Assembly: GCF_001437155.1 (NCBI RefSeq)
Contig: NZ_JQAR01000003.1
Span: 62,001-126,000 of the forward strand
Source: Liquorilactobacillus mali
GTDB lineage: Bacteria; Bacillota; Bacilli; Lactobacillales; Lactobacillaceae
Direction of reading: 5' to 3'
DNA length: 64,000 nucleotides
This document shows, in pieces, positions 1 through 64,000 of this stretch. The stretch's first letter is position 1. Every line of letters starts with the position of its first letter. The notes under the pieces were generated by a model that had not been told where the DNA came from, did not search any database, and saw only the letters and a program-made list of their open reading frames with translations. The translations under genes and the position numbers were made by a program.

Positions 1-2354
1 AAAGGATTATATAGATGATGTTCACCATCAATACGATACTTGAAACTGCCACCTGATGGTAAATCCTCAACCGCTCTTGTGTTAAATGCCTTGCGATATC
101 TCACAAGATATTCTTCTTCAATTTGGTTTAGGGTCAAACCACCAATACGACTTTCGGTCCCAGTAAAGTACTTATCGACTACCTTCTCTGACAGACCAAC
201 AGCCTCAAATAATTGAGCACCTTGATAACCGATAATGGTGGAAATTCCCATTCTACTCATAACCTTAACAATCCCTTTTTCAGCCGCTTTTCGATAATTT
301 TCAAGCTTATCTCCTAGATTGTAAGAAAGTAATGTTGCATATGCACCATATGGGTGAATTGCTGATGCGCCGTATCCAAGTAATGTTGCAAAATGATGAA
401 TCTCGCAGGCCTCACCCGTATCAACAATAATTGATGCTAATTCTCTTTTCCCTTTACGTACCAAGTAATTATTCAAGCCTGAAACTGCCAATAACACGGG
501 AATGATCAATTGTTCTCTTGTAGCGCCTCGGTCACTCAGAATTAACAGGTTTGCACCTTGCTCAATTTGCAATTCAGCTTCCTTGAACATGTTGTCCAAT
601 GCTTGTTCCAAACGATTCGGACGTGGTGCAGTATCATAGCAAATTGATATAATTGCGGCCTTAAATCCATTTTTTCCGTTCAGATGTCTTAATTTCTCAT
701 ATGATTTTAAGTCCAAAATTGGTGAATCAAGCTTAATCTTTTTCGCATTCAAAGGAACATCCTTTGTAATATCTCCGTCTGCGCCAAGAAACATCTCAGT
801 TCCAATAACCAGCTTCTCTCTGATTGCATCGATAGGTGGATTTGTGACCTGCGCAAATTGCTGTTTAAAGTAGGTAAATAGCGATTGTGGTTTCTTGCTT
901 AACACCGCCAGTGGAGAATCATATCCCATTGAAATAACCGGTTCCTCACCTTTTTGAGCCATTGGAATCAGTGCATCGCGAATGACATCTTCTGTGTATC
1001 CATGACGTCTCCATAAAGTCCGCAGTGCGCTTTCTGAAATGTTTTCATCAACATCTGCTTCTGACAAATCATCAAGTGTTAGTTGCTCATCTTTAAGCCA
1101 TTTAGCATATGGTTGACTGCTCGAATATTTTTCTTTGATTTCAGCAGTCTTGTAGAACTTGCCCAGACTAGTATCTACAAGAATCATATCAGCCGGTCCT
1201 AGAATTCCTTTTTCAATAATATCCTCGGGAGCAACATCGTAGACACCAGATTCGGAAGCAACTACTAAAAAATTACCCTTTACAAGATTATATCTTGATG
1301 GTCGTAGTCCATTTCTATCTAATGCTGCGCCAACCTGAACACCATCCGTGAAGCAAAGAGCTGCGGGACCATCCCATGGTGCAACAAATCCTGCATTGTA
1401 TTCATCAAATGCCGCCTGCTTTGCGGACACATGGGCATCTTTACCCCAAGCCTCTGGAACCATCATCAACAGAATCTGAGGAATGTCTCTACCATTTCGA
1501 TATAGATATTCCATACAATTTTCCAATTTAGCCGAATCAGAATCTTCATCATTATATATTTCTATATTATGACTTACCATCCAATTTTCCGCTCTCTTCA
1601 AAGTGTTAATCTCACCATTATGAGCAATAAATCTAAATGGTTGCGCACGTTCCCAACTAGGGAAGGTATTGGTGGAAAAACGCGAATGAATCAATGCAAT
1701 TGCAGATTCCATAGATTCATCATGCAAGTCTGGGAAGAATTCTCCTACTTGATATGCATGCAGCATTCCTTTATAACAGATTGTCTTACTTGATAGACTA
1801 ACGATTGCAAATTCTTCGGCAGAAAAAGTCTTTTCCAGATGTCTACGCAAACGGTAAAGGGAGTCCTCATACTCTCTTCCTGGAGCTATATCAAACGGTT
1901 TCCCAATAATTAACTGTACAAAGCCCGGCATTGTTTTCTGAGCTGTTGGTCCACAACTTTCATATACATATGGAACGTCTCTTGCCCCAATAACACGAAA
2001 CCCAGCACTATTGACTTCATCCTCAATAGATGAAAGCATTGCTTCTTTTTCATTTTGCTTTTGAGGTAGGAAAAACATCCCAACAGCATATTCCCCAAAA
2101 GCCGGTAGGTTTATCTTTTGCTCACTAGCATATGTTCTAAAGAAATTATCAGGCATCGCAAATAGTATACCTGCTCCATCACCTGTATCCGGTTCAGAGC
2201 CCGTACCACCACGATGATTCATTCTCCTCAACATAATAAGAGCACGCTCAATTAATTCATGACTTGCTTTCCCATCAATCTGGGTAATAAACCCCATCCC
2301 ACAAGCATCATGCTCAAAGGATGGACTATACATCGTATTATTGAAATTCTCCAT
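1..2354 (-). CDS. gltB: Glutamate synthase (NADPH) large subunit, N-terminal part, cut by the window edge
   Basis: The large subunit of glutamate synthase converts glutamine and 2-oxoglutarate to two glutamates. About 784 codons are present and the frame runs off the left edge. The start is the ATG ending at 2354, with a GGTGGGA ribosome site just upstream. Residues 14-22 read EHDACGMGF, so Cys18 is the expected class II glutaminase nucleophile after removal of a short propeptide. RRMNHRGGTGSEPDTGDGAG follows, then the amidotransferase domain (about 18-430), the central domain and the beginning of the FMN-binding synthase domain. The small subunit gltD is not upstream; it may lie beyond the left edge. 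No frameshift was seen. Confidence 0.95.
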   Translation of the reverse strand, partial: MENFNNTMYSPSFEHDACGMGFITQIDGKASHELIERALIMLRRMNHRGGTGSEPDTGDGAGILFAMPDNFFRTYASEQKINLPAFGEYAVGMFFLPQKQNEKEAMLSSIEDEVNSAGFRVIGARDVPYVYESCGPTAQKTMPGFVQLIIGKPFDIAPGREYEDSLYRLRRHLEKTFSAEEFAIVSLSSKTICYKGMLHAYQVGEFFPDLHDESMESAIALIHSRFSTNTFPSWERAQPFRFIAHNGEINTLKRAENWMVSHNIEIYNDEDSDSAKLENCMEYLYRNGRDIPQILLMMVPEAWGKDAHVSAKQAAFDEYNAGFVAPWDGPAALCFTDGVQVGAALDRNGLRPSRYNLVKGNFLVVASESGVYDVAPEDIIEKGILGPADMILVDTSLGKFYKTAEIKEKYSSSQPYAKWLKDEQLTLDDLSEADVDENISESALRTLWRRHGYTEDVIRDALIPMAQKGEEPVISMGYDSPLAVLSKKPQSLFTYFKQQFAQVTNPPIDAIREKLVIGTEMFLGADGDITKDVPLNAKKIKLDSPILDLKSYEKLRHLNGKNGFKAAIISICYDTAPRPNRLEQALDNMFKEAELQIEQGANLLILSDRGATREQLIIPVLLAVSGLNNYLVRKGKRELASIIVDTGEACEIHHFATLLGYGASAIHPYGAYATLLSYNLGDKLENYRKAAEKGIVKVMSRMGISTIIGYQGAQLFEAVGLSEKVVDKYFTGTESRIGGLTLNQIEEEYLVRYRKAFNTRAVEDLPSGGSFKYRIDGEHHLYNP

Positions 2355-2880
2355 CTCTGTTCCCACCTTGCTAACAATCTGACTTCAATAAAATAAAATC
2401 TCGATTAAACACTCTAATGTTCTTTTAATTCTAGTTATAAAATAAAAAAAACACAAGACTAATAACTCTATTGTTTGGAATCAAAAGAAATCTAACATCA
2501 AATGTTAATTATTATTAGCCTAATTTATCATTTGTACTCACACCGTACTCCTGTAATTCCAGAAATGCGAATAATCATTCGTATACTGATTTTTTATTCG
2601 CTGATTTCCCGTAATTGCGAGGCAAAATATTAATATAATTAACTTTTAGACTCAATTCAAACTGTATTGGTTAGTTTAGGTCAAAAATAAAGACTGGGTT
2701 AAAAGCCATCTCTTAACCCAGTCCTAAAATCTGTCTATAAGCCAGAAAGCCTCTATCTAATTTCGAATTACTTCTAGCAAGATAAACACCACTTGCACGT
2801 AATCTCAAGTTAATACTTAAGTCTTTCCCAACTCACTCTACGGATAATTCTCTTATTTAATTTCAAATTATAATTTCCGT
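2355..2880. other. Intergenic region upstream of gltB
   Basis: About 525 bp between gltB (leftward) and the nup operon end. It holds a 15-bp palindrome TAACATCAAATGTTA at 2493-2507, which could be a regulator site for gltB since it lies about 140 bp upstream of its start, and the terminator at 2691-2724. The spacing does not fit the TnrA/GlnR consensus. No convincing gene was found. Confidence 0.4.
2691..2724 (-). terminator. Intrinsic terminator downstream of the nup operon
   Basis: Perfect 11-bp arms GACTGGGTTAA (2692-2702) and TTAACCCAGTC (2713-2723). Read leftward the stem is followed by a CTTTATTTTTG tail, which suits termination of the leftward nup operon. The ACTGGGT core and the flanking GGTCAAAAAT resemble the hairpin family described in the findings. 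Confidence 0.75.
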
Positions 2881-3840
2881 TTATTTTCCCTTGATATAAT
2901 TCTGACCATCTGCTGCTGGTGCAACAGCCTTACCCAAGAAGATTACCAAGACAATAATTGTTATCGCATAAGGTGCAATTTGGAACCAAACTGAATTAAC
3001 ATGCGATAGCACAGGAATATAAGCTCCTATGATTGGCAGGCTTTGGGCTAAACCGAAGAACAACGCTGCTCCCGTCGCACCTAAAGGATTCCATTTACCA
3101 AAAATCATAGCTGCTAGTGACATAAATCCTTGTCCTGAAATAGTACTTGCTGAGAAGTTCAATGTAATTGATTGTGCCATTACGGCACCACCAATCCCAC
3201 CAAAGAATCCTGAAATCAAAACACCCATGTATTTGTATTTAACTACATTAATTCCTAATGTATCAGCTGCTGCTGGATTTTCACCCACAGATCTCATCCT
3301 TAATCCAATACTTGTACGGAAGAAGAAATACCAACACAAAATACCGACAATAATTGCGATAAAAGCCACAAGTGAAGTATTCGTAAATAAAACTTTCCCA
3401 ATAAATGGAATTTTAGACAAAATTGGAAAGGTAAAGTCACCCATACTCTGGTTAATAACTGGTGTTTGTCCTTTGCCTTCATATATAACTCTTGTAAGAA
3501 ATACTGCCAATGCTGGTGCCATAAGATTCAAAACTGTCCCACTAATAATGTGGTCAGCTCTGAAAGTAACGGTCGCAACAGCGTGTAATACTGAAAAGAT
3601 CAATCCGAATAAGGCACCGATAAATAGTGATATCCATGGGGTAAGACTCCCAAAGGTGCTTGCAAAAGTCAGGTTGAATACTGTACTTCCAAACGCTCCA
3701 ATAATCATCATACCTTCAAGTCCGACGTTAACGACACCACTTCTTTCAGAGAAGGTTCCACCTAAGGCAGTAAAGATAAGTGGTGCAGCATACACAAAGG
3801 TAGTCGAAAAGACCGTCATTAATATAGTTGTTAAACTCAT
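2881..3840 (-). CDS. nupQ: Nucleoside ABC transporter permease (NupQ/YufQ type)
   Basis: Inner-membrane subunit of the BmpA-type nucleoside (guanosine/purine nucleoside) importer. The 319-residue protein is almost entirely hydrophobic, with about 8-9 membrane segments. It carries the family signature for branched-chain/ribose-like permeases: ALGGTFSERSGVVNVGLEGMM near residues 25-45 and RSVGENPAAADTLGINV near 182-198. Its start overlaps the stop of the upstream permease by 4 bp (ATGA), so the two are probably translationally coupled. It is the last gene of a four-gene leftward operon with bmpA, nupO and nupP. Assignment to nucleosides rests on the operon: lipoprotein type plus the adjacent nucleoside hydrolase. 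Confidence 0.93.
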   Translation of the reverse strand: MSLTTILMTVFSTTFVYAAPLIFTALGGTFSERSGVVNVGLEGMMIIGAFGSTVFNLTFASTFGSLTPWISLFIGALFGLIFSVLHAVATVTFRADHIISGTVLNLMAPALAVFLTRVIYEGKGQTPVINQSMGDFTFPILSKIPFIGKVLFTNTSLVAFIAIIVGILCWYFFFRTSIGLRMRSVGENPAAADTLGINVVKYKYMGVLISGFFGGIGGAVMAQSITLNFSASTISGQGFMSLAAMIFGKWNPLGATGAALFFGLAQSLPIIGAYIPVLSHVNSVWFQIAPYAITIIVLVIFLGKAVAPAADGQNYIKGK

Positions 3841-4919
3841 TTTTCAGCACCGCCCTTCTCTACCTTATTCTTACGGTTAAACCATCCTTTTTTGGCCATA
3901 AGTTCAAATGCATACTTGATACCAACAAAGAAAATGATTGAAGCAATAACTATATCAACAATTTCACTTGGAGTATTAGAGTATACCGAAATACTCAATC
4001 CACCTATTTGTAACGCTGAGAAAAGCAACGCGGCAAAAACAATTCCAATCGGATTTTCGGCTGCCAATAGTGCTACCGCCATGCCATTAAAACCAACATT
4101 AGGTAAATTATTAGAAACTGAGATATTTTCAAAATTGCCGAGTCCATCAATTGCACCGCCAAGTCCGGCCAACAAACCAGAAATCAACATTGCGATGATT
4201 ATTGTTCTCTTCACATTGACACCTGCATATTGCGAAGCAGATTCGTTTAGACCAACTGCTTGAATTTCAAACCCAGATTTAGTTTTATTGAAGTAAAACC
4301 AAACCAAAGCAACAACTGCTAACGCAATAAAGAAACCCCAGTTAAACGTTGAATTATCAGTGATATGCTGCAGAAAAGGCGTATTCAAGTTTGCTTTAGA
4401 AGTAATGTTAGGTGAAGAATCACTACCCTTGCTGGCAAGCCAGCCCTTCACTGCAAAATTAACGATGTACAAAATAATGTAATTCAGCATGATTGTGGTA
4501 ATAACTTCACTAGTTCCAAAGTATGCCCGTAAAATACCGGCTATCATAGACCACAAGCCACCAGCCAACGCTCCACACAATAGTGCGCCAATTATCAGAA
4601 TAATTGCAGGCAAATGTGAAAATTTCAATGTAAAAACAATTGCCCCAAACCAGCCAATCAAATACTGGCCGGGTCCACCAATATTGAAAAACCCAGCTTT
4701 ACTTGCTACCGCAAATCCCAAAGCAGTTAAAATTAAGGAAATCATGTTTCGTAGAGTTTCTCCTATTGAATAAACACCACCAAGTGATCCAACCAATAGA
4801 TTTTGGTAATTCTGAATCGGATCATATCCAAATATTAGCATCAAAATTGCACCAACTATAAAACCGGCCAAAACTGAAACTAAAGGTATAGCTAACCCTT
4901 TAAGTGATTTAGTATTCAC
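3837..4919 (-). CDS. nupP: Nucleoside ABC transporter permease (NupP/YufP type)
   Basis: Second permease of the importer, 360 residues with about 9-10 membrane segments. Recognisable motifs are ASKAGFFNIGGPGQYLIG (about residues 72-89) and QAVGLNESASQYAGVNVKRT (about 220-240), the equivalents of the RSVGEN loop in its partner. The C-terminus ends in a short basic tail. The gene starts 14 bp after the ATPase gene and overlaps the next permease by 4 bp, so the operon is tight. Paired non-identical permeases are normal for this subfamily. Confidence 0.93.
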   Translation of the reverse strand: MNTKSLKGLAIPLVSVLAGFIVGAILMLIFGYDPIQNYQNLLVGSLGGVYSIGETLRNMISLILTALGFAVASKAGFFNIGGPGQYLIGWFGAIVFTLKFSHLPAIILIIGALLCGALAGGLWSMIAGILRAYFGTSEVITTIMLNYIILYIVNFAVKGWLASKGSDSSPNITSKANLNTPFLQHITDNSTFNWGFFIALAVVALVWFYFNKTKSGFEIQAVGLNESASQYAGVNVKRTIIIAMLISGLLAGLGGAIDGLGNFENISVSNNLPNVGFNGMAVALLAAENPIGIVFAALLFSALQIGGLSISVYSNTPSEIVDIVIASIIFFVGIKYAFELMAKKGWFNRKNKVEKGGAEK

Positions 4920-4933
4920 TGTATGTTCCTCCC

Positions 4934-6457
4934 CTATCCTTCTTGTCCAATCGGTGTTTTTCCAGCCATCATTAATCCGAGTTCTTCACTAGATGTATGT
5001 CTGGGATCAATCTCACCAACAATTTGACCTTCATGCATTACCACAATTCTATCAGAAAGTTTCAAGATTTCATCGAGTTCAAAACTGATTAAAAGGACCC
5101 CGCGCCCAGTGTTTCTTTGCTCAATGATTTTTTCATGTATATACTCAATAGCGCCAATATCAACACCACGAGTTGGATTAGCCGCAATTAAAAGATCTGG
5201 ACTAGCAGAAATTTCCCTTGCAACAATCACTTTTTGTTGATTTCCACCAGAAAGATCTCCTGCAAGTTCTTTTTCACTTTGTGAACGAATATCAAAAGAT
5301 TTAATAAGCTGTTTACCCAACTCGTTAATTTTCTTATAATTCAGCAGGCCATGCCTACTGGCAGGCTTTTTATAATAGCTTTTCAAAACGAGATTTTCAG
5401 CAATTGTAAAAGGCAGTATTAATCCCACATTTTGCCGATCTTCTGGAATACAGCCCACACCAGCTTCTGATATTCTGCGGGCGCTCAGATTCTGCAGTGG
5501 TTTACCTTTTAACTCTATAGATCCTTTTTTAATTTTACGTAGCCCGGTAATCGCTTCGATTAATTCACTTTGGCCATTTCCATCGACCCCAGCTACACCA
5601 ACAATTTCTCCACTATGAACATTTAAATCCAAGTCTTTGACTTTAAGCAATCCATGAGCTTCAACATTCAAACCATTAACTGACAAGATAGTCTTTGACT
5701 TGTCAGTCTCCTTTTTTTCTACTGCGAAGTTAACCTTGCGGCCAACCATCATTTCAGCAAGAACTTCTTCTTTTGTCTCTGCAACCTGAACTGTTTCAAT
5801 AACCTTCCCCATTCTAATCACTACACAACGATCAGCAACTTCTTTAATTTCTTTGAGCTTATGCGTAATGAAAATCACTGAGTTGCCTTCTTCTGCAAGG
5901 GCACGCAAAATTTTAATTAACTGCTCGATTTCTTGAGGAGTTAACGCTGCTGTCGGTTCATCAAAAATAAAAACATTTGCTTTTCTATACAATGCCTTCA
6001 TAATCTCAACTCTTTGCTGCATTCCGACCGTAATATCACGAACTTTTGCATTTACATCAATATCCAAATGATATTTCTTTGCCAGTTTTTCAATATCACT
6101 TGCTGCTTTTTTATAATCTATCCTTGTTGCTTTTGTTGGTTCATCGCCAAGTATAATATTTTCAAGCACCGAAAAAGCAGGAATTAACATAAAATGCTGG
6201 TGGACCATCCCTATCCCCAACTTTTTAGCATCTCTTGGATTCTCCATCTTGACGACTTTGCCATTAATTAATATCTCACCATCAGTTGGTTCTAATAAAC
6301 CTGAAAGCATCCCCATTAAAGTTGACTTGCCCGCACCATTTTCACCTAAAAGTGCTAAAATTTCACCTTTTCTTAATTGTAATGAGATATCATTATTTGC
6401 TTTGTAGCTACCAAATTGTTTCGTAATGTGTCTCATTTCAACGACATAATCTTCCAT
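4934..6457 (-). CDS. nupO: Nucleoside ABC transporter ATP-binding protein (double ATPase, NupO type)
   Basis: Energy-coupling subunit of the importer, 507 residues with two fused ABC domains. The N-terminal half has Walker A GENGAGKST (38-46), signature VGMQQR and Walker B VFIFDEPTAAL. The C-terminal half has a degenerate P-loop (GVDGNGQSEL) and a canonical signature LSGGNQQK. This asymmetry is typical of the sugar/nucleoside (RbsA-like) double ATPases. An AAGGAGG ribosome site lies 5 nt before the ATG. It is separated from the upstream lipoprotein gene by about 145 bp that contain a partial terminator. Confidence 0.94.
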   Translation of the reverse strand: MEDYVVEMRHITKQFGSYKANNDISLQLRKGEILALLGENGAGKSTLMGMLSGLLEPTDGEILINGKVVKMENPRDAKKLGIGMVHQHFMLIPAFSVLENIILGDEPTKATRIDYKKAASDIEKLAKKYHLDIDVNAKVRDITVGMQQRVEIMKALYRKANVFIFDEPTAALTPQEIEQLIKILRALAEEGNSVIFITHKLKEIKEVADRCVVIRMGKVIETVQVAETKEEVLAEMMVGRKVNFAVEKKETDKSKTILSVNGLNVEAHGLLKVKDLDLNVHSGEIVGVAGVDGNGQSELIEAITGLRKIKKGSIELKGKPLQNLSARRISEAGVGCIPEDRQNVGLILPFTIAENLVLKSYYKKPASRHGLLNYKKINELGKQLIKSFDIRSQSEKELAGDLSGGNQQKVIVAREISASPDLLIAANPTRGVDIGAIEYIHEKIIEQRNTGRGVLLISFELDEILKLSDRIVVMHEGQIVGEIDPRHTSSEELGLMMAGKTPIGQEG

Positions 6458-6492
6458 ATGGTCCTCCTTAAAGTTCTCATACCCTATGCACT

Positions 6493-6535
6493 AAAATGGT
6501 GAAGAATTGGTTATTTCCCAATGCTTCACCATTTT
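6493..6535 (-). terminator. Hairpin between bmpA and nupO, probable partial terminator
   Basis: Arms AAAATGGTGAAG (6493-6504) and CTTCACCATTTT (6524-6535) are perfect, with a further CATTGG/CCAAT pairing inside. Leftward transcription gives a short T-rich tail. Located between the binding protein and the ATPase gene, it would let the lipoprotein be made in excess of the transporter, as is usual in such operons (inference). Confidence 0.6.
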
Positions 6536-6603
6536 ATACAAACAATCAATTATTAATTATAATACCAAAATGCATCTGCTAATTACAACCATTCTTTATT
6601 TTG

Positions 6604-7626
6604 TTATTTAGGGCTAACTTTAATTGTCCCATTTTCAATCTTTGTTTGATATGATTGAACAGCTTTCCATGCACTTGCTGACATATTATCGTTTACAAGT
6701 CCAACACCATTACTCTTAAGATCATAAGTTACAGTCTTCCCACCAGGGAACTTGTTCTTCATTGCGTCATTTGAGAGATCCTTAACGGCCGTACCAACCT
6801 TCTTAATAGCAGAAGCTAAAGTAACGTTACCGCCCTTGTATTTACCATCGGCTTTTTGATCTTGATCAACACCGATAACCCATACTTTTTTGCCATTTTT
6901 TGCTGCATTCTTTGCTGCTGTGAAGACACCTGCACCAGTACCACCAGCTGCTTGGTAAACAACATCTTCGTTATTATTATACATAGCAGTTGCCAATGAT
7001 TGACCAACATCAGCTTTTGTGAATGAGCCAGCGTACTTAACATCAATCTTAATGTTAGGATTTACAGCCTTTACACCTTGTTCAAATCCTTTTTCAAATG
7101 TTGTAATAACATCGCTTTGGATTCCGCCAATAAATCCAACCTTATTTGTCTTTGTTGTTTTAGCTGCGGCGACACCTGCAAGGAATGAAGATTGCTCTGT
7201 CTTAAATGTTACAGAAGCTACATTCTTACGGTTGCTTACAACTGAATCAATAATTGCAAAGTTAACATCAGGGTTTGCCTTTGAAGCCTTTGAAATTGCA
7301 TTATCGAGCTTATAGCCAATTCCAAAAATAGTTGCATATTTTGCTTTGATTAACTTATTGATATTTGGTAAGAAATCTGAATCATCAGTAGACTGAGCAT
7401 AATTATACCCATTGATACCCTTTTGGAGATTGTGACTTTTTCCCCAGCTCTCTAGGCCTTCCCATGCTGACTGATTAAATGATTTGTCATCGATTCCGCC
7501 ACCATCAGTTACCAAAGCCGCTGAATGTTTTGTTCCCTTGCTAGATGATGAACTATTTCCACAACCCACAAGAATTGCCCCTGCCATCATTGTCGCTGCT
7601 AATACTGCTAAGACTCTTTTTTTCAC
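6604..7626 (-). CDS. bmpA: BmpA/Med-family nucleoside-binding lipoprotein
   Basis: Extracellular substrate-binding lipoprotein that delivers nucleosides to the NupOPQ transporter. The 340-residue product has a lipoprotein signal peptide with lipobox LVGC (Cys22), then a Ser-rich linker. The BMP domain follows: LVTDGGGIDDKSFNQSAWEG at about 39-58, FGIGYKLDNAI and GFIGGIQSDVITTFEKGFE. Translation starts at GTG 7626, with a GGGGG stretch upstream. It is the first gene of the operon, with a strong promoter at 7668-7696. The family binds purine nucleosides in Borrelia/Treponema and lactic acid bacteria; exact specificity is not readable here. Confidence 0.94.
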   Translation of the reverse strand: MKKRVLAVLAATMMAGAILVGCGNSSSSSKGTKHSAALVTDGGGIDDKSFNQSAWEGLESWGKSHNLQKGINGYNYAQSTDDSDFLPNINKLIKAKYATIFGIGYKLDNAISKASKANPDVNFAIIDSVVSNRKNVASVTFKTEQSSFLAGVAAAKTTKTNKVGFIGGIQSDVITTFEKGFEQGVKAVNPNIKIDVKYAGSFTKADVGQSLATAMYNNNEDVVYQAAGGTGAGVFTAAKNAAKNGKKVWVIGVDQDQKADGKYKGGNVTLASAIKKVGTAVKDLSNDAMKNKFPGGKTVTYDLKSNGVGLVNDNMSASAWKAVQSYQTKIENGTIKVSPK

Positions 7627-7667
7627 TAAAATACAGCCCCCAAAATATAATTTTCTTAATAGTCTAA

Positions 7668-7696
7668 AGTATACACATTAAGTTACGCAGAATCAA
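7668..7696 (-). promoter_or_regulatory. Promoter of the bmpA-nup operon
   Basis: Read leftward: -35 TTGATT (7691-7696), 17-bp spacer, -10 TATACT (7668-7673). It lies about 40 bp before the GTG start. No purine-riboswitch fold was recognised in the short leader. Confidence 0.7.
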
Positions 7697-7857
7697 TATA
7701 TTTTGTGCTTTTTTTTTGGAATTGTTCGCTTTTAACAAAGTATCTTATGACAGAGTATGTTAGCTTATGAATAATTATCTATTTTGACGAACGGTATTAT
7801 GTTCTGTATAATTCGCTTTGCGTTGAATAAAAATATTTTATGGGGGTTTAATAATAT

Positions 7858-8799
7858 ATGTCAGAAAAAGTATACTTTAATCATGATGGGGGCGTTGATG
7901 ATCTAATTTCTTTATTCTTACTTCTACAAATGGATAATACTGAATTAATTGGTGTTGGAGCTGTTGACGCTGATAGTTACGTTGGACCATCTGTTCAAGC
8001 AAGCCGTAAAATCATAGATCGTTTTGGCCATGGTGCTAACTTAGCCGTGGCAACCTCAAATTCTCGTGGTGTTCACCCTTTTCCAAAAGAATGGCGTATT
8101 TCAACATATTCTGAAAATGCACTACCTATCCTCAATGAAAGTGGCAAGATAATAACTCCTGAGGCTGATGAACCTGCCCATTTAGACTTGCTCCACAAAT
8201 TACAAAATTCTTCAGATAAAGTAACTTTGGTCTTTACTGGTCCACTAACAGATTTAGCCCGTGCTTTGGAACTTGACTCAAGTATCACAAAAAAAATCAA
8301 GCGGCTTGTCTGGATGGGTGGAACCTTTTTAGAGAAGGGTAACGTTGAAGAACCCGATTCTGACAATACTCAAGAATGGAATGCTTTTTGGGATCCAGAA
8401 GCTGTTAAAACCGTCTTTGATTCGGACATTTCAATTGATCTAGTTAGTCTTGAAAGTACGAATAATGTTCCATTAACACAAACTGTTCGTTTGCATTGGG
8501 CCGCACAGCGTCGCTATCCTGGTCTCGATTTTATCGGTAACAGTTATGCCTTTGTTCCTGAACTAGGTCTCTTCGAAACTTATTCTACCTATTATCTTTG
8601 GGATGTTCTAACAACTTGTTACTTTTATGATTCAAGTCTTGTTAAAACCAGGGAAATTCACTGCGATGTTAGTACCAAGACCCCAAGCGATGGCCGTACT
8701 TTCTTAACAGAAAATGGTCGCAAGGCAAACCTTGTATATGATGTAGATAACGCGAAGTTCTTTGCCTTGATTGATAAATTAGCAAAAAAAGTTGATTAA
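7858..8799 (+). CDS. Nucleoside hydrolase (inosine/uridine-preferring type)
   Basis: Cytoplasmic N-ribohydrolase that splits nucleosides to base and ribose. The 313-residue protein starts with NHDGGVDD at residues 8-15, the family's calcium-binding motif. Asp10, Asp14 and Asp15 are kept, but the first Asp of the usual DxDPGxDD is Asn8 and Pro11 is Gly. LVFTGPLTDLARAL (about 122-135) and YYLWDVLTT, with Asp249 matching the C-terminal metal ligand, are present. The gene diverges from bmpA-nup, so imported nucleosides would be cleaved here. Ribosome site GGGGG lies before ATG 7858. The motif variant may affect specificity but does not look inactivating. Confidence 0.9.
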   Translation: MSEKVYFNHDGGVDDLISLFLLLQMDNTELIGVGAVDADSYVGPSVQASRKIIDRFGHGANLAVATSNSRGVHPFPKEWRISTYSENALPILNESGKIITPEADEPAHLDLLHKLQNSSDKVTLVFTGPLTDLARALELDSSITKKIKRLVWMGGTFLEKGNVEEPDSDNTQEWNAFWDPEAVKTVFDSDISIDLVSLESTNNVPLTQTVRLHWAAQRRYPGLDFIGNSYAFVPELGLFETYSTYYLWDVLTTCYFYDSSLVKTREIHCDVSTKTPSDGRTFLTENGRKANLVYDVDNAKFFALIDKLAKKVD

Positions 8800-8918
8800 A
8801 AACATTTTAATACCTGTGTTTGTTCTTTTTAAAGTTATTCATTTTGCGGTATAATAAGCTGATATAACTTCAAATAGGAATTTTCTATAAAATTTACTCT
8901 TACCTAAAGGTGAACTAA

Positions 8919-9236
8919 ATGACAAAATCATCTGAGCATAATTTACCAAGCACCATTGAACTAGAACGCAGTGTGCAGCTATTCAAAGCTTTCGGCGATC
9001 AAACACGCTATAAAATTCTTTCACTACTATCCAACAAGAATTTGACGGTTAACGAAATAGCCGATGAAATTGGAATAACACAGTCAGCTATTTCCCATCA
9101 ACTAAAACTCTTGCGGCAGACTGGTTTAGTGAAGGGTATTCGTGATGGTCAGAAAATTAATTATGAATTATCTGATCAGCATATCATTACTATCTTCGAA
9201 CAGGTTAGGGAACATGTACGCGAAGGAAATTTATAG
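8919..9236 (+). CDS. ArsR/SmtB-family transcriptional repressor, possible zinc/cobalt sensor
   Basis: A 105-residue winged-helix dimeric repressor: ALGDxTRY-like FGDQTRYKILSLL (about 25-37), recognition helix NEIADEIGITQSAISHQLKLL (about 45-65). The ELCVCD metal motif is absent. The C-terminal helix reads DQH...REH, keeping three of the four alpha5 ligands of CzrA-type zinc/cobalt sensors (Asp, His, His), with Glu in the fourth position. Metal sensing is therefore plausible but unproven. There is no metal transporter beside it: a strong terminator follows and the next gene is on the other strand, so it is an orphan regulator. Start ATG 8919 follows AGGTGAAC. Confidence 0.85.
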   Translation: MTKSSEHNLPSTIELERSVQLFKAFGDQTRYKILSLLSNKNLTVNEIADEIGITQSAISHQLKLLRQTGLVKGIRDGQKINYELSDQHIITIFEQVREHVREGNL

Positions 9237-9303
9237 TTATCCTAAACAAATATACAAACACAAGAGAATAAGATCATTCTGCTGTTTATGTATAACTTAG
9301 GCA

Positions 9304-9343
9304 GGTGTAAAAAAGGAGGCTTTTACGCCTCCTTTTTTACACC
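9304..9343. terminator. Strong bidirectional terminator
   Basis: Perfect 17-bp arms GGTGTAAAAAAGGAGGC (9304-9320) and its complement (9327-9343) with a 6-nt loop. The A-rich and T-rich stem ends allow termination of the arsR gene from the left and the GNAT gene from the right. Confidence 0.9.
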
Positions 9344-9397
9344 CTCACAAACTAGTTTGTTTTCTGGTAATGAATAATTTATATTGCAAACATGATC

Positions 9398-9934
9398 TTA
9401 TGAATTAATTAGCTGAGTCCACTCGCTTTTTAGAACTCCATACTTTACGGAATCCCAATACTTTCCTTGCCAGTAGCGAACCTTTCGTACTTCTGCCTCT
9501 TTTTTTAAACCTAAACTTTCCGAAAGTGCCAGCATTCGGTAATTTCCAGACCATGTAGTTAAACCAATATGCGGAAGCTGAACTTCGTTAAAAAGTTCAG
9601 TAATCCACTGTGTTAGGGCCAATTTACCTATACCCTGTCTCCATTTTGTATGTTGATAAATACTAATACCTGTATCTAACCATTTATTTAATGGTGCATC
9701 TTCATAATATGCAAAAACCATTCCAACCATTTGATCATCGACCCAAATAACTTTTCTAAAGGGATTATTTAAATAGTTATTCTTATCACTGCTTATAAAA
9801 TCAGCTTTTTTTGGTAATTTATCATGAAAATACGGGCCATTCCACTTAGTCCATTCGGCATTTGGATTACTAAACGCCAGATCCCAAAAGTCTGACAATT
9901 CATCACGTTGAAGCATTTTTAAAGTTATTTCCAT
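9398..9934 (-). CDS. GNAT-family acetyltransferase
   Basis: A 178-residue protein with the fold pattern of GNAT N-acetyltransferases. It has an N-terminal strand-helix (ITLKMLQRDELSDFWDLAF) and a central region MVGMVFAYYEDA. The acetyl-CoA-binding segment KWRQGIGKLALTQWITELF (about 97-115) has the Q/RxxGxG/A-like turn, followed by LSESLGLKKEAEVRKVRYWQGKYWDSVKYGVL near the end. That ending is typical of RimJ/RimL-like enzymes acting on protein N-termini or small amines. Substrate unknown. Monocistronic, convergent with arsR. Confidence 0.8.
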   Translation of the reverse strand: MEITLKMLQRDELSDFWDLAFSNPNAEWTKWNGPYFHDKLPKKADFISSDKNNYLNNPFRKVIWVDDQMVGMVFAYYEDAPLNKWLDTGISIYQHTKWRQGIGKLALTQWITELFNEVQLPHIGLTTWSGNYRMLALSESLGLKKEAEVRKVRYWQGKYWDSVKYGVLKSEWTQLINS

Positions 9935-10337
9935 ATTTTTCCCACCATTTCATAAAAATATTAAGAGAAATAATTTCCTCATTGATTTCGAATTCATTCA
10001 ATTTTGTCAATATTTCTTCAGCATCAGTTGATATTCCCTACTACAGAGAAGTTGAAATATTTTCAGAGCTGTAAAAATTATAGCATTTTTTATTTTCACG
10101 ATTATACTATTCTTATCAGTAATTGAGCCAATTCTATCATGCAATTCTTCACTCTTCTCAAATACTGTTTATGAAGAGCCGTATACTCGTCCAATAAGAT
10201 TTGTTTGGTTTTTGGTGCTGATAAGAGTAGCTGCTTTTTGCTTTACAAGTTATGCATAATATGCCAATAAAACAGACATTGCAAAAGAAGGTTTCCCTGT
10301 ATATTATTAGGTATTGTTACTTACAACAAAGTACAGA
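9935..10337. other. AT-rich intergenic region without a recognisable gene
   Basis: About 400 bp between the GNAT gene and the repeat copy at 10338. No frame longer than about 40 codons with a ribosome site was found. The composition is AT-rich and looks like degraded sequence, but nothing could be matched to a known family. Confidence 0.3.
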
Positions 10338-10511
10338 GTGTGCATAGGACGATAAGATTTGAGCACCGAAATGAAATTACAACTATGGCGTATATTTTGT
10401 TATGAATAATTCAAGACCACAGAGTTAAACGGAGAATGTTAACTTATAGAACATGTTTTACAGAATAAATAGTGGAACTAGGTTCAACTTTAATTTTTGA
10501 CCCAGCCCCCA
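10338..10511 (+). repeat. Dispersed structured repeat, copy A (upstream of the CynX-type transporter)
   Basis: Shares with copies at 16914 and 50112 the blocks GAAATTAC, GAATAAATAG and the terminal hairpin. The hairpin here is GGAACTAGGTTCAA paired with TTTTTGACCCAGCCCC (10473-10510). An internal stem ATGGC/GTTAT (around 10390-10410) aligns with CATAGC/GCTATG of copy B and still pairs if G-U wobbles are allowed. The hairpin ends about 12 bp before the ribosome site of the downstream MFS gene, so it may act as a leader or attenuator there (inference). Confidence 0.7.
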
Positions 10512-10538
10512 AAAATATACTGAAGGGATAGAAAAAAC

Positions 10539-11732
10539 TTGAAAAAGCTTGAAAAAAAAGTGCTAATTCAGAGTTTAACTCTTTTGCTAATCATTCTAAT
10601 TGGTGCAAATTTAAGGACACCACTGACTGCTGTACCTCCAATCTTAAATAACATTTCTAGCTCATTTAATTTGCCCACCTGGTTCTTAGGCAGTATGACA
10701 ACGATTCCCCTGTTATGTTTCGCTATAATTTCACCTTTTGTAAGTCAACTTAGCCGTAAATTCGGTATCTTAACAACCATTACCATAGCGATAATTGGGT
10801 TACTTATTGGTTCCCTTTTTAGAGTTTATTCATTCCCAACTTTGCTGGTTGGAACTCTATTAATTGGTAGTTCAATAGCAATCTTAAATGTTTTATCACC
10901 TGTTTTAGTCGCAAAGTTTTATCCACACAAAATCGGACTAATGACCAGTGCATATACTTTTTCGATGACCATTTTCAGTGCTCTATCGGCAGGATTCAGT
11001 GCCCCACTTTCGGCAAGAATTGGATGGAAATCCACACTTCAATGGTTAGTTGTCATCCCAGTTATAACTTTATTAGTATTATTTTGGCAGCGTGACAGCA
11101 AAAAAGCCAATCACTTATCGAATAAATCATTTGTTCCAGCCGAGCAATTAAAATCAATATGGCACCAACCACTAGCCTGGTACTTAACTTTTTATATGGG
11201 ATTACAATCATTTTTATTCTACACAATTTTAACTTGGTTGCCATCAATTTTTGTAGCTCATGGTATTAGTCAAAATCAATCAAGCTTTCTGCTGGGATTA
11301 ATGCAGCTATCATCGCTTCCTGTAGCGTATCTCATTCCAAATTTAGCCAGTCACCTTAAAAAACAGACATTTTTAATTTGGATGATCTTCTGTTTATTCA
11401 TTTTTGGGTTCAGTGGCTTATTATTTAAAACCTCTTCTCTTTTCTTTGCGGCTATTATCTGTATCCTATTGGGATTCGCGACCAATTCTGCCTTTTGCTT
11501 ATCTATGGTTCTGTTCTCGCTAAAGACAAACAATCCCGACGAAACATCAGCTATGTCGGGAATGGCTCAATCAATTGGTTACTTAGTCGCCTCAATTGGG
11601 CCTGTCCTTTCCGGAATCATGCACAGTCTGACCAACTCTTGGAATTTAGTTATCCTTATGTTACTTGCACTTGTTATCATTCAAACAATTTTTGGGTTGA
11701 TGATCGATAAAAAAAAGACCGTATTCGGCTAA
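10539..11732 (+). CDS. MFS transporter, CynX/NimT (YeaN) family
   Basis: A 397-residue major-facilitator protein with about 12 hydrophobic segments. The first transmembrane helix contains GANLRTPLTAVPPIL (about residues 21-35), the hallmark of the CynX/NimT branch, whose members include cyanate and 2-nitroimidazole transporters. Start is TTG 10539 with GAAGGGA about 10 nt upstream. Between helices 6 and 7 is the basic loop RDSKKANHLSNKS. It is monocistronic, preceded directly by repeat copy A and followed by a hairpin terminator. Substrate not deducible. Confidence 0.85.
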   Translation: MKKLEKKVLIQSLTLLLIILIGANLRTPLTAVPPILNNISSSFNLPTWFLGSMTTIPLLCFAIISPFVSQLSRKFGILTTITIAIIGLLIGSLFRVYSFPTLLVGTLLIGSSIAILNVLSPVLVAKFYPHKIGLMTSAYTFSMTIFSALSAGFSAPLSARIGWKSTLQWLVVIPVITLLVLFWQRDSKKANHLSNKSFVPAEQLKSIWHQPLAWYLTFYMGLQSFLFYTILTWLPSIFVAHGISQNQSSFLLGLMQLSSLPVAYLIPNLASHLKKQTFLIWMIFCLFIFGFSGLLFKTSSLFFAAIICILLGFATNSAFCLSMVLFSLKTNNPDETSAMSGMAQSIGYLVASIGPVLSGIMHSLTNSWNLVILMLLALVIIQTIFGLMIDKKKTVFG

Positions 11733-11822
11733 AATTTGGCTCACTTATGTCTGTGAATTAACTATGCATTTTAATTAGAGATTTTATATGTAGTACATAA
11801 TAAACTATTTCCAACACAAAAA

Positions 11823-11862
11823 AGAGGGTGGATCAAAAGTTATATTTTGAACCAGCCCCTCT
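11823..11862. terminator. Terminator hairpin of the dispersed GGG-TCAAAA family
   Basis: AGAGGG-TGGA-TCAAAA pairs with TTTTGA-ACCA-GCCCCTCT. It sits between the convergent MFS and SDR genes and can serve both. It lacks the longer upstream body seen in copies A-C. Confidence 0.75.
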
Positions 11863-11894
11863 GTTTATCCCGTATAAACGTATCCCATAAAATC

Positions 11895-12671
11895 TTAGTT
11901 TAAGTTTGGCTGCCCGGTCGATGCACTTGTTCCTCCATCTACAGTCAAAATAGTTCCCGTAATATATTTTGCATCTTCTGTGGCTAAGAATAGTACCGCG
12001 GGGGCTATATCTTCGGGAGTTCCTGGTCTCCCTAATGCCACTCGGCTGTTTATCAGCGCTAACTGATCTTTATTTGTTGCCACATCGCTTGTCATTCTGG
12101 TAAGCGTAAATGCTGGAGCAACTGCATTTACTCTAATATTATCCTTACCCCAATCTAATGCCAAAGAACGAACAAAACCGTTAATGGCATGTTTACTTGC
12201 ATTATAAATGGCCTGCGACCAATCGCCTGATATACCAGAAACCGATGAAATTGCAATCAACGTTCCCTGAGTTTCTTTTAATGCAGAATAAGTAGCTGTA
12301 GCCAAGTAGAAGAAGGCATCAATATTAGTTTGACGAACTTTTTCCCAATCATCATTACTTAGTTGATCAATCGTACCACTGATATATGCCGCAGCATCGC
12401 TAACAACAATATCTATTCTTCCAAATTTTTTCTGAACCTCATAAACTAAGTTTTTAGATGTTTCGGGTTTGGAAACATCCCCAACGAAAGCTCCAGCTTG
12501 ATCATCTTGATAGTTTTGAATGGTTTCTTGTAAAGATTTCAAATGACGTCCAGCTACTGCTACTTTCGCACCATTTTCTAAAAAGCTTTGGGTAATTTCA
12601 CGACCGATTCCACTACCACCGCCTGTTAATAAAACTACTTTGTTTTCTAAGTCATATTTGTTTTTTGTCAT
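11895..12671 (-). CDS. Short-chain dehydrogenase/reductase
   Basis: Classical SDR of 258 residues. The Rossmann motif TGGGSGIG lies at about 16-23 (TGxxxGxG). VSDAAAY replaces the usual NNAG strand motif. Catalytic Ser in AISSVSG (about 143-149) and YNASK (about 157-161, Tyr and Lys present) complete the active site. The C-terminus SxxYITGTILTVDGGTS is typical of the FabG-like group. Substrate unknown. It is divergent from an HxlR regulator about 280 bp away, which probably controls it. Start ATG 12671 after AGAGGT. Confidence 0.9.
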   Translation of the reverse strand: MTKNKYDLENKVVLLTGGGSGIGREITQSFLENGAKVAVAGRHLKSLQETIQNYQDDQAGAFVGDVSKPETSKNLVYEVQKKFGRIDIVVSDAAAYISGTIDQLSNDDWEKVRQTNIDAFFYLATATYSALKETQGTLIAISSVSGISGDWSQAIYNASKHAINGFVRSLALDWGKDNIRVNAVAPAFTLTRMTSDVATNKDQLALINSRVALGRPGTPEDIAPAVLFLATEDAKYITGTILTVDGGTSASTGQPNLN

Positions 12672-12950
12672 TTTATTACCTCTTTTAATTAAATTTTATA
12701 AATAGCTGATAAATTCTATTCTTAGTTACTTAATTTGAGTTTTGAAAGCCTCCATTTAAAGAAATAAATTAGTTGCAGGAATAACAAAATCAAGTTCCTA
12801 AATATTAATTATTTTTTTGAGATTTATACTCTCCTTCTTTATACTACTGTCGTTGACAACCAAATAGGTACATTTTACAATAGGCGTTAAATTATAGACA
12901 GTACTGATTATTTTGATACTACCTTTACATACTGAAAGAAGGCTTTAAAA

Positions 12951-13280
12951 TTGCAAAAAACATATCGACAATTATTACAGTGTAACTGTTCTTCAGCCAA
13001 CACAATGGCTTTAATTGGCGGTAAATGGAAAGTTATTGTTCTAGACCATCTGCATCACAAAGATTATCACTTTAACGAATTACAACGATCAATCAATGGG
13101 ATTACACCTCACACATTGAGCCAAATATTAAAAGAACTTGCAAAAGATGATTTAGTTAAACGCCATGACTTTAAAACTATCCCACCACAGACCGTTTATT
13201 CATTGAGTAGTAAAGGGAAAGAACTAATTCCATTGCTGAATGAAATTACCAAGTTTGGCAAGAATCATCCCTTACAATGA
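12951..13280 (+). CDS. HxlR-family transcriptional regulator
   Basis: A 109-residue winged-helix protein: MALIGGKWKVIVLDHL (about 20-35), FNELQRSINGITPHTLSQILKEL recognition region (about 43-65) and the wing HDFKTIPPQTVYSLSSKGKEL. Cys11 and Cys13 lie at the N-terminus, where HypR/QorR-type members keep a redox-sensing cysteine, so response to reactive electrophiles or disulfide stress is possible. The start is TTG 12951 with GAAAGAAGG upstream. It is divergent from the SDR gene, its likely target. Confidence 0.88.
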   Translation: MQKTYRQLLQCNCSSANTMALIGGKWKVIVLDHLHHKDYHFNELQRSINGITPHTLSQILKELAKDDLVKRHDFKTIPPQTVYSLSSKGKELIPLLNEITKFGKNHPLQ

Positions 13281-13323
13281 TCAAATGACTTATTTTATTA
13301 TCTTTTCAATCTTAAAATGGCAG

Positions 13324-13367
13324 AAAGCCTACCAATGCAACACAATTATCACATTGGCAGGCTTTTT
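13324..13367 (+). terminator. Terminator downstream of the HxlR gene
   Basis: AAAGCCTaCCAATG (13324-13337) pairs with CATTGGcAGGCTTT (13352-13365), followed by TTTTT-rich sequence. Confidence 0.85.
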
Positions 13368-13435
13368 GATATAAATTTTTTCTAATTTTAAAGTTAACTT
13401 AGTTTAGTATAGGGAAAAAATACAGGAAATTATCC

Positions 13436-13732
13436 TTATCTTCGTGATAAATCTTTCGCCTTCATTCTTTCAAGTTCCCCTCTTATCTTCTTTTCATGTC
13501 TATTTTTTCCGCTAACAAAATAGCCAAATAACCAGAAGTTTCCTATAACTAATACGGCTACTGCGGCTACTAAAGTGATGTGTTTTCCATTGAAAAAAAG
13601 TAAAATTAGAAAGACATTATATAATAGAGTTATCAAAAAACCTGTAATTCTTAAATTAAAATAGCCAAAGATATATTGTAAGACCGTAGCAATAACGGCA
13701 ATACACCAAAATAACACTGAAAACATATCCAT
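13436..13732 (-). CDS. Small membrane protein of unknown function
   Basis: A 98-residue protein with three hydrophobic segments (about 5-25, 30-50 and 54-74) and a strongly charged C-terminal tail GKNRHEKKIRGELERMK. Ribosome site GAGGTGATC lies upstream of the ATG. It is the last of three leftward genes (small membrane protein, Xre regulator, this one), which may form one transcript although 75 bp separate it from the regulator. No family recognised. Confidence 0.6.
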   Translation of the reverse strand: MDMFSVLFWCIAVIATVLQYIFGYFNLRITGFLITLLYNVFLILLFFNGKHITLVAAVAVLVIGNFWLFGYFVSGKNRHEKKIRGELERMKAKDLSRR

Positions 13733-13807
13733 CTTTTGATCACCTCTTATTGTTTTAAAGATCTCTGGCTTTCATTTTTTTGTCACATCATGACCACTAA
13801 ATATTAG

Positions 13808-13999
13808 CTAGTTTTGGTAAAATAATGCTTCAACAGTGGTATTAAATACATTAGCTAATTTAAAAGCTAATTCTAGTGAAGGAGAATATTTTTGCTTTTC
13901 AAGCGCATTTATTGTTTGTCTCGAAACACCGCACAACGTCGCTAATTTTTGCTGTGACCACTTTCTCAATACACGCTGTTCATATATTTTGTTCTTCAA
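13808..13999 (-). CDS. Small Xre-family HTH regulator (YozG/YgzD-like)
   Basis: A 63-residue protein consisting only of a helix-turn-helix: NKIYEQRVLRKWSQQKLATLCGVSRQTINALEKQKYSPSLELAFKLANVFNTTVEALF. The pattern EQRxxxxWSQxxLAxxxGVSRQTIxxxExxKYxPSLxLAFKLA matches the small Cro/CI-type regulators usually coupled to membrane proteins. It starts 2 bp after the stop of the membrane gene at 14002, so the two are co-translated. It probably autoregulates the operon. Confidence 0.88.
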   Translation of the reverse strand: MKNKIYEQRVLRKWSQQKLATLCGVSRQTINALEKQKYSPSLELAFKLANVFNTTVEALFYQN

Positions 14000-14001
14000 A
14001 A

Positions 14002-14193
14002 TTATGAATACTTCCTTTTGTTGATGACATAGCTAATAAAGTAAAGTATTAGACTAATCCCAATGTAAAATAACGGATCCCATTTTGAAACACTAACAAA
14101 CTTAGGGGTAAAAAAGTTATCAAAAACTAATACCGACATCAACCCGACCCATGAAAATGTGATTTGATTTGCTCCTAAGTCAATATCTGGCAC
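14002..14193 (-). CDS. Small two-helix membrane protein paired with an Xre regulator
   Basis: A 63-residue frame from GTG 14193 with two hydrophobic segments (about 12-28 and 42-57) and a basic end INKRKYS. The open frame continues upstream to 14226 without a better start, so the product could be a remnant of a longer protein. Membrane protein plus tiny HTH is a common pairing in Firmicutes, in which the membrane component is often about twice this length. Truncation is therefore a real possibility. Confidence 0.5.
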   Translation of the reverse strand: MPDIDLGANQITFSWVGLMSVLVFDNFFTPKFVSVSKWDPLFYIGISLILYFISYVINKRKYS

Positions 14194-14196
14194 ATA

Positions 14197-14233
14197 AACG
14201 ATGCGCGAAACTGGCGCATATCGTGTTTACACG
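14197..14233 (-). promoter_or_regulatory. Palindromes upstream of the small membrane/Xre operon
   Basis: ATGCGC-N7-GCGCAT (14201-14219) lies next to CGTGT-TT-ACACG (14222-14233). AAACG on the left also pairs with CGTGTTT on the right, extending the stem. They directly precede the first gene and could be the operator of the Xre repressor or an RNA hairpin; not distinguishable from sequence. Confidence 0.45.
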
Positions 14234-14726
14234 CAATCTAGTTTTGGTTAAACTGAACAAATTGTTGTTAATTTCTCGGACTATTTTGCGGATCCATTCT
14301 TTATTTTTTTAACTATTTTACCGGTATTTTATAAAGCTTGTAGTCTTCCTAGCAAATCAATGTTTCTTTAATGTTAGCACCGCTAACCGCCAATTTATTG
14401 CCGTAACTTTACCTTGTGCTATGCTCATGGATTGCAAACAAATTTTTTAATTAATTTGGATTCTTTTTCATTTTAAAAATAAAAAAGTACACGTAATAAA
14501 AAAATGAATTATTTTGTTGCTGAGAACAACTTCTAAAACAAATTTTGAAGTCAGAGCTTTCACCTAAAAGTAGTTGAGTAATTGCTATACGTTTAATTAT
14601 ATACATTGAAAACTGCAATAGTACAGAGTATTATGAGAAATAGAGTCTTTGGAGATGCTGTAAAAAATTTATTATGCAGGTATTTTTTAGAGGGTTCAAA
14701 AAAACTATAAGGAGTACTTTCCATCC
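14234..14726. other. AT-rich intergenic region before the surface cassette
   Basis: About 490 bp with long A/T runs and no supported frame or clear hairpin. It separates the Xre operon from the AT-rich two-gene cassette and marks the start of sequence with visibly lower GC, consistent with a transfer boundary (inference). Confidence 0.3.
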
Positions 14727-15245
14727 ATGTCAAAAAAAGCCATTATTATATTCAGTCTGGGCGTCTTTTTCATTTTTCTAAGCTTTGAAATTTTTAGTTA
14801 CAATGTTTCCTCTACAAAAAATATTTTGCCAAAAACAAATAGCTTTGTTCAATCAATTAGCTATATTACTGATCTCAAAGATAAACATATTCAGGGAAAA
14901 TATGTTTATAAAGTTGACAATGCTACTATTAGCAGAAATTCTCGAAAAAATCCAACTCTTGATATAAATGGATGGATCATAAAGAAGGGAACTCATATAA
15001 ATAGCGTGTCAATCAAAGTAGCTTTAAAGAATAAATCTAACTCTTATTCTTTGTTGCCCACAGTAGTTACCACTAGACCCGATGTTACTAGTACTATCGA
15101 CGACGGAACTAACTATAATTATTCAGGCTTTTCTGTTCATATGCTAGCCCGAAAGAAAATAATTAATCGAAGAACACGATTGTATATATTTTTACAAATA
15201 AATGGATCAACAAAAATCATAAAAACAAATACATATCTTGAATAG
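14727..15245 (+). CDS. Membrane-anchored extracytoplasmic protein of unknown function
   Basis: A 172-residue protein with an N-terminal hydrophobic segment (about 5-25), probably a signal anchor because no lipobox or clear cleavage site is seen. The rest is a polar, strand-rich domain (about 45-170): TLDINGWIIKKGTHINSVSIKVAL and YSGFSVHMLARKKIINRRTRLYIFLQI. The domain pattern recalls small beta-sandwich surface domains, but no family is recognised. The ribosome site AAGGAG is 12 nt before the ATG. The next gene begins just after its stop, so the two form a cassette, possibly for wall or surface polysaccharide modification. Confidence 0.6.
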   Translation: MSKKAIIIFSLGVFFIFLSFEIFSYNVSSTKNILPKTNSFVQSISYITDLKDKHIQGKYVYKVDNATISRNSRKNPTLDINGWIIKKGTHINSVSIKVALKNKSNSYSLLPTVVTTRPDVTSTIDDGTNYNYSGFSVHMLARKKIINRRTRLYIFLQINGSTKIIKTNTYLE

Positions 15246-15258
15246 TCAAAGGGGAAAA

Positions 15259-16644
15259 ATGAAAATTCTTAATTGGTTAAAATCAGATTTTAGACAAAAT
15301 TATTTCTTCTATTTTCTTGCTTTAACATATGGAATAATTTTTAGCGCAATTAAAATTGTACATGACGATATCATAAATATGAGTTCACAATTCATACATG
15401 GGAAAAGTGTTTTGGGTATTGTTTATCAAGGATACTTTACTTGGTCATCTAGAGTTCTTATCAATACTATTATGTATTATACCGAAATTATTAGTAGCCA
15501 TTGCATTTTACTTTTTGGCTTTATAACCGGAATATTAGTCCTCTTATTATCTAAATCTCTTAATTCAGTATTTAATGAATTTGATAACTTGTATATTAAA
15601 TTAGCTATCATTGTTTGCATACTTATGTATCCTTTTAGTATTTTGTCGTCTGCTGGCTGGGTCGCTACTATAGCTACTTATTTTTGGCCATTTGTTTTCA
15701 TGAGTATTAGCATTATGTCTTTAGTACAAGTACTTAACAAAAAAAAATTATCTTTAACTCAAAAAATTATGTCCATTATCAGTATTATTTATGCTGCTAA
15801 CAATGAGCAAATTACTGTTATCCTAATATTTGTGTATACAATTTTTTTTGTTGTTTTTCTATTTGAAAAGAAACTGAATAAATTTTTTATTATTCAATAT
15901 ATGCTTATTATAATTAGTTTGCTCTTTATAATAACAACTCCTGGTAATGTAGCACGTAGTCATAGTGAATTAGCAAACTGGTTTCCAAGTTTCATAACAT
16001 TGAATAGTCTATCTAAGTTTCAATTAGGATATACAAGCACTATGTATAAAATAATTTTTAACCCTAATTGTTTGATTATAGTTTTTACAATGTTAGTCGC
16101 TATTATTGTTAATACAAACTCTAAAAGTCTTTTTGTTAAAATAATTAGTGTCTTTCCTTCTGTATTATGTTTGGTGTTTGGACCATTACAAATTGTATTC
16201 ACCAATTTGTTTCCCAATTTAATTTATCTGAATCATCCTGTAAGTGAATCTAATCTAATATATGGATTAATAACTGAAAATAATTATGCCGATAAAAGTA
16301 TTTTTTTAGAATATTTAGTTCTAGGTATATTTTTACTTACCTTGTTTTTTGGAGTATATTTTTCTTTCAACTCTAAAAATGAAAGAATTTTATCCTTATC
16401 TCTATTAGTTGGCGGTCTTCTCTCTAGAATTTCCATAGGGTTTTCTCCAACGATTTGGGCCTCTGGTGATAGAACTTTCAGTCCTCTGTATGGATGTATT
16501 TTTCTTATATGCATAATCCTAATGAAAAATTTATTTTCTGACAGTTCATTTAAGAAACAAAATAAGACATCCATTATTATTCTTTCTATGTTATTTGGAA
16601 GCTTTAATTTTTTATCTTTGCTCATTCAAATTTTGGTCCAATAA
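15259..16644 (+). CDS. Polytopic membrane protein, GT-C/DUF6056-like
   Basis: About 461 residues with some 11-12 membrane segments. The first external loop contains HDDIINMSSQFIHGKSVLGIVYQGYFTWSSRVLI. The early acidic pair (DD) and the W-S-R motif resemble the DUF6056 family of predicted GT-C-fold lipid-linked glycosyltransferases or polymer-handling proteins. ATG 15259 is preferred over TTG 15238 because AAAGGGG precedes only the ATG. It is very AT-rich and lies in a cassette with the anchored protein upstream. A role in surface glycosylation is inferred from topology and context only. Confidence 0.6.
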   Translation: MKILNWLKSDFRQNYFFYFLALTYGIIFSAIKIVHDDIINMSSQFIHGKSVLGIVYQGYFTWSSRVLINTIMYYTEIISSHCILLFGFITGILVLLLSKSLNSVFNEFDNLYIKLAIIVCILMYPFSILSSAGWVATIATYFWPFVFMSISIMSLVQVLNKKKLSLTQKIMSIISIIYAANNEQITVILIFVYTIFFVVFLFEKKLNKFFIIQYMLIIISLLFIITTPGNVARSHSELANWFPSFITLNSLSKFQLGYTSTMYKIIFNPNCLIIVFTMLVAIIVNTNSKSLFVKIISVFPSVLCLVFGPLQIVFTNLFPNLIYLNHPVSESNLIYGLITENNYADKSIFLEYLVLGIFLLTLFFGVYFSFNSKNERILSLSLLVGGLLSRISIGFSPTIWASGDRTFSPLYGCIFLICIILMKNLFSDSSFKKQNKTSIIILSMLFGSFNFLSLLIQILVQ

Positions 16645-16757
16645 TGCTCAAACAAATTAAATTAGTAATCAAAGGGATTTATGGTCCAACTCCGCCTCCT
16701 ACGATTAGTCAAGCATTAAAATTCATAATAGAAATAGAACATGATAATTGTGCTTGA
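16644..16757 (+). CDS. Possible 37-codon ORF overlapping the preceding stop
   Basis: The frame begins in a TAATG overlap with the previous stop and encodes MLKQIKLVIKGIYGPTPPPT followed by 17 more residues, ending in a Cys-Ala. No ribosome site is visible, so expression would rely on reinitiation. It could be a fragment of a lost third gene of the cassette. Weakly supported. Confidence 0.2.
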   Translation: MLKQIKLVIKGIYGPTPPPTISQALKFIIEIEHDNCA

Positions 16758-16866
16758 GATCGATCTTTTCAGGAAATAATTTCTTCCAAGATCATAAATT
16801 GTCAGAGCCTGCAAAAATTTTGCCATTATCTGGCACAACTTAACTAAATTTTTGTACCCTAATAGT

Positions 16867-16900
16867 CCTCGTAAATAATAGCCTTTAAACTTTTACGAGG
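16867..16900 (+). terminator. Hairpin after the surface cassette
   Basis: CCTCGTAAA (16867-16875) pairs perfectly with TTTACGAGG (16892-16900), but no T-tract follows, so termination is uncertain. It lies just before repeat copy B; 16758-17359 otherwise holds only that copy and unassigned AT-rich sequence. Confidence 0.4.
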
Positions 16901-16913
16901 TATAATCATGGGA

Positions 16914-17082
16914 GTGTGACATAAGTCGGTAAAATTTGAATACCAACAAGAAATTACGAACATAGCGAGTAACTTGCTATGAGTGATTCAAGGTTAGACG
17001 GAAAATTTTGATTTATGGAACACGTTTATCCGGAATAAATAGAGGGGCTAGGTTAAAATTTCATTTTTGGCCCAACCCCTTT
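16914..17082 (+). repeat. Dispersed structured repeat, copy B (best-preserved)
   Basis: Nested inverted repeats: outer GTGT-GA-CATAA (16914-16924) with TTATG-GA-ACAC; middle TTTGAAT with ATTCAA; inner CATAGC (16970-16975) with GCTATG (16976-16982 region, 9-nt loop). The 3' end is an AGGGGCTAGG / CCCAACCCCT hairpin (17042-17082) with a TTTAAAA tail. The body shares long blocks with copies A and C. It encodes no protein. Confidence 0.8.
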
Positions 17083-17359
17083 AAAATTGCTAAACTGTCA
17101 TATTTAAAGAGTTTAAATGGAAATATAACCTCCACCCCTTGTGTTTCATAATTAAAATCTAATGACGGAGGATTGTTACAACAGGAAACAAATCTATATG
17201 TCCGACTATAGAAAAAAATCAGGGAGAGAATCATTGCTTACCTATTCATAGGAGTTATTTGATTGTCATATATTTTTATTTTATTATTTTGCAGTAAGTA
17301 CTTGACCTTTACTCTACGTCAAAGTTTATACTTTATTTTGCAAGTGAGGCGACACAATC

Positions 17360-18124
17360 ATGACTTATTCGATAACAGAATTAGCAAAACTAGCAGGCAT
17401 TTCAACGAGAACATTGCGCTTCTATGATAAAAAAGGCCTTTTAGAAGCACGAAGAGATCCAGAAAACAATTATCGTTATTATGATGAAGCTGAAGTTAAC
17501 CAGCTCCAGAAGATTATGTTTTTAAGATTGTTCGATTTGCCACTGAATCAAATTAAAAAAATTTTGGAAGATTCTGTAGCCGTACAATATCAGGCTTTAT
17601 GTGACCAACGTAAGAAGATTATTGCTGAGCAAAATCGATTGTCAGATTTGATTGTCAATTTAGACGAAACACTTGCGACAATGAAAGGAGCATCCGTAAT
17701 GAGTGATACAGAAAAATTTGCGGCCTTTAAGGCAAAAGCAATTGATGACAATGAGATACAATATGGTAAAGAAATTCGAAGTAAATATGGTGAAACAACC
17801 ATTGATGACAGCAACCGAAAGTTTAATTCCCTAACAGAAACCGATATGATACACCTTAAGGAGTTGACCAATCAAATTTTAACAAAGCTTAAGGCATTAG
17901 TAGGTACCCATGATTTTAAACTGCCTGCTGCAAAACATCTTTTTGATTTACACAAAGAATTTTTACTTGTGCATTGGTCAAAGGAACAGTATTCACCTGA
18001 GGCACATAGGACTTTGGCAGCCATGTATATCTCTGATAAACGTTTTATCAAATATTATGAAGATGGTACTGGCAAAAAAGGAGCGGCTAAAACACTAAAA
18101 GAAATAATTGATTATTATGCTTAG
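17360..18124 (+). CDS. MerR-family regulator with TipAS-like C-terminal domain
   Basis: A 254-residue activator. The N-terminal MerR HTH reads ITELAKLAGISTRTLRFYDKKGLLEARRDPENNYRYYDEAEVNQLQKI (about 5-52), followed by a dimerisation helix to about 110. The C-terminal part ends in YISDKRFIKYYEDGTGKKGAAKTLKEIIDYYA, the TipAS domain signature. TipAL proteins bind cyclic thiopeptides and activate their own or resistance genes. The domain is also common as a general multidrug sensor (Mta/SkgA type). No efflux gene is adjacent; a terminator follows. The ribosome site (GAGGCG) is weak. Confidence 0.9.
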   Translation: MTYSITELAKLAGISTRTLRFYDKKGLLEARRDPENNYRYYDEAEVNQLQKIMFLRLFDLPLNQIKKILEDSVAVQYQALCDQRKKIIAEQNRLSDLIVNLDETLATMKGASVMSDTEKFAAFKAKAIDDNEIQYGKEIRSKYGETTIDDSNRKFNSLTETDMIHLKELTNQILTKLKALVGTHDFKLPAAKHLFDLHKEFLLVHWSKEQYSPEAHRTLAAMYISDKRFIKYYEDGTGKKGAAKTLKEIIDYYA

Positions 18125-18193
18125 CCTAATCCAGCAGTAACCATAGATTTAATTCCTAGTTTTTTTAGCATGTGGTGTATCATCATTCAATAT

Positions 18194-18228
18194 AAAAAAG
18201 TCGCGATTTTCATAATTGCGGCTTTTTT
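18194..18228 (+). terminator. Terminator of the TipA-like gene
   Basis: AAAAAAGTCGCGATT pairs with AATTGCGGCTTTTTT (18214-18228), giving a stem with one G-T pair and a T-tract. Confidence 0.88.
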
Positions 18229-18437
18229 ATGTTTCAGTCCTCTTATGTATCTGTTCTTAGCAATAATTTTTTCAGTAGAAATCCAAAAAAGATGAGGACT
18301 ATTAAATAAGCGGTACGACAACATACCAAATTGATGAAATATTAAGGATTACCAATAATACTAAATTTAGTATTTATTGTAGATAATGGCCTCCTAAAAC
18401 TGTTCCTAGGAAACTTTTATTTTTACATCAGAGCTAC
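18229..18437. other. Intergenic region with a near-palindrome
   Basis: Convergent spacer (with 18125-18193 about 310 bp without a gene). CAATAATACTAAATTTAGT (from about 18353) followed by ATTTATTG forms a near-palindrome that may terminate the leftward EAL gene. No gene was seen. Confidence 0.4.
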
Positions 18438-19118
18438 TTATAATTTGGGATCACCTATCAATCTGAAAAGATGAGGTTTTTCATAAAAATATCCTTGACG
18501 CAAAGGAAGATCAAGTTCATTTAATAATTCATCGTCTACAACACTCTCGACCCCCTCAACGATCAATCTTAATCCAAAATTCTGCGTTATTTTCCGCCAA
18601 AACAGCAACTGGCCTGGAATCTCTGATGCCCGGTGCTCACTGCGCAAGTTTTGCATTGGAAATTTAATCTCTGATGCAATATCTAAAAGCGGAGCGATTT
18701 TTTCGTAAGTATTGTCTCCACTGCTGACATCATCTATACTCAACTCTATCCCATACTTAAGATATTGCTTTGCATATTGCTTGATTTCTTCGATCCTAAT
18801 ATTTTGATTTCCCTGATCTTCCGTTAATTCAACGATTAACGTTGCAGGATAAATTTGTTTTTGGGTTTCAATCAGTATGTTTGTCATCGTTTGACTGGTG
18901 AATTGTTCACGGTTAAGGTTAAAAGACAAAGACTCGACCTTCAATTTGAGATCTGTTCCTACCTTTTTTAATAAATTAATTTGTTCTTCAAGCGGAATTG
19001 ATGCAAAGTCCTGGGGTAAATGCCATCCATTGCGGTCATATTTACGAAACAACATCTCGTAACCAATCAGTGAACGCGTATATACATTTTGTTGAGGTTG
19101 AACATAAAATCGATACAT
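18438..19118 (-). CDS. EAL-domain protein, probable c-di-GMP phosphodiesterase
   Basis: A 226-residue protein that is a single EAL domain without sensor or GGDEF parts. With ATG 19118 (AAGGAGTGA, 8 nt spacing, preferred over GTG 19127) the active-site set is visible: Glu21 in EML, Asn67, Glu97 in VELTE, Asp129-Asp130, Lys152, Glu188 in VEGVES and Gln208 in RQGY. All metal and base residues are kept, although loop 6 reads DDVSSGDN instead of DDFGTG. Hydrolysis of c-di-GMP to pGpG is likely. Lactobacilli rarely carry such proteins; motile and plant-associated groups are exceptions. Confidence 0.85.
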   Translation of the reverse strand: MYRFYVQPQQNVYTRSLIGYEMLFRKYDRNGWHLPQDFASIPLEEQINLLKKVGTDLKLKVESLSFNLNREQFTSQTMTNILIETQKQIYPATLIVELTEDQGNQNIRIEEIKQYAKQYLKYGIELSIDDVSSGDNTYEKIAPLLDIASEIKFPMQNLRSEHRASEIPGQLLFWRKITQNFGLRLIVEGVESVVDDELLNELDLPLRQGYFYEKPHLFRLIGDPKL

Positions 19119-19268
19119 TTGAATCACTCCTTATCTTCTCAAAGAATAATTGTCGTAAACAATCATTTAATGTTATCTGTTTATCTATTATTTCTTAAAA
19201 ATAATTGTTAAAACTTAAAAAATAATAAATTATACTTAATTATAGTACACAATACGGGGGAAGTTGTC

Positions 19269-20654
19269 ATGAAAGTAATAATAATTGGTTGTACCCACGC
19301 TGGTCTAGTAGCCGCAAGGGAAATATTAAAAAATCATCCAGAAACAACTCTGACAATTTATGAAAGAAATAACAATTTTTCATTTGCATCTGACGGTATT
19401 TTTTTATATTTAAAAAAGCAAGTCAAGGATTTAGCAGATATTTTCATCTCTTCTCCTAAAGAGATTCGCCAACTGGGTGCAACGGTCAGAGAAATGCATA
19501 ATGTTTTGAGTGTAGATACCAAAAAACATCAACTTCGTGCAGTAGATATGAACACAGGAGATATCATTAATGACACTTACGATAAGTTGATAGTAACAAC
19601 CGGTGCCAATGTTCGTCTGCCCGCAATAGCAGGAATTGATAATCGAAGAGTTTTAGTATGCAAAAGCTACCTACAATCTAAAAAAATCTATGAATTAGCA
19701 CAAGAAAGTCCCAAAATCGCAATTGTCGGTGCGGGGTATGTTGGAGTAGAACTAGCAGAAAGCCTTGTTACAAGGAAACACGGACACAAAGTTGATATTT
19801 TTCAGTCACACGGACAAATACTCAACAATTACTTCGATACCCAAATCTCAGATATGGTTGAAGACCTACTTAAAGAACATGGTATCACGGTTCATTTGAA
19901 TTCAGATGTTTCTGATTTTGCGGATGAATCTGATTCAACCGTTCGTCTAATAACTTCTAATGGCAACTTTACCGAAGATATGGCTGTTGTTTGTACTGGG
20001 TTCGTTCCTAACACAAGACTCTTTGCGGGACAATTAGCAGTTGAGAAGCATGGCGCCCTCCTAGTCAATAGTTATCTTCAAACCTCAGATCCTGATGTTT
20101 ATGCTGCTGGAGACTGTACCGTGACCCACTTCAATCCTACAGATAAGGACATATATTTTCCCTTAGGAACCAATGCAGTTCGACAGGGGCTTTTAGTCGC
20201 CCATAATATATATGGCCATTCATCACCATATATGGGTACACAAGCCACTTCGGCATTAAAATTATTCGATCATAATTTTGCAACCACTGGTTTGACTCTA
20301 GCAAATGCCAAACGACAGGGACTAAATGCATTCAGTGTCTCATATACCGATAATTGGCGTCCAAAGTATATGCCTGACAAAGAACCAATAATGCTGACCT
20401 TAGTCTATGATCGCAATAACCGCAAAATACTAGGACTGCAGTTAGCCAGTAAACATGATATTACATTAGCAGTAAACGTTGTTTCAGTTGCAATTCAAAA
20501 CAGGAATACTATCGATGATCTTTCATTTGTTGATATGTTCTTTCAGCCAAATTACAGCCGCCCATTTAATTATCTAAATCTCGTTGCACAAAAGGCAGTT
20601 GAACAGGAGCGGCAAGCAGGATTTAACCAGCCGAGATATACTCATTTATATTGA
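19269..20654 (+). CDS. Nox/CoA-disulfide-reductase family flavoprotein lacking the redox cysteine
   Basis: A 461-residue FAD/NADH oxidoreductase of the NADH-oxidase family. Features are the N-terminal FAD motif IIGCTHAGLVAAREI (5-19), NAD motif IVGAGYVGVELAESL (about 152-166), second FAD motif VYAAGDC (about 277-283) and a C-terminal dimerisation domain (LALNVVSVAIQNRNTIDDLSFVD-like). The active-site segment reads FSFASDGIFLY, where family members have SFLSCGIALY. Codon 42 is GAC (19392-19394), so Cys42, which cycles through sulfenate during water formation, is Asp. It probably cannot reduce oxygen to water as usual; peroxide formation or another role is possible. GGGGGAA precedes ATG 19269. 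Confidence 0.9.
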   Translation: MKVIIIGCTHAGLVAAREILKNHPETTLTIYERNNNFSFASDGIFLYLKKQVKDLADIFISSPKEIRQLGATVREMHNVLSVDTKKHQLRAVDMNTGDIINDTYDKLIVTTGANVRLPAIAGIDNRRVLVCKSYLQSKKIYELAQESPKIAIVGAGYVGVELAESLVTRKHGHKVDIFQSHGQILNNYFDTQISDMVEDLLKEHGITVHLNSDVSDFADESDSTVRLITSNGNFTEDMAVVCTGFVPNTRLFAGQLAVEKHGALLVNSYLQTSDPDVYAAGDCTVTHFNPTDKDIYFPLGTNAVRQGLLVAHNIYGHSSPYMGTQATSALKLFDHNFATTGLTLANAKRQGLNAFSVSYTDNWRPKYMPDKEPIMLTLVYDRNNRKILGLQLASKHDITLAVNVVSVAIQNRNTIDDLSFVDMFFQPNYSRPFNYLNLVAQKAVEQERQAGFNQPRYTHLY

Positions 20655-20809
20655 AATATATCATCATCCCTGTACAACTACTTCTTCTATATGTTATTTG
20701 TAAGACTCTAAGCAATTGTCCCGTGTACAGTTTTAGTATAGACATGTGTCCTTTTTTGATAGTGGGACTATTCACTGCTATTTAGAACTTTCAAAACTAA
20801 TTTTTTCGT

Positions 20810-20996
20810 TAATGGCCTAAATATTACAATGATAGTTTCTCTGTTAATGAGTCCCCTAGTGGTATTAATGCTCCAATTCTCAGTCTTCAGAATTTTCTGA
20901 TTGCAGTGATGGTCAAAAAATCTTAACTAATGTCTGTATATACTGAGGCAATATCTTTGTTGGAATAAAGACAGCAGATAAAGTAGATAAAAATGT
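20810..20996 (-). pseudogene. Decayed fragment resembling an ABC-2 type permease C-terminus
   Basis: Read leftward from 20996 one frame gives TFLSTLSAVFIPTKILPQY then IQTLVKIF and a stop. After a frame change it continues LTITAIRKF, stop, RLRIGALIPLGDSLTEKL, stop, YLG. The series 'IPxxxLPxxIQxxxKxFPxxxAI' is what ABC-2 permeases show before their last helix. At least two stops and one frameshift mean it is a relic. The rest of 20655-21090 holds no gene, only a possible terminator-like repeat around 20755-20785. Confidence 0.35.
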
Positions 20997-21090
20997 TAAG
21001 TACAGCACCAAAATTTAGCCCATGTAAAGGACTTTTGACAGTCATTTTCCTTAAAATATGCTACTTTATAGACAACAAGGAGATGAAGAC

Positions 21091-21663
21091 ATGTATTTTG
21101 GAAAACAGTTAGCACTTATGAGAAAACAACGCGATCTTTCACAGGAAAAACTAGCTAGACAGCCTTATGTTTCACGACAAACAATATCTAGTTGGGAAAA
21201 CGATAAAACATATCCGGATCTAAAATCCTTACTCATTCTATCAAAAATATTTAATAAATCGGTGGACAACCTAGTTAAAGGTGATATTGATCAAGTTAGG
21301 TATCAAATGATGCGACGAAAGATATATTGGCTTTACATCAGCAATATTTTTTGTCTAATATTAATCTATCTAGCTTTCACCAGTCTACATTGGTTACCAT
21401 TGTCAATTAGTCTGATCCTTATGGTTACTTTCACTATTCTTGGAATTGAAAATACCTTTTATTTAATTAAATTTAGCAATAGAACTAATTTGCATAATGT
21501 TCACCAAATTATGAACTATTTGAATGGTAAAACTTCTCAGGCAAATGAGATAAATAAACGAAATTTATGGATTCAGTATATTGCCGGTGGATTCCTAGGA
21601 ATATTTATCAGTTTATTGTTTTTGTTCTTAATAAGTAAATATATTTTGGATATACACTTTTAA
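21091..21663 (+). CDS. Xre-family HTH regulator with membrane domain
   Basis: About 190 residues. The N-terminal HTH reads FGKQLALMRKQRDLSQEKLARQPYVSRQTISSWENDKTYPDLKSLLILSKIFNKSVDNLV (about 3-61). Three hydrophobic segments (about 80-98, 100-125 and 160-188) follow. ATG 21091 is chosen over 21058 because AAGGAG lies 8 nt before it. Such membrane-tethered regulators are frequent in lactic acid bacteria; targets are unknown. The gene is monocistronic, with the decayed permease behind it, so it may have lost its former partner. Confidence 0.8.
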   Translation: MYFGKQLALMRKQRDLSQEKLARQPYVSRQTISSWENDKTYPDLKSLLILSKIFNKSVDNLVKGDIDQVRYQMMRRKIYWLYISNIFCLILIYLAFTSLHWLPLSISLILMVTFTILGIENTFYLIKFSNRTNLHNVHQIMNYLNGKTSQANEINKRNLWIQYIAGGFLGIFISLLFLFLISKYILDIHF

Positions 21664-21837
21664 TCACATTTTTTTCGGGCATTATTTGTAATACAATCCC
21701 CAAAACAATAACATACCTTACTAAGCAGACAATATTTTCAAGCATATCAGTATAATATCTCTGTTATTTTATACTTTTAAATTACAGATTTTATTGAACC
21801 ATACTCTAACCGAATTAATTAAAGGGGATAAATAAAG

Positions 21838-22428
21838 ATGAATAATATCATAATTATCTATTGTCATCCATATCAGAAGAGTCTGAACCACGCTGTTTTA
21901 GAGTCTGTTGAACATAATCTACTGCAAAAAAAGATCCCATATAAAATTATCGATCTTTACCAAGATAACTTTCAGCCATTTTATGATTTAGAAGAACTTC
22001 GTTTATTCCACACGGGAGGAACGCATGACCCCCTAGTTACACAGTACCTTGAGCTCTTAAAAAAGGCAAAGGGCATTATTTTTATAACACCAATTTGGTG
22101 GAACAGTATACCTGGAATGTTGAAAGGATTTATTGATAAAGTTATGAAAGAGGGCGAAGGGCTTTCACATACTGTTTCTAAATATGGCATACATGGTTGT
22201 CTAACCAACCTATCTCACGCTTATGTCTTAACGACTTCTACTTCTCCCACTTTTTATTTTAGGCTGTTTATGGGTAATGGTATCAAGAAAATCTTTATTT
22301 CTAAAACGCTAAAACAACTTGGAATTAAGCAAGGAACCTGGATAAACTTTGGTAATGTGACTAATTCAACCCATGACAAAAGAGAAAAATATTTGAAAAG
22401 AATCAAAAATTATCCTTTTCAATTCTAA
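21838..22428 (+). CDS. NAD(P)H-dependent flavodoxin-fold oxidoreductase
   Basis: A 196-residue protein of the NQO/KefF/MdaB group (Flavodoxin_2). IIIIYCHPYQKSLNHAVLESV at 3-23 is the FMN phosphate-binding start. GIIFITPIWWNSIPGMLKGFIDKV at about 80-103 is the family hallmark (PIWW, GxLKGFIDRV). Likely FMN-dependent two-electron reduction of quinones or azo/nitro compounds in the cytoplasm. AAAGGGGAT precedes the ATG; a terminator of the dispersed hairpin family follows. Confidence 0.88.
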   Translation: MNNIIIIYCHPYQKSLNHAVLESVEHNLLQKKIPYKIIDLYQDNFQPFYDLEELRLFHTGGTHDPLVTQYLELLKKAKGIIFITPIWWNSIPGMLKGFIDKVMKEGEGLSHTVSKYGIHGCLTNLSHAYVLTTSTSPTFYFRLFMGNGIKKIFISKTLKQLGIKQGTWINFGNVTNSTHDKREKYLKRIKNYPFQF

Positions 22429-22540
22429 AATTCAAATTTGACCTTTTATGGACTCTTTCCTAATCTAATATTCTCACCTAATAAAAACTTATGGGTCATC
22501 TGTATTGATTTGCAGAATATGTTTGTATGAAATCAAAGAA

Positions 22541-22590
22541 ATAGAAGAGTCAGGTCTAAATTAACTATTGACCCAACTCTTCTATTTTTT
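22541..22590. terminator. Terminator hairpin between the oxidoreductase and glucansucrase genes
   Basis: ATAGAAGAGTcAGGTC pairs with GACCcAACTCTTCTAT, followed by TTTTTT. It is a member of the dispersed hairpin family and probably serves both convergent genes. Confidence 0.88.
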
Positions 22591-22620
22591 ACAAACTAAT
22601 CCATATTATTCAATTAACTT

Positions 22621-25600
22621 TTAAATCTCTAGTTTACCTGGCAATAATTTTTGTTGGACTGGATTAGATTCACCCACAAAGAAATATTCATTGTCGTCAT
22701 TACGTAAAACATAGCCGATTCCACGATCTAAAATATTTGTACCATTGAAGTATTTTGCCATCCATTGATCAACTTTGACACTTGAGTCAATTGTTTTACC
22801 TGTCGATACTTGAACGCTATTAAATAAATCTGGATGTTCAATTTCCAATAAGTCTAGGAATTCACCACCATACTTCTTTTGGTATTTTCCGCCACCAATA
22901 GTATTGGCAACGTACAACATCTCATGTATCTCCGAGTTTGCTAATTGATTCCCTTCTTCATCAGTTCGATTAACTGTTACTAACTCTTCAATAGGTAGGT
23001 TGTAAATCTGATCTGGTACCCAATCAGCAATTGCTTGAATACCGGCCACATGCAACGCTTTAATAGCATTTCGTAAATCATCCACCGTACCATATTTTGT
23101 TGGTGTTCCAAAACCGAGATCATAGCGATCAGTGAAAGCATAGCCATTATCAATTCTTGAGTCCAAGAATGTCTTGTCACCACTTGAGCGGTATTGCGGT
23201 GCCAATTCAAAGCTTGTAAAACCTAACGCTTTGAATAAAGACGTATTTTTGGCAATAATTACATTTGTGTTATTATCATGTGAATCAGGATAGAAAATAA
23301 AATTTGAGAATCCCTCAAAAATAACATTTGAATCTAGTGCCGCATTTGAGTGAAATACTTTACCATCGGTTGACGCCGTTGTTGTTGCCACCGTGCGTAC
23401 ATCTTGCTCAGCTGCTGCACCAACAGGTACCCAAACTGCTAAATAACCTGTAACTTCAGGATTAGCATACCCCTGAACACTTGTATTAACCTCATCCTTA
23501 CCATTAACTAGTAAATCATGATTTGTAAAAATCAAATCCCCACTATCATCAGTATATGCAATTGGTGCACCCTCATCCGAAGTATAATTAACAACTCCGT
23601 CTGTTGTAGTTAGAACAGCTGCTCGGTAGGTTTGATTACAATGGGCTGCTCCCATATGCAGTACTACCTGCTCGTCGTCTTTTAAACTCAGGCTAGTATT
23701 ATTGCTAACAATGACTCCGACACCTTCCGTCCGTGTTTCTTCCGTACCCTTGTCGTCAACCGTCATTGCACCTTTTCCAAAACGAACACTGGTTAAAATA
23801 TCATTACTATCAACTGCCATTGTCTGACCGCCGGTAACGTATTTAATACGACTTGTCAATAAATTAGCGATTGTATCATAGTAAATCGTCTTATCAGCCA
23901 TATATTGTCCACCTTCAAGATACATATCCCCGTAGTAGATACGCGGAACCGTATCTTTATTCGTTAGCAGGAGCGCATAAGCACTAGGCATATTATAACG
24001 ATTATATTGCTTAGAAGTTGATGCTTGGTCTTCATAATATAGCTTCAAACCTTGCTCAAGTTGATCCCATGTAAAATCACCATATTCACCACCAGTTGCA
24101 GCCTGAACAGCCGCTTGGATTTGATCCTGCGAGTTAGAATCATGGGCTCTAACAAATGTGTAGTTGGGAATTGCTGTATTATCAGTACTATCTTCAGAAC
24201 GGTCAATCAAATACCATTGTAAAAAACGCGCCATTGTATCATTCGAACCAGGTGTATTTTCCAGAGACGAGTTCATTTGCCCGACAAAATAATCATCCAT
24301 CGTTAGTTGATTAGCACCTTGATCATATATATACTGTGGATCATCACTGCCCCAATCTTCTAAAATTGATAAATGAGCATTCGCTGTTTGTTCATTTTCG
24401 TCGACATGATAAACATCCTTAAAGTAATCGGCTGCAATACTTAGTAGATCTGCATCAACATTATCGACAGCATCAACACGAATGCCATCAAAGTTTGCAG
24501 ATGAATCATTTGCAGTAATTGAACCAAAGTTCATCAAATAATGAAGCCAATTCAACTCTTCTGCTTGAACAATTGGATTAGAATTATCAATATCATTCGC
24601 CAATAAGAATTCGGAACCTTTATTTTCATGATCTCTAATATATGAAGGAACGTAGCCTAAAATACGATAATCAGAGTTTGCTTTAGAAGTCCTTTGACTA
24701 TTCTGGTATGCCAAAAATCCACCTTGCAAAGACTGCAATCCATCTGAACTGACATCTTCTGTTGATTTATTCCAAATTGATTCTGTTTTAATAAAACTAT
24801 GCATTAACTGTCGTAACCAATTGGTAGACTTTGTCAAAGTTATATCTTTTTCTAAAGCAATTTGAATAGTCTGTACCGCGCCGTTGAGCATTAACCAACT
24901 GTCAGTTGTTGAAAATACATGATTACTTTCCACAATTCCACGTTCAATCATATAGTTTACATAATCTGATTGAATACTCTTACTTGGCCACCAAGCCATC
25001 AGGAGTGGGCGGAAATCTTCAGATTTAGATTTCCTCCAAGTCTTACCACCAAGTAATATTTCCTTAGGACGGTACCAAGAATCGGCAGTTAAATAACCAT
25101 CTAACGTCTCAAAACTTTCGATACTCCTTGTTTTTACGCCATTGTGAGCCGCAAAACTGTTAACAGCTTTGCCTGAATTAACCTGCTTCGGTATATGCTG
25201 CGAGACTAGCCGCTGGACTTTTCCGGTTCCAGCTTCAGAATAATAGGCTTTGCCCTTGACTGTTTCTATCTGATCTTTAATCAAATAGCCATCCTCATCA
25301 AAGTAATAAACCTTTCCATCAATATTTTGCATTCCTGTTACAAAAGAACCATTCTTATCAAAGTAATAAATCATCTTATCTTGGTCGGTGAAAAAACCTG
25401 AACCTGCTGGTTGGCCTTTTGCCTGGTAAGCAGTTGTTTTTCCATTTTCTTCTAAAATATACGGAATGGCGTTTCCTGAATCTTTATCAAAATAAAAAGT
25501 TGTTTCACCGTTTTTTACGTACTCGCCTTTGACTTGTGCGCCAGAAGTTTGATCGAAATACTGTAAGTTGCCATCAATCAAATTCAATCCTTTAATCTTA

Positions 25601-25782
25601 TTTCCCTGCTCATCAATGAAAAACCACGTATCATTAATGTTTACATATTCACCTCCCACAACTACTGGAATTCCCCAACTGCCAAAGATGCTCTCAAAAG
25701 AGCCTAATCGAGCAGTTTCTTTAACTCTTAGGCCTTCACCATCATAAATGTGTTTTGGCCTTTCTACTGTTATTTGATCCAT
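22621..25782 (-). CDS. GH70 glucansucrase (dextransucrase type) without signal peptide
   Basis: A 1053-residue transglucosidase that makes alpha-glucan from sucrose. N-terminus (about 50-195): YG-type glucan-binding repeats ([45 protein letters not shown]). Circularly permuted catalytic core: [11 protein letters not shown] with nucleophile Asp437, SILEDW with acid/base Glu475, [10 protein letters not shown] with stabiliser Asp548, and [12 protein letters not shown] near 920. All catalytic residues are present. It starts at [15 protein letters not shown] with a good AAAGGAAAGGAAG site. There is no signal peptide or LPxTG, and the usual C-terminal extension is lacking, making it shorter than typical (about 1400-1700). 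Motif IV residues SNS differ from the SEV of classical dextransucrases. Linkage type is not predictable here. Confidence 0.92.
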
Positions 25783-25814
25783 CTTAAAAACTTCCTTTCC
25801 TTTAGGTTGACATT

Positions 25815-25854
25815 ATCTTAAGCCCGTATTTTTGCTTAATCAAACATATGTTCG
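25815..25854 (-). promoter_or_regulatory. Glucansucrase promoter overlapped by a LexA-box-like palindrome
   Basis: Leftward: -35 TTGATT (25838-25843), 17 bp, -10 TAAGAT (25815-25820). On the minus strand CGAACATATGTTTG (25841-25854) fits the Gram-positive LexA/DinR core GAAC-N4-GTTY and is part of a longer near-palindrome TTAATC...GATTAA (25836-25859). A repressor bound there would block the -35 element. Confidence 0.6.
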
Positions 25855-25875
25855 ATTAAATTGTAAAAAAAATTT

Positions 25876-26241
25876 CTATTCCCTTTTTGTTTGTTCTTTT
25901 TCTCCAACTTGTCGCTGCTTTACAGCTGTAAGTTCTTTGGTTAACAATTCAATGGTCTGGTTAGCATCTTCCAAAGCTTGTTTAAATTGAGGATCCTGTA
26001 ACTTACTTCCAGTTGAGATTAAAATCTGATTGTTCAAAACATTGCCGATTAAAATAATTAATGAGCCAATTGCACTAATTATTACCGAAATATCAGCCGC
26101 AGAAATAGTTATATGCCATACCCATTTAGCAACCATCAGCATAATTATTCCGCCGAAAGCAATTAAAGAAATCCAAAAATTAAGTTGATGTCGATTTGTC
26201 TCCCATAATGTACATAAACGCGAAAAAGTTTTCCTAATCAT
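25876..26241 (-). CDS. Small two-helix membrane protein with charged coiled tail
   Basis: About 121 residues. It has two hydrophobic segments (about 22-43 and 50-72) and a C-terminal amphipathic/coiled region rich in Gln, Glu and Lys (FKQALEDANQTIELLTKELTAVKQRQ). ATG 26241 is preferred over GTG 26250 because the AGGAGG site then has normal spacing. It overlaps the upstream small gene by 8 bp. Two helices plus a charged tail is the general topology of phage-type holins, but no holin family was recognised. It stands between the S24-controlled promoter and the glucansucrase. Confidence 0.55.
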   Translation of the reverse strand: MIRKTFSRLCTLWETNRHQLNFWISLIAFGGIIMLMVAKWVWHITISAADISVIISAIGSLIILIGNVLNNQILISTGSKLQDPQFKQALEDANQTIELLTKELTAVKQRQVGEKEQTKRE

Positions 26242-26443
26242 TTTCTTCACCTCCTAAAAATTTACCTAGCTTGTAAACCCTGACTGTGTCCGCATAATTT
26301 GTCCTAGCTGCATATGTTGGAGTTGCTTTGAATCGTAGCGTCTTAATCGAAGTATGATGCCGTACCGCCAACTCTCTAAGTGTCCCAACATCAACAAACT
26401 CGTCACCACGATATAATGCATACCAGCATGTTTTTCTGTTCAT
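26234..26443 (-). CDS. Small basic protein of phage-like type, unknown function
   Basis: About 69 residues starting MNRKTCWYALYRGDEFVDVG, continuing with TLRELAVRHHTSIKTLRFKATPTYAAR. Proteins of this pattern (short sheet, 'GTxxELA' turn, basic strand) occur in prophage early regions of lactic acid bacteria. They may bind nucleic acid, but no function is established. ATG 26443 follows AAGGTGG. It is divergent from the S24 repressor and lies right behind its operators. Confidence 0.5.
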   Translation of the reverse strand: MNRKTCWYALYRGDEFVDVGTLRELAVRHHTSIKTLRFKATPTYAARTNYADTVRVYKLGKFLGGEEND

Positions 26444-26478
26444 GTAGACCACCACCTTAAAAATTAGTTGTAGTTTTC

Positions 26479-26580
26479 GTTCTCAATAAAGAACACAGCC
26501 AGACTAACCCTTTCGTTCTTTATTGTCAAACACTAGAGAAAAAAAATATCATTGTTCCCATTAAAGAACAATGATATAAT
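26479..26580. promoter_or_regulatory. Three operator-like sites between the phage-like genes and the S24 repressor
   Basis: Site 1 GTTCTCAATAAAGAAC (26479-26494), site 2 GTTCTTTATTGTCAAAC (26515-26531) and site 3 GTTCCCATTAAAGAAC (26554-26569, extended ATTGTTC...GAACAAT) share the half-site GTTCTTTAWTG. Site 3 overlaps the repressor's promoter: -35 TTGTTC (26552-26557), 17 bp, -10 TATAAT (26575-26580). The arrangement resembles phage-type immunity operators with autorepression. Confidence 0.75.
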
Positions 26581-26615
26581 ATATTTACAAAATAATTTTT
26601 TTAGGAGGTGTCCAG

Positions 26616-27230
26616 ATGAAAAACAATACTGAGGTAATTGAAACGATTATCAGGTTAAGTCATGAGCAAAACCTATCCATTAGTGAGGTTGCTCGTCGAA
26701 CTAAAATGGCCAAATCAGCCGTTTCTAAATACTTCAATAAAACACGGTCATTTCCTTTAAACCGGATAGGGCAATTTGCCGAGGCCCTTGGGGTAACACC
26801 GGAGGAATTACTAGGTGTTCCTAGTAATCTTCATCCAATCACTAGGACGGTTAAAATCCCTGTTTTAGGGGTTATTGCTTGTGGAGATCCAATTACAGCC
26901 GAGGAAAATATTGATAGTTATATTGAAGAACCTAAGGAAACTCTGCCTAATGGTAAACTTTTTTACTTACGAGCTAAGGGCCGTTCAATGACTCCAACGA
27001 TTCCAGACGGAGCTAATGTATTAATTCGGCAGCAACCTGACGTTGAAGACGGTGAAATTGCTGCTGTTTTACTAACCAATGAGAATGAAGCAACCTTGAA
27101 AAGAATCAAGCACTCAAAAGGTATAATTCTTTTGATACCAGATAACCCTGAATATCAACCAATTGTTTCAAGTGACGAAAATCCCATTCGCATTTTGGGT
27201 AAGGCTTTGCGCTACGTATCAAAACTCTAA
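26616..27230 (+). CDS. S24 (LexA/CI/HdiR-like) self-cleaving repressor
   Basis: A 204-residue protein. N-terminal HTH (about 4-67): SISEVARRTKMAKSAVSKYFNKTRSFPLNRIGQFAEAL. C-terminal S24 peptidase domain (about 80-204). The cleavage site is Cys89-Gly90 in VIACGDP; the catalytic dyad is Ser124 in GRSMTPT and Lys162 in ATLKRI. These residues imply RecA-stimulated autocleavage, as in phage CI or lactococcal HdiR. GGAGGTG precedes the ATG. It is divergent from two phage-like small genes followed by the glucansucrase. No integrase or structural genes are present, so it is either a prophage remnant or a domesticated stress regulator. Confidence 0.92.
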   Translation: MKNNTEVIETIIRLSHEQNLSISEVARRTKMAKSAVSKYFNKTRSFPLNRIGQFAEALGVTPEELLGVPSNLHPITRTVKIPVLGVIACGDPITAEENIDSYIEEPKETLPNGKLFYLRAKGRSMTPTIPDGANVLIRQQPDVEDGEIAAVLLTNENEATLKRIKHSKGIILLIPDNPEYQPIVSSDENPIRILGKALRYVSKL

Positions 27231-27266
27231 TCAAGAAGAATATAAGTATTTTCAATACCTTTGCTC

Positions 27267-27725
27267 TTATTTCTGTTTTTCAAACACTGCTTGCTGTACT
27301 GTAATCTTTTGCGCTATCCGTGATACATCACTCTTTGTACCGCGTAATTCAAATTCAGCAAGCACAGGAAATCCAAAGCGGCTTGCATATTGCTTCGCTG
27401 TTAATGCAAACTGTTTATTAAAGTTGCGGTTACCGCTACCGATAATTCCGTAACAGTACCGATAATTATTCTCATAGGCCAAGTAATCACCAAGAATTGT
27501 TGTTAAAATCTCAGTGTAGCCACTATCAATTCCATTACCGCCCTTTAAAAAGGTAGGTAAAAAAGTAACAAAGGGAGCGTTTAATCTGGTAAACTCTGGA
27601 AATTCCTTTACATTAAGTGCATTCACTGTAACTCCTTGTTCTGCAAAATACTGTGTTAATTTTCCAATAAAAGCCTTAGTATTCCCACTAAGACTAATAT
27701 AAAGAATATTTATTTGTTTATTCAT
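27267..27725 (-). CDS. nrdI: NrdI flavodoxin-like protein
   Basis: Small FMN protein that supplies oxidant for assembling the dimanganese-tyrosyl radical of class Ib ribonucleotide reductase (NrdEF). About 152 residues: ILYISLSGNTKAFI (FMN loop), VTFLPTFLKGGNGID, EILTTILGDYLAYENN and GIIGSGNRNFNKQFALTAKQY are all NrdI signatures. ATG 27725 is taken over GTG 27731. No nrdE, nrdF or nrdH is beside it, so this is an isolated copy; lactobacilli often encode nrdI apart from nrdEF. Confidence 0.92.
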   Translation of the reverse strand: MNKQINILYISLSGNTKAFIGKLTQYFAEQGVTVNALNVKEFPEFTRLNAPFVTFLPTFLKGGNGIDSGYTEILTTILGDYLAYENNYRYCYGIIGSGNRNFNKQFALTAKQYASRFGFPVLAEFELRGTKSDVSRIAQKITVQQAVFEKQK

Positions 27726-27913
27726 AAACACCTTTCTCCTCCATATATAGTATGTATATTACATTGTAACACGATATATATGGGATAAGAATGTGAAATA
27801 GGGGAGTGCTTATTGCATTTGTGCTGAAAGGTAGTCATTCCTTTATTCACGGATGAAGATTTCATTTTTTATTTTCACTGCTAAAATTTTAGTTATTATT
27901 TTTTTAAATTAAA

Positions 27914-27964
27914 AAGATTCCAACATAATTCTAGAAGTGCTACCTAGAATTATGTTGGAATCTT
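27914..27964 (-). terminator. Terminator of the menB-menE operon
   Basis: A perfect 21-bp stem: the left arm starts AAGATTCCAACATAATTC (27914) and its complement ends at 27964. Leftward transcription runs into TTTTTAATTT. No gene was seen in the remaining spacer to nrdI. Confidence 0.92.
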
Positions 27965-27974
27965 GACATATTAA

Positions 27975-29417
27975 CTACTTTAATTTTTTTGCTAATTCAT
28001 AACGTTTTACCTTACCACTAGCTGTTCGTGGTAGACTTTCTACTCTCACAAAATGCTTAGGAATTTTAAAATGAGCCAATTTTCTCTTACCGTATTCAAT
28101 TAATTCATTTTCTGAAATAGTTTGACAGCCAACATAAAATCCAACTGGGACTTCCCCCCACTTGTCATCAGGGATGCCGCAAACTGCAAGTTCGGTAATT
28201 GCTGGAAAGCCAGCGTATGCATTTTCAATCTCATCTGGGAAAATATTCTCCCCTCCGGAGATTAACATCTCGCCCTTTCTCCCTTCAACAAATAAATACT
28301 TTTCTTTATCGTAGTGTCCAATATCACCGGTTTTAAACCAGCCATCTTTTGTCATTTTTTCTTCATAAGCATTTGTGTCACCCAAATATCCGGGCACCAC
28401 GTTAGGGGCTTTGATTTCAATTTCCTTTGTTCTTTCATCGATTCTAAGTTGTACGGGAAAAAGCGGTTTCCCAACTGAGCCCACCGCGCTTAGCGCATCA
28501 CTAAAGCTCAACGCAACAACCTGCGAACAAGTTTCAGTCATACCATAAGATTGAATAACTGGCAAATTCAAAGCAATACATTGTCTTAGTGTCTTCTCAT
28601 CAATTGCTGCCCCACCCAAAAGAAAGCATCTAAAATTCTGATTGTAACCTTCAACAGGGAACAATGCCAATAATCGTTTTAACATCTGTGGTACCACGGA
28701 CATCAAGGTAACTTGCTTTTCTTGCAGCAACCGTGTTACTTGTTTCTCTTCAAAATGTTCAACTAATAACACCGGCATTCCATAAACTAAGCTACGCATC
28801 ATTATTGAGAGTCCACTAATATGAAAGAGTGGAACTGCACACAACCACATATCATTAGCCTGCAAGCCTAAATTAATAGCGGAACCTACTGCTGAAAAGA
28901 AATGATTCTTGAATGTTTGCAACACCCCATGTGGATTGCCAGTTGTCCCCGAGGTAAACATGATTGTTGTTACCCGCTCGTCTTCATATTCTTCTGCCAC
29001 ATTAGGTTCATGCTCGGCAAGCCGTTTTATTTGTGACAGCTTCCAGCACTTGACACCTGCAGCCTCTGCTAACTTTTCTAGTTCACTATTTCTGTCTTGC
29101 AAAGAATCATCTATCAAAACCTGATTGATTTTAGCAATATTAATCTGCTTAGATAGTTCAAACAAACTTAATCTAAAGTTGAGTAAGACTATCTCTACCC
29201 CTAAATCCTGTAATGCTAAGATTGTGAGGTAACTATCAAAAGTATTGGCAGCCAAAAGTCCAATCCTACCGTGTAAATTGCCAACAACATTTTGTAATTT
29301 ACCATTAAGTATCAATGTTTCTTCTCTCAATTGCTGAAAAGACCAACTCTGATCCTCAAAAATTAGCGCTGTTCTATCAGGAACAAGTGATGCTTGTTTA
29401 TTTAACCAATTTTCCAA
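27975..29417 (-). CDS. menE: o-Succinylbenzoate-CoA ligase
   Basis: ANL-superfamily ligase that activates o-succinylbenzoate with ATP and CoA in menaquinone synthesis. 480 residues. The AMP/P-loop motif is TIMFTSGTTGNPHG (about 150-163). QSYGMTETCSQV (about 292-303), GWFKTGDIG (about 352-360) and the C-terminal Lys in RTASGKVKRYEL (about 465-476) follow. It lies 28 bp behind menB in the same direction, which supports MenE over a generic acyl-CoA ligase. Only menB, menE and menI are in the window. Confidence 0.93.
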   Translation of the reverse strand: MENWLNKQASLVPDRTALIFEDQSWSFQQLREETLILNGKLQNVVGNLHGRIGLLAANTFDSYLTILALQDLGVEIVLLNFRLSLFELSKQINIAKINQVLIDDSLQDRNSELEKLAEAAGVKCWKLSQIKRLAEHEPNVAEEYEDERVTTIMFTSGTTGNPHGVLQTFKNHFFSAVGSAINLGLQANDMWLCAVPLFHISGLSIMMRSLVYGMPVLLVEHFEEKQVTRLLQEKQVTLMSVVPQMLKRLLALFPVEGYNQNFRCFLLGGAAIDEKTLRQCIALNLPVIQSYGMTETCSQVVALSFSDALSAVGSVGKPLFPVQLRIDERTKEIEIKAPNVVPGYLGDTNAYEEKMTKDGWFKTGDIGHYDKEKYLFVEGRKGEMLISGGENIFPDEIENAYAGFPAITELAVCGIPDDKWGEVPVGFYVGCQTISENELIEYGKRKLAHFKIPKHFVRVESLPRTASGKVKRYELAKKLK

Positions 29418-29445
29418 ACTAGAGACTCCCCTTTCCAGTTAATTA

Positions 29446-30267
29446 TTAAGGGAATTTTGGAAATTGGTCAAAATCAGGTTTTCTCTTCTCATTGAAAGCA
29501 TCTCGGCCTTCTTTTCCTTCATCCGTAGTATAGAAGAGCATTGTAGCGTCCCCTGCCAACTGTTGAATACCAGCTAAACCATCCGTATCCGCATTCATTG
29601 CTGCTTTTATAAATCGCAAGGCAGTGGGTGACTTGGTAAGTATCTCATCGCACCATTCGAGAGTTACTTCTTCTACCTGATCCAGAGGCACAACTTTATT
29701 AATCCAGTTCATTGCATATGCTTCATCAGCTGTGTACCAATGATTCATAAACCAAACTTCCTTTGCGCGTTTATGCCCAATTACCCGCGCTAGATATCCT
29801 GATCCATAGCCAGCATCAAAGCTGCCCACCTTTGGTCCAGTTTGTCCAAACATTGCATTGTCAGCAGCAATTGTCAAATCGCAGACTAGTTGCAAAATAT
29901 TACCGCCGCCAACTGACCATCCCTTGACCATCGCAATAACTGGTTTAGGAATTATTCTAATCAAATGCTGTAAATCAAGCACATTTAATCTAGCAATTTT
30001 ATCAGAACCAACATATCCGCCATTCCCACGAATACTCTGGTCCCCACCTGAACTGAAGGCTTTGTCTCCAGCACCCGTTAAAATAATTACACCAATTGTA
30101 CTGTCATCACGACAAATTGTGAAAGCATCAATTAGTTCTTCAATAGTCAGTGGTGTGAATGCATTGTGCTTCTCTGGCCTATTCATTGTTAGTTTAGCAA
30201 TTTTGCCAGTTCTTTCAAAAATTATTTCTTGATAATTCTTTACATTAGTCCATTCTCTAGTTGTCAT
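29446..30267 (-). CDS. menB: 1,4-Dihydroxy-2-naphthoyl-CoA synthase
   Basis: Crotonase-fold enzyme that closes the naphthoquinone ring of o-succinylbenzoyl-CoA. About 273 residues from ATG 30267 (AAAGG 9 nt before; the longer frame from 30315 lacks a ribosome site and would overlap the divergent gene's promoter). Family motifs: [41 protein letters not shown] and [18 protein letters not shown]; the last is diagnostic of MenB. It is followed by menE. A 53-bp gap separates it from divergent menI. Confidence 0.95.
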
Positions 30268-30320
30268 CTTTGTAGTCCTTTCTGTTACAATAGAATAAAT
30301 TAATCTTGGAGGCACTTCAA

Positions 30321-30689
30321 ATGAATCTTCTTGAATATTTACACATTAAAACTGTTAAAACATCCAAACAACAAGTTGTTCTCTCTCTCGAGGTTGATAA
30401 AATACACAAACAGCCGTACGGTTTGCTACATGGTGGCATCAATGCTGTTCTTGCCGAAACAGCAGCTAGTATGCTGGCAAATTTAAACGCCCCTGCAGGA
30501 TTTGTAGCTGTTGGTGTCAATATCAATACAAATCATCTCTCAGCTGTAAAAGCGGGACGAATTGAAACCATTGCTGAACCCATAAAAATCGGAACAAAAA
30601 TACAAGTTTTAGCTGTTACGACGATCAGCTATCCTGAAAAAATCAAGACCAGTTACAGCACTGTCACAACAACGTTCCTTAAAGAATAA
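30321..30689 (+). CDS. menI: Hotdog-fold thioesterase, probable DHNA-CoA thioesterase
   Basis: About 122 residues. [21 protein letters not shown] (about 33-53) contains the catalytic Glu of the PaaI/YdiI-like hotdog thioesterases, and [15 protein letters not shown] (about 67-81) is the usual second motif. Adjacent, divergent menB-menE make hydrolysis of 1,4-dihydroxy-2-naphthoyl-CoA the most likely reaction. ATG 30321 is used with GGAGG 8 nt upstream, instead of TTG 30306. Confidence 0.85.
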
Positions 30690-30777
30690 TATTTTTGTAC
30701 GTTCACAATTTTAGCATAAATCTATACTGAAAGTTAAAATTAAGCCTTACTGAATCACTATCTAACCAAGCCTACCA

Positions 30778-31374
30778 TCATCTTATTCCCCGAATGTTTG
30801 GCATTTCTTTTGCCATTTCAAACCGACTTCTATTAATTATTGAAAGCACGCTTCTTTCGATTACACTTGTATCTGGATCCATACCTTTTTCCACCCAAAG
30901 TATCAGAATTCCAGAAATTCCCGCAGTAACATAAGCATAAAGATAGTCAAAGTCGGTATCTGTCAGCATTTCTATTTCCTGCATTACTGTTGGCCTAATT
31001 GCCTCTCTAAGACATGCAAATATTCTGCTGATGCATTGATTACCATTTTTCTTGTTTAGCGCTACCTTAACAACTTCTGGATCACTTTTTTTAAGTACTT
31101 CAAATATTATTGGTAGAATATTCCAGTCAGCTTCATCGAATCGTTCTTTAATCAAGGCTATTATCTCTTTTGCTAGATTATTCTTAAGCTGATCCATTAA
31201 TGCAAATGTACTCTGATAATAGCGATAAAATGTCCCTCTAGTAATTTTTGCTTCCTTACAAATGTCAGTTACAGTAACTTCCTCAAATTTTCTATGTTTC
31301 AGCAGTTTAAGAAAGGTCTGGCGAATTATTAATTTCGTTTGGATTACCCTCTGATTATTCTTCGTACCTACCAT
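30778..31374 (-). CDS. TetR-family regulator
   Basis: A 198-residue TetR protein. HTH: LIIRQTFLKLLKHRKFEEVTVTDICKEAKITRGTFYRYYQSTFALMDQL (about 15-63). A divergent ligand domain ending in a C-terminal TetR_C/AcrR-like segment (AGISGILILWVEKGMDPD) follows. Last gene of a leftward merR-VOC-tetR operon. Ligand unknown; control of the glyoxalase-type gene or of a distant efflux gene is possible. Confidence 0.88.
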   Translation of the reverse strand: MVGTKNNQRVIQTKLIIRQTFLKLLKHRKFEEVTVTDICKEAKITRGTFYRYYQSTFALMDQLKNNLAKEIIALIKERFDEADWNILPIIFEVLKKSDPEVVKVALNKKNGNQCISRIFACLREAIRPTVMQEIEMLTDTDFDYLYAYVTAGISGILILWVEKGMDPDTSVIERSVLSIINRSRFEMAKEMPNIRGIR

Positions 31375-31403
31375 TTTTTTCTCCTCTCATTTCCTGGGAA
31401 ATA

Positions 31404-31790
31404 TTATTCATGAAGCTCCAATGGTAATCCATCCGGATCAAAGAAAAATGTCATTTTTTCACCTGTAAAGTCATCTCTTCTTATTTTCTCAACTCTGATT
31501 TTCTGTATTTCCAATTCCTCAACAATTGATTCAATGTTCTTGACCTTAAAAGCTAAGTGCCTTAAACCTGTTCCTTCACCAACCGGATACGATAGACGCT
31601 TAGGGGCATCTGGTTTAATAAATAATTCTAACCGTAAGTTCTCTTTTTCAACATCAATCTTTTCATCGTTTTTTTCAATTCTTTTATAATCTGAAATAAT
31701 CTTAAAACCTAGCTTTTCAACATAAAAACTAAGTGCTTTCTCTCTATTATGACAAATTATTGCAACATGATGAATGCCTTCGAAAATCAT
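31404..31790 (-). CDS. VOC-family protein (glyoxalase I-like)
   Basis: A 128-residue single VOC unit pair. IHHVAIICHNREKALSFYVEKLGFKII (about 6-32) contains the first His ligand. LRLELFIKP and GTGLRHLAFKVKNIE provide Glu and His ligands in the middle, and FFFDPDGLPLELHE (about 115-128) the last Glu. This metal set (His, Glu, His, Glu) is that of lactoylglutathione-lyase-like GloA2 proteins. Lactobacilli use it for detoxification or it may serve another VOC reaction. AGAAGGTG precedes the ATG. Middle gene of the operon. Confidence 0.85.
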   Translation of the reverse strand: MIFEGIHHVAIICHNREKALSFYVEKLGFKIISDYKRIEKNDEKIDVEKENLRLELFIKPDAPKRLSYPVGEGTGLRHLAFKVKNIESIVEELEIQKIRVEKIRRDDFTGEKMTFFFDPDGLPLELHE

Positions 31791-31808
31791 TCAAGTTCAC
31801 CTTCTAAA

Positions 31809-32237
31809 TTATTCTTTATTTATTTCAAAATGACTGCCATTTTTATCCACGATTCCGTACAGATGCTGTGTTTCCTCTTTATCAACATACCCCATATCGA
31901 TCTTACCAAATAACTTTTCATCATCTGCTATTGAAACATCGACAAAAGTAGCATTAACAAATTTCTTACAAATTATAACTTGTTTTTTTCGCTGATCAGC
32001 CTGTTCCGCAGCTTTAGCGAGTGTAAATCCTTCATCCAAGTACTTCTTGATTGCTTGTACTTTGTAGAAAACTTCAAATTTATATTTTCGTGTAATATTT
32101 TTTTCTGTAATAGGCGTCTCTAGATATCCTCGTTCTTCCCAATAACGAAGTTGGCGTGTTGAAACCCCTGTCAGCTTACTCAAATCACCTATACCTATCA
32201 CCAAATCAGCTTTTAGTGAAAATTTTTCTTTCATCAT
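31809..32237 (-). CDS. MerR-family regulator, paralogue of the one at 36741
   Basis: About 142 residues. HTH: GIGDLSKLTGVSTRQLRYWEERGYLETP (about 15-42), then FEVFYKVQAIKKYLDEGFTLAKAAEQADQR. A short strand-rich C-terminus (LYGIVDKNGSHFEINKE) is shared in pattern with the 36741 protein (HVYAVIQKNAKAKLILKDF). Start is uncertain: 32237 has AAGGA about 10 nt before it; 32255 is the alternative. It heads the merR-VOC-tetR operon and is divergent from lytS. The paired strand-rich tail suggests a common, uncharacterised signal. Confidence 0.85.
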   Translation of the reverse strand: MMKEKFSLKADLVIGIGDLSKLTGVSTRQLRYWEERGYLETPITEKNITRKYKFEVFYKVQAIKKYLDEGFTLAKAAEQADQRKKQVIICKKFVNATFVDVSIADDEKLFGKIDMGYVDKEETQHLYGIVDKNGSHFEINKE

Positions 32238-32413
32238 CTCTACTTCATCCTTCATAAGTCATACCGTTATAGTTTAGACTAATTCTAACTAATTTACTTA
32301 AATTGTCAATCAATTATGTATTTATGCATTTTTGACAACTAATAGATTAAAATATTTCTGTATGTTAAAATTACCTTGTGATTTCGCCATTTGTTATGAA
32401 GGGAGTTTACTTA

Positions 32414-34147
32414 ATGTTCACATTATTTATCCTGTTACTCCAACGGCTTGGAATAATACTTGTTTTAGCATTTTTATTGGTTAATGTTCCTTTCTTTCGC
32501 AAACTTATCGACAAAAGAACACGTAAAGCCAAAATTTCGCTAATTATAATTTTTACCATTTTTGCTATAATATCCAATCTAACTGGTGTAGAGATAACAA
32601 AAGACAATACCCTGATTCAAGCTCCCTTTCTAACTGGTTTGCCCCAGTCTGATTCTATCGCAAATACTAGGACACTTGTAATTACAGTTGCTGGGATAAT
32701 TGGTGGCCCTTTTGTTGGTGGTATTGTTGGTTTCTTAGGAGGAATACACCGTGTAATTCAGGGAAATTTCTCTGATTTCTTTTACATTATCAGTTCCACT
32801 CTAGTTGGACTCTGTATCGGAATTTTGTCAAAAAAGTTTCGTCAAAACAACTTTTATCCGTCATTTTTCAGTGCTGCCCTTCTTGGATTATTTGCTGAAC
32901 TCATCCAGATGGCTTTTGTTGCTGCTTTCAGCGGCCTAGATCTTGTTAAACTGATTATAATTCCCATGTGTTTACTCAATAGTATTGGTGTTTCAGTATT
33001 CATCTCAATATTGAATGCATATCTTTCAAACGAACAACAATTAATGGCTGTACAAACCCATAATGTATTGAATCTGACAAATGAAACTCTTCCATATTTC
33101 AGGCAGGGTCTGAATATCAATTCGGCTCAGCAAGTTTGCAAAATTATCAAAAAATTCACTAATTTTGACGCTGTCGGTATTACGGATAGAGTGAATGTCC
33201 TTGCGCACATTGGCTCTGGGGAAGACCATCATCTTGCAGGTCAAGCTGTTTTAACAGATTTATCAAAACACGTAATTTCTAGTGGTGAAACTAGGTATGC
33301 TTATCACCGCAATGAAATAGGATGTCCACATAAAGATTGCCCCCTTGCTTCTGCGATAGTACTACCATTAAAGGTTAATAATAAGACCATTGGTGCACTT
33401 AAAATGTATTTCAACAAGGCTGAAAGTTTAACACCTGTTGAAGAAAATCTTGCTATCGGCCTCGCATCGATTTTTTCTGGACAACTAGCCTTAGGAATGG
33501 CCGAGGAGCAGTCAAAATTAATTAGTGATGCGGAAATCAAAGCCCTGCAAGCCCAAATAAATCCACACTTTTTTTTCAATGCTATTAATACTGTTAGTGC
33601 ACTTATGCGGACAAATGTTGAACAAGCCCGTAGCTCCCTAATGCAGTTGAGCACCTTTTTTCGCTCAAGCTTGCAAGGAATCTCCGAAACAGAAATTCCC
33701 TTAGAACAAGAAAAAAAACATGTAAATTCATATCTCTCACTTGAACAAACTAGGTTTCCTAAAAAATATATAATTGATTATAAAATTTCTGCGAGTCCGC
33801 AAACTAGGGTTCCACCATTTTGCATTCAAGTTTTAGTCGAAAATTCAATTAGACATGCATTTCCGATTAGAAAAAGCGGTAACAAGATTACAATAATTGT
33901 TCGTGAAACAGAGCAAAATGTAGTTATTATTGTTGAAGATAACGGAGTTGGAATTGACCCAGAATTGCTCTCACGTTTAGGTCAAGAAACAATCGAATCA
34001 AGCACAGGAACCGGAACAGCACTAGTTAATTTGAATAGAAGACTAATTGGTTTATATGGAAATGAGAGTCATTTACAGATTACAAGTTCTGAGAAGGGTA
34101 CAATAATCCAAATTAATATCCCAAATAATAAGGCAGATACAATATAA
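32414..34147 (+). CDS. lytS: LytS-type sensor histidine kinase
   Basis: Membrane sensor of the LytSR system that controls LrgAB and responds to membrane potential and overflow metabolites. About 577 residues. The 5TM-LYT domain (about 1-180) contains NLTGVEI and GGPFVGGIVGFLGGIHR. A GAF domain (about 200-345) with HIGSGEDHH and CPHKDCPLASAIVLPLKV follows. The HisKA_LytS domain has phospho-His385 in QINPHFFFNAINT, and the ATPase has VLVENSIRHAF and VEDNGVGID. ATG 32414 with GGGAG is chosen over GTG 32378. Its partner lytR lies 3.4 kb downstream instead of adjacent. Confidence 0.94.
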   Translation: MFTLFILLLQRLGIILVLAFLLVNVPFFRKLIDKRTRKAKISLIIIFTIFAIISNLTGVEITKDNTLIQAPFLTGLPQSDSIANTRTLVITVAGIIGGPFVGGIVGFLGGIHRVIQGNFSDFFYIISSTLVGLCIGILSKKFRQNNFYPSFFSAALLGLFAELIQMAFVAAFSGLDLVKLIIIPMCLLNSIGVSVFISILNAYLSNEQQLMAVQTHNVLNLTNETLPYFRQGLNINSAQQVCKIIKKFTNFDAVGITDRVNVLAHIGSGEDHHLAGQAVLTDLSKHVISSGETRYAYHRNEIGCPHKDCPLASAIVLPLKVNNKTIGALKMYFNKAESLTPVEENLAIGLASIFSGQLALGMAEEQSKLISDAEIKALQAQINPHFFFNAINTVSALMRTNVEQARSSLMQLSTFFRSSLQGISETEIPLEQEKKHVNSYLSLEQTRFPKKYIIDYKISASPQTRVPPFCIQVLVENSIRHAFPIRKSGNKITIIVRETEQNVVIIVEDNGVGIDPELLSRLGQETIESSTGTGTALVNLNRRLIGLYGNESHLQITSSEKGTIIQINIPNNKADTI

Positions 34148-34261
34148 TTTAGTTAGCCAAAGTGCTATCCACAAAATGAGCTACATCCCTTATGGTCAGG
34201 ATCTTGTACACCAAGGATGGAAAATATTTTTTTAATTTTAATTCACTGGTATCCTTTATAA

Positions 34262-34309
34262 AAACTGTCCTAAAATTGCTAGTTTTATTTAGCAATTTTA
34301 GGACAGTTT
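34262..34309. terminator. Bidirectional terminator between lytS and the DUF4811 gene
   Basis: AAACTGTCCTAAAATTGCT (34262-34280) and its exact complement (34291-34309) around a 10-nt T-rich loop. It isolates lytS from the convergent drug-export operon. Confidence 0.92.
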
Positions 34310-34332
34310 ACTTTGACTCAATACCTAATAAA

Positions 34333-35079
34333 TTATTTTTTTGCTTCGTTAATTAACTCCTGCAATGCTTGCTTTTTAAAATCCTTTTGTGCTTGTAGAC
34401 TTGCCTTAGCTGTTAATGCTTGTTGCTCTTGTGCTGACATAGTCGGATTCTTAGTCATAGCTGCAGTTAGCTTCTCTTTAACTTGTGTTTCAACGTATTC
34501 CTTAGCCTGAGCCTGGACCTTTGTTTGATCTTCATTCTTAGCTAATTTTTGTAACTTCTTGGCTTGCTGCGTACTAAGGACTACCCAGTTATCATTTATT
34601 TTAAAAGTATTGTAATGACGAATTAACTTGTGATCATTACCTGAGATCCCAAACCAGAATTTGTAGAACTTGTTTTTATATTCCCACCTTAGTGTTTTGG
34701 TAACGAGTTTTGCAGTTCCAGCCGTCTTTTTGATCTTGTTTTGCGTCTTCGCAGGATCTGGATTAGTTGTAGTTGCTTTTTTCTGATTTGATTTGCTCTT
34801 ATAGATATAGACCTTTTCTTTACCTGAAGTGCCAACTGTTTGGTACAACAGTAAATTAATTTGTTTTGAAGAAGCCGCTGAAACTAACTTGCTGCTTTTG
34901 ACGGTCTCCACCTTATGCATTCCAAAGTGATGTCGATCATTTTCGATCATAAAAATCATTGAAATTATTAAACCCAAAGCAAAAACAATACTCAGAATAT
35001 TCCGCAAAAAAGCTTTATCAATACTAATCATTGAAGCAAATAATAATATCGCACAGATTATTAAACTAAAAATTATCAT
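34333..35079 (-). CDS. DUF4811-type membrane protein linked to an MFS exporter
   Basis: A 248-residue protein with two N-terminal hydrophobic segments (about 2-18 and 24-44). An extracytoplasmic strand-rich domain (about 60-165) and a Gln/Ala/Lys-rich helical C-terminus (about 175-248: AKNEDQTKVQAQAKEYVETQ) follow. Pattern and position immediately after a DHA2-type MFS gene match the DUF4811 proteins of lactobacilli. Its ATG overlaps the MFS stop (TAATG), so it is translated with the transporter; an accessory role in export is inferred. Confidence 0.8.
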   Translation of the reverse strand: MIIFSLIICAILLFASMISIDKAFLRNILSIVFALGLIISMIFMIENDRHHFGMHKVETVKSSKLVSAASSKQINLLLYQTVGTSGKEKVYIYKSKSNQKKATTTNPDPAKTQNKIKKTAGTAKLVTKTLRWEYKNKFYKFWFGISGNDHKLIRHYNTFKINDNWVVLSTQQAKKLQKLAKNEDQTKVQAQAKEYVETQVKEKLTAAMTKNPTMSAQEQQALTAKASLQAQKDFKKQALQELINEAKK

Positions 35080-36560
35080 TATTTGTCACCCCCAACGGCT
35101 TGCTTTTTATGCAACATTTCATTTGGGGTACTGCTACTTACGAAGAAGGCAACTAAGAGACCAATTGCACTGAAACCTAAAGCCACAATAAATGCTGCGT
35201 GATATCCGCCTAAAGTTGCTGAAAAAGCAGCATTCTTGTAAGCCAACGGATCGGATTTAAGTAGTGCTTTAGCTGGCATGTCATTCTTTGTAACATTTGA
35301 TAAAATACTGATTAAAATAGCTGTACCTACTGAAGCAGCCACCTGTCTAATCGTATTATTTACAGCGGTCCCATTACTCATCATCTTGATAGGCAATGCA
35401 TTCATCCCAGAAGTTGTCACGGTCATCATTGACATCGCTATCCCTGCCATCCTGATCGCATAAAGTGAAATTATATAAATTAACGGTGTTGTCTTCGTAA
35501 CAAACATAAATGGAATTGTCCCCACCGTTAATAGGAACAGACCTGTAATCGCTAAACGTTTTGCTCCAATCCTATCAAAAGCACGACCTGCAATTGGGCT
35601 CAAGATTCCCATCATCAAGGCACCTGGTAGTAATGTAAGCCCAGAATGAAAAGCACTTTCACCTCTAACAGTCTGCAAGTATAATGGTAACACCATTTCG
35701 ACACCAATCATTGCCATCATTAAAACAGAGCACAGGAGTGCAGCGATTGAAAATTCCGAATTTTTTAACACTCTTAAGTCTAAGAATGGTTTTTCCAAAC
35801 GTAATTGGCGAATACCGAAGGTTACAACAAAGAGTACACCTACGACGATTCCAACTATGACAACTGAACTTCCCCAACCTTTTTCACCCACTTCAGAAAA
35901 TCCATAAAGTAAGCTACCAAAGCCGACTGTTGAAAGTATAGCCGAAAACCAATCTAATTTGACTTTGTGTGTTGGTAAGACACTCTTCATCAACCAGAAA
36001 CCAGCAATAACTACAATTGCAGAAATCGGAATTAAGATCCCAAACAAAGCTCTCCAATTATAATTGTCAATAACCCAACCAGAAAGTGTTGGGCCAATAG
36101 CAGGTGCTACACCAATAACTAGTCCAGCCATTCCCATTGCGGCTCCACGCTTATTAGCAGGAAAGATCGTTAACATCAGCGTCTGAAGCAGTGGCATTGT
36201 CACACCAACCCCCAGAGCCTGCACCAATCTACCAGCTAATAAAAAGCTAAAACTGGGCGCTGTATAGCAAATTATTGTTCCTATTAAGAAAACAAACATT
36301 GCACTTTGATACAATATTTTTGAATTTATTCTTGTTGTAAGCCAGGCACTAATTGGTATCATTACACCACTAACCATCATGAAACCTGATGACAGCCATT
36401 GAACAGTAGATGTATTAATATCAAAACTCTTCATAAGAGTCGGAAACGCTGTTGTTAAAATGGTTTGATTTAGTACAGTACAAAACGAACCAACCAATAA
36501 TAAAGTCACGAGAAGCACTCTATTATATGGATTTCCGTTCTGATCAATTGCTTTATCCAA
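35079..36560 (-). CDS. DHA2-family (EmrB/QacA-like) multidrug MFS exporter
   Basis: About 493 residues with 14 membrane helices. Motif A-like LTTRINSKILYQSAMFVFLIG, motif C-like AIGPTLSGWVIDNYNWRALFGILIP (about 145-170) and GRAFDRIGAKRLAITG identify a DHA2 drug:proton antiporter. The start is TTG 36560, because AAGGGAGAG has 8 nt spacing there; TTG 36584 does not. It is transcribed from a promoter back-to-back with the divergent merR at 36741, the likely regulator. Substrates unknown. Confidence 0.92.
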   Translation of the reverse strand: MDKAIDQNGNPYNRVLLVTLLLVGSFCTVLNQTILTTAFPTLMKSFDINTSTVQWLSSGFMMVSGVMIPISAWLTTRINSKILYQSAMFVFLIGTIICYTAPSFSFLLAGRLVQALGVGVTMPLLQTLMLTIFPANKRGAAMGMAGLVIGVAPAIGPTLSGWVIDNYNWRALFGILIPISAIVVIAGFWLMKSVLPTHKVKLDWFSAILSTVGFGSLLYGFSEVGEKGWGSSVVIVGIVVGVLFVVTFGIRQLRLEKPFLDLRVLKNSEFSIAALLCSVLMMAMIGVEMVLPLYLQTVRGESAFHSGLTLLPGALMMGILSPIAGRAFDRIGAKRLAITGLFLLTVGTIPFMFVTKTTPLIYIISLYAIRMAGIAMSMMTVTTSGMNALPIKMMSNGTAVNNTIRQVAASVGTAILISILSNVTKNDMPAKALLKSDPLAYKNAAFSATLGGYHAAFIVALGFSAIGLLVAFFVSSSTPNEMLHKKQAVGGDK

Positions 36561-36647
36561 TTTAAGTTCTCTCCCTTTTACCAAATATTTAATAATTTTC
36601 AGTATTAATTTTCTTTATATGAAAAAATACAGTTCTTACTTTTGTAA

Positions 36648-36709
36648 ATCATATACTCATCTTTTTTCTTTGTCAAATTAATTGACAAATAAGTAATAAA
36701 AGTTACAAT
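36648..36709. promoter_or_regulatory. Back-to-back promoters of the MFS and MerR genes
   Basis: Leftward: -35 TTGACA (complement of 36671-36676), 17 bp, -10 TATGAT (36648-36653). Rightward: -35 TTGACA (36682-36687), 16 bp, -10 TACAAT (36704-36709). The two -35 elements form the palindrome TTGTCAA-ATTAA-TTGACAA (36670-36688), so one bound protein could control both directions. Confidence 0.75.
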
Positions 36710-36740
36710 TATTGAATATAAACTTACAAAGGGGACTATT

Positions 36741-37214
36741 ATGGATAGTGCACAAAATAATATTTACGTTGATAGATTCAAGGATATCCTGAAACATGAA
36801 CACTTTCTTTTAGGAATTGGCGAGATATCAAAGGCAACAGGCGTCTCGCAGCGTCAACTACGCTATTGGGAAGAAAAAGGTTATATAAAATCCGAAGAAG
36901 ACACAGATGATTCGAAGAACTGTGATCGCCGCCATCGAAAATACAGCCATTTTACTTTTTTTAAAGTATCCATGATTCAATCTTTTATCAATGATGGCTA
37001 TACTTTGAGTGCGGCCGTACAAAAAACCAATGCTCACAGTCTTTTGAGCAAAGCTGTAAAACAATTTTTAAAAGAAAGAATTTTGGATGTAACTGTTGTA
37101 CAGGATGGCTATGAGCTAGATCTAGGACCAATAGATGATGTACCTGGCAAACACGTATACGCCGTTATTCAAAAAAATGCAAAAGCAAAGCTTATTTTGA
37201 AGGACTTTTCATAG
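36741..37214 (+). CDS. MerR-family regulator of the MFS/DUF4811 operon
   Basis: A 157-residue protein. LLGIGEISKATGVSQRQLRYWEEKGYIKSE (about 23-52), then SHFTFFKVSMIQSFINDGYTLSAAVQKT and a strand-rich tail KHVYAVIQKNAKAKLILKDF. The overall plan equals the MerR protein at 31809: same length class, RQLRYWEExGY core and tail. The two are probably paralogues flanking lytS and the exporter. AAGGGGA precedes the ATG. Divergent position suggests it controls the exporter. Confidence 0.87.
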   Translation: MDSAQNNIYVDRFKDILKHEHFLLGIGEISKATGVSQRQLRYWEEKGYIKSEEDTDDSKNCDRRHRKYSHFTFFKVSMIQSFINDGYTLSAAVQKTNAHSLLSKAVKQFLKERILDVTVVQDGYELDLGPIDDVPGKHVYAVIQKNAKAKLILKDFS

Positions 37215-37239
37215 CATAGAAGTATGTTATAAGTTAGTA

Positions 37240-37394
37240 TACTTGGGTACTAATGTGAAATTACGAGCATAACGAGTCCCTTTCAATAAATAATTTCAAA
37301 ATCAGATGAAGAATTTTTAAATTATGAACACAATCTATCCAAAACAAACGAGAAGTTTTTTCAGAACTTAATTCTTAGTCCATCTCTATTCTCC
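37240..37394 (+). repeat. Dispersed structured repeat, diverged copy D
   Basis: Keeps GTGAAATTACGAGCATAACG, GAAGAATTTTTAAATTATGA-ACAC and a weak terminal hairpin (GAGAAG...CATCTC with TTCTTAGTCCA). The inner stem is largely lost, so it appears to be a decayed copy. It fills most of the 340-bp gap between merR and lytR. Confidence 0.5.
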
Positions 37395-37558
37395 AAACTG
37401 TGCACTATGCTTCTAATCTCAAACTGATTTATTCAATAATTTTTATCATTTCATTTTTCTTTATTATGTACAACGTTATACTTGTTCTTCACCCCACAGA
37501 CGACTTTGCTGTATAATTACCGTGTATTTACCATAACCGTCTTCTGGAGGAAAATAAA

Positions 37559-38287
37559 ATGAACGTACTTATTATTGATGATGAACCTCTTGCACGCAAC
37601 GAATTAGACTTCCTTTTAAAACAAAATATTGCGGTGACAACTACATATCAAGCAGAAAGTATCCAAGAAGCACTCGATATTATCTTAAATGAAAAAATTG
37701 ACTTGCTATTTTTGGATATCTCTTTAAATAATGAGAACGGCTTCAAGTTGGCCAATGAACTCAATCAATTGGCTGTTTCTCCTCTTGTGATTTTTGCTAC
37801 TGCTTATTCAAATTATGCTGTTCAGGCTTTTGATATCAATGCTATTGACTACATCTTAAAACCGTTTGAACAAACTAGAATCAACCAAGCAATTAAGAAA
37901 GCCCAAGTGGCTATTTTAAGTAGAGCTGAACCAAAAGATGAAACTACAATCCCCGACAAGAATCGTTTTATTTCAATTCCAACTGAAGATCGTACGGTAG
38001 TAATAAAAAGTAATGAAGTCGTTTCGGCAGTCACTGAAAATGGACTTCTATCAATTTACACAAAGGACAATACCTACGTTTCACATGAAACTCTCTCATG
38101 GCTACGTGAATACTTGGATCAACAAAACTTTGTACAGGTTCACCGCAGTTCAATCGTTAATATTAATAATATTGTTGAAGTCCAGCCCTGGTTCAATCAC
38201 AATTTTATACTAATATTAACTAACAAACAGCGCATACCAGTGGGACGTTCTTATTTAAAGGGCTTAAAATCTATTCTAAATATGTAG
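37559..38287 (+). CDS. lytR: LytR/LytTR response regulator
   Basis: A 242-residue response regulator. Receiver domain (1-120): acidic pair Asp7-Asp8, phospho-acceptor Asp53 in LLFLDIS, and Lys in DYILKPF. LytTR DNA-binding domain (about 135-240): RFISIPTEDRTVVIKSNEVVSAV, FVQVHRSSIVNINNIVEVQP and RIPVGRSYLKGLK. GGAGG precedes the ATG. It lies 124 bp before lrgA, its expected target. Confidence 0.95.
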   Translation: MNVLIIDDEPLARNELDFLLKQNIAVTTTYQAESIQEALDIILNEKIDLLFLDISLNNENGFKLANELNQLAVSPLVIFATAYSNYAVQAFDINAIDYILKPFEQTRINQAIKKAQVAILSRAEPKDETTIPDKNRFISIPTEDRTVVIKSNEVVSAVTENGLLSIYTKDNTYVSHETLSWLREYLDQQNFVQVHRSSIVNINNIVEVQPWFNHNFILILTNKQRIPVGRSYLKGLKSILNM

Positions 38288-38411
38288 CGCTCCATTCATC
38301 CCATCAAATAAGCAGTTCACTCCCATTTTTTTACATTTAACCCCAAAATTAGACTTTTTTGTATCATCTTACGTTATCCTTGCTTTGAAAATAATTAAAG
38401 GAGGATGATTT

Positions 38412-38888
38412 ATGATGAATTCAAAAAAGAATGGAGCTCCTATTCTGTTACAGATGGGTATATACTCAGCTATTCTCTTTGTCTCAAACATTATCTCTAG
38501 CCTATTCCCGGCATCAATGCCTGTTCCCACCCCAGTTATTGGTCTAATAATCTTATACTCCCTCTTAACATTTAAAATTATCAGAATTGAGTGGGTTGAA
38601 TCTTTAGGTGCATTTCTCATCAGCATCATTGGCTTTCTTTTTGTACCATCCGGTATTTCTCTCGCAGCTAACTTAGACGTAATGAAAACCGCTGGTGTAC
38701 AGCTCGTTTTGGTCGTCTTTTTCTCAACAATCATTTTATTAGTTGTCACAGCGTATACAACCCGTCTCTTTATCTTCTTGCACACACGCCAAGAAAGAAC
38801 TAAGCAACGGAGAATAATCACAAAGAAAATATACGCTGAAAAAACCCAATTAACGAATGGAGATGATCGCAATGGCAATGTTTACTAA
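38412..38888 (+). CDS. lrgA: LrgA-type membrane protein (antiholin-like)
   Basis: A 158-residue CidA/LrgA-family protein with four hydrophobic segments. It contains FVSNIISSLFPASMPVPTPVIGLIILY (about 23-49), the PxPxxVIGxxLL family motif. A long charged cytoplasmic tail (HTRQERTKQRRIITKKIYAEK) follows. In Gram-positive bacteria LrgAB modulates murein hydrolase export/autolysis and, in Bacillus (PftAB), pyruvate uptake. AAGGAGG precedes the ATG; lrgB starts inside its 3' end. Confidence 0.92.
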   Translation: MMNSKKNGAPILLQMGIYSAILFVSNIISSLFPASMPVPTPVIGLIILYSLLTFKIIRIEWVESLGAFLISIIGFLFVPSGISLAANLDVMKTAGVQLVLVVFFSTIILLVVTAYTTRLFIFLHTRQERTKQRRIITKKIYAEKTQLTNGDDRNGNVY

Positions 38889-39594
38889 CCTTTTTTTTGG
38901 AATCTTTCTTTCGCTGTTCGTATATCTGATAGGCCAGCAACTATTCAAGAAATTCAAAGGTTTCTTCTTATTTCAGCCATTATTTGTTGCAATGTTATTG
39001 GGTATTTTTATACTATTCGCACTCTCGAAATTTCTAAATATAAATATCGCCACCTTTTATCAAAAAGCTTACAAGCCTGGAGGAGATATTCTTTTCTGGT
39101 TTTTAAGCCCCGCAACTATTGCATTTGCAATTCCCTTATACAAGAGAAATGATATTGTTAAAAAATATTGGAAAGATATTTTGGCTGGTTTATTGATTGG
39201 AACAACACTTTCCTTAGTATTGATTATCGTTTTTTCAAAACTTATAGGACTTAGTCATACCAGCATTGCATCAATGCTTCCTCAAGCAGCAACTACCGCA
39301 ATTGCATTGCCTATCTCAACTGCAATTGGCGGCAATGCATCAATCACTGCAATGGCTTGCATTCTAAATGCTGTCATTATCTATGCTCTTGGGAAGTATC
39401 TCTTTAAAATCTTTCACTTAGGCTCTGAGCCGATTGGTGCTGGGCTTGGACTAGGGACGTCTGGTCACACAATTGGTGCTGCCTTTGCACTTGAATTGGG
39501 ATCTGTAGAAGGCTCAATGGCAGCCATTGCGGTTGTTGTGATCGGTGCAGTTGTTGATTTATTAGTACCCATAGTTTCACATATTTTCTTGTGA
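38872..39594 (+). CDS. lrgB: LrgB-type membrane protein
   Basis: About 240 residues with 7-8 membrane segments. Signature blocks are FFLFQPLFVAMLLGIFILF, YKPGGDILFWFLSPATIAFAIPLYK, SMLPQAATTAIALPIS and GLGTSGHTIGAAFALELGSVEGSMAA, near-identical to LrgB/CidB proteins. ATG 38872 has GGAG 9 nt upstream and is preferred over 38857. It overlaps lrgA by 17 bp and forms the functional LrgAB pair (or pyruvate transporter, as in PftAB). A terminator follows at 39660. Confidence 0.93.
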   Translation: MAMFTNLFFGIFLSLFVYLIGQQLFKKFKGFFLFQPLFVAMLLGIFILFALSKFLNINIATFYQKAYKPGGDILFWFLSPATIAFAIPLYKRNDIVKKYWKDILAGLLIGTTLSLVLIIVFSKLIGLSHTSIASMLPQAATTAIALPISTAIGGNASITAMACILNAVIIYALGKYLFKIFHLGSEPIGAGLGLGTSGHTIGAAFALELGSVEGSMAAIAVVVIGAVVDLLVPIVSHIFL

Positions 39595-39659
39595 TTTTTT
39601 AATTAGAAAGCTGCAATTTAAAATATTAGGAAGAGGCTTGCTACAAAGCAGCAACCAAG

Positions 39660-39699
39660 AAATCCCCCCAAAGTTAAAGTAAAAACTTTGGGGGGATTT
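39660..39699 (+). terminator. Terminator of lrgAB
   Basis: AAATCCCCCCAAAGT pairs with ACTTTGGGGGGATTT (39685-39699); strong GC stem. Confidence 0.9.
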
Positions 39700-39818
39700 C
39701 ACATGCAGGCGACACACCTTTTCCCACATAATTTTCCTAATCAGATTATCGAATATGTTCCTTCTGCCCTAAAAACCTAACCAATGTCCAGTGATCACAT
39801 CTGAAAGACTAAAAATCA

Positions 39819-40265
39819 TTAATTTTCTGGATCAATTCTCCTACCAATGCTCTTTATCAAGGACACATCATTTTTATATTCTTGTGATGTCATGTCAACA
39901 TTCGCAAAACACGAAGTTAACTTACCTTTAATCTCATACTTCTTATTCTTACCTTTTTTCGACAAGGTAATATAAACCCGACGCCCATCTTCTTCGCTGT
40001 GTTTACGTTCTATCCAGCCATCTTTTTCCATTCTCTTTAATAAAGGTGTTAAGGTCCCATTGTCAAGGCTCAACTTTGCCCCAATCTCCTTAATCATCAT
40101 AGGCTCACCATTCTCCCACAATGTTAAAAGGGTAATATACTGTGGATACGTTAACTTGTATTCCTTCAGTGCACTAGCATAAAACTTATTATAGATCTTT
40201 TGTGCTGTATAAATAGCAAAACAAAGCTCATCGTCTAATTTATCTGGCTTATGATCTAATCCCAT
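39819..40265 (-). CDS. ohrR: MarR-family regulator, OhrR type
   Basis: About 148 residues. Using the third of three successive ATGs (40265, 7 nt after AAGGAG) the reactive cysteine falls at Cys15 in LDDELCFAIYTAQKIYNKFY, exactly as in OhrR. LTYPQYITLLTLWENG, recognition helix LSLDNGTLTPLLKRMEKDGWIERK and wing EEDGRRVYITL follow. OhrR senses organic hydroperoxides through Cys15. An ohr peroxidase is not adjacent; the divergent aldo/keto reductase may be regulated by it. A further Cys (LTSCFAN) lies near the C-terminus. Confidence 0.88.
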   Translation of the reverse strand: MGLDHKPDKLDDELCFAIYTAQKIYNKFYASALKEYKLTYPQYITLLTLWENGEPMMIKEIGAKLSLDNGTLTPLLKRMEKDGWIERKHSEEDGRRVYITLSKKGKNKKYEIKGKLTSCFANVDMTSQEYKNDVSLIKSIGRRIDPEN

Positions 40266-40574
40266 CATCATTCTCCTTCTTCCGCAAGATATCGTTACTT
40301 ATTATACAATTAAACACTCACAATTCCGATGTTTTTTTTAGTAAAAAAATAAAATCCTATTAGCAGACTTTTATAAACTGTTTATCCAAATTTTCCAAAA
40401 AACTATGTCTACCACTACCTTTTTTATTATAGCATTTTATTTCATGATAGTTGTAAAATAAAGCGTTTAACTTTCTTGCTTTATTTTGAAGTTGTTTCGC
40501 AACTTACCATATTATCCGGTAATGTAGTAAAATGGTACCAGTAGTTTATAAATACTTGGAAGCGAGGTTTTTCG
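40266..40574. other. Divergent spacer between ohrR and the aldo/keto reductase
   Basis: Contains the inverted repeat TTACC-N9-GGTAA (40504-40522), placed about 55 bp before the reductase start, a possible operator. It does not match the TACAATT-type OhrR box. The remainder is AT-rich with no gene seen. Confidence 0.4.
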
Positions 40575-41429
40575 ATGAAAAGTTTGATAGATACTTATAC
40601 TTTAAATAACGGTATAAAGATACCAATTGTTGGCTTCGGCACATGGCAAACACCTGATGGAGCAATTGCAAAAGTAGCCGTGAAGTCTGCACTATCCTCA
40701 GGGTATCGCCATATTGATACTGCTGAAATGTATGGAAATGAAAAAAGTATTGGAGCAGCTATTAAAGAAAGCGGCGTTTCCCGCAACAGTCTTTTCATAA
40801 CAAGTAAGCTGTCTAATTCTGCTCACAGTTATGAAAAAGCAACCGCAGCTATTGAAAAATCGTTGAAAGATCTTCAAGTTTCAAGCCTAGATCTTTTTTT
40901 GATTCATTGGCCAAATCCCAAGATGTTTCGTGATGCTGATTGGGAAAAACATCTACAAGATACTTGGCGCGCCTTAGAAGACTCATATAAGGCAGGAAAG
41001 CTAAAAGCTATTGGTGTTTCCAATTTTAAAAAACATCATTTTGATATTTTGAAAGAGACACAGACAGTTAAGCCAATGGTCAACCAGATTCGAATCTGTC
41101 CTGGAGATTACAATGCACAACTTATCAATTATTGTAAGAGTGAGGACATTTTGCTAGAAGCTTACAGTCCTTTGGGTACAGGAAAGATTTTTACAGATGA
41201 GACAATGAAAAAACTTGCTGAAAAAAATAACAGGACAGTTGCTCAGATCTGTCTTCGTTGGTCTTTACAACATGGTTTCTTACCTCTACCTAAATCAATT
41301 CATGAAGATCGAATCGAAGAAAATTCTCATTTGTTTGATTTTGAATTATCTGCACCTGATATGTCTACAATTGACAGTTTGAAGGATATTGTTGGCTATG
41401 TCTCAGATCCCGATACAGCTGAATTCTAG
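40575..41429 (+). CDS. Aldo/keto reductase
   Basis: NADPH-dependent carbonyl reductase, 284 residues. The catalytic tetrad is in place: Asp in GYRHIDTA (about 45-52), Tyr in MYGNE (about 54-58), Lys in ITSKL (about 77-81) and His in FLIHWPNP (about 109-116). LGTGK and LPKSIHEDRIEEN form the cofactor region. It matches the 2,5-diketo-gluconate/YvgN-like AKR5 group that reduces methylglyoxal and other aldehydes. Good GGAAG site before the ATG. The divergent OhrR-like gene is a candidate regulator. Confidence 0.9.
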   Translation: MKSLIDTYTLNNGIKIPIVGFGTWQTPDGAIAKVAVKSALSSGYRHIDTAEMYGNEKSIGAAIKESGVSRNSLFITSKLSNSAHSYEKATAAIEKSLKDLQVSSLDLFLIHWPNPKMFRDADWEKHLQDTWRALEDSYKAGKLKAIGVSNFKKHHFDILKETQTVKPMVNQIRICPGDYNAQLINYCKSEDILLEAYSPLGTGKIFTDETMKKLAEKNNRTVAQICLRWSLQHGFLPLPKSIHEDRIEENSHLFDFELSAPDMSTIDSLKDIVGYVSDPDTAEF

Positions 41430-41486
41430 ATTAAATTATCTTTAGGTTCGGATTTTTCATTCAGTTTGAAAAAAGGAAGCGTATTT

Positions 41487-43394
41487 ATGACAAAAACAGT
41501 AAATAAAGACTTAATTAAAGACAATCTTTACCAAGCAGTGAACGGTGAATGGCTGAAAACTGCCAAAATCCCTTCAGATAAATCATCTACTGGTGGTTTT
41601 GCAGATTTAGCAGATAATATTGAAAAAATATTGATGTCTGATTTCGGAAAGATGTTGGCAGATCCTGATCAAGTAACAGATCCTTATTTAAAAGAATTTA
41701 TAAAGTTCTATGCTTTAACTTCTGACTTTAAAAAAAGAGATGCTGACGGTTTTAAACCAGTCAAAGATTACTTATCAGTGATTGAGAAGCTTGACTCTTT
41801 TGAATCTTGGGAAAAACAATTGGGCTCATTAACTCTAGCAGATTATCCGATGCCCTTTTCAATTTATCTTGAACCTGATATGAAAAACACGACTGCTTAT
41901 GCGCTCACTGCGGATGTTCCCAGTTTGATTTTACCGGATAAAACTTACTATGAAGATGGTAATGAGTCTTCAAAGGCACTCCTTGACATCTATACTAAAA
42001 TGCTGGCGAAACTTTTTAAACTTGCTGGTTACACTGAAGATGCTACTAATAAGATAATTGCGGGAACACTTGCTTTTGATAGGTCAATTGTACCTTATGT
42101 AAAAGACAGTACCGAGTTAGCAGACTATGTAAAGAGTTACAACAAGTATGATTTTACTGATTTTCTGAAATTTAGTGATAATGTTAATTTGAAAAAATAT
42201 ATAGAAGCACTGATTCATGATGATCCTGATCAAGTTATTGTTGCTGAGCCAAAGTTTTATGAAGCTTTTGACAAAATCATTAAGCCTGAAGCCTTCGATA
42301 ATATGCGCAGTTGGCTCCTTTCTCGAACCCTGTTATCCGTGAGTTCTTCAGTTTCTGATGAAGCAAGAGTTATCTCTGGTGAATACTCTAGAGCTATCTC
42401 TGGAAGCAAAGAACCTATGTCACCTCAAAAGAGTGCTTTTTATAAGTCTGTTAATGTCTACAGCCAGGTCGTTGGTCTATATTATGCCCATAAGTATTTC
42501 GGACCAGAAGCGAAGGCGGATGTGACCGACATGGTTAAAAAAATGATTAATGTCTACAAAGAACGTCTACAAGATAATGATTGGCTAGGAGAAAAAACAC
42601 GTAAGAAGGCTATCCTAAAATTAGAAAAGCTTGGCATTCAAGTAGGATATCCTGACAAATTGAAAGAAATTTACAAGAAATTTATTGTTGAGGGAAACGA
42701 ATTATTCAGCAATACTCTTAAGTTCACTCGTTTATCAATCATTGACCACTACAACAAGTGGAAGAAACCCGTAGACCGCACTGAATGGGAAATGAGCGCA
42801 TCTACTGTCAATGCCTATTATCATCCTTCTTACAACATCATTGTCTTCCCTGCCGCGATTTTACAGGCACCCTTTTATAGCTTAAGTCAATCATCAAGTG
42901 AGAACTTCGGTGGAATTGGTGCAGTTATTGCCCATGAAATCTCGCATGCTTTCGATAATAATGGCTCTCATTTCGATGAATTCGGTAATTTAAATAATTG
43001 GTGGAGCGACTCTGACCTAGAGCATTTTCAAAAACTAGCTGATGAGATGATTGCTGAATTTGATGGTCTTGAGACTCCTGCTGGCAAAGTAAATGGTAAA
43101 CTAGTTGTCTCAGAAAACATTGCCGATGTTGGTGGTCTAAGTTGTGCTCTTGAGGCTGCAAAGAAAGAAAAGGATGTGAACCTTAAGGAATTCTTCTTCA
43201 ACTGGGCTAGAGTATGGTGTCTTAAGTCATCATTAGAAAGACAGAAATTGCTGCTTAATATTGATGTACACGCACCTCATGAACTGCGAGCAAACATCCA
43301 ACCTCAAAACTTGGCTGATTTTTATTCAACATTTAATATCTCCCCAGGAGATGGTATGTATCTACCAGAAGAAAAACGAGTTGTAATCTGGTAA
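41487..43394 (+). CDS. pepO: M13-family endopeptidase O
   Basis: About 635-residue zinc oligoendopeptidase of lactic acid bacteria. HEISH (His483, Glu484, His487) and ENIADVGG (Glu543 as third ligand) are present, as is VNAYYHPSYNIIVFPAAILQ (NAYY substrate motif). There is no signal peptide, so the enzyme is cytoplasmic and cuts imported peptides. The C-terminus lacks the W of animal neprilysins but ends in the bacterial YLPEEKRVVIW. ATG 41487 (GGAAG) is used; the TTG at 41466 has no ribosome site. Confidence 0.95.
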   Translation: MTKTVNKDLIKDNLYQAVNGEWLKTAKIPSDKSSTGGFADLADNIEKILMSDFGKMLADPDQVTDPYLKEFIKFYALTSDFKKRDADGFKPVKDYLSVIEKLDSFESWEKQLGSLTLADYPMPFSIYLEPDMKNTTAYALTADVPSLILPDKTYYEDGNESSKALLDIYTKMLAKLFKLAGYTEDATNKIIAGTLAFDRSIVPYVKDSTELADYVKSYNKYDFTDFLKFSDNVNLKKYIEALIHDDPDQVIVAEPKFYEAFDKIIKPEAFDNMRSWLLSRTLLSVSSSVSDEARVISGEYSRAISGSKEPMSPQKSAFYKSVNVYSQVVGLYYAHKYFGPEAKADVTDMVKKMINVYKERLQDNDWLGEKTRKKAILKLEKLGIQVGYPDKLKEIYKKFIVEGNELFSNTLKFTRLSIIDHYNKWKKPVDRTEWEMSASTVNAYYHPSYNIIVFPAAILQAPFYSLSQSSSENFGGIGAVIAHEISHAFDNNGSHFDEFGNLNNWWSDSDLEHFQKLADEMIAEFDGLETPAGKVNGKLVVSENIADVGGLSCALEAAKKEKDVNLKEFFFNWARVWCLKSSLERQKLLLNIDVHAPHELRANIQPQNLADFYSTFNISPGDGMYLPEEKRVVIW

Positions 43395-43529
43395 ATCTGC
43401 TGCTTCTCTTGCTATCTTTTTATTAAACCTTGAGAGCTCAATTAAGAAGAAGCTCTTTGATAATGCTATGACGCTTTTGCTACCATTTTCAATAAAAGAG
43501 ATATGGATAGATAAGCAAATTTGATCGTA

Positions 43530-43587
43530 AAAGAAATTCCCCATAATTATTAGACTTAACTATCTAACAATTATGGGGAATTTCTTT
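43530..43587. terminator. Terminator between pepO and yidC
   Basis: AAAGAAATTCCCCATAATT (43530-43548) pairs perfectly with its complement (43569-43587), with a further TTAGA/TCTAA pairing inside. It can serve both convergent genes. Confidence 0.92.
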
Positions 43588-43611
43588 AGATTCATGACCT
43601 AAAATCGAAGC

Positions 43612-44445
43612 TTATTTTCTTTTACTCTTATAAGCTCTTCGTTTTGCTTTTTCTATAGCTCTCTTTTTTTCTTTTTCAACTTTTTTCTTTTCTTCACGTT
43701 CACGATTAATTTTAAATGGATTACTTATTAACAGTGTCTGTCCCGCTGAAAAGGCATTTCCTATCACCCAATAAAGTGATAACGCTGATGGTAAAGAAAT
43801 TGCAGTTATTAAGATAAATATTGGCATTCCATACGTCATCGCAGTTGTCATCCCATTTTGTTCGGGCTGTGACATCATGCTTAACTTAGAAGTTAAGAAT
43901 GTAAATATTGCGGCTAAGATAGGTAAGACAAAATATGGATCCTTATCTCCAAGTTTCATCCATAAAAAAGTCCCGCTCTTCAAAACATCCGATCTCAAAA
44001 TGGCTTGATACAAAGCAATTAAGATAGGCATCTGAATTACCATTGGCAGACAGCCAGCAACTGGATTAACACCAGCTTCAGCGTACAATTTCTGTTGTTC
44101 CGCACGCAACTTATTCTGTGTTTCCATATCCTTTGTAGAATATTTGCTTTGCAGTGCTTTCAACTGCGGCTGTAACTCAGTTGTTTTTCTCATGCTCTTC
44201 ATTTGATAAAACATAAGCGGCAAAAGAATGATACGAATAATGATTGTAAACACAATTATGCCTAACCCATAGCTATTACCAAAAATCTTACTTAAGAATA
44301 CGATTGCTTGGATAAAACTCCAGATTATGTAATGATCCCATATACCAGAGCTATTCTGAGTTACTGTTGATGTACTACAACCACTTAAAATAAAAACCAG
44401 TCCCACAACACATAATAATGTGAGAATACGTTTTGTTCTTTTCAC
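43612..44445 (-). CDS. yidC: Membrane protein insertase YidC/OxaA
   Basis: Inserts proteins into the cytoplasmic membrane alone or with SecYEG. 277 residues: lipoprotein signal with lipobox LSGC (Cys23), then five membrane segments in the Gram-positive YidC arrangement. YGLGIIVFTIIIRIILLPLMFYQMKS carries the conserved Arg in the hydrophilic groove. AGVNPVAGCLPMVIQMPILIALYQAI and ALSLYWVIGNAFS are family signatures. A long basic tail (KKKVEKEKKRAIEKAKRRAYKSKRK) likely contacts the ribosome. It follows rnpA by 29 bp. Confidence 0.96.
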   Translation of the reverse strand: MKRTKRILTLLCVVGLVFILSGCSTSTVTQNSSGIWDHYIIWSFIQAIVFLSKIFGNSYGLGIIVFTIIIRIILLPLMFYQMKSMRKTTELQPQLKALQSKYSTKDMETQNKLRAEQQKLYAEAGVNPVAGCLPMVIQMPILIALYQAILRSDVLKSGTFLWMKLGDKDPYFVLPILAAIFTFLTSKLSMMSQPEQNGMTTAMTYGMPIFILITAISLPSALSLYWVIGNAFSAGQTLLISNPFKINREREEKKKVEKEKKRAIEKAKRRAYKSKRK

Positions 44446-44474
44446 TACATTCCCCTCACTTCACAAGTCACAAG

Positions 44475-44816
44475 CTATTTCAGCAAAACATGAGCTAGAC
44501 GTAGGACATGCATTAAATTCTTCTTGGTATCAGCCATCGACACACCAGAAATTGGCGGACGAGCAATGATTATAAAATCACAATCTTGCCGTAAATTAGG
44601 TTTTAGTTCTGTCAAGCTCTGTCTAATTCTTCGCTTAACCCAATTACGTGCTACTGAATTTCCAATTCTCTTTCCTACAGATATCCCTACCCTAAAATGC
44701 AACTGATCTGGTTTATCAATCACATAAACAACAAATTGTCTATTTGCAACAGATTTCCCTTGCATGAATACTTTTTGAAAATCTGCTTCTTTTTTGACAC
44801 GGTATGATTTTCGCAT
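44475..44816 (-). CDS. rnpA: Ribonuclease P protein component
   Basis: Protein cofactor of RNase P, which trims tRNA 5' ends. 113 residues, basic. The RNR motif region reads [21 protein letters not shown] (about 48-68). The N-terminus is [20 protein letters not shown]. It lies between rpmH and yidC as in nearly all Firmicutes. Confidence 0.97.
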
Positions 44817-44860
44817 AATCCATCTCCATGTGTCGTCTAAAAATCTACATCAAAATAAAA

Positions 44861-44880
44861 GACCACTGACGGTCAGTGGC
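44861..44880 (-). terminator. Hairpin between rpmH and rnpA
   Basis: CCACTGAC-G-GTCAGTGG (44863-44879). Read leftward it immediately follows the rpmH stop and is trailed by TCTTTTATTTTG, an intrinsic-terminator layout. It probably lets rpmH mRNA end before rnpA in part of the transcripts. Confidence 0.8.
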
Positions 44881-45015
44881 CTATGCAGACAATACTTTTC
44901 TACCTTTACGACGTCTACGTGCTAAAACAGCGCGACCGTTACTTGTACTCATACGTTTACGGAAGCCATGAACTCTTTGACGATGACGTTTCTTAGGTTG
45001 ATATGTTCTCTTCAT
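44881..45015 (-). CDS. rpmH: Ribosomal protein bL34
   Basis: A 44-residue basic protein of the large ribosomal subunit. It begins [18 protein letters not shown] and contains the invariant [20 protein letters not shown]. The GGAGGTG site is a few bases upstream. First gene of the leftward rpmH-rnpA-yidC group, directly left of the origin. Confidence 0.98.
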
Positions 45016-45165
45016 TAGATTTTCCACCTCCTTGATAGACACTTAACAATGATACCGAAAATATTACTAAAAAAAACAGTTTTTGTCAAGACCCCTATCT
45101 ACTCAAGATATCTTATCATAGATTATTCACGGGTTAAAGTTATTTTGAGAAAGTACTCTTCAAAG

Positions 45166-45469
45166 TTATCCACAAAAGTAATAGAAAAAAGCTTTTTCCT
45201 GTGGATTTCTTTTTTATCCTTGTTTTGTTTCCACAAGGAGTTCAACATAGATTTACACCAATACACAAGCTGTTTATAGTTTATCCACAAACAAACTTTC
45301 AACTGTTGAAAACTTTTGAAAACATTGATATATCAACAAAGTTTACTCGCAAGCTCACTGTGGATAAGTCATGAAAATAATAAAACGTGGTTTTCATTTT
45401 TTGCCTTGTGGATAAACAATTTACAGTCTGTGCCTTTTGTTCCTTTCTTTTGTACATACCTGTGGAAAA
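45166..45469. other. DnaA-box cluster upstream of dnaA (oriC part 1)
   Basis: Exact TTATCCACA at 45166-45174 and 45281-45289; exact reverse copies TGTGGATAA at 45359-45367 and 45407-45415; one-mismatch boxes at 45200-45208 (TGTGGATTT) and 45461-45469 (TGTGGAAAA). The 510-bp rpmH-dnaA gap contains nothing else except the dnaA promoter. The cluster is the incAB-like region and an autoregulatory site for dnaA. Confidence 0.95.
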
Positions 45470-45470
45470 C

Positions 45471-45499
45471 TTTTGAAAAAAATGCTAGACTATTATAAT
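45471..45499 (+). promoter_or_regulatory. dnaA promoter
   Basis: -35 TTTTGA (45471-45476), 17 bp, -10 TATAAT (45494-45499), right after the last DnaA box, so DnaA can repress its own gene. Confidence 0.6.
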
Positions 45500-45526
45500 G
45501 AACGTTACAACAAAGGAGGTATCTAT

Positions 45527-46882
45527 GTGCCTGATCTTGAAACCTTATGGCAATACATTTGTGATGAATTCAAAACAAAATTATCTACGATCAGCTATAA
45601 TACTTGGCTAAAAGCCGTCAAGCCGATAGCTTTTTCATCTCAAACACTTGTTATCGAAGTCCCGACTGCCTTACATAAAGATTATTGGAAAGCAAACTTA
45701 AGCAAACAAGTTGTCGCTCTCGTTGCTGACTCGATCGGTCAGACAATCACGGTGATCGCCAAGTTACCTGAGGAACCCAATCCACTTTCTTCAAACTTTT
45801 CCAGTAATAGAGCTCAAAACAATACTAAGTTAGTTGATTCACGCCCAACCTTTATGCGCGAGACTAAACTAAACGAAAAGTATACTTTTGACACTTTTGT
45901 TATTGGAAAGGGTAACCAAATGGCACATGCCGCAGCACTTGTAGTTGCAGAAGAACCTGGTGCTCTTTACAACCCGCTTTTCTTTTTCGGTGGTGTTGGC
46001 TTAGGCAAAACCCATTTAATGCACGCAATTGGTCACCAGATGTTGGCTAATAATCCGCAAGCAACAGTCAAATACGTCACTAGCGAGGCTTTCGCCAATG
46101 ACTTCATTAATTCAATTCAAACAAAACGTCAAGAGGAATTTCGTAAAGAATATCGCAGTGTTGACTTACTTTTAGTAGACGATATTCAATTTTTTGCCGA
46201 CAAAGAAGGGACGCAAGAAGAGTTCTTCCATACCTTCAATGCATTATATGATGACAAAAAACAAATTGTTCTTTCGTCAGATCGCTTACCAAATGAAATT
46301 CCTAAGCTGCAAAAAAGACTTGTATCTCGCTTTAAGTGGGGATTATCCGTTGATATAACACCCCCTGATCTTGAAACCAGAATTGCAATTCTTCGCAACA
46401 AGGCTGATGCTGATGATTTGGCTATTCCTGATGACACGTTAAGCTATATTGCTGGCCAAATTGATTCAAATATTCGTGAGTTGGAAGGCGCATTAGTTCG
46501 CGTACAAGCCTATTCTTCAATGACCCATCTCCCAATCTCAACTAGTTTGGCGGCTGATGCTTTGAAGAACTTAAAGCTCAATGGAAAGTCAAATGAAATC
46601 TCTATCTCAGTTATCCAAGACAAAGTAGCAAAGTACTACCACATATCAATCAGTGATCTAAAGGGAAAGAAAAGAGTTAAAAACATTGTAATTCCTCGCC
46701 AAATAGCTATGTACCTTGCACGTGAACTTACAGATGCTTCTCTACCTAAGATTGGGCATGAATTTGGAGGGAAAGATCATACAACCGTGATCCATGCTCA
46801 CGAAAAGATTTCAGGCGCATTGAGTACCGATGCAGAATTACAACGTGAAGTTAATGACTTAAAAGGCAAATTAAAAAAATAA
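45527..46882 (+). CDS. dnaA: Chromosomal replication initiator DnaA
   Basis: AAA+ initiator that opens oriC. 451 residues from GTG 45527 (AAAGGAGGT, 7 nt spacing); the longer frame from 45437 covers DnaA boxes and the promoter and is discarded. Domain [26 protein letters not shown]. Linker, then domain III with Walker [11 protein letters not shown], Walker [10 protein letters not shown] and sensor RLVSRFKWG. Domain IV ends with the DnaA signature [14 protein letters not shown], which reads the boxes. Confidence 0.98.
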
Positions 46883-46917
46883 GAGCAATTGTGAATTACT
46901 GTGAACAAAAAACGTAC

Positions 46918-47035
46918 TTATACACAAGATATACACATGTGCATATCTTTTAGATTTCTAGCTACTCTTTAGTTTTCCACAGAATCAACAGGCCCTACTA
47001 CTATTACTATTTTCTTTTATAATTAATATATATAC
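46918..47035 (+). other. oriC unwinding region between dnaA and dnaN (DnaA boxes, DnaA-trio, DUE)
   Basis: In order: box-like TTATACACA (46918-46926), box TTTTCCACA (46973-46981), GC-rich GGCCC (46991-46995), DnaA-trio array CTACTACTATTACTATT (from 46995), then AT-rich TTTTCTTTTATAATTAATATATAT up to about 47035. This box/GC/trio/AT order is the basal unwinding system described for Bacillus and other bacteria. Helicase loading should occur here. Confidence 0.9.
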
Positions 47036-47051
47036 ACTTAGGAGGCACTTC

Positions 47052-48188
47052 ATGAAATTTACAGTAAATCGACTTGAATTCATCAAAAGTCTGACAGATG
47101 TCCAAAGAGCTATTTCGACAAAGACAACGATACCTATATTAACAGGATTAAAATTGAAACTAGAAGCAAGGGGACTGACTCTTACAGGTAGTGATGCCGA
47201 TATTTCAATTGAGACATTTATTCCTGCTGAAGATGATAAAGCACAATTACAAGTTGAAGAACCCGGACAAGTTGTTTTAACTGCGAGAATATTTAGTGAA
47301 ATCATAAAGAAACTTCCTGAGGATGTTCTTACCTTGGAAGTAACTGAGAATTACCAAACAGAAATTCTATCAGGAAACGCATCATTTTCAATTAAGGGAC
47401 TGAATGCAGAAAATTATCCTCATTTACCAGAAGTCACAACAGAAGATACTTTAAATCTTGAAAGTGATGTCTTAAAACAGATAATAGGACAAACTGTTAT
47501 TGCTGTTTCGACACAGGAAAGTCGTCCAATTCTTACAGGAGTTCATTTAACTATTAAAAACGGTCAATTATCTGCAGTTGCAACAGATAGTCATCGTCTA
47601 AGCCAACGTAAAATTGCAATAGCAGCAGACAATGTGTCTTATGACATCATCATACCTGGTAAATCACTCAGTGAGTTATCAAAAATGATTGGAGAAGATG
47701 CAGCTCAAGTTGAAGTGAGAATATCTGAAAATCAAGTATTATTTAAGTTCAACAACACGACCTTTTATTCACGCCTGCTTGAAGGAAATTATCCAGACAC
47801 AGATCGTTTGATTCCAAAAGATTCAGATACTGAAATCGACTTTAATGCAAGCGAATTTCTTGCTTCAATCGAAAGAGCTTCGCTGTTATCCCATGCTGGT
47901 CAAAACAATGTTGTAAAATTGGCACTGGATACTGAAAATCAAAAGGCAACAATTTATAGTAATTCACCTGAAATAGGTAATGTTGAAGAAGAATTAAAAT
48001 TTCAAAGACTGTCAGGTAATGATATCGAAATTTCATTCAATCCTGACTACATGAAAGATGCACTAAGATCCTTTGGACAAAGTACGATTACAATTTCATT
48101 TAATGCTCCTTTGCGACCATTTACATTGGTACCTAGTGAAGATCAAGAACATTTTATTCAGTTAATTACGCCGGTTAGAACGTACTAA
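47052..48188 (+). CDS. dnaN: DNA polymerase III beta subunit (sliding clamp)
   Basis: Ring-shaped processivity clamp, 378 residues, three similar domains. It starts MKFTVNRLEFIKSLTDVQRAISTKTTIPILTGL and contains VAVSTQESRPILTGVHL and ATDSHRLSQRKI. It ends FTLVPSEDQEHFIQLITPVRTY, the typical last strand. GGAGG precedes the ATG. Confidence 0.98.
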   Translation: MKFTVNRLEFIKSLTDVQRAISTKTTIPILTGLKLKLEARGLTLTGSDADISIETFIPAEDDKAQLQVEEPGQVVLTARIFSEIIKKLPEDVLTLEVTENYQTEILSGNASFSIKGLNAENYPHLPEVTTEDTLNLESDVLKQIIGQTVIAVSTQESRPILTGVHLTIKNGQLSAVATDSHRLSQRKIAIAADNVSYDIIIPGKSLSELSKMIGEDAAQVEVRISENQVLFKFNNTTFYSRLLEGNYPDTDRLIPKDSDTEIDFNASEFLASIERASLLSHAGQNNVVKLALDTENQKATIYSNSPEIGNVEEELKFQRLSGNDIEISFNPDYMKDALRSFGQSTITISFNAPLRPFTLVPSEDQEHFIQLITPVRTY

Positions 48189-48218
48189 AATGAAATAAAT
48201 AAAAATCCCAAGAAAAGT

Positions 48219-48258
48219 AAGGGCTAGGCCAAGAGTTAATTTTTGACCTAGCCCTTAT
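48219..48258 (+). terminator. dnaN terminator, hairpin family member
   Basis: AAGGGCTAGG pairs with CCTAGCCCTT, with TTAATTTTTGA in the loop and a TTCTGTA tail. It separates dnaN from the malolactic gene. Confidence 0.8.
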
Positions 48259-48392
48259 TCTGTATATTTTTATAGTCCCATAAACGCTCTGATTCTTTGA
48301 CTATCAGCAGTTAAATACCATTTTTACTGGCAATATGATAAAAATTAATAGTCTGTCTCACTACATATAATATTTATTTATAATTGATTTAG

Positions 48393-48472
48393 ATTTTGAC
48401 TATATTTGAAGTGCACACGTATATTAATTATGTGCATATGTGAACAATAAAAAATAGTCAAAATAAGGAGAG
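48393..48472 (+). promoter_or_regulatory. Malolactic gene promoter flanked by an 11-bp inverted repeat
   Basis: -35 TTGACT (48396-48401), 18 bp, -10 TATATT (48420-48425). ATTTTGACTAT (48393-48403) covers the -35, and its exact complement ATAGTCAAAAT (48454-48464) lies just before the ribosome site AAGGAGAG. GTGCACAC and TGTGCATATGTG are further partial repeats in between. It could be a two-site operator of a MleR-like regulator (inference). Confidence 0.5.
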
Positions 48473-48479
48473 TTGATCT

Positions 48480-50105
48480 ATGTTAAAAAGTTATGAAGTA
48501 TTGCGTAATCCCTTTTTAAATAAGGGAACGGCTTTTACAAGAGAAGAACGTGAAAAATTAGGCTTGGTGGGAATTCTGCCAAGTAAAGTTCAAACAATTG
48601 AAGAACAAACAGCGCAAGCTTATGCTCAATTTCAAAGTAAACCAAGTCTTCTTGAAAAAAGAATTTTCCTGATGAATCTTTTTAATGAAAATGTTACATT
48701 ATTTTATCATCTGATGGACCAGCATGTTGTTGAATTTATGCCCGTTGTCTATGATCCAGTTGTTGCTGACTCAATTGAACAATACAACGAAATCTACACG
48801 AATCCACAACAAGCAGCATTTTTATCGATTGACCATCCCGAGGATATTGAAGACACACTAAAGAATGCTTCTGACGGCCGCGATATTCGCTTAATCGTCG
48901 TTACAGATGCTGAAGGTATTTTAGGTATGGGCGACTGGGGTGTCAACGGTGTTGACATCGCAGTTGGTAAATTGATGGTTTATACAGCCGCAGCGGGAAT
49001 CAATCCAGCTCAAGTATTGCCAGTAAGTATTGATTCAGGTACAAATAACCAAAAATTAATTGATGATCCTATGTATTTAGGAAACCGTCACGAACGTGTT
49101 GCTGGTAAACCTTTCTTAGACTTCATTGATAAGTTTGTAGAAGCACAACAAAAAGTGTTCCCTGAATCACTTCTTCATTTTGAAGATTTTGGCCGTGCAA
49201 ATGCACAGGTTATTTTAGATAGTTACAAGGACAAAATTGCAACTTTCAATGATGATATTCAAGGAACTGGGATGATTGTCTTAGCAGCAGCGATTGGTGC
49301 CATGAAAATCTCGAAACAAGAACTAAAGGATCAAAAATTTTTAACATTCGGTGCAGGTACAGCAGGGATGGGTATTGCTAATCAAATCTTTACTGAACTT
49401 GTTCAAGAGGGACTAACGGAAGAAGAAGCACGTAAGCACTTCTATTTGGTTGATAAGCAAGGTCTTTTATTCAACGACACTCCTGATTTGACGCCTGCTC
49501 AAAAAGCATTTACACGTGATCGTTCGGAATTTGCAAATGCAGATGAATTAACAAATCTAGCAGCAGTTGTTAAAGCAGTACATCCTTCTGCTATGGTTGG
49601 TACATCTACTCAACCGGGAACATTTACAGAAGAAATCGTCAAAGAAATGGCTGCACATACAGAACGTCCGCTTATCTTCCCACTTTCAAACCCTACCAAG
49701 TTAGCAGAAGCTAAGGCAGCAGATTTGATTAAATGGACTGATGGGAGAGCACTTATCTCAACGGGAATTCCTGCAGCAGATGTTGAATATAATGGTGTCA
49801 CTTATCATATTGGACAAGGAAATAATGCCTTGATTTATCCAGGATTAGGTTTCGGTTTGGTTGCTTCCACAGCAAAGCGTTTAACACAAGAAACGATTTC
49901 AGCAGCAATTCATGCACTTGGTGGATTAGTTGATGCAGATGCAGCTGGTGCAGCAGTACTGCCACCAGTCTCACAACTTACAGAATTCTCACAAATCATA
50001 GCTGAAGCAACTGCTGAAAGTGTTGTTTCGCAAGGATTGAACCGTGAAGAAATTACCGATGCAAAAAAGGCTGTTGCCGATATGAAGTGGGCTCCTGAAT
50101 ACTAA
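48480..50105 (+). CDS. mleS: Malolactic enzyme
   Basis: NAD- and Mn-dependent enzyme that decarboxylates L-malate to L-lactate, giving deacidification and energy via malate/lactate exchange. 541 residues, usual length. [20 protein letters not shown] at the start, [43 protein letters not shown] (metal Asp) and [15 protein letters not shown] (NAD site) are present, with [11 protein letters not shown] further on. Sequence type is MleS rather than malic enzyme (MaeA/MaeE). Position is unusual: between dnaN and yaaA-recF, without a malate permease or mleR. Codons look like those of a well-expressed gene. Confidence 0.94.
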
Positions 50106-50111
50106 AAAAGA

Positions 50112-50270
50112 AAATACAAGCTGATAAAAATTTGAATACTAACACGGAATTACAAAAATAGCACGTACTTCAATGTTAGGTAGAGAATTTTGGCTTATGG
50201 GGTACGAGTACGTTTATACAGAATAAATTAGGAGCTGGGTCAAAATTTAATTTTTGGCCTAACTCCTTTT
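50112..50270 (+). repeat. Dispersed structured repeat, copy C (downstream of mleS)
   Basis: Shares ATTTGAATACTAACACGGAA, AGAATTTTGGCTTATGG and ACGTTTATACAGAATAAAT with copies A and B. It ends in AGGAGCTGGGTCAAAA / TTTTTGGCCTAACTCCTTTTT, which should terminate mleS. The inner stem is reduced (ATAGCACGTAC...). The rest of the 350-bp spacer to yaaA contains no gene. Confidence 0.8.
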
Positions 50271-50454
50271 TGCTTTGCTCGAAATAGGCTTAAAAAGCCG
50301 AAAAATACAAATCTGTGGGTTTTAAACCAGATATAGTCTCTTTATATTAACAGACCTTAAAATAGCTTATACTGCATAATAGGCCCTTATATGATTGTTA
50401 TTTGCTATAAAGAAGTTTATAATTAAGGTTAAATGAGGAAGTTGGTGAAATCTG

Positions 50455-50682
50455 TTGGATAATGAGATTCTTCTAAAAACTGAGTATATTACTTTGGGAC
50501 AAATGCTCAAAATAGCTTCAATAATTGATTCCGGTGGACAGGCTAAATGGTTTTTGCAAGAAAATGAAGTTTGGGTCAACGGAGAGCAGGATAATCGAAG
50601 AGGCCGAAAACTTTATGCGGGTGATCAAGTTAACATCCCTTCAGTAGGTAAATTTTCAATGCGTTCTAAACAGGCCAAGTGA
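50455..50682 (+). CDS. yaaA: S4-domain protein YaaA
   Basis: A 75-residue RNA-binding S4 protein conserved next to recF. KTEYITLGQMLKIASIIDSGGQAKWFLQENEVWVNGEQDNRRGRKLYAGDQV is the S4 alpha-L region. TTG start at 50455. A role in ribosome assembly has been suggested for relatives. Four bases separate it from recF. Confidence 0.95.
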   Translation: MDNEILLKTEYITLGQMLKIASIIDSGGQAKWFLQENEVWVNGEQDNRRGRKLYAGDQVNIPSVGKFSMRSKQAK

Positions 50683-50686
50683 GCCT

Positions 50687-51811
50687 ATGTACTTAAAAGA
50701 ATTGTTACTGAAAAATTTTCGCAACTATTGTGATGTAGATTTAGAGTTTTCACCGCAAATTAATGTATTGATTGGTGAGAATGCACAGGGGAAGACGAAT
50801 CTCCTTGAAGCAATCTATGTTTTAGCAATGGCAAGAAGTCACCGAACAAATAATGAGCGGGAATTGGTGAATTTTGCGGAAGATGAAGCATTGATTCAAG
50901 GAACATTGGAACGAAAATTAAGCAAGTTGAAACTCGAACTTTTTTTGGGGAAAAAAGGGAAAAAGGCAAAAGTAAATCACTTAGAACAAGCGAAGTTATC
51001 GCAATATATCGGTCAGATGAATGTTATTTTATTTGCTCCAGAGGACTTAGCAATTGTCAAAGGATCACCAGCGGTAAGGCGAAAATTTATTGACATGGAG
51101 TTTGGGCAAATTGATGCGCATTATTTATATAATTTGAGTCAGTATCGCGTACTTTTAAAACAAAGAAATCATTATTTGAAGCAACTTCAGCTGAAACAAG
51201 CAAAAGATTTAGTTTTGTTGGAGGTTCTTTCTGATCAGCTTGCAGCATTTGGAGCAGAAATTATTGCAAAGAGAATTATTTTTTTAAGTGAACTTGAGGA
51301 GTATGCCCAAATTGTTCAAGCACAGATAACGGAAGAAAAAGAAGAACTTAATTTCAAATATGAAACTAGTGTAGAAGATGTTTATAAAAAAGATGTTAAA
51401 CAAATATATGCTGACTTAAAAAAACTGTATCAAAGCAATCAAAATAAAGAAATATTTCAAGGTTCAACCTTGTATGGACCACACAGAGATGATGTTCAAT
51501 TTTTGATTAACAAAAAAAATGTTCAAGTTTTTGGCTCGCAGGGACAGCAGAGGACGACCGCACTGGCCGTAAAATTAGCAGAGATTGATGTAATGAAAAA
51601 TGAAACGGATGAATATCCGATTTTATTGTTGGATGATGTCTTATCGGAACTTGATGGAGCTCGACAAACGCAATTATTGCGGGCAATCCAAGATAGAGTT
51701 CAAACTTTCTTAACAACACCTAGTATGAGTGAAATAACAAGAAAGTTAATAAAAGATCCTAAGGTATTCAGGATTAACGCGGGGAAGATAACAGCGGAAG
51801 AATTTAGATAA
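50687..51811 (+). CDS. recF: DNA replication and repair protein RecF
   Basis: SMC/ABC-like ATPase that helps load RecA at gaps. 374 residues. Walker A GENAQGKTNLLE (30-41), signature FGSQGQQRT and Walker B PILLLDDVLSELD. N-terminus MYLKELLLKNFRNYCDVDLEF is typical. Its ATG follows yaaA by 4 bp. Confidence 0.97.
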   Translation: MYLKELLLKNFRNYCDVDLEFSPQINVLIGENAQGKTNLLEAIYVLAMARSHRTNNERELVNFAEDEALIQGTLERKLSKLKLELFLGKKGKKAKVNHLEQAKLSQYIGQMNVILFAPEDLAIVKGSPAVRRKFIDMEFGQIDAHYLYNLSQYRVLLKQRNHYLKQLQLKQAKDLVLLEVLSDQLAAFGAEIIAKRIIFLSELEEYAQIVQAQITEEKEELNFKYETSVEDVYKKDVKQIYADLKKLYQSNQNKEIFQGSTLYGPHRDDVQFLINKKNVQVFGSQGQQRTTALAVKLAEIDVMKNETDEYPILLLDDVLSELDGARQTQLLRAIQDRVQTFLTTPSMSEITRKLIKDPKVFRINAGKITAEEFR

Positions 51812-51825
51812 TGACATTTTTGTAG

Positions 51826-53799
<1,974 letters not shown>

Positions 53800-53841
53800 A
53801 TATTTCCTCGGAAATATTTGAGAAATTAGGAGGGATAGACG

Positions 53842-56307
53842 TTGGTAGATCTTCCAAATAGAATTAAAGATTCTGATTTGTCTGGAATTATGCGAAAATC
53901 TTTTATGGAATATGCAATGAGTGTTATCGTTGCTCGTGCATTGCCAGATGTGCGTGATGGATTAAAACCAGTCCATCGCAGAATCTTATATGGTATGAAT
54001 GAGTTAGGGGTAACTCCTGATAAACCGTATAAAAAGTCTGCAAGAATTGTAGGGGATGTTATGGGGAAGTACCATCCTCATGGCGATTCTGCAATTTACG
54101 AGTCAATGGTCAGAATGGCGCAAGACTTCAGTTATAGATATATGCTTGTTGATGGGCATGGTAATTTCGGGTCTGTTGATGGTGATGGTGCCGCTGCAAT
54201 GCGTTACACAGAAGCGCGCATGAGTAAAATAGCTACAGAAATGTTGCGTGATATTAATAAAAACACCATTGATTTTACAGAAAATTATGATGGTTCAGAA
54301 AGGGAACCTGTGGTGCTCCCAGCAAGATTTCCGAACTTATTGGTCAACGGTGCTACAGGAATTGCGGTGGGGATGACTACTAATATTCCACCTCATAATT
54401 TGGCAGAAGTAATTTCCGGATTACATATTTTAATGAAGAATCCTGAAGCAACAACGGCTGATTTGATGGAAGCAATAAAAGGTCCTGATTTTCCTACAGG
54501 TGGGATTGTCCTAGGTAAATCTGGAATTCGCAAAGCTTATGAAACAGGCAAGGGAACCGTTACAATTAGAGCCAAGGTTGAAATTGAAGAGTCAGCGAAC
54601 GGCCGTGAACAAATCATTATTAATGAGTTACCATATATGGTCAATAAGGCAAAGCTGATTGAAAGAATTGCGGAATTGGCGCGTGATAAAAAGATTGAGG
54701 GAATTACGGATATTCGTGATGAATCTGATCGAGAAGGAATGCGAATTTCGATAGATGTTAGACGAGATATGAGTGCATCTGTAATTTTAAATAATTTATA
54801 TAAATTAACACTGATGCAAACTACTTTCGGTTTTAATATGCTTGCGATTGTTAAGGGAACGCCTAAAATTCTTAGCTTAAAGCAAATTTTAAAGTATTAT
54901 CTTGAACACCAGGAGATAGTTATCAGGCGCAGAACTGAATTTGAGTTAAAAAAAGCCCAAGCGAGAGCGCATATTTTGGAAGGTTTAAGAATAGCGCTTG
55001 ATCATATTGATGAAATTATTCACATTATTCGTAGTTCTAAGAGTGGAGAAGTTGCTAAGGCTAAGCTGATTGAGGGCTATCAGTTGTCTGACAAGCAAGC
55101 ACAAGCTATTTTGGATATGCGTTTAGTTCGTTTAACAGGCTTGGAACGCGAGAAGATAGAAGATGAGTACAACAAACTTCTTGAAGCTATTGCGGATTAT
55201 AAAGATATTCTTGCACATACTGAAAGAATTGATGAGATTATCTATCAGGAGTTGCTAGAAATCCAAGAAAAATATGGCGATAAGCGCAGAACCGAATTAT
55301 TAGTTGGGGAAGTACTCAGCATTGAAGATGAAGATCTGATCGAAGAAGAAGATGTTGTGATAGCACTCACCCATAATGGCTATATCAAGCGAGTGGCAAC
55401 GAGTGAATTTAAGGCACAACGCCGAGGCGGTAGAGGTGTCCAAGGAATGGGAGTCCATGATGACGACTTCATTGAGCACTTAGTTAATACTTCTACGCAC
55501 GATGAGCTTTTGTTCTTTACGAATATGGGGAAAGTCTATCGGATGAAGGGTTACGAAATTCCTGAATATGGACGTACTGCAAAGGGAATACCGGTTATCA
55601 ATTTGCTTGGTATAGATTCAGGTGAAAAGGTACAGGCAGTCATAAATATTTCCCGCGATATGAAGACAAAGGAACTATACTTGTTCTTTACTACACGACT
55701 AGGAATTTCGAAGCGTACAGCAGTTAGTGAATTTTCAAATATTAGAAGTAATGGCTTAAGGGCAATTACGCTAAAGGAAAACGATGAATTAATTAGTGTC
55801 CTGATTACTGACGGAAACAAAAATATTATAATCGGAACGCATTTGGGATATGCTGTTAGTTTCTCTGAAAAAGATGTCAGATCGATGGGAAGATTGGCTG
55901 CAGGTGTCAGAGGCATTCGCCTAAGAGAAAATGATTATGTAGTTGGTGCAGATATTTTATACCCAGACAGTCATGTTTTTGTAATTAGTGAGAATGGGTT
56001 CGGTAAACAAACATTGGCTTCAGAGTACCCAATAAAAGGTCGAGGAGGTAAGGGAATAAAAACCTCTAATGTAACTGAAAAGAATGGACCAGTTGCGGGA
56101 CTAACAACAGTTAATGGTACTGAAGACATTATGTTAATCACAAATAAGGGTGTTATGATCAGATTTAATATTGACAGTGTTTCTGAAACTGGAAGGGCAA
56201 CATTAGGTGTTCACCTTATCAGAGTTGAAGAAGGTGCATTTGTTTCAACAATGGCAAAAGTCGCACCAGAAGAACTTGACGAAGGGGAACAAGAGGAACA
56301 AAAATAA
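53842..56307 (+). CDS. gyrA: DNA gyrase subunit A
   Basis: Cutting and rejoining subunit, 821 residues. Catalytic Tyr122 in [10 protein letters not shown]. Quinolone-determining region [12 protein letters not shown] has the wild-type Ser83 and Glu87 (E. coli-like numbering). The GyrA-box [11 protein letters not shown] and six-bladed C-terminal repeats follow. TTG 53842 start with TAGGAGG. It begins 42 bp after gyrB. Confidence 0.97.
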
Positions 56308-56371
56308 TATTTGACAGAATTAAAAATTTTGCGTATTTAAAAATATGGGCAGTGATAGAAATTTAAGTACC

Positions 56372-56469
56372 TTGTAATATTATTTTATAAATGATATAAT
56401 GTTTGTTCGTTAGTATCTAACTAGAAATAGCATTAGATTACTTTCCTTGTTCTTAACTGAATTAAGAAC
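56372..56469 (+). promoter_or_regulatory. rpsF-ssb-rpsR promoter and leader hairpin
   Basis: -35 TTGTAA (56372-56377), 17 bp, -10 TATAAT (56395-56400). The leader carries GTTCTTAA-CTGAA-TTAAGAAC (56449-56469), ending some 29 nt before the rpsF start. Leaders of this operon in Firmicutes often bind S6:S18; whether this hairpin is that element cannot be shown here. Confidence 0.6.
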
Positions 56470-56498
56470 CAAAAGTCCATAAGGAGGTGTAAACAGTC

Positions 56499-56786
56499 AT
56501 GACATACGAAATTACTTATATTATCAGCCCAGCAATTGATGAAGCTGCTAAGGCTACATTGGTTGATCGTTTCGACAGTATCTTGAAGGATAATGGTGCT
56601 GAAATCGTAAACTCAAAAGACTGGTCTAAGCGTCGTTTTGCATACGAAATCGGTGGTTTTACAGAAGGAACATACCATATTGTAAATGCTAAAGCTGATG
56701 ATGCCGTAGCAATCGATGAATTTGATCGTCTTGCAAAGATCAATGATGCAATCTTACGTCATATGATCGTTAAACGTGAAGCTTAA
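56499..56786 (+). CDS. rpsF: Ribosomal protein bS6
   Basis: A 95-residue small-subunit protein: [50 protein letters not shown] and [19 protein letters not shown]-like end. GGAGGTG precedes the ATG. First gene of the S6-SSB-S18 operon. Confidence 0.98.
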
Positions 56787-56826
56787 TTAAGAAAATAAAT
56801 ATTTTTTGTAGAGGGGGAGTAGAACT

Positions 56827-57342
56827 TTGATTAATAGAGCTATACTTGTAGGTCGATTAACAAGAGATCCTGATTTGCGTTATACCTCTAGCGGTGCCGC
56901 TGTTGCAACATTCACCGTCGCTGTAAATCGCCAATTCACGAACCAACAAGGTGAACGTGAGGCAGATTTTATTAATTGTGTCATTTGGCGCAAGGCTGCG
57001 GAAAATTTTGCGAATTTTACACATAAGGGATCTTTAATAGGTGTAGAGGGACGTATTCAAACTAGGTCTTATGAGAACCAACAGGGAAATAGGGTCTATG
57101 TTACAGAAGTTATCGTTGATAGTTTCTCGTTACTCGAATCACGTTCACAATCTGAACGTCAACAAAGTAATAATAACTCACAAAGTTCTAGTCCTTCGCA
57201 AGGAGCAAAGTCAAATTCAGGAGATAATCCATTTGGTAATATGATGAATAACAATAATTCATCTAATAACACAAATGATGCTGATCCGTTTGCTAGCAAT
57301 GGGAAACAGATTGATATCTCAGATGATGACTTGCCATTTTAG
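56827..57342 (+). CDS. ssb: Single-stranded DNA-binding protein
   Basis: A 171-residue SSB with OB fold [26 protein letters not shown]...[18 protein letters not shown] low-complexity Asn/Ser linker (about 115-155) and the acidic interaction tip DISDDDLPF follow. TTG start with GGGGGAG. Encoded between rpsF and rpsR. Confidence 0.98.
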
Positions 57343-57362
57343 GATAGCAAGGAGGGAAAATA

Positions 57363-57599
57363 ATGGCACAACAACGTAGAGGTGGCCGCCGTCGCCGTAA
57401 GGTAGACTTTATTGCAGCAAACCATATTGATTATATTGATTATAAAGATACTGATCTTTTGAAACGCTTTGTTTCTGAGCGTGGTAAGATTTTACCTCGT
57501 CGAGTAACTGGAACTAGTGCAAAGAACCAACGTCGTTTGACAATTGCAATCAAACGTGCACGTATCATGGGTCTTTTACCATTCGTAACAGAAGATTAA
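57363..57599 (+). CDS. rpsR: Ribosomal protein bS18
   Basis: A 78-residue basic protein: [76 protein letters not shown] precedes the ATG. Last gene of the operon; terminator follows directly. Confidence 0.98.
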
Positions 57600-57605
57600 A
57601 AATTA

Positions 57606-57634
57606 AAGATGTGGCTGGTCCGCATCTTTTTTTT
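57606..57634 (+). terminator. rpsR terminator
   Basis: AAGATGTGG pairs with CCGCATCTT (one G-T pair) around CTGGT, followed by TTTTTT. Confidence 0.92.
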
Positions 57635-57718
57635 GTGAAAAAAAGGTACAATATTCAAATTAATAACAATATATAGTGTGCTATATTAAAATTAATTCAA
57701 TATGTAGTATTAATGGAC

Positions 57719-57754
57719 CTGAGAATGTGGTAAAATATTCTCAGATCTTTTTTT
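57719..57754 (+). terminator. Terminator-like hairpin directly upstream of pnuC
   Basis: CTGAGAAT (57719-57726) pairs perfectly with ATTCTCAG (57737-57744), followed by ATCTTTTTTTTC. It lies 40 bp before the pnuC start, behind the rpsR terminator, so it may be an attenuator. No antiterminator fold was identified. Confidence 0.6.
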
Positions 57755-57793
57755 CAAAAAAAGGTGTCAAAACTACTAAAAAGGGATGGAAAC

Positions 57794-58561
57794 ATGTTTA
57801 ATCGTTATGTGGATGTTTTATCAAATTTACCGAAGTATTCGAAGAATGTTTTTAGGAGTAATTATTTTAGCTGGTTATTAAATCAGTGCAAAGGCTGGGG
57901 TAAGTTCAGTTATGGTCTTCTTTTATTTAATTTTGTATTGCAGGTATTTTCATTATTGCAATCATTTAGTAGTGCCCCTACACAATCGATTCTATCATTT
58001 GTCGGAGGCAATTTATCGGTTGCTTGCGTCATAGGCATCTCTAACCGCTCGGGAATTCAGGGTTGGGCCGGAGCATTAAGTGCTGTCTGTATAGCAAGTG
58101 TCGGGTTCATGGCTGGAAATTATGCAACGGCTTGGGAACAGATTGGATATTTAATTTTTCTTGATATTTTTTGTATTCTCGATCCAAAATGGAATGATGA
58201 TATTCAAGCTGAAAAATTTGAGAACATCAAAGATTGGATTTATTATATTCTATTCTTTATTGTGGCGTGGGGTGTTATCTATTATATCTTTAGCATGACC
58301 AACGATCCGCGTGTCTTTTTGGATAGTTTGAACTTGGCTATGGCTATTACTGGTTCTTTATTAGAGTTAAATCGTAAACGTGAACAGTACTTTGTTTGGA
58401 CTATAAGCTCTGTTTTCACAATTGCATTGTGGATGCAAACGATGCTGCAAGGTGATGGTAACTTCGCACTTATTTTCAGCTATGGAATATTTTTCTTGAA
58501 TGATATGTATGCATTCTTTAGTAAACGTGGCTGGTTCAAAACTACAGCGCAAATTAAATAA
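57794..58561 (+). CDS. pnuC: Nicotinamide riboside transporter PnuC
   Basis: Facilitator for nicotinamide riboside, an NAD precursor that lactobacilli cannot usually make. About 255 residues with 7 membrane segments. Family marks: VGGNLSVACVIGISNRSGIQGWAGALSAVC, NYATAWEQIGYLIFLD and MAITGSLLELNRKREQYFVWTISS, where W-x-x-G/N residues line the binding site. ATG 57794 with AAGGGATGG is preferred over the GTG at 57764, which would start inside the leader near the hairpin. Confidence 0.93.
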   Translation: MFNRYVDVLSNLPKYSKNVFRSNYFSWLLNQCKGWGKFSYGLLLFNFVLQVFSLLQSFSSAPTQSILSFVGGNLSVACVIGISNRSGIQGWAGALSAVCIASVGFMAGNYATAWEQIGYLIFLDIFCILDPKWNDDIQAEKFENIKDWIYYILFFIVAWGVIYYIFSMTNDPRVFLDSLNLAMAITGSLLELNRKREQYFVWTISSVFTIALWMQTMLQGDGNFALIFSYGIFFLNDMYAFFSKRGWFKTTAQIK

Positions 58562-58803
58562 AACATTTTTATAATGAAAAAAGGGATTATGGCAGAGTAA
58601 AATTATTGTCATTTTCTTTTTTTTATTTGAAATCAATAATTGATCAGGATAATAAGTTCATTTCTCCTAGAATGTGTATCTCAGTTGTGTTTGTGATAAA
58701 ATAGGGAACAGAGTGTACAGGGCAATGTGTGTTTTCAAGCAGTAAGATTTTTTATGAGATTTAATTTAATTTTGAAAATACTTCTAGGAATGGGGAGAAC
58801 ATT

Positions 58804-60807
58804 TTGAAACAGCTTTTTTCAAGGGATTTTTTTCATTTCCCTTCATTCATGAAAAATGAAAAATTGCGTATTATTGCGATATTCATATTAACGATATCTC
58901 TGTTTTGTGTGGCAATGTCATTTGCAGTCAGCTGGGTTCTAGGAATCATAATAGCTATACTTGTTTTGATAACTAGTATTGTTTCTTTTTTTGTTTTGAA
59001 AGCAATTACTGAGGATACCACTGAATATATTTCGGACTTGTCATATCGTATAAAAAGAGGAGAACAAGAGTCCTTAATAAAGATGCCGGTTGGGATCATG
59101 TTTTTGAATGGAGAAAATGAGATTGAATGGGTCAATCCTTATCTGCAGAAGTATTTTGGTCAGGAAGAAATACTAGGTAAAGCTTTATCTGCTGTAGATA
59201 AAGAATTGGCAACAGTGGTAGAGAAGTACGGTGCAGAGAAAAAGCCCGTCGAGGTTTCGTGGGGTGATTATCGATTCCAAATGTTAATCGAAAATGATAT
59301 TCATGCGGTATACTTAATGGATATTACGCGTTATGCAAAAATCGAGCAGCATGACAAAGATACTGATGTGGTGATTGGGCAGATCTTTATTGATAACTAC
59401 GATGAAGTGACCCAGACGATGAATGATAAAAACGTTTCAAATATTAGTAATTATGTAACAAATGAACTTTCAAATTGGGCAAAAAAGTACCAGATGTATT
59501 TAAAGAGAATAGATGATGATCATTTCTTTATCTTAGCCTATACAAGTGTCTTAGAAAAATTGGAAGAAGACAGATTTAAAATTTTGGATAGGATTCGTGA
59601 GAGGACATCCAAACAAAATCTTCCTCTGACTTTGAGTATGGGAATTTCTTATGGTGAAGATGATTTGGCGCTTCTCTCGAAAGCTGCACAGAATAACTTG
59701 GATCTTGCCCTAGGAAGGGGTGGAGACCAGGTTGTGGTCAAAGCTCCTGAAGGTCAGGCACGCTTTTATGGTGGAAAAACAAATCCGATGGAGAAAAGAA
59801 CTAGGGTTAGAGCTAGAATGATAGCTCAGGCCTTGCAAGAACTCATGAGTCAAACAGATCAGGTTTTTGTTATGGGACATAAATATCCTGACATGGACTC
59901 GATAGGTGCATGCTTAGGATTACGCAGAATAGCCGCTATGAACCAAAAGAAGTGTTGGATTGTTCTTGATAATGAGAAATTACATTCAGATGTAACCAGA
60001 TTAATGGATGAACTCTCACAGTATCCTGAAATAAAGGGAACAGTTATTTCAGTTGAGGAGGCTCTTGAAAAAGCAACGAAGCAGAGTTTATTAATAATGG
60101 TTGATCATTCCAAGCCCTCAATCTCGACCAGTCCAGAGCTATATAAAAAGTTGGCCAATCGAATGATGGTGATTGATCACCATAGGCGTGGTGAGGAATT
60201 TCCAGAAAATCCTATTTTAGTTTATATTGAACCATACGCATCTTCGACATGTGAATTAATCACAGAAATGTTTGAATACCAGTCACGTGATAGCGAGCCT
60301 ATTAATAAGATAGAGGCCACGGCAATGTTGACCGGAATAATAATTGATACAAAGTCATTTACTTTGCGTACGGGAACAAGAACGTTTGATGCGGCAAGTT
60401 ATTTACGTTCAGTTGGTGCTGATTCGGCGATGGCACAGCACTTTATGAAAGAAAAAGTTGATAATTTCTTGCAGAGAAATCATTTAATCGATCGTGTAGA
60501 ATTTATCGGTAATAGGGTCGCACTTTGTGTTGGTGAAAAAGATAAGATATATGATTCGGTTATTGCTGCACAGGCTGCTGATGCGTTACTGAATGTAAGT
60601 GGTGTAGAAGCATCATATGTCGTTACTAGACGTTCTGATGAGAAGATAGGGATCTCTGCACGAAGTAATGGTAAGGCAAACGTCCAAGTTGTGATGGAAG
60701 AACTTGGCGGCGGCGGACACCTTTCGAATGCCGCAACGCAATTAAAGGATGTCTCGATTGATGTCGCAAAAGAAGAATTATTAAGAGCAATTGAAGAAAA
60801 CAGCTAG
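58804..60807 (+). CDS. gdpP: c-di-AMP phosphodiesterase GdpP
   Basis: Membrane enzyme hydrolysing c-di-AMP to pApA, which affects osmotic balance and wall stress. 667 residues: two N-terminal membrane helices (about 20-65), a PAS-like domain (about 80-165), and a degenerate GGDEF domain (about 170-300, LSMGISYGEDDLALLSKAAQNNLDLALGRGGDQ). The DHH/DHHA1 part has MGHKYPDMDSIGA, MVDHSKPS, VIDHHRRGEEF and LGGGGHLSNAATQL. TTG start with GGGGAG. rplI follows by 24 bp. Confidence 0.96.
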   Translation: MKQLFSRDFFHFPSFMKNEKLRIIAIFILTISLFCVAMSFAVSWVLGIIIAILVLITSIVSFFVLKAITEDTTEYISDLSYRIKRGEQESLIKMPVGIMFLNGENEIEWVNPYLQKYFGQEEILGKALSAVDKELATVVEKYGAEKKPVEVSWGDYRFQMLIENDIHAVYLMDITRYAKIEQHDKDTDVVIGQIFIDNYDEVTQTMNDKNVSNISNYVTNELSNWAKKYQMYLKRIDDDHFFILAYTSVLEKLEEDRFKILDRIRERTSKQNLPLTLSMGISYGEDDLALLSKAAQNNLDLALGRGGDQVVVKAPEGQARFYGGKTNPMEKRTRVRARMIAQALQELMSQTDQVFVMGHKYPDMDSIGACLGLRRIAAMNQKKCWIVLDNEKLHSDVTRLMDELSQYPEIKGTVISVEEALEKATKQSLLIMVDHSKPSISTSPELYKKLANRMMVIDHHRRGEEFPENPILVYIEPYASSTCELITEMFEYQSRDSEPINKIEATAMLTGIIIDTKSFTLRTGTRTFDAASYLRSVGADSAMAQHFMKEKVDNFLQRNHLIDRVEFIGNRVALCVGEKDKIYDSVIAAQAADALLNVSGVEASYVVTRRSDEKIGISARSNGKANVQVVMEELGGGGHLSNAATQLKDVSIDVAKEELLRAIEENS

Positions 60808-60831
60808 TATTAATTTTTGGAGGTTTAAGTT

Positions 60832-61281
60832 ATGAAAGTTATTTTTTTACAAGATGTAAGAGGCAAAGGCAGACGCGGAGAAATTAAAGAGATTCCAGAT
60901 GGTTACGCAAATTTCTTGATTAAGGGAAACAAGGCTAAGGTGGCAACTGCTCAAGCAATGAGCCAGCTTAAAGGGCAACAAAAAGCTGAAGAAAAGCGAG
61001 AAGCCGAAGTTTTTGCGGAAGCAAAAGAATTGAAGCAAAAACTAGAGTCTGGTGAAATGGTTGTTGAAATGAAGGCCAAAGCAGGTGAAGATGGACGTTT
61101 ATTTGGTTCAATTACAAGTAAGCAAGTAGCCCAAGCACTCGCTCAACAGTATTCCTTGAAGATTGATAAGAGAAAAATGGAGCTTAATGAACCAATCAAG
61201 ACACTCGGGTACACCAACATACCAGTTAAGCTGCACAACAAGGTTACGGCAAAAATTAGAGTACACATTACAGAACAATAA
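60832..61281 (+). CDS. rplI: Ribosomal protein bL9
   Basis: A 149-residue protein. The [31 protein letters not shown]-terminal RNA-binding domain, a long connecting helix rich in Lys and Glu (about 45-80) and the C-terminal domain [18 protein letters not shown] are intact. TTGGAGG precedes the ATG. It is co-transcribed with gdpP and dnaB. Confidence 0.98.
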
Positions 61282-61313
61282 ATTAATTTTAACGGGTGAA
61301 AGGTGAATGGATT

Positions 61314-62699
61314 ATGAGCAATGAAGAGTTGATTGATCATTTGCCTCCTCAGAATGTAGGGGCTGAACAAGCCGTTTTGGGTGCAGTCTTTTTGCGTTCA
61401 GAGGCTCTTATAGAAGCAATGGAATATTTACAACCAGAAGACTTCTACAAAAGAGCGCATCAAATCATCTTTCAAGCAATGATTGATTTGAATAACCAAG
61501 ATGAGGTCATTGATGTTATTACAATTAATAACTATTTAACTTCGAACCAACAAGTTGACGACGTTGGCGGGGTTGCATATATTGCGGAGCTTGCTGCGGC
61601 AGTTCCAACGGCGGCAAATGTTGCATATTATGCAAAAATTGTCGAAGAAAAAGCATTGTTGAGAAGACTGATAGCAACTGCTACCAATATTGTTACGCAA
61701 ACTTATTCGCAAGATGATGATGTCCCATCATTATTAGATGATGCTGAACGTCAAATTATGGAAGTTTCTGAACGTAGAAATCGAACTGGCTTTAAGCCAA
61801 TCAACGATGTGTTAAACAGCACTATGGAGGAAATTGATAGACTTTATCAGCAGGATGAGGAAGTAACAGGTTTACCAACTGGATATCCTGATCTTGACAA
61901 GATGACTGCTGGATTGCAACCGGATAACTTAATTATTTTGGCTGCTCGACCAGCCGTCGGTAAGACTGCTTTTGCTTTAAATATTGCACAAAATATCGGA
62001 ACAAAAACGGACAGTACAGTAGCCATTTTTTCATTAGAAATGAGTGCTGAATCATTAGTTAATAGAATGCTGTGTGCTGAGGGGAGTATCAATGCTAACC
62101 ATTTAAGAACAGGGCAACTCGAAGATGATGAGTGGCAAAAGTTAGTTGTGGCTATGGGCTCCTTGTCACAGGCTTCTATCTATATTGATGATACTCCTGG
62201 TATTAAAATGGCAGAAATTCGGGCGAAATGTCGAAGATTGGCGAAAGAAAAAGGAGACCTAGGGTTAATTGTAGTAGATTATTTGCAGTTAATCGAGGGT
62301 TCTAATAAAGAAAGCCGACAACAAGAAGTCTCAGAGATTTCGCGGCAGTTAAAGAAGCTAGCTAAGGAACTATCTGTACCAATTATTGCTTTATCACAGT
62401 TATCACGTGGTGTTGAACAACGGCAGGATAAAAGACCAGTCTTATCCGATATAAGAGAGTCAGGTTCGATTGAACAGGATGCAGATATTGTTGCCTTTTT
62501 ATATCGTGATGATTATTATGAGCGGTCAGACTCAGACGGGGATGAAGATGAAAAACGAGATGAAGCTGCACAAGATGTTGGTGAAGTTGAGGTTATTATC
62601 GAAAAGAACCGTTCTGGAGCCCGTGGAACAGTTAAGTTATTATTTGTGAAATCATATAATAAATTTTCATCTGTATCTTATATTCCAACGCAAGGGTAG
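61314..62699 (+). CDS. dnaB: Replicative DNA helicase
   Basis: Hexameric DnaB-type helicase (named DnaC in Bacillus). About 461 residues. N-terminal domain LPPQNVGAEQAVLGAVFL; RecA-like core with Walker A AARPAVGKTAFALNIA, Walker B LIVVDYLQLI, ALSQLSRGVEQRQDKRPVLSDIRESGSIEQDAD and the arginine finger region EKNRSGARGTVKLLF. ATG 61314 follows AAAGGTG by 9 nt; GTG 61296 is discarded. Confidence 0.97.
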   Translation: MSNEELIDHLPPQNVGAEQAVLGAVFLRSEALIEAMEYLQPEDFYKRAHQIIFQAMIDLNNQDEVIDVITINNYLTSNQQVDDVGGVAYIAELAAAVPTAANVAYYAKIVEEKALLRRLIATATNIVTQTYSQDDDVPSLLDDAERQIMEVSERRNRTGFKPINDVLNSTMEEIDRLYQQDEEVTGLPTGYPDLDKMTAGLQPDNLIILAARPAVGKTAFALNIAQNIGTKTDSTVAIFSLEMSAESLVNRMLCAEGSINANHLRTGQLEDDEWQKLVVAMGSLSQASIYIDDTPGIKMAEIRAKCRRLAKEKGDLGLIVVDYLQLIEGSNKESRQQEVSEISRQLKKLAKELSVPIIALSQLSRGVEQRQDKRPVLSDIRESGSIEQDADIVAFLYRDDYYERSDSDGDEDEKRDEAAQDVGEVEVIIEKNRSGARGTVKLLFVKSYNKFSSVSYIPTQG

Positions 62700-62738
62700 T
62701 AATTGTAAGAAAATGATTATAGAGTATATGTATCGATA

Positions 62739-62777
62739 GGAAGATGGCCAATTAATTTGAGGTTATCTCCTTTTTTT
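62739..62777 (+). terminator. dnaB terminator
   Basis: GGAAGATGGCC pairs imperfectly with GGTTATCTCC across a 10-nt loop, followed by seven T. The remaining spacer to 62910 is AT-rich; it contains AAAGTTCGTT (62871-62880), possibly a degenerate PurBox half. Confidence 0.65.
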
Positions 62778-62910
62778 GTGTGTATAATATTGTCTGAATT
62801 ATCTATCATAAGAAAAGATTCCAATTGTAATTATGAATTAGTACTCAAAGGTTTATGTTTTTATGTAGTTAAAGTTCGTTATTAATCTAATCAGCAATGT
62901 TTAATAATAA

Positions 62911-62956
62911 TAATATTCGGAATTTACTTGAAATATAGGACTGCTACTGATACAAT
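62911..62956 (+). promoter_or_regulatory. purA promoter with PurBox-like site
   Basis: -35 TTGAAA (62928-62933), 17 bp, -10 TACAAT (62951-62956). AAATTCCGAATATTA on the minus strand (62911-62925) is close to the PurR box core CCGAAC and abuts the -35. PurR control is plausible. Confidence 0.55.
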
Positions 62957-63013
62957 TATCGAGGTTGATGGTACAAAAGAAAGATATTCAAATCATTTTA
63001 TGAGGTGAAAAAA

Positions 63014-64000
63014 ATGTCATCAGTAGTTGTTGTAGGTAGTCAATGGGGCGATGAAGGAAAAGGGAAGATTACAGATTTTCTGAGTCGTAACGCAGAAGTT
63101 ATAGCAAGATACCAAGGTGGAGATAACGCAGGTCATACGATTGTTTTTAATGGGGAAACGTACAAGTTACGCTTGATTCCATCAGGCATATTCTATGAAT
63201 CAAAAATTAGTGTGATAGGTAATGGCGTTGTATTAAATCCTAAGTCATTAGTTGAAGAATTGGCATATTTAAAAGAACGAGGAATTTCAACTTCTAATTT
63301 GCGTATTTCTGATCGTGCACATGTTATTTTACCTTACCATATTCTTTTGGATGGTTTGCAAGAAAAGGCAAAGAAAGATCAAAAGATTGGGACAACAAAT
63401 AAAGGAATCGGACCAGCTTACATGGATAAAGCAGCACGTGTAGGTATTCGTGTTGCTGATCTCTTGGATAAAGAAATCTTTGAAGAAAAATTGCGTCATA
63501 ATCTTGAAGAAAAGAATCGAGAATTTGTTAAATTTTATGAAGTTGAACCTTTGAAGTTTGAAGATATATTTGAACAATACTACGAATATGGTCAGCAGTT
63601 TAAAGATAATGTTACTGATACATCGGTTGTCTTGAATGATGCTTTAGATAGTGGAAAACGCGTGTTGTTTGAAGGTGCACAAGGGGTAATGCTAGATATT
63701 GATCAAGGTACATATCCTTTTGTAACATCTTCAAATCCTGTTGCCGGTGGTGTAACAATTGGTAGTGGCGTTGGTCCTTCAAAGATTGATAAAGTCGTTG
63801 GTGTGTGCAAAGCATATACCTCTCGTGTTGGGGATGGACCATTTCCTACAGAGTTAGCTAATGATACTGGTGACTTTATCCGTGAAGCAGGTCACGAATA
63901 TGGAACTGTTACAAAGAGACCACGTAGAATTGGATGGTTTGACAGCGTTGTAATGCGTCATGCAAAACGAGTTTCAGGACTGACTAATTTATGTTTGAAC
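63014..64000 (+). CDS. purA: Adenylosuccinate synthetase, 5' part
   Basis: Joins IMP and aspartate using GTP in AMP synthesis. 329 codons are in the window; the family is about 430, so the end lies beyond the edge. [13 protein letters not shown] (GTP P-loop, about 9-21), [54 protein letters not shown] and [12 protein letters not shown] are all present. The AGGTG site precedes the ATG. It starts a separate unit after dnaB. Confidence 0.98.

Follow-up and report, generated by a model that had tools for sequence, protein, structure and literature searches.

A LexA-type box over the putative −35 element of a Liquorilactobacillus mali glucansucrase gene that shares its 5′ end with BacA-like genes

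The window, a stretch of 64 kb from the genome of Liquorilactobacillus mali, contains a glucansucrase gene of family GH70. It is preceded by a small cassette of genes for a holin-like protein, a 73-residue protein (p73) and a divergently transcribed S24-type repressor. The features considered here are the following.

22621–25782, minus strand: glucansucrase (GH70) of 1053 aa; PF02324 with 914 bits over residues 260–1048, above the curated cut-off
25729–25782, minus strand: first 18 GH70 codons, homologous at the DNA level to the starts of PG-binding/Rv2525c-like (BacA-like) genes
25790–25801, minus strand: ribosome-binding region AGGAAAGGAAGT, from sequence and leader alignment
25815–25820, minus strand: putative −10 element TAAGAT with a spacer of 17, kept in 8/8 aligned GH70 leaders
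25838–25843, minus strand: putative −35 element TTGATT, from sequence and conservation, overlapping the box
25836–25859, no strand: 24-bp near-palindrome, reading TTAATCAAACATATGTTCGATTAA on the plus strand, with one mismatched pair
25841–25854, minus strand: LexA-type SOS box CGAACATATGTTTG, a 14-bp core, from matrix score and conservation
25876–26250, minus strand: holin-like membrane protein of 124 aa; PHROG 297 'holin' with an E-value of 1.9e-4, no Pfam match over the cut-off
26234–26455, minus strand: p73, a protein of 73 aa; PHROG 803, no Pfam match
26479–26494, no strand: putative S24 operator GTTC-N8-GAAC, from sequence
26554–26569, no strand: putative S24 operator GTTC-N8-GAAC, from sequence; the same inverted repeat was also scored as terminator-like
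26616–27230, plus strand: HTH and peptidase S24 (CI/LexA-like) repressor, PF00717 and PF01381, divergent from p73

The glucansucrase is 96% identical to a protein of Liquorilactobacillus mali KCTC 3596 and 71–86% identical to the proteins of three other relatives; its relatives of solved structure are 3klk, 6syq and 3tto. Reading of the protein and a hydropathy window, without a predictor, revealed no visible signal peptide. A secretion signal is the rule among GH70 enzymes, but as far as the accessible part of the source goes, some of them lack it, so that this signal is not a strict criterion (PMC8954249). The TTGATT/TAAGAT promoter was assigned by eye and by conservation. It was not listed by a consensus promoter scan because the scanner demands a threshold of 9/12 matches.

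The original prediction placed a near-palindrome of 24 bp over the −35 element of this promoter and read its centre as a Gram-positive LexA core, GAAC-N4-GTTY. The palindrome is indeed present, and the box within it does overlap the minus-strand TTGATT. Across orthologues only part of the palindrome held up: the 14-bp core and the AT that follows it are strongly conserved, the left outer arm is not. The core on the minus strand matches the boxes of lexA and recA, which bears out the LexA-type reading in the absence of binding data. Its 3′ half is GTTTG and not GTTCG, a form that suits both the operator and the −35 role.

The loose pattern GAACN4GTTY has 4 matches in the window against 4.08 expected; it is at chance level and proves nothing alone. 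We scored sites with a matrix derived from 21 lexA/recA boxes of Liquorilactobacillus, in which no GH70 box was included. The window box reached 19.52, compared with 19.25 for the lexA box and 20.95 for the recA box of the same genome, and the next-best site of the 64-kb window scored 8.64. None of 60 first-order Markov simulations of 64 kb reached 19.52. The loci scored with the matrix (about 130 kb) had been picked for holding boxes, so the rank among them is not genome-wide. A second GAACN4GTTC at 24521–24532 lies inside the GH70 coding region and was rejected as an operator, its 14-mer scoring 5.68.

The genome of 2.44 Mb encodes LexA (TIGR00498 over the curated cut-off, 213 bits). Inspection of the protein found A-G, S and K at the places where the cleavage residues presumably lie; cleavage itself is inferred. 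Scanning the whole genome for CGAACN4GTTYG gave 10 strand-hits at 8 places as opposed to 19 for the backward control, so the numbers alone carry no weight. Six of the 8 places precede genes, namely lexA (CGAACGTTTGTTTG), recA (CGAACTTTTGTTCG), an ImpB/MucB-type polymerase gene (CGAACGTATGTTTG), the GH70 gene and two genes for proteins with PG_binding_1 and Rv2525c_GlyHyd-like domains. One of the remaining two lies within a tRNA methyltransferase-type gene. The uvrB promoter region has a box with one mismatch, CGAAAGTATGTTCG. Within the genus, a CGAACN4GTTTG box stands upstream of lexA in 14/14 Liquorilactobacillus genomes and a CGAACN4GTTCG box upstream of recA in 13/14; with the patterns used, no box was found at the recA gene of L205. 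A different box at lexA and recA would have refuted the prediction, and the scan it had called for gave the opposite outcome: the two genes carry the same box type as the GH70 gene, and uvrB a near match.

The last of the 8 places, CGAACATAGGTTTG (L019 2812–2825; G000:C67:2812–2825), lies where the gene before a ClpB-like gene ends, at a distance of about 110 bp upstream of the latter, and scores 17.9 on the lexA/recA matrix. The ClpB-like and tRNA methyltransferase-type places both look unrelated to SOS genes.

GH70 genes were found in 8 of the 14 Liquorilactobacillus genomes. Each of the eight has exactly one gene of the type seen in the window (leader type), with 1053–1076 codons and no visible signal peptide, and in 8/8 the box starts 72–73 bp before the ATG. 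Another eight GH70 genes whose N-terminus could be read have a signal-peptide-like start, mostly YKKGKxW..., and in none of these eight assessable genes was a box found within 400 bp. Signal peptides were called throughout from reading and hydropathy, with no predictor, and two non-leader genes were left out of the counts, L043 at a contig end and L094, which is broken and has unreadable stretches. The mean pairwise identity among the eight leaders is 0.944 for the core, 0.377 for the 80 bp upstream, 0.736 from box to ATG and 0.515 for the first 75 coding bases. One Liquorilactobacillus genome also has a signal-peptide GH70 gene at a distance of about 2 kb from recA (G009:C2:10675–16097; L091, L211).

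In the GH70 tree the eight leader-type genes form one clade with a support of 100/100, for which one ancestral event suffices. The clade, four signal-peptide GH70 genes and a row from L. fermentum meet in an unresolved fork, so that the tree does not identify the closest relative of the clade. The row of L. mesenteroides was duplicated in this tree and the duplicate was disregarded. A box that matches the lexA and recA boxes of its own genome, conservation in orthologous promoters and the presence of a LexA gene are all properties of a LexA regulon member, and all three are met here. From these data, the site is very probably a LexA operator; binding of LexA and SOS induction are inferred.

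The leader of the GH70 gene also precedes a gene of 734 codons in the same genome, the two leaders being 83–84% identical. The protein encoded by that gene is a member of PHROG 15213 with a PG_binding_1 and an Rv2525c_GlyHyd-like domain. The relative in Enterococcus faecalis is a protein of 726 residues, encoded in a locus that also contains bacL2, a gene for a peptidoglycan amidohydrolase and one of the phage holin family, which makes it the Bac41 bacteriocin locus. We take the protein from gene order and size to be the one named BacA, and hence call the family BacA-like. Relatives occur in 53/301 Lactobacillaceae genomes, spread over 18/40 genera, and on 535 plasmid records, 381 of which are from Enterococcus. 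A search of solved structures with the BacA-like protein found none, and a phage collection held only two weak or partial relatives. On plasmids of L. hordei TMW 1.1822, L. nagelii TMW 1.1827 and L. mali LM596, we observed a BacA-like gene with the same LexA-box leader (L147 6034, L148 6034 and L150 5034). Directly after BacA-like genes there are ORFs of 177–205 codons that resemble membrane proteins (L156 7269–7802, L003 386–952, L018 5194–5811); they could be immunity genes, and the one at L156 7269–7802 has only a weak Pfam match.

For a sample of BacA-like genes, 45 of 60 places were read, the rest being mostly N-terminally incomplete, and together with 6 further loci this gave 51, of which 49 had a readable start (not L125 and L144). 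These 49 fall into 35 groups of distinct upstream DNA. A LexA-type box within 250 bp was found in 17 of the 35 groups versus 3 of 247 background ORF starts (one-sided Fisher test, 5e-15, which ignores relatedness among groups; the background includes ORFs that are possibly not genes). The positions and sequences of the boxes vary between groups. The other 18 groups, with E. faecalis and Melissococcus among them, showed no LexA-type box.

Genes for these PG-binding/Rv2525c-like proteins have 5′ ends homologous to that of the GH70 gene, from the box through the promoter and ribosome site to the first codons. Over its first 54 nt, the GH70 gene of the window is identical to the BacA-like starts of L102 and L134 at 30 and 27 positions, compared with maxima of 26 and 25 for 156 other ORF starts. 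For all eight leader-type genes the figure is 26–40 of 54 against maxima of 25–26, and the BacA-like start was closer in 16/16 comparisons. At the protein level, the likeness over the first 18 residues is clear for the GH70 genes of the L. aquaticus/capillatus type (8–10/18 identical). The window copy alone, with 5 and 4 of 18, remains within the null, whose maximum is 5. The start MDQxVLxxQxWLN is typical of the BacA-like family in members as distant as Enterococcus and Melissococcus, so we infer that GH70 was the recipient of this start and not its donor. The GH70 protein of the window has neither the PG-binding nor the Rv2525c-like domain, and only the 5′ end is in common. Judged by sequence likeness, it is thus probable that the 5′ end of the dextransucrase gene was captured from a bacteriocin-like gene under SOS control.

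The S24, p73 and holin-like genes, together with the leader, precede GH70 in the window, in L096 (L. mali) and in L097. On a related replicon of another species (L156), the same unit of S24, p73, holin-like gene and LexA box carries a BacA-like gene of 696 codons where the window has GH70. No relatives of S24, p73 or the holin-like protein were found in the 10–11 kb stretches searched around the other five of the eight leader-type GH70 genes, all of which keep the box. Relatives of S24 and the holin-like protein were also observed together without GH70 or BacA-like cargo in other Liquorilactobacillus genomes, at L239, L240, L242 and L243, and relatives of p73 and the holin-like protein at L241, where an S24 relative was not checked. 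In the window, an NrdI-flavodoxin-like gene (27267–27731, minus strand) adjoins the S24 repressor gene.

A profile search with the holin-like protein over the 301 genomes of the family gave matches in only 9, all of them Liquorilactobacillus, and a plasmid search with it gave no match. A distant relative found by profile search lies in a prophage-like region and adjoins a GH25 endolysin-like gene. Together with the PHROG 297 match, this relative supports a holin function of the 124-aa protein but does not prove it.

The identity of the box, its conservation, the common 5′ end and the exchange of one gene for another inside a single cassette are established at the level of DNA. Based on them, we are confident, short of certainty, that a LexA operator covers the −35 element of GH70 and that the gene came under SOS control through one ancestral capture of a BacA-like 5′ end, which left a cytoplasmic enzyme without signal peptide. 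In this proposed event, GH70 would have taken the LexA box, promoter, ribosome site and about 18 first codons from a PG-binding/Rv2525c-like gene of the kind found at the Enterococcus Bac41 locus, once, in an ancestral Liquorilactobacillus. LexA on the −35 element would repress GH70 in undisturbed cells. DNA damage would lead to RecA-stimulated self-cleavage of LexA, and GH70 would be released along with recA, the ImpB/MucB-type polymerase gene and uvrB. How the enzyme leaves the cell is a matter of hypothesis, with a holin-like route as the candidate.

That the palindrome arose by chance is a reading to which we give practically no weight. The loose pattern does occur at its expected frequency, but the box stands at a fixed distance in 8/8 orthologues and no simulated window attains its score, and for the full site chance was rejected on these grounds. 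That the box serves the S24 (CI-like) repressor next to it and not LexA would be a natural reading, since the gene for this HTH and S24 protein lies 0.76 kb from the box and its putative operators also contain GAAC and GTTC. These operators, however, have the opposite polarity and another spacing, GTTC-N8-GAAC as opposed to GAAC-N4-GTTY, in agreement with the original observation that the two sets of half-sites differ. In addition, the GH70 box equals the lexA and recA boxes, and 5/8 leader-type loci keep it with no S24, p73 or holin relative in the 10–11 kb searched. Polarity and the five loci without a detected S24 cassette led us to reject this reading, which we consider highly improbable. 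We find it similarly hard to credit that an unrelated regulator reads the same palindrome and controls GH70. Short palindromes are common to many regulators and there are no protein–DNA data, but a matrix built from lexA and recA boxes only ranks the site between those two boxes of its own genome.

A stronger objection, though one we still think unlikely, is that the box is a relic of the captured leader, to which LexA may bind while the gene is effectively constitutive and without a physiological SOS role. The overlap with the −35 element would by itself conserve GTTTGAT, and the half-site is GTTTG and not the symmetrical GTTCG. In the accessible part of PMC7555045, the dextransucrase of L. 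hordei is abundant without deliberately applied damage, so repression may be leaky if that gene has this leader. Against a relic stands the CGAAC half, which lies outside the −35 element and is invariant in 14/14 aligned leaders with an identity of 0.38 just upstream; promoter function alone is therefore insufficient as an explanation.

Returning to SOS control by LexA, a more far-reaching version can be formulated for the L. mali group, which we offer only tentatively and doubt more than we believe. With its S24 domain, the S24 protein resembles repressors that cleave themselves, from which its release upon damage is inferred, and such release would imply co-expression of the holin-like gene. 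The cassette and the LexA-controlled GH70 gene might then form one damage-triggered unit: both repressors would be inactivated, the holin-like protein would open or lyse some cells, and stored dextransucrase would be freed as a shared good that makes protective dextran from sucrose, in the style of a colicin whose payload is a polymer-making enzyme and not a toxin. If damage-triggered release is true, the replacement, behind one and the same control unit, of a BacA-like gene by GH70 would record a change of payload.

If SOS control holds, dextran formation, usually viewed as sucrose metabolism, would be part of the DNA-damage response in this clade, and a secreted enzyme would have turned cytoplasmic through capture of a bacteriocin-type gene start. 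SOS control would then offer a direct test for the regulation and release of signal-peptide-less dextransucrases of Liquorilactobacillus from water kefir. It would also indicate that Lactobacillaceae have a large family of BacA-like genes controlled by LexA. In the literature searched, which left most subscription papers outside, neither SOS control of a Liquorilactobacillus dextransucrase nor the shared leader was described, and no paper dealt with Bac41 together with LexA.

According to the accessible part of PMC2248561, the Cheo box has the consensus CGAACRNRYGTTYC and the predicted LexA motif of Firmicutes is taCGAACATATGTTCGta. The window core is one base off the core of the latter and fits its central RNRY; it differs in that the regulated gene is a glucansucrase and that the 3′ half GTTTG doubles as the start of the −35 element. 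LexA control has been proposed before for sucrose-acting enzymes. The sources, as far as available, describe an in-silico LexA motif before dsr of Weissella cibaria C2-32, a strain-specific site detected with a RegulonDB matrix and attributed to a 2-bp insertion (PMC9498152), and a motif proposed in silico before levLX of Leuconostoc mesenteroides, with no direct regulatory element at the glucansucrases (PMC10177778). The window box, in contrast, is a Firmicutes-type site that is conserved from species to species and also found at lexA and recA.

Dextransucrases without signal peptide are described for L. hordei TMW 1.1822 and L. nagelii TMW 1.1827 in the available portions of two articles (PMC7555045, PMC8954249). 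They share genus and family GH70 with the window enzyme, and the one of L. hordei has no known signal peptide; orthology and presence of the box are not shown for these strains. The collections searched did not contain the DNA upstream of these two dextransucrase genes, and a tblastn search of plasmids with GH70 listed no Liquorilactobacillus record. What is accessible of PMC7555045 states that the L. hordei enzyme accumulates in cells independently of sucrose, that sucrose raises its release, and that its authors argue against major lysis; the main text says nothing about LexA. If the gene has this leader, these partial data fit a cytoplasmic enzyme and speak against both tight repression and a main route by lysis in that strain.

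The Bac41 locus (bacL2, holin, hypothetical gene and 726-aa protein) resembles the Liquorilactobacillus system in its 726-aa glycoside hydrolase domain protein, 42–44% identical to the Liquorilactobacillus BacA-like protein, and in a phage-holin-family gene two genes upstream. It differs in having no LexA-type box upstream of the 726-aa gene, and the glucansucrase has only the first codons in common with it. Colicins are SOS-controlled, lack a signal peptide and have a holin- or lysis-like gene nearby. The GH70 unit differs from them in its product, a glucansucrase, in its holin-like gene, which lies upstream and under another repressor, and in that no release by lysis has been shown; it resembles them in the SOS control inferred here, in the lack of a signal peptide and in the closeness of a holin-like gene.
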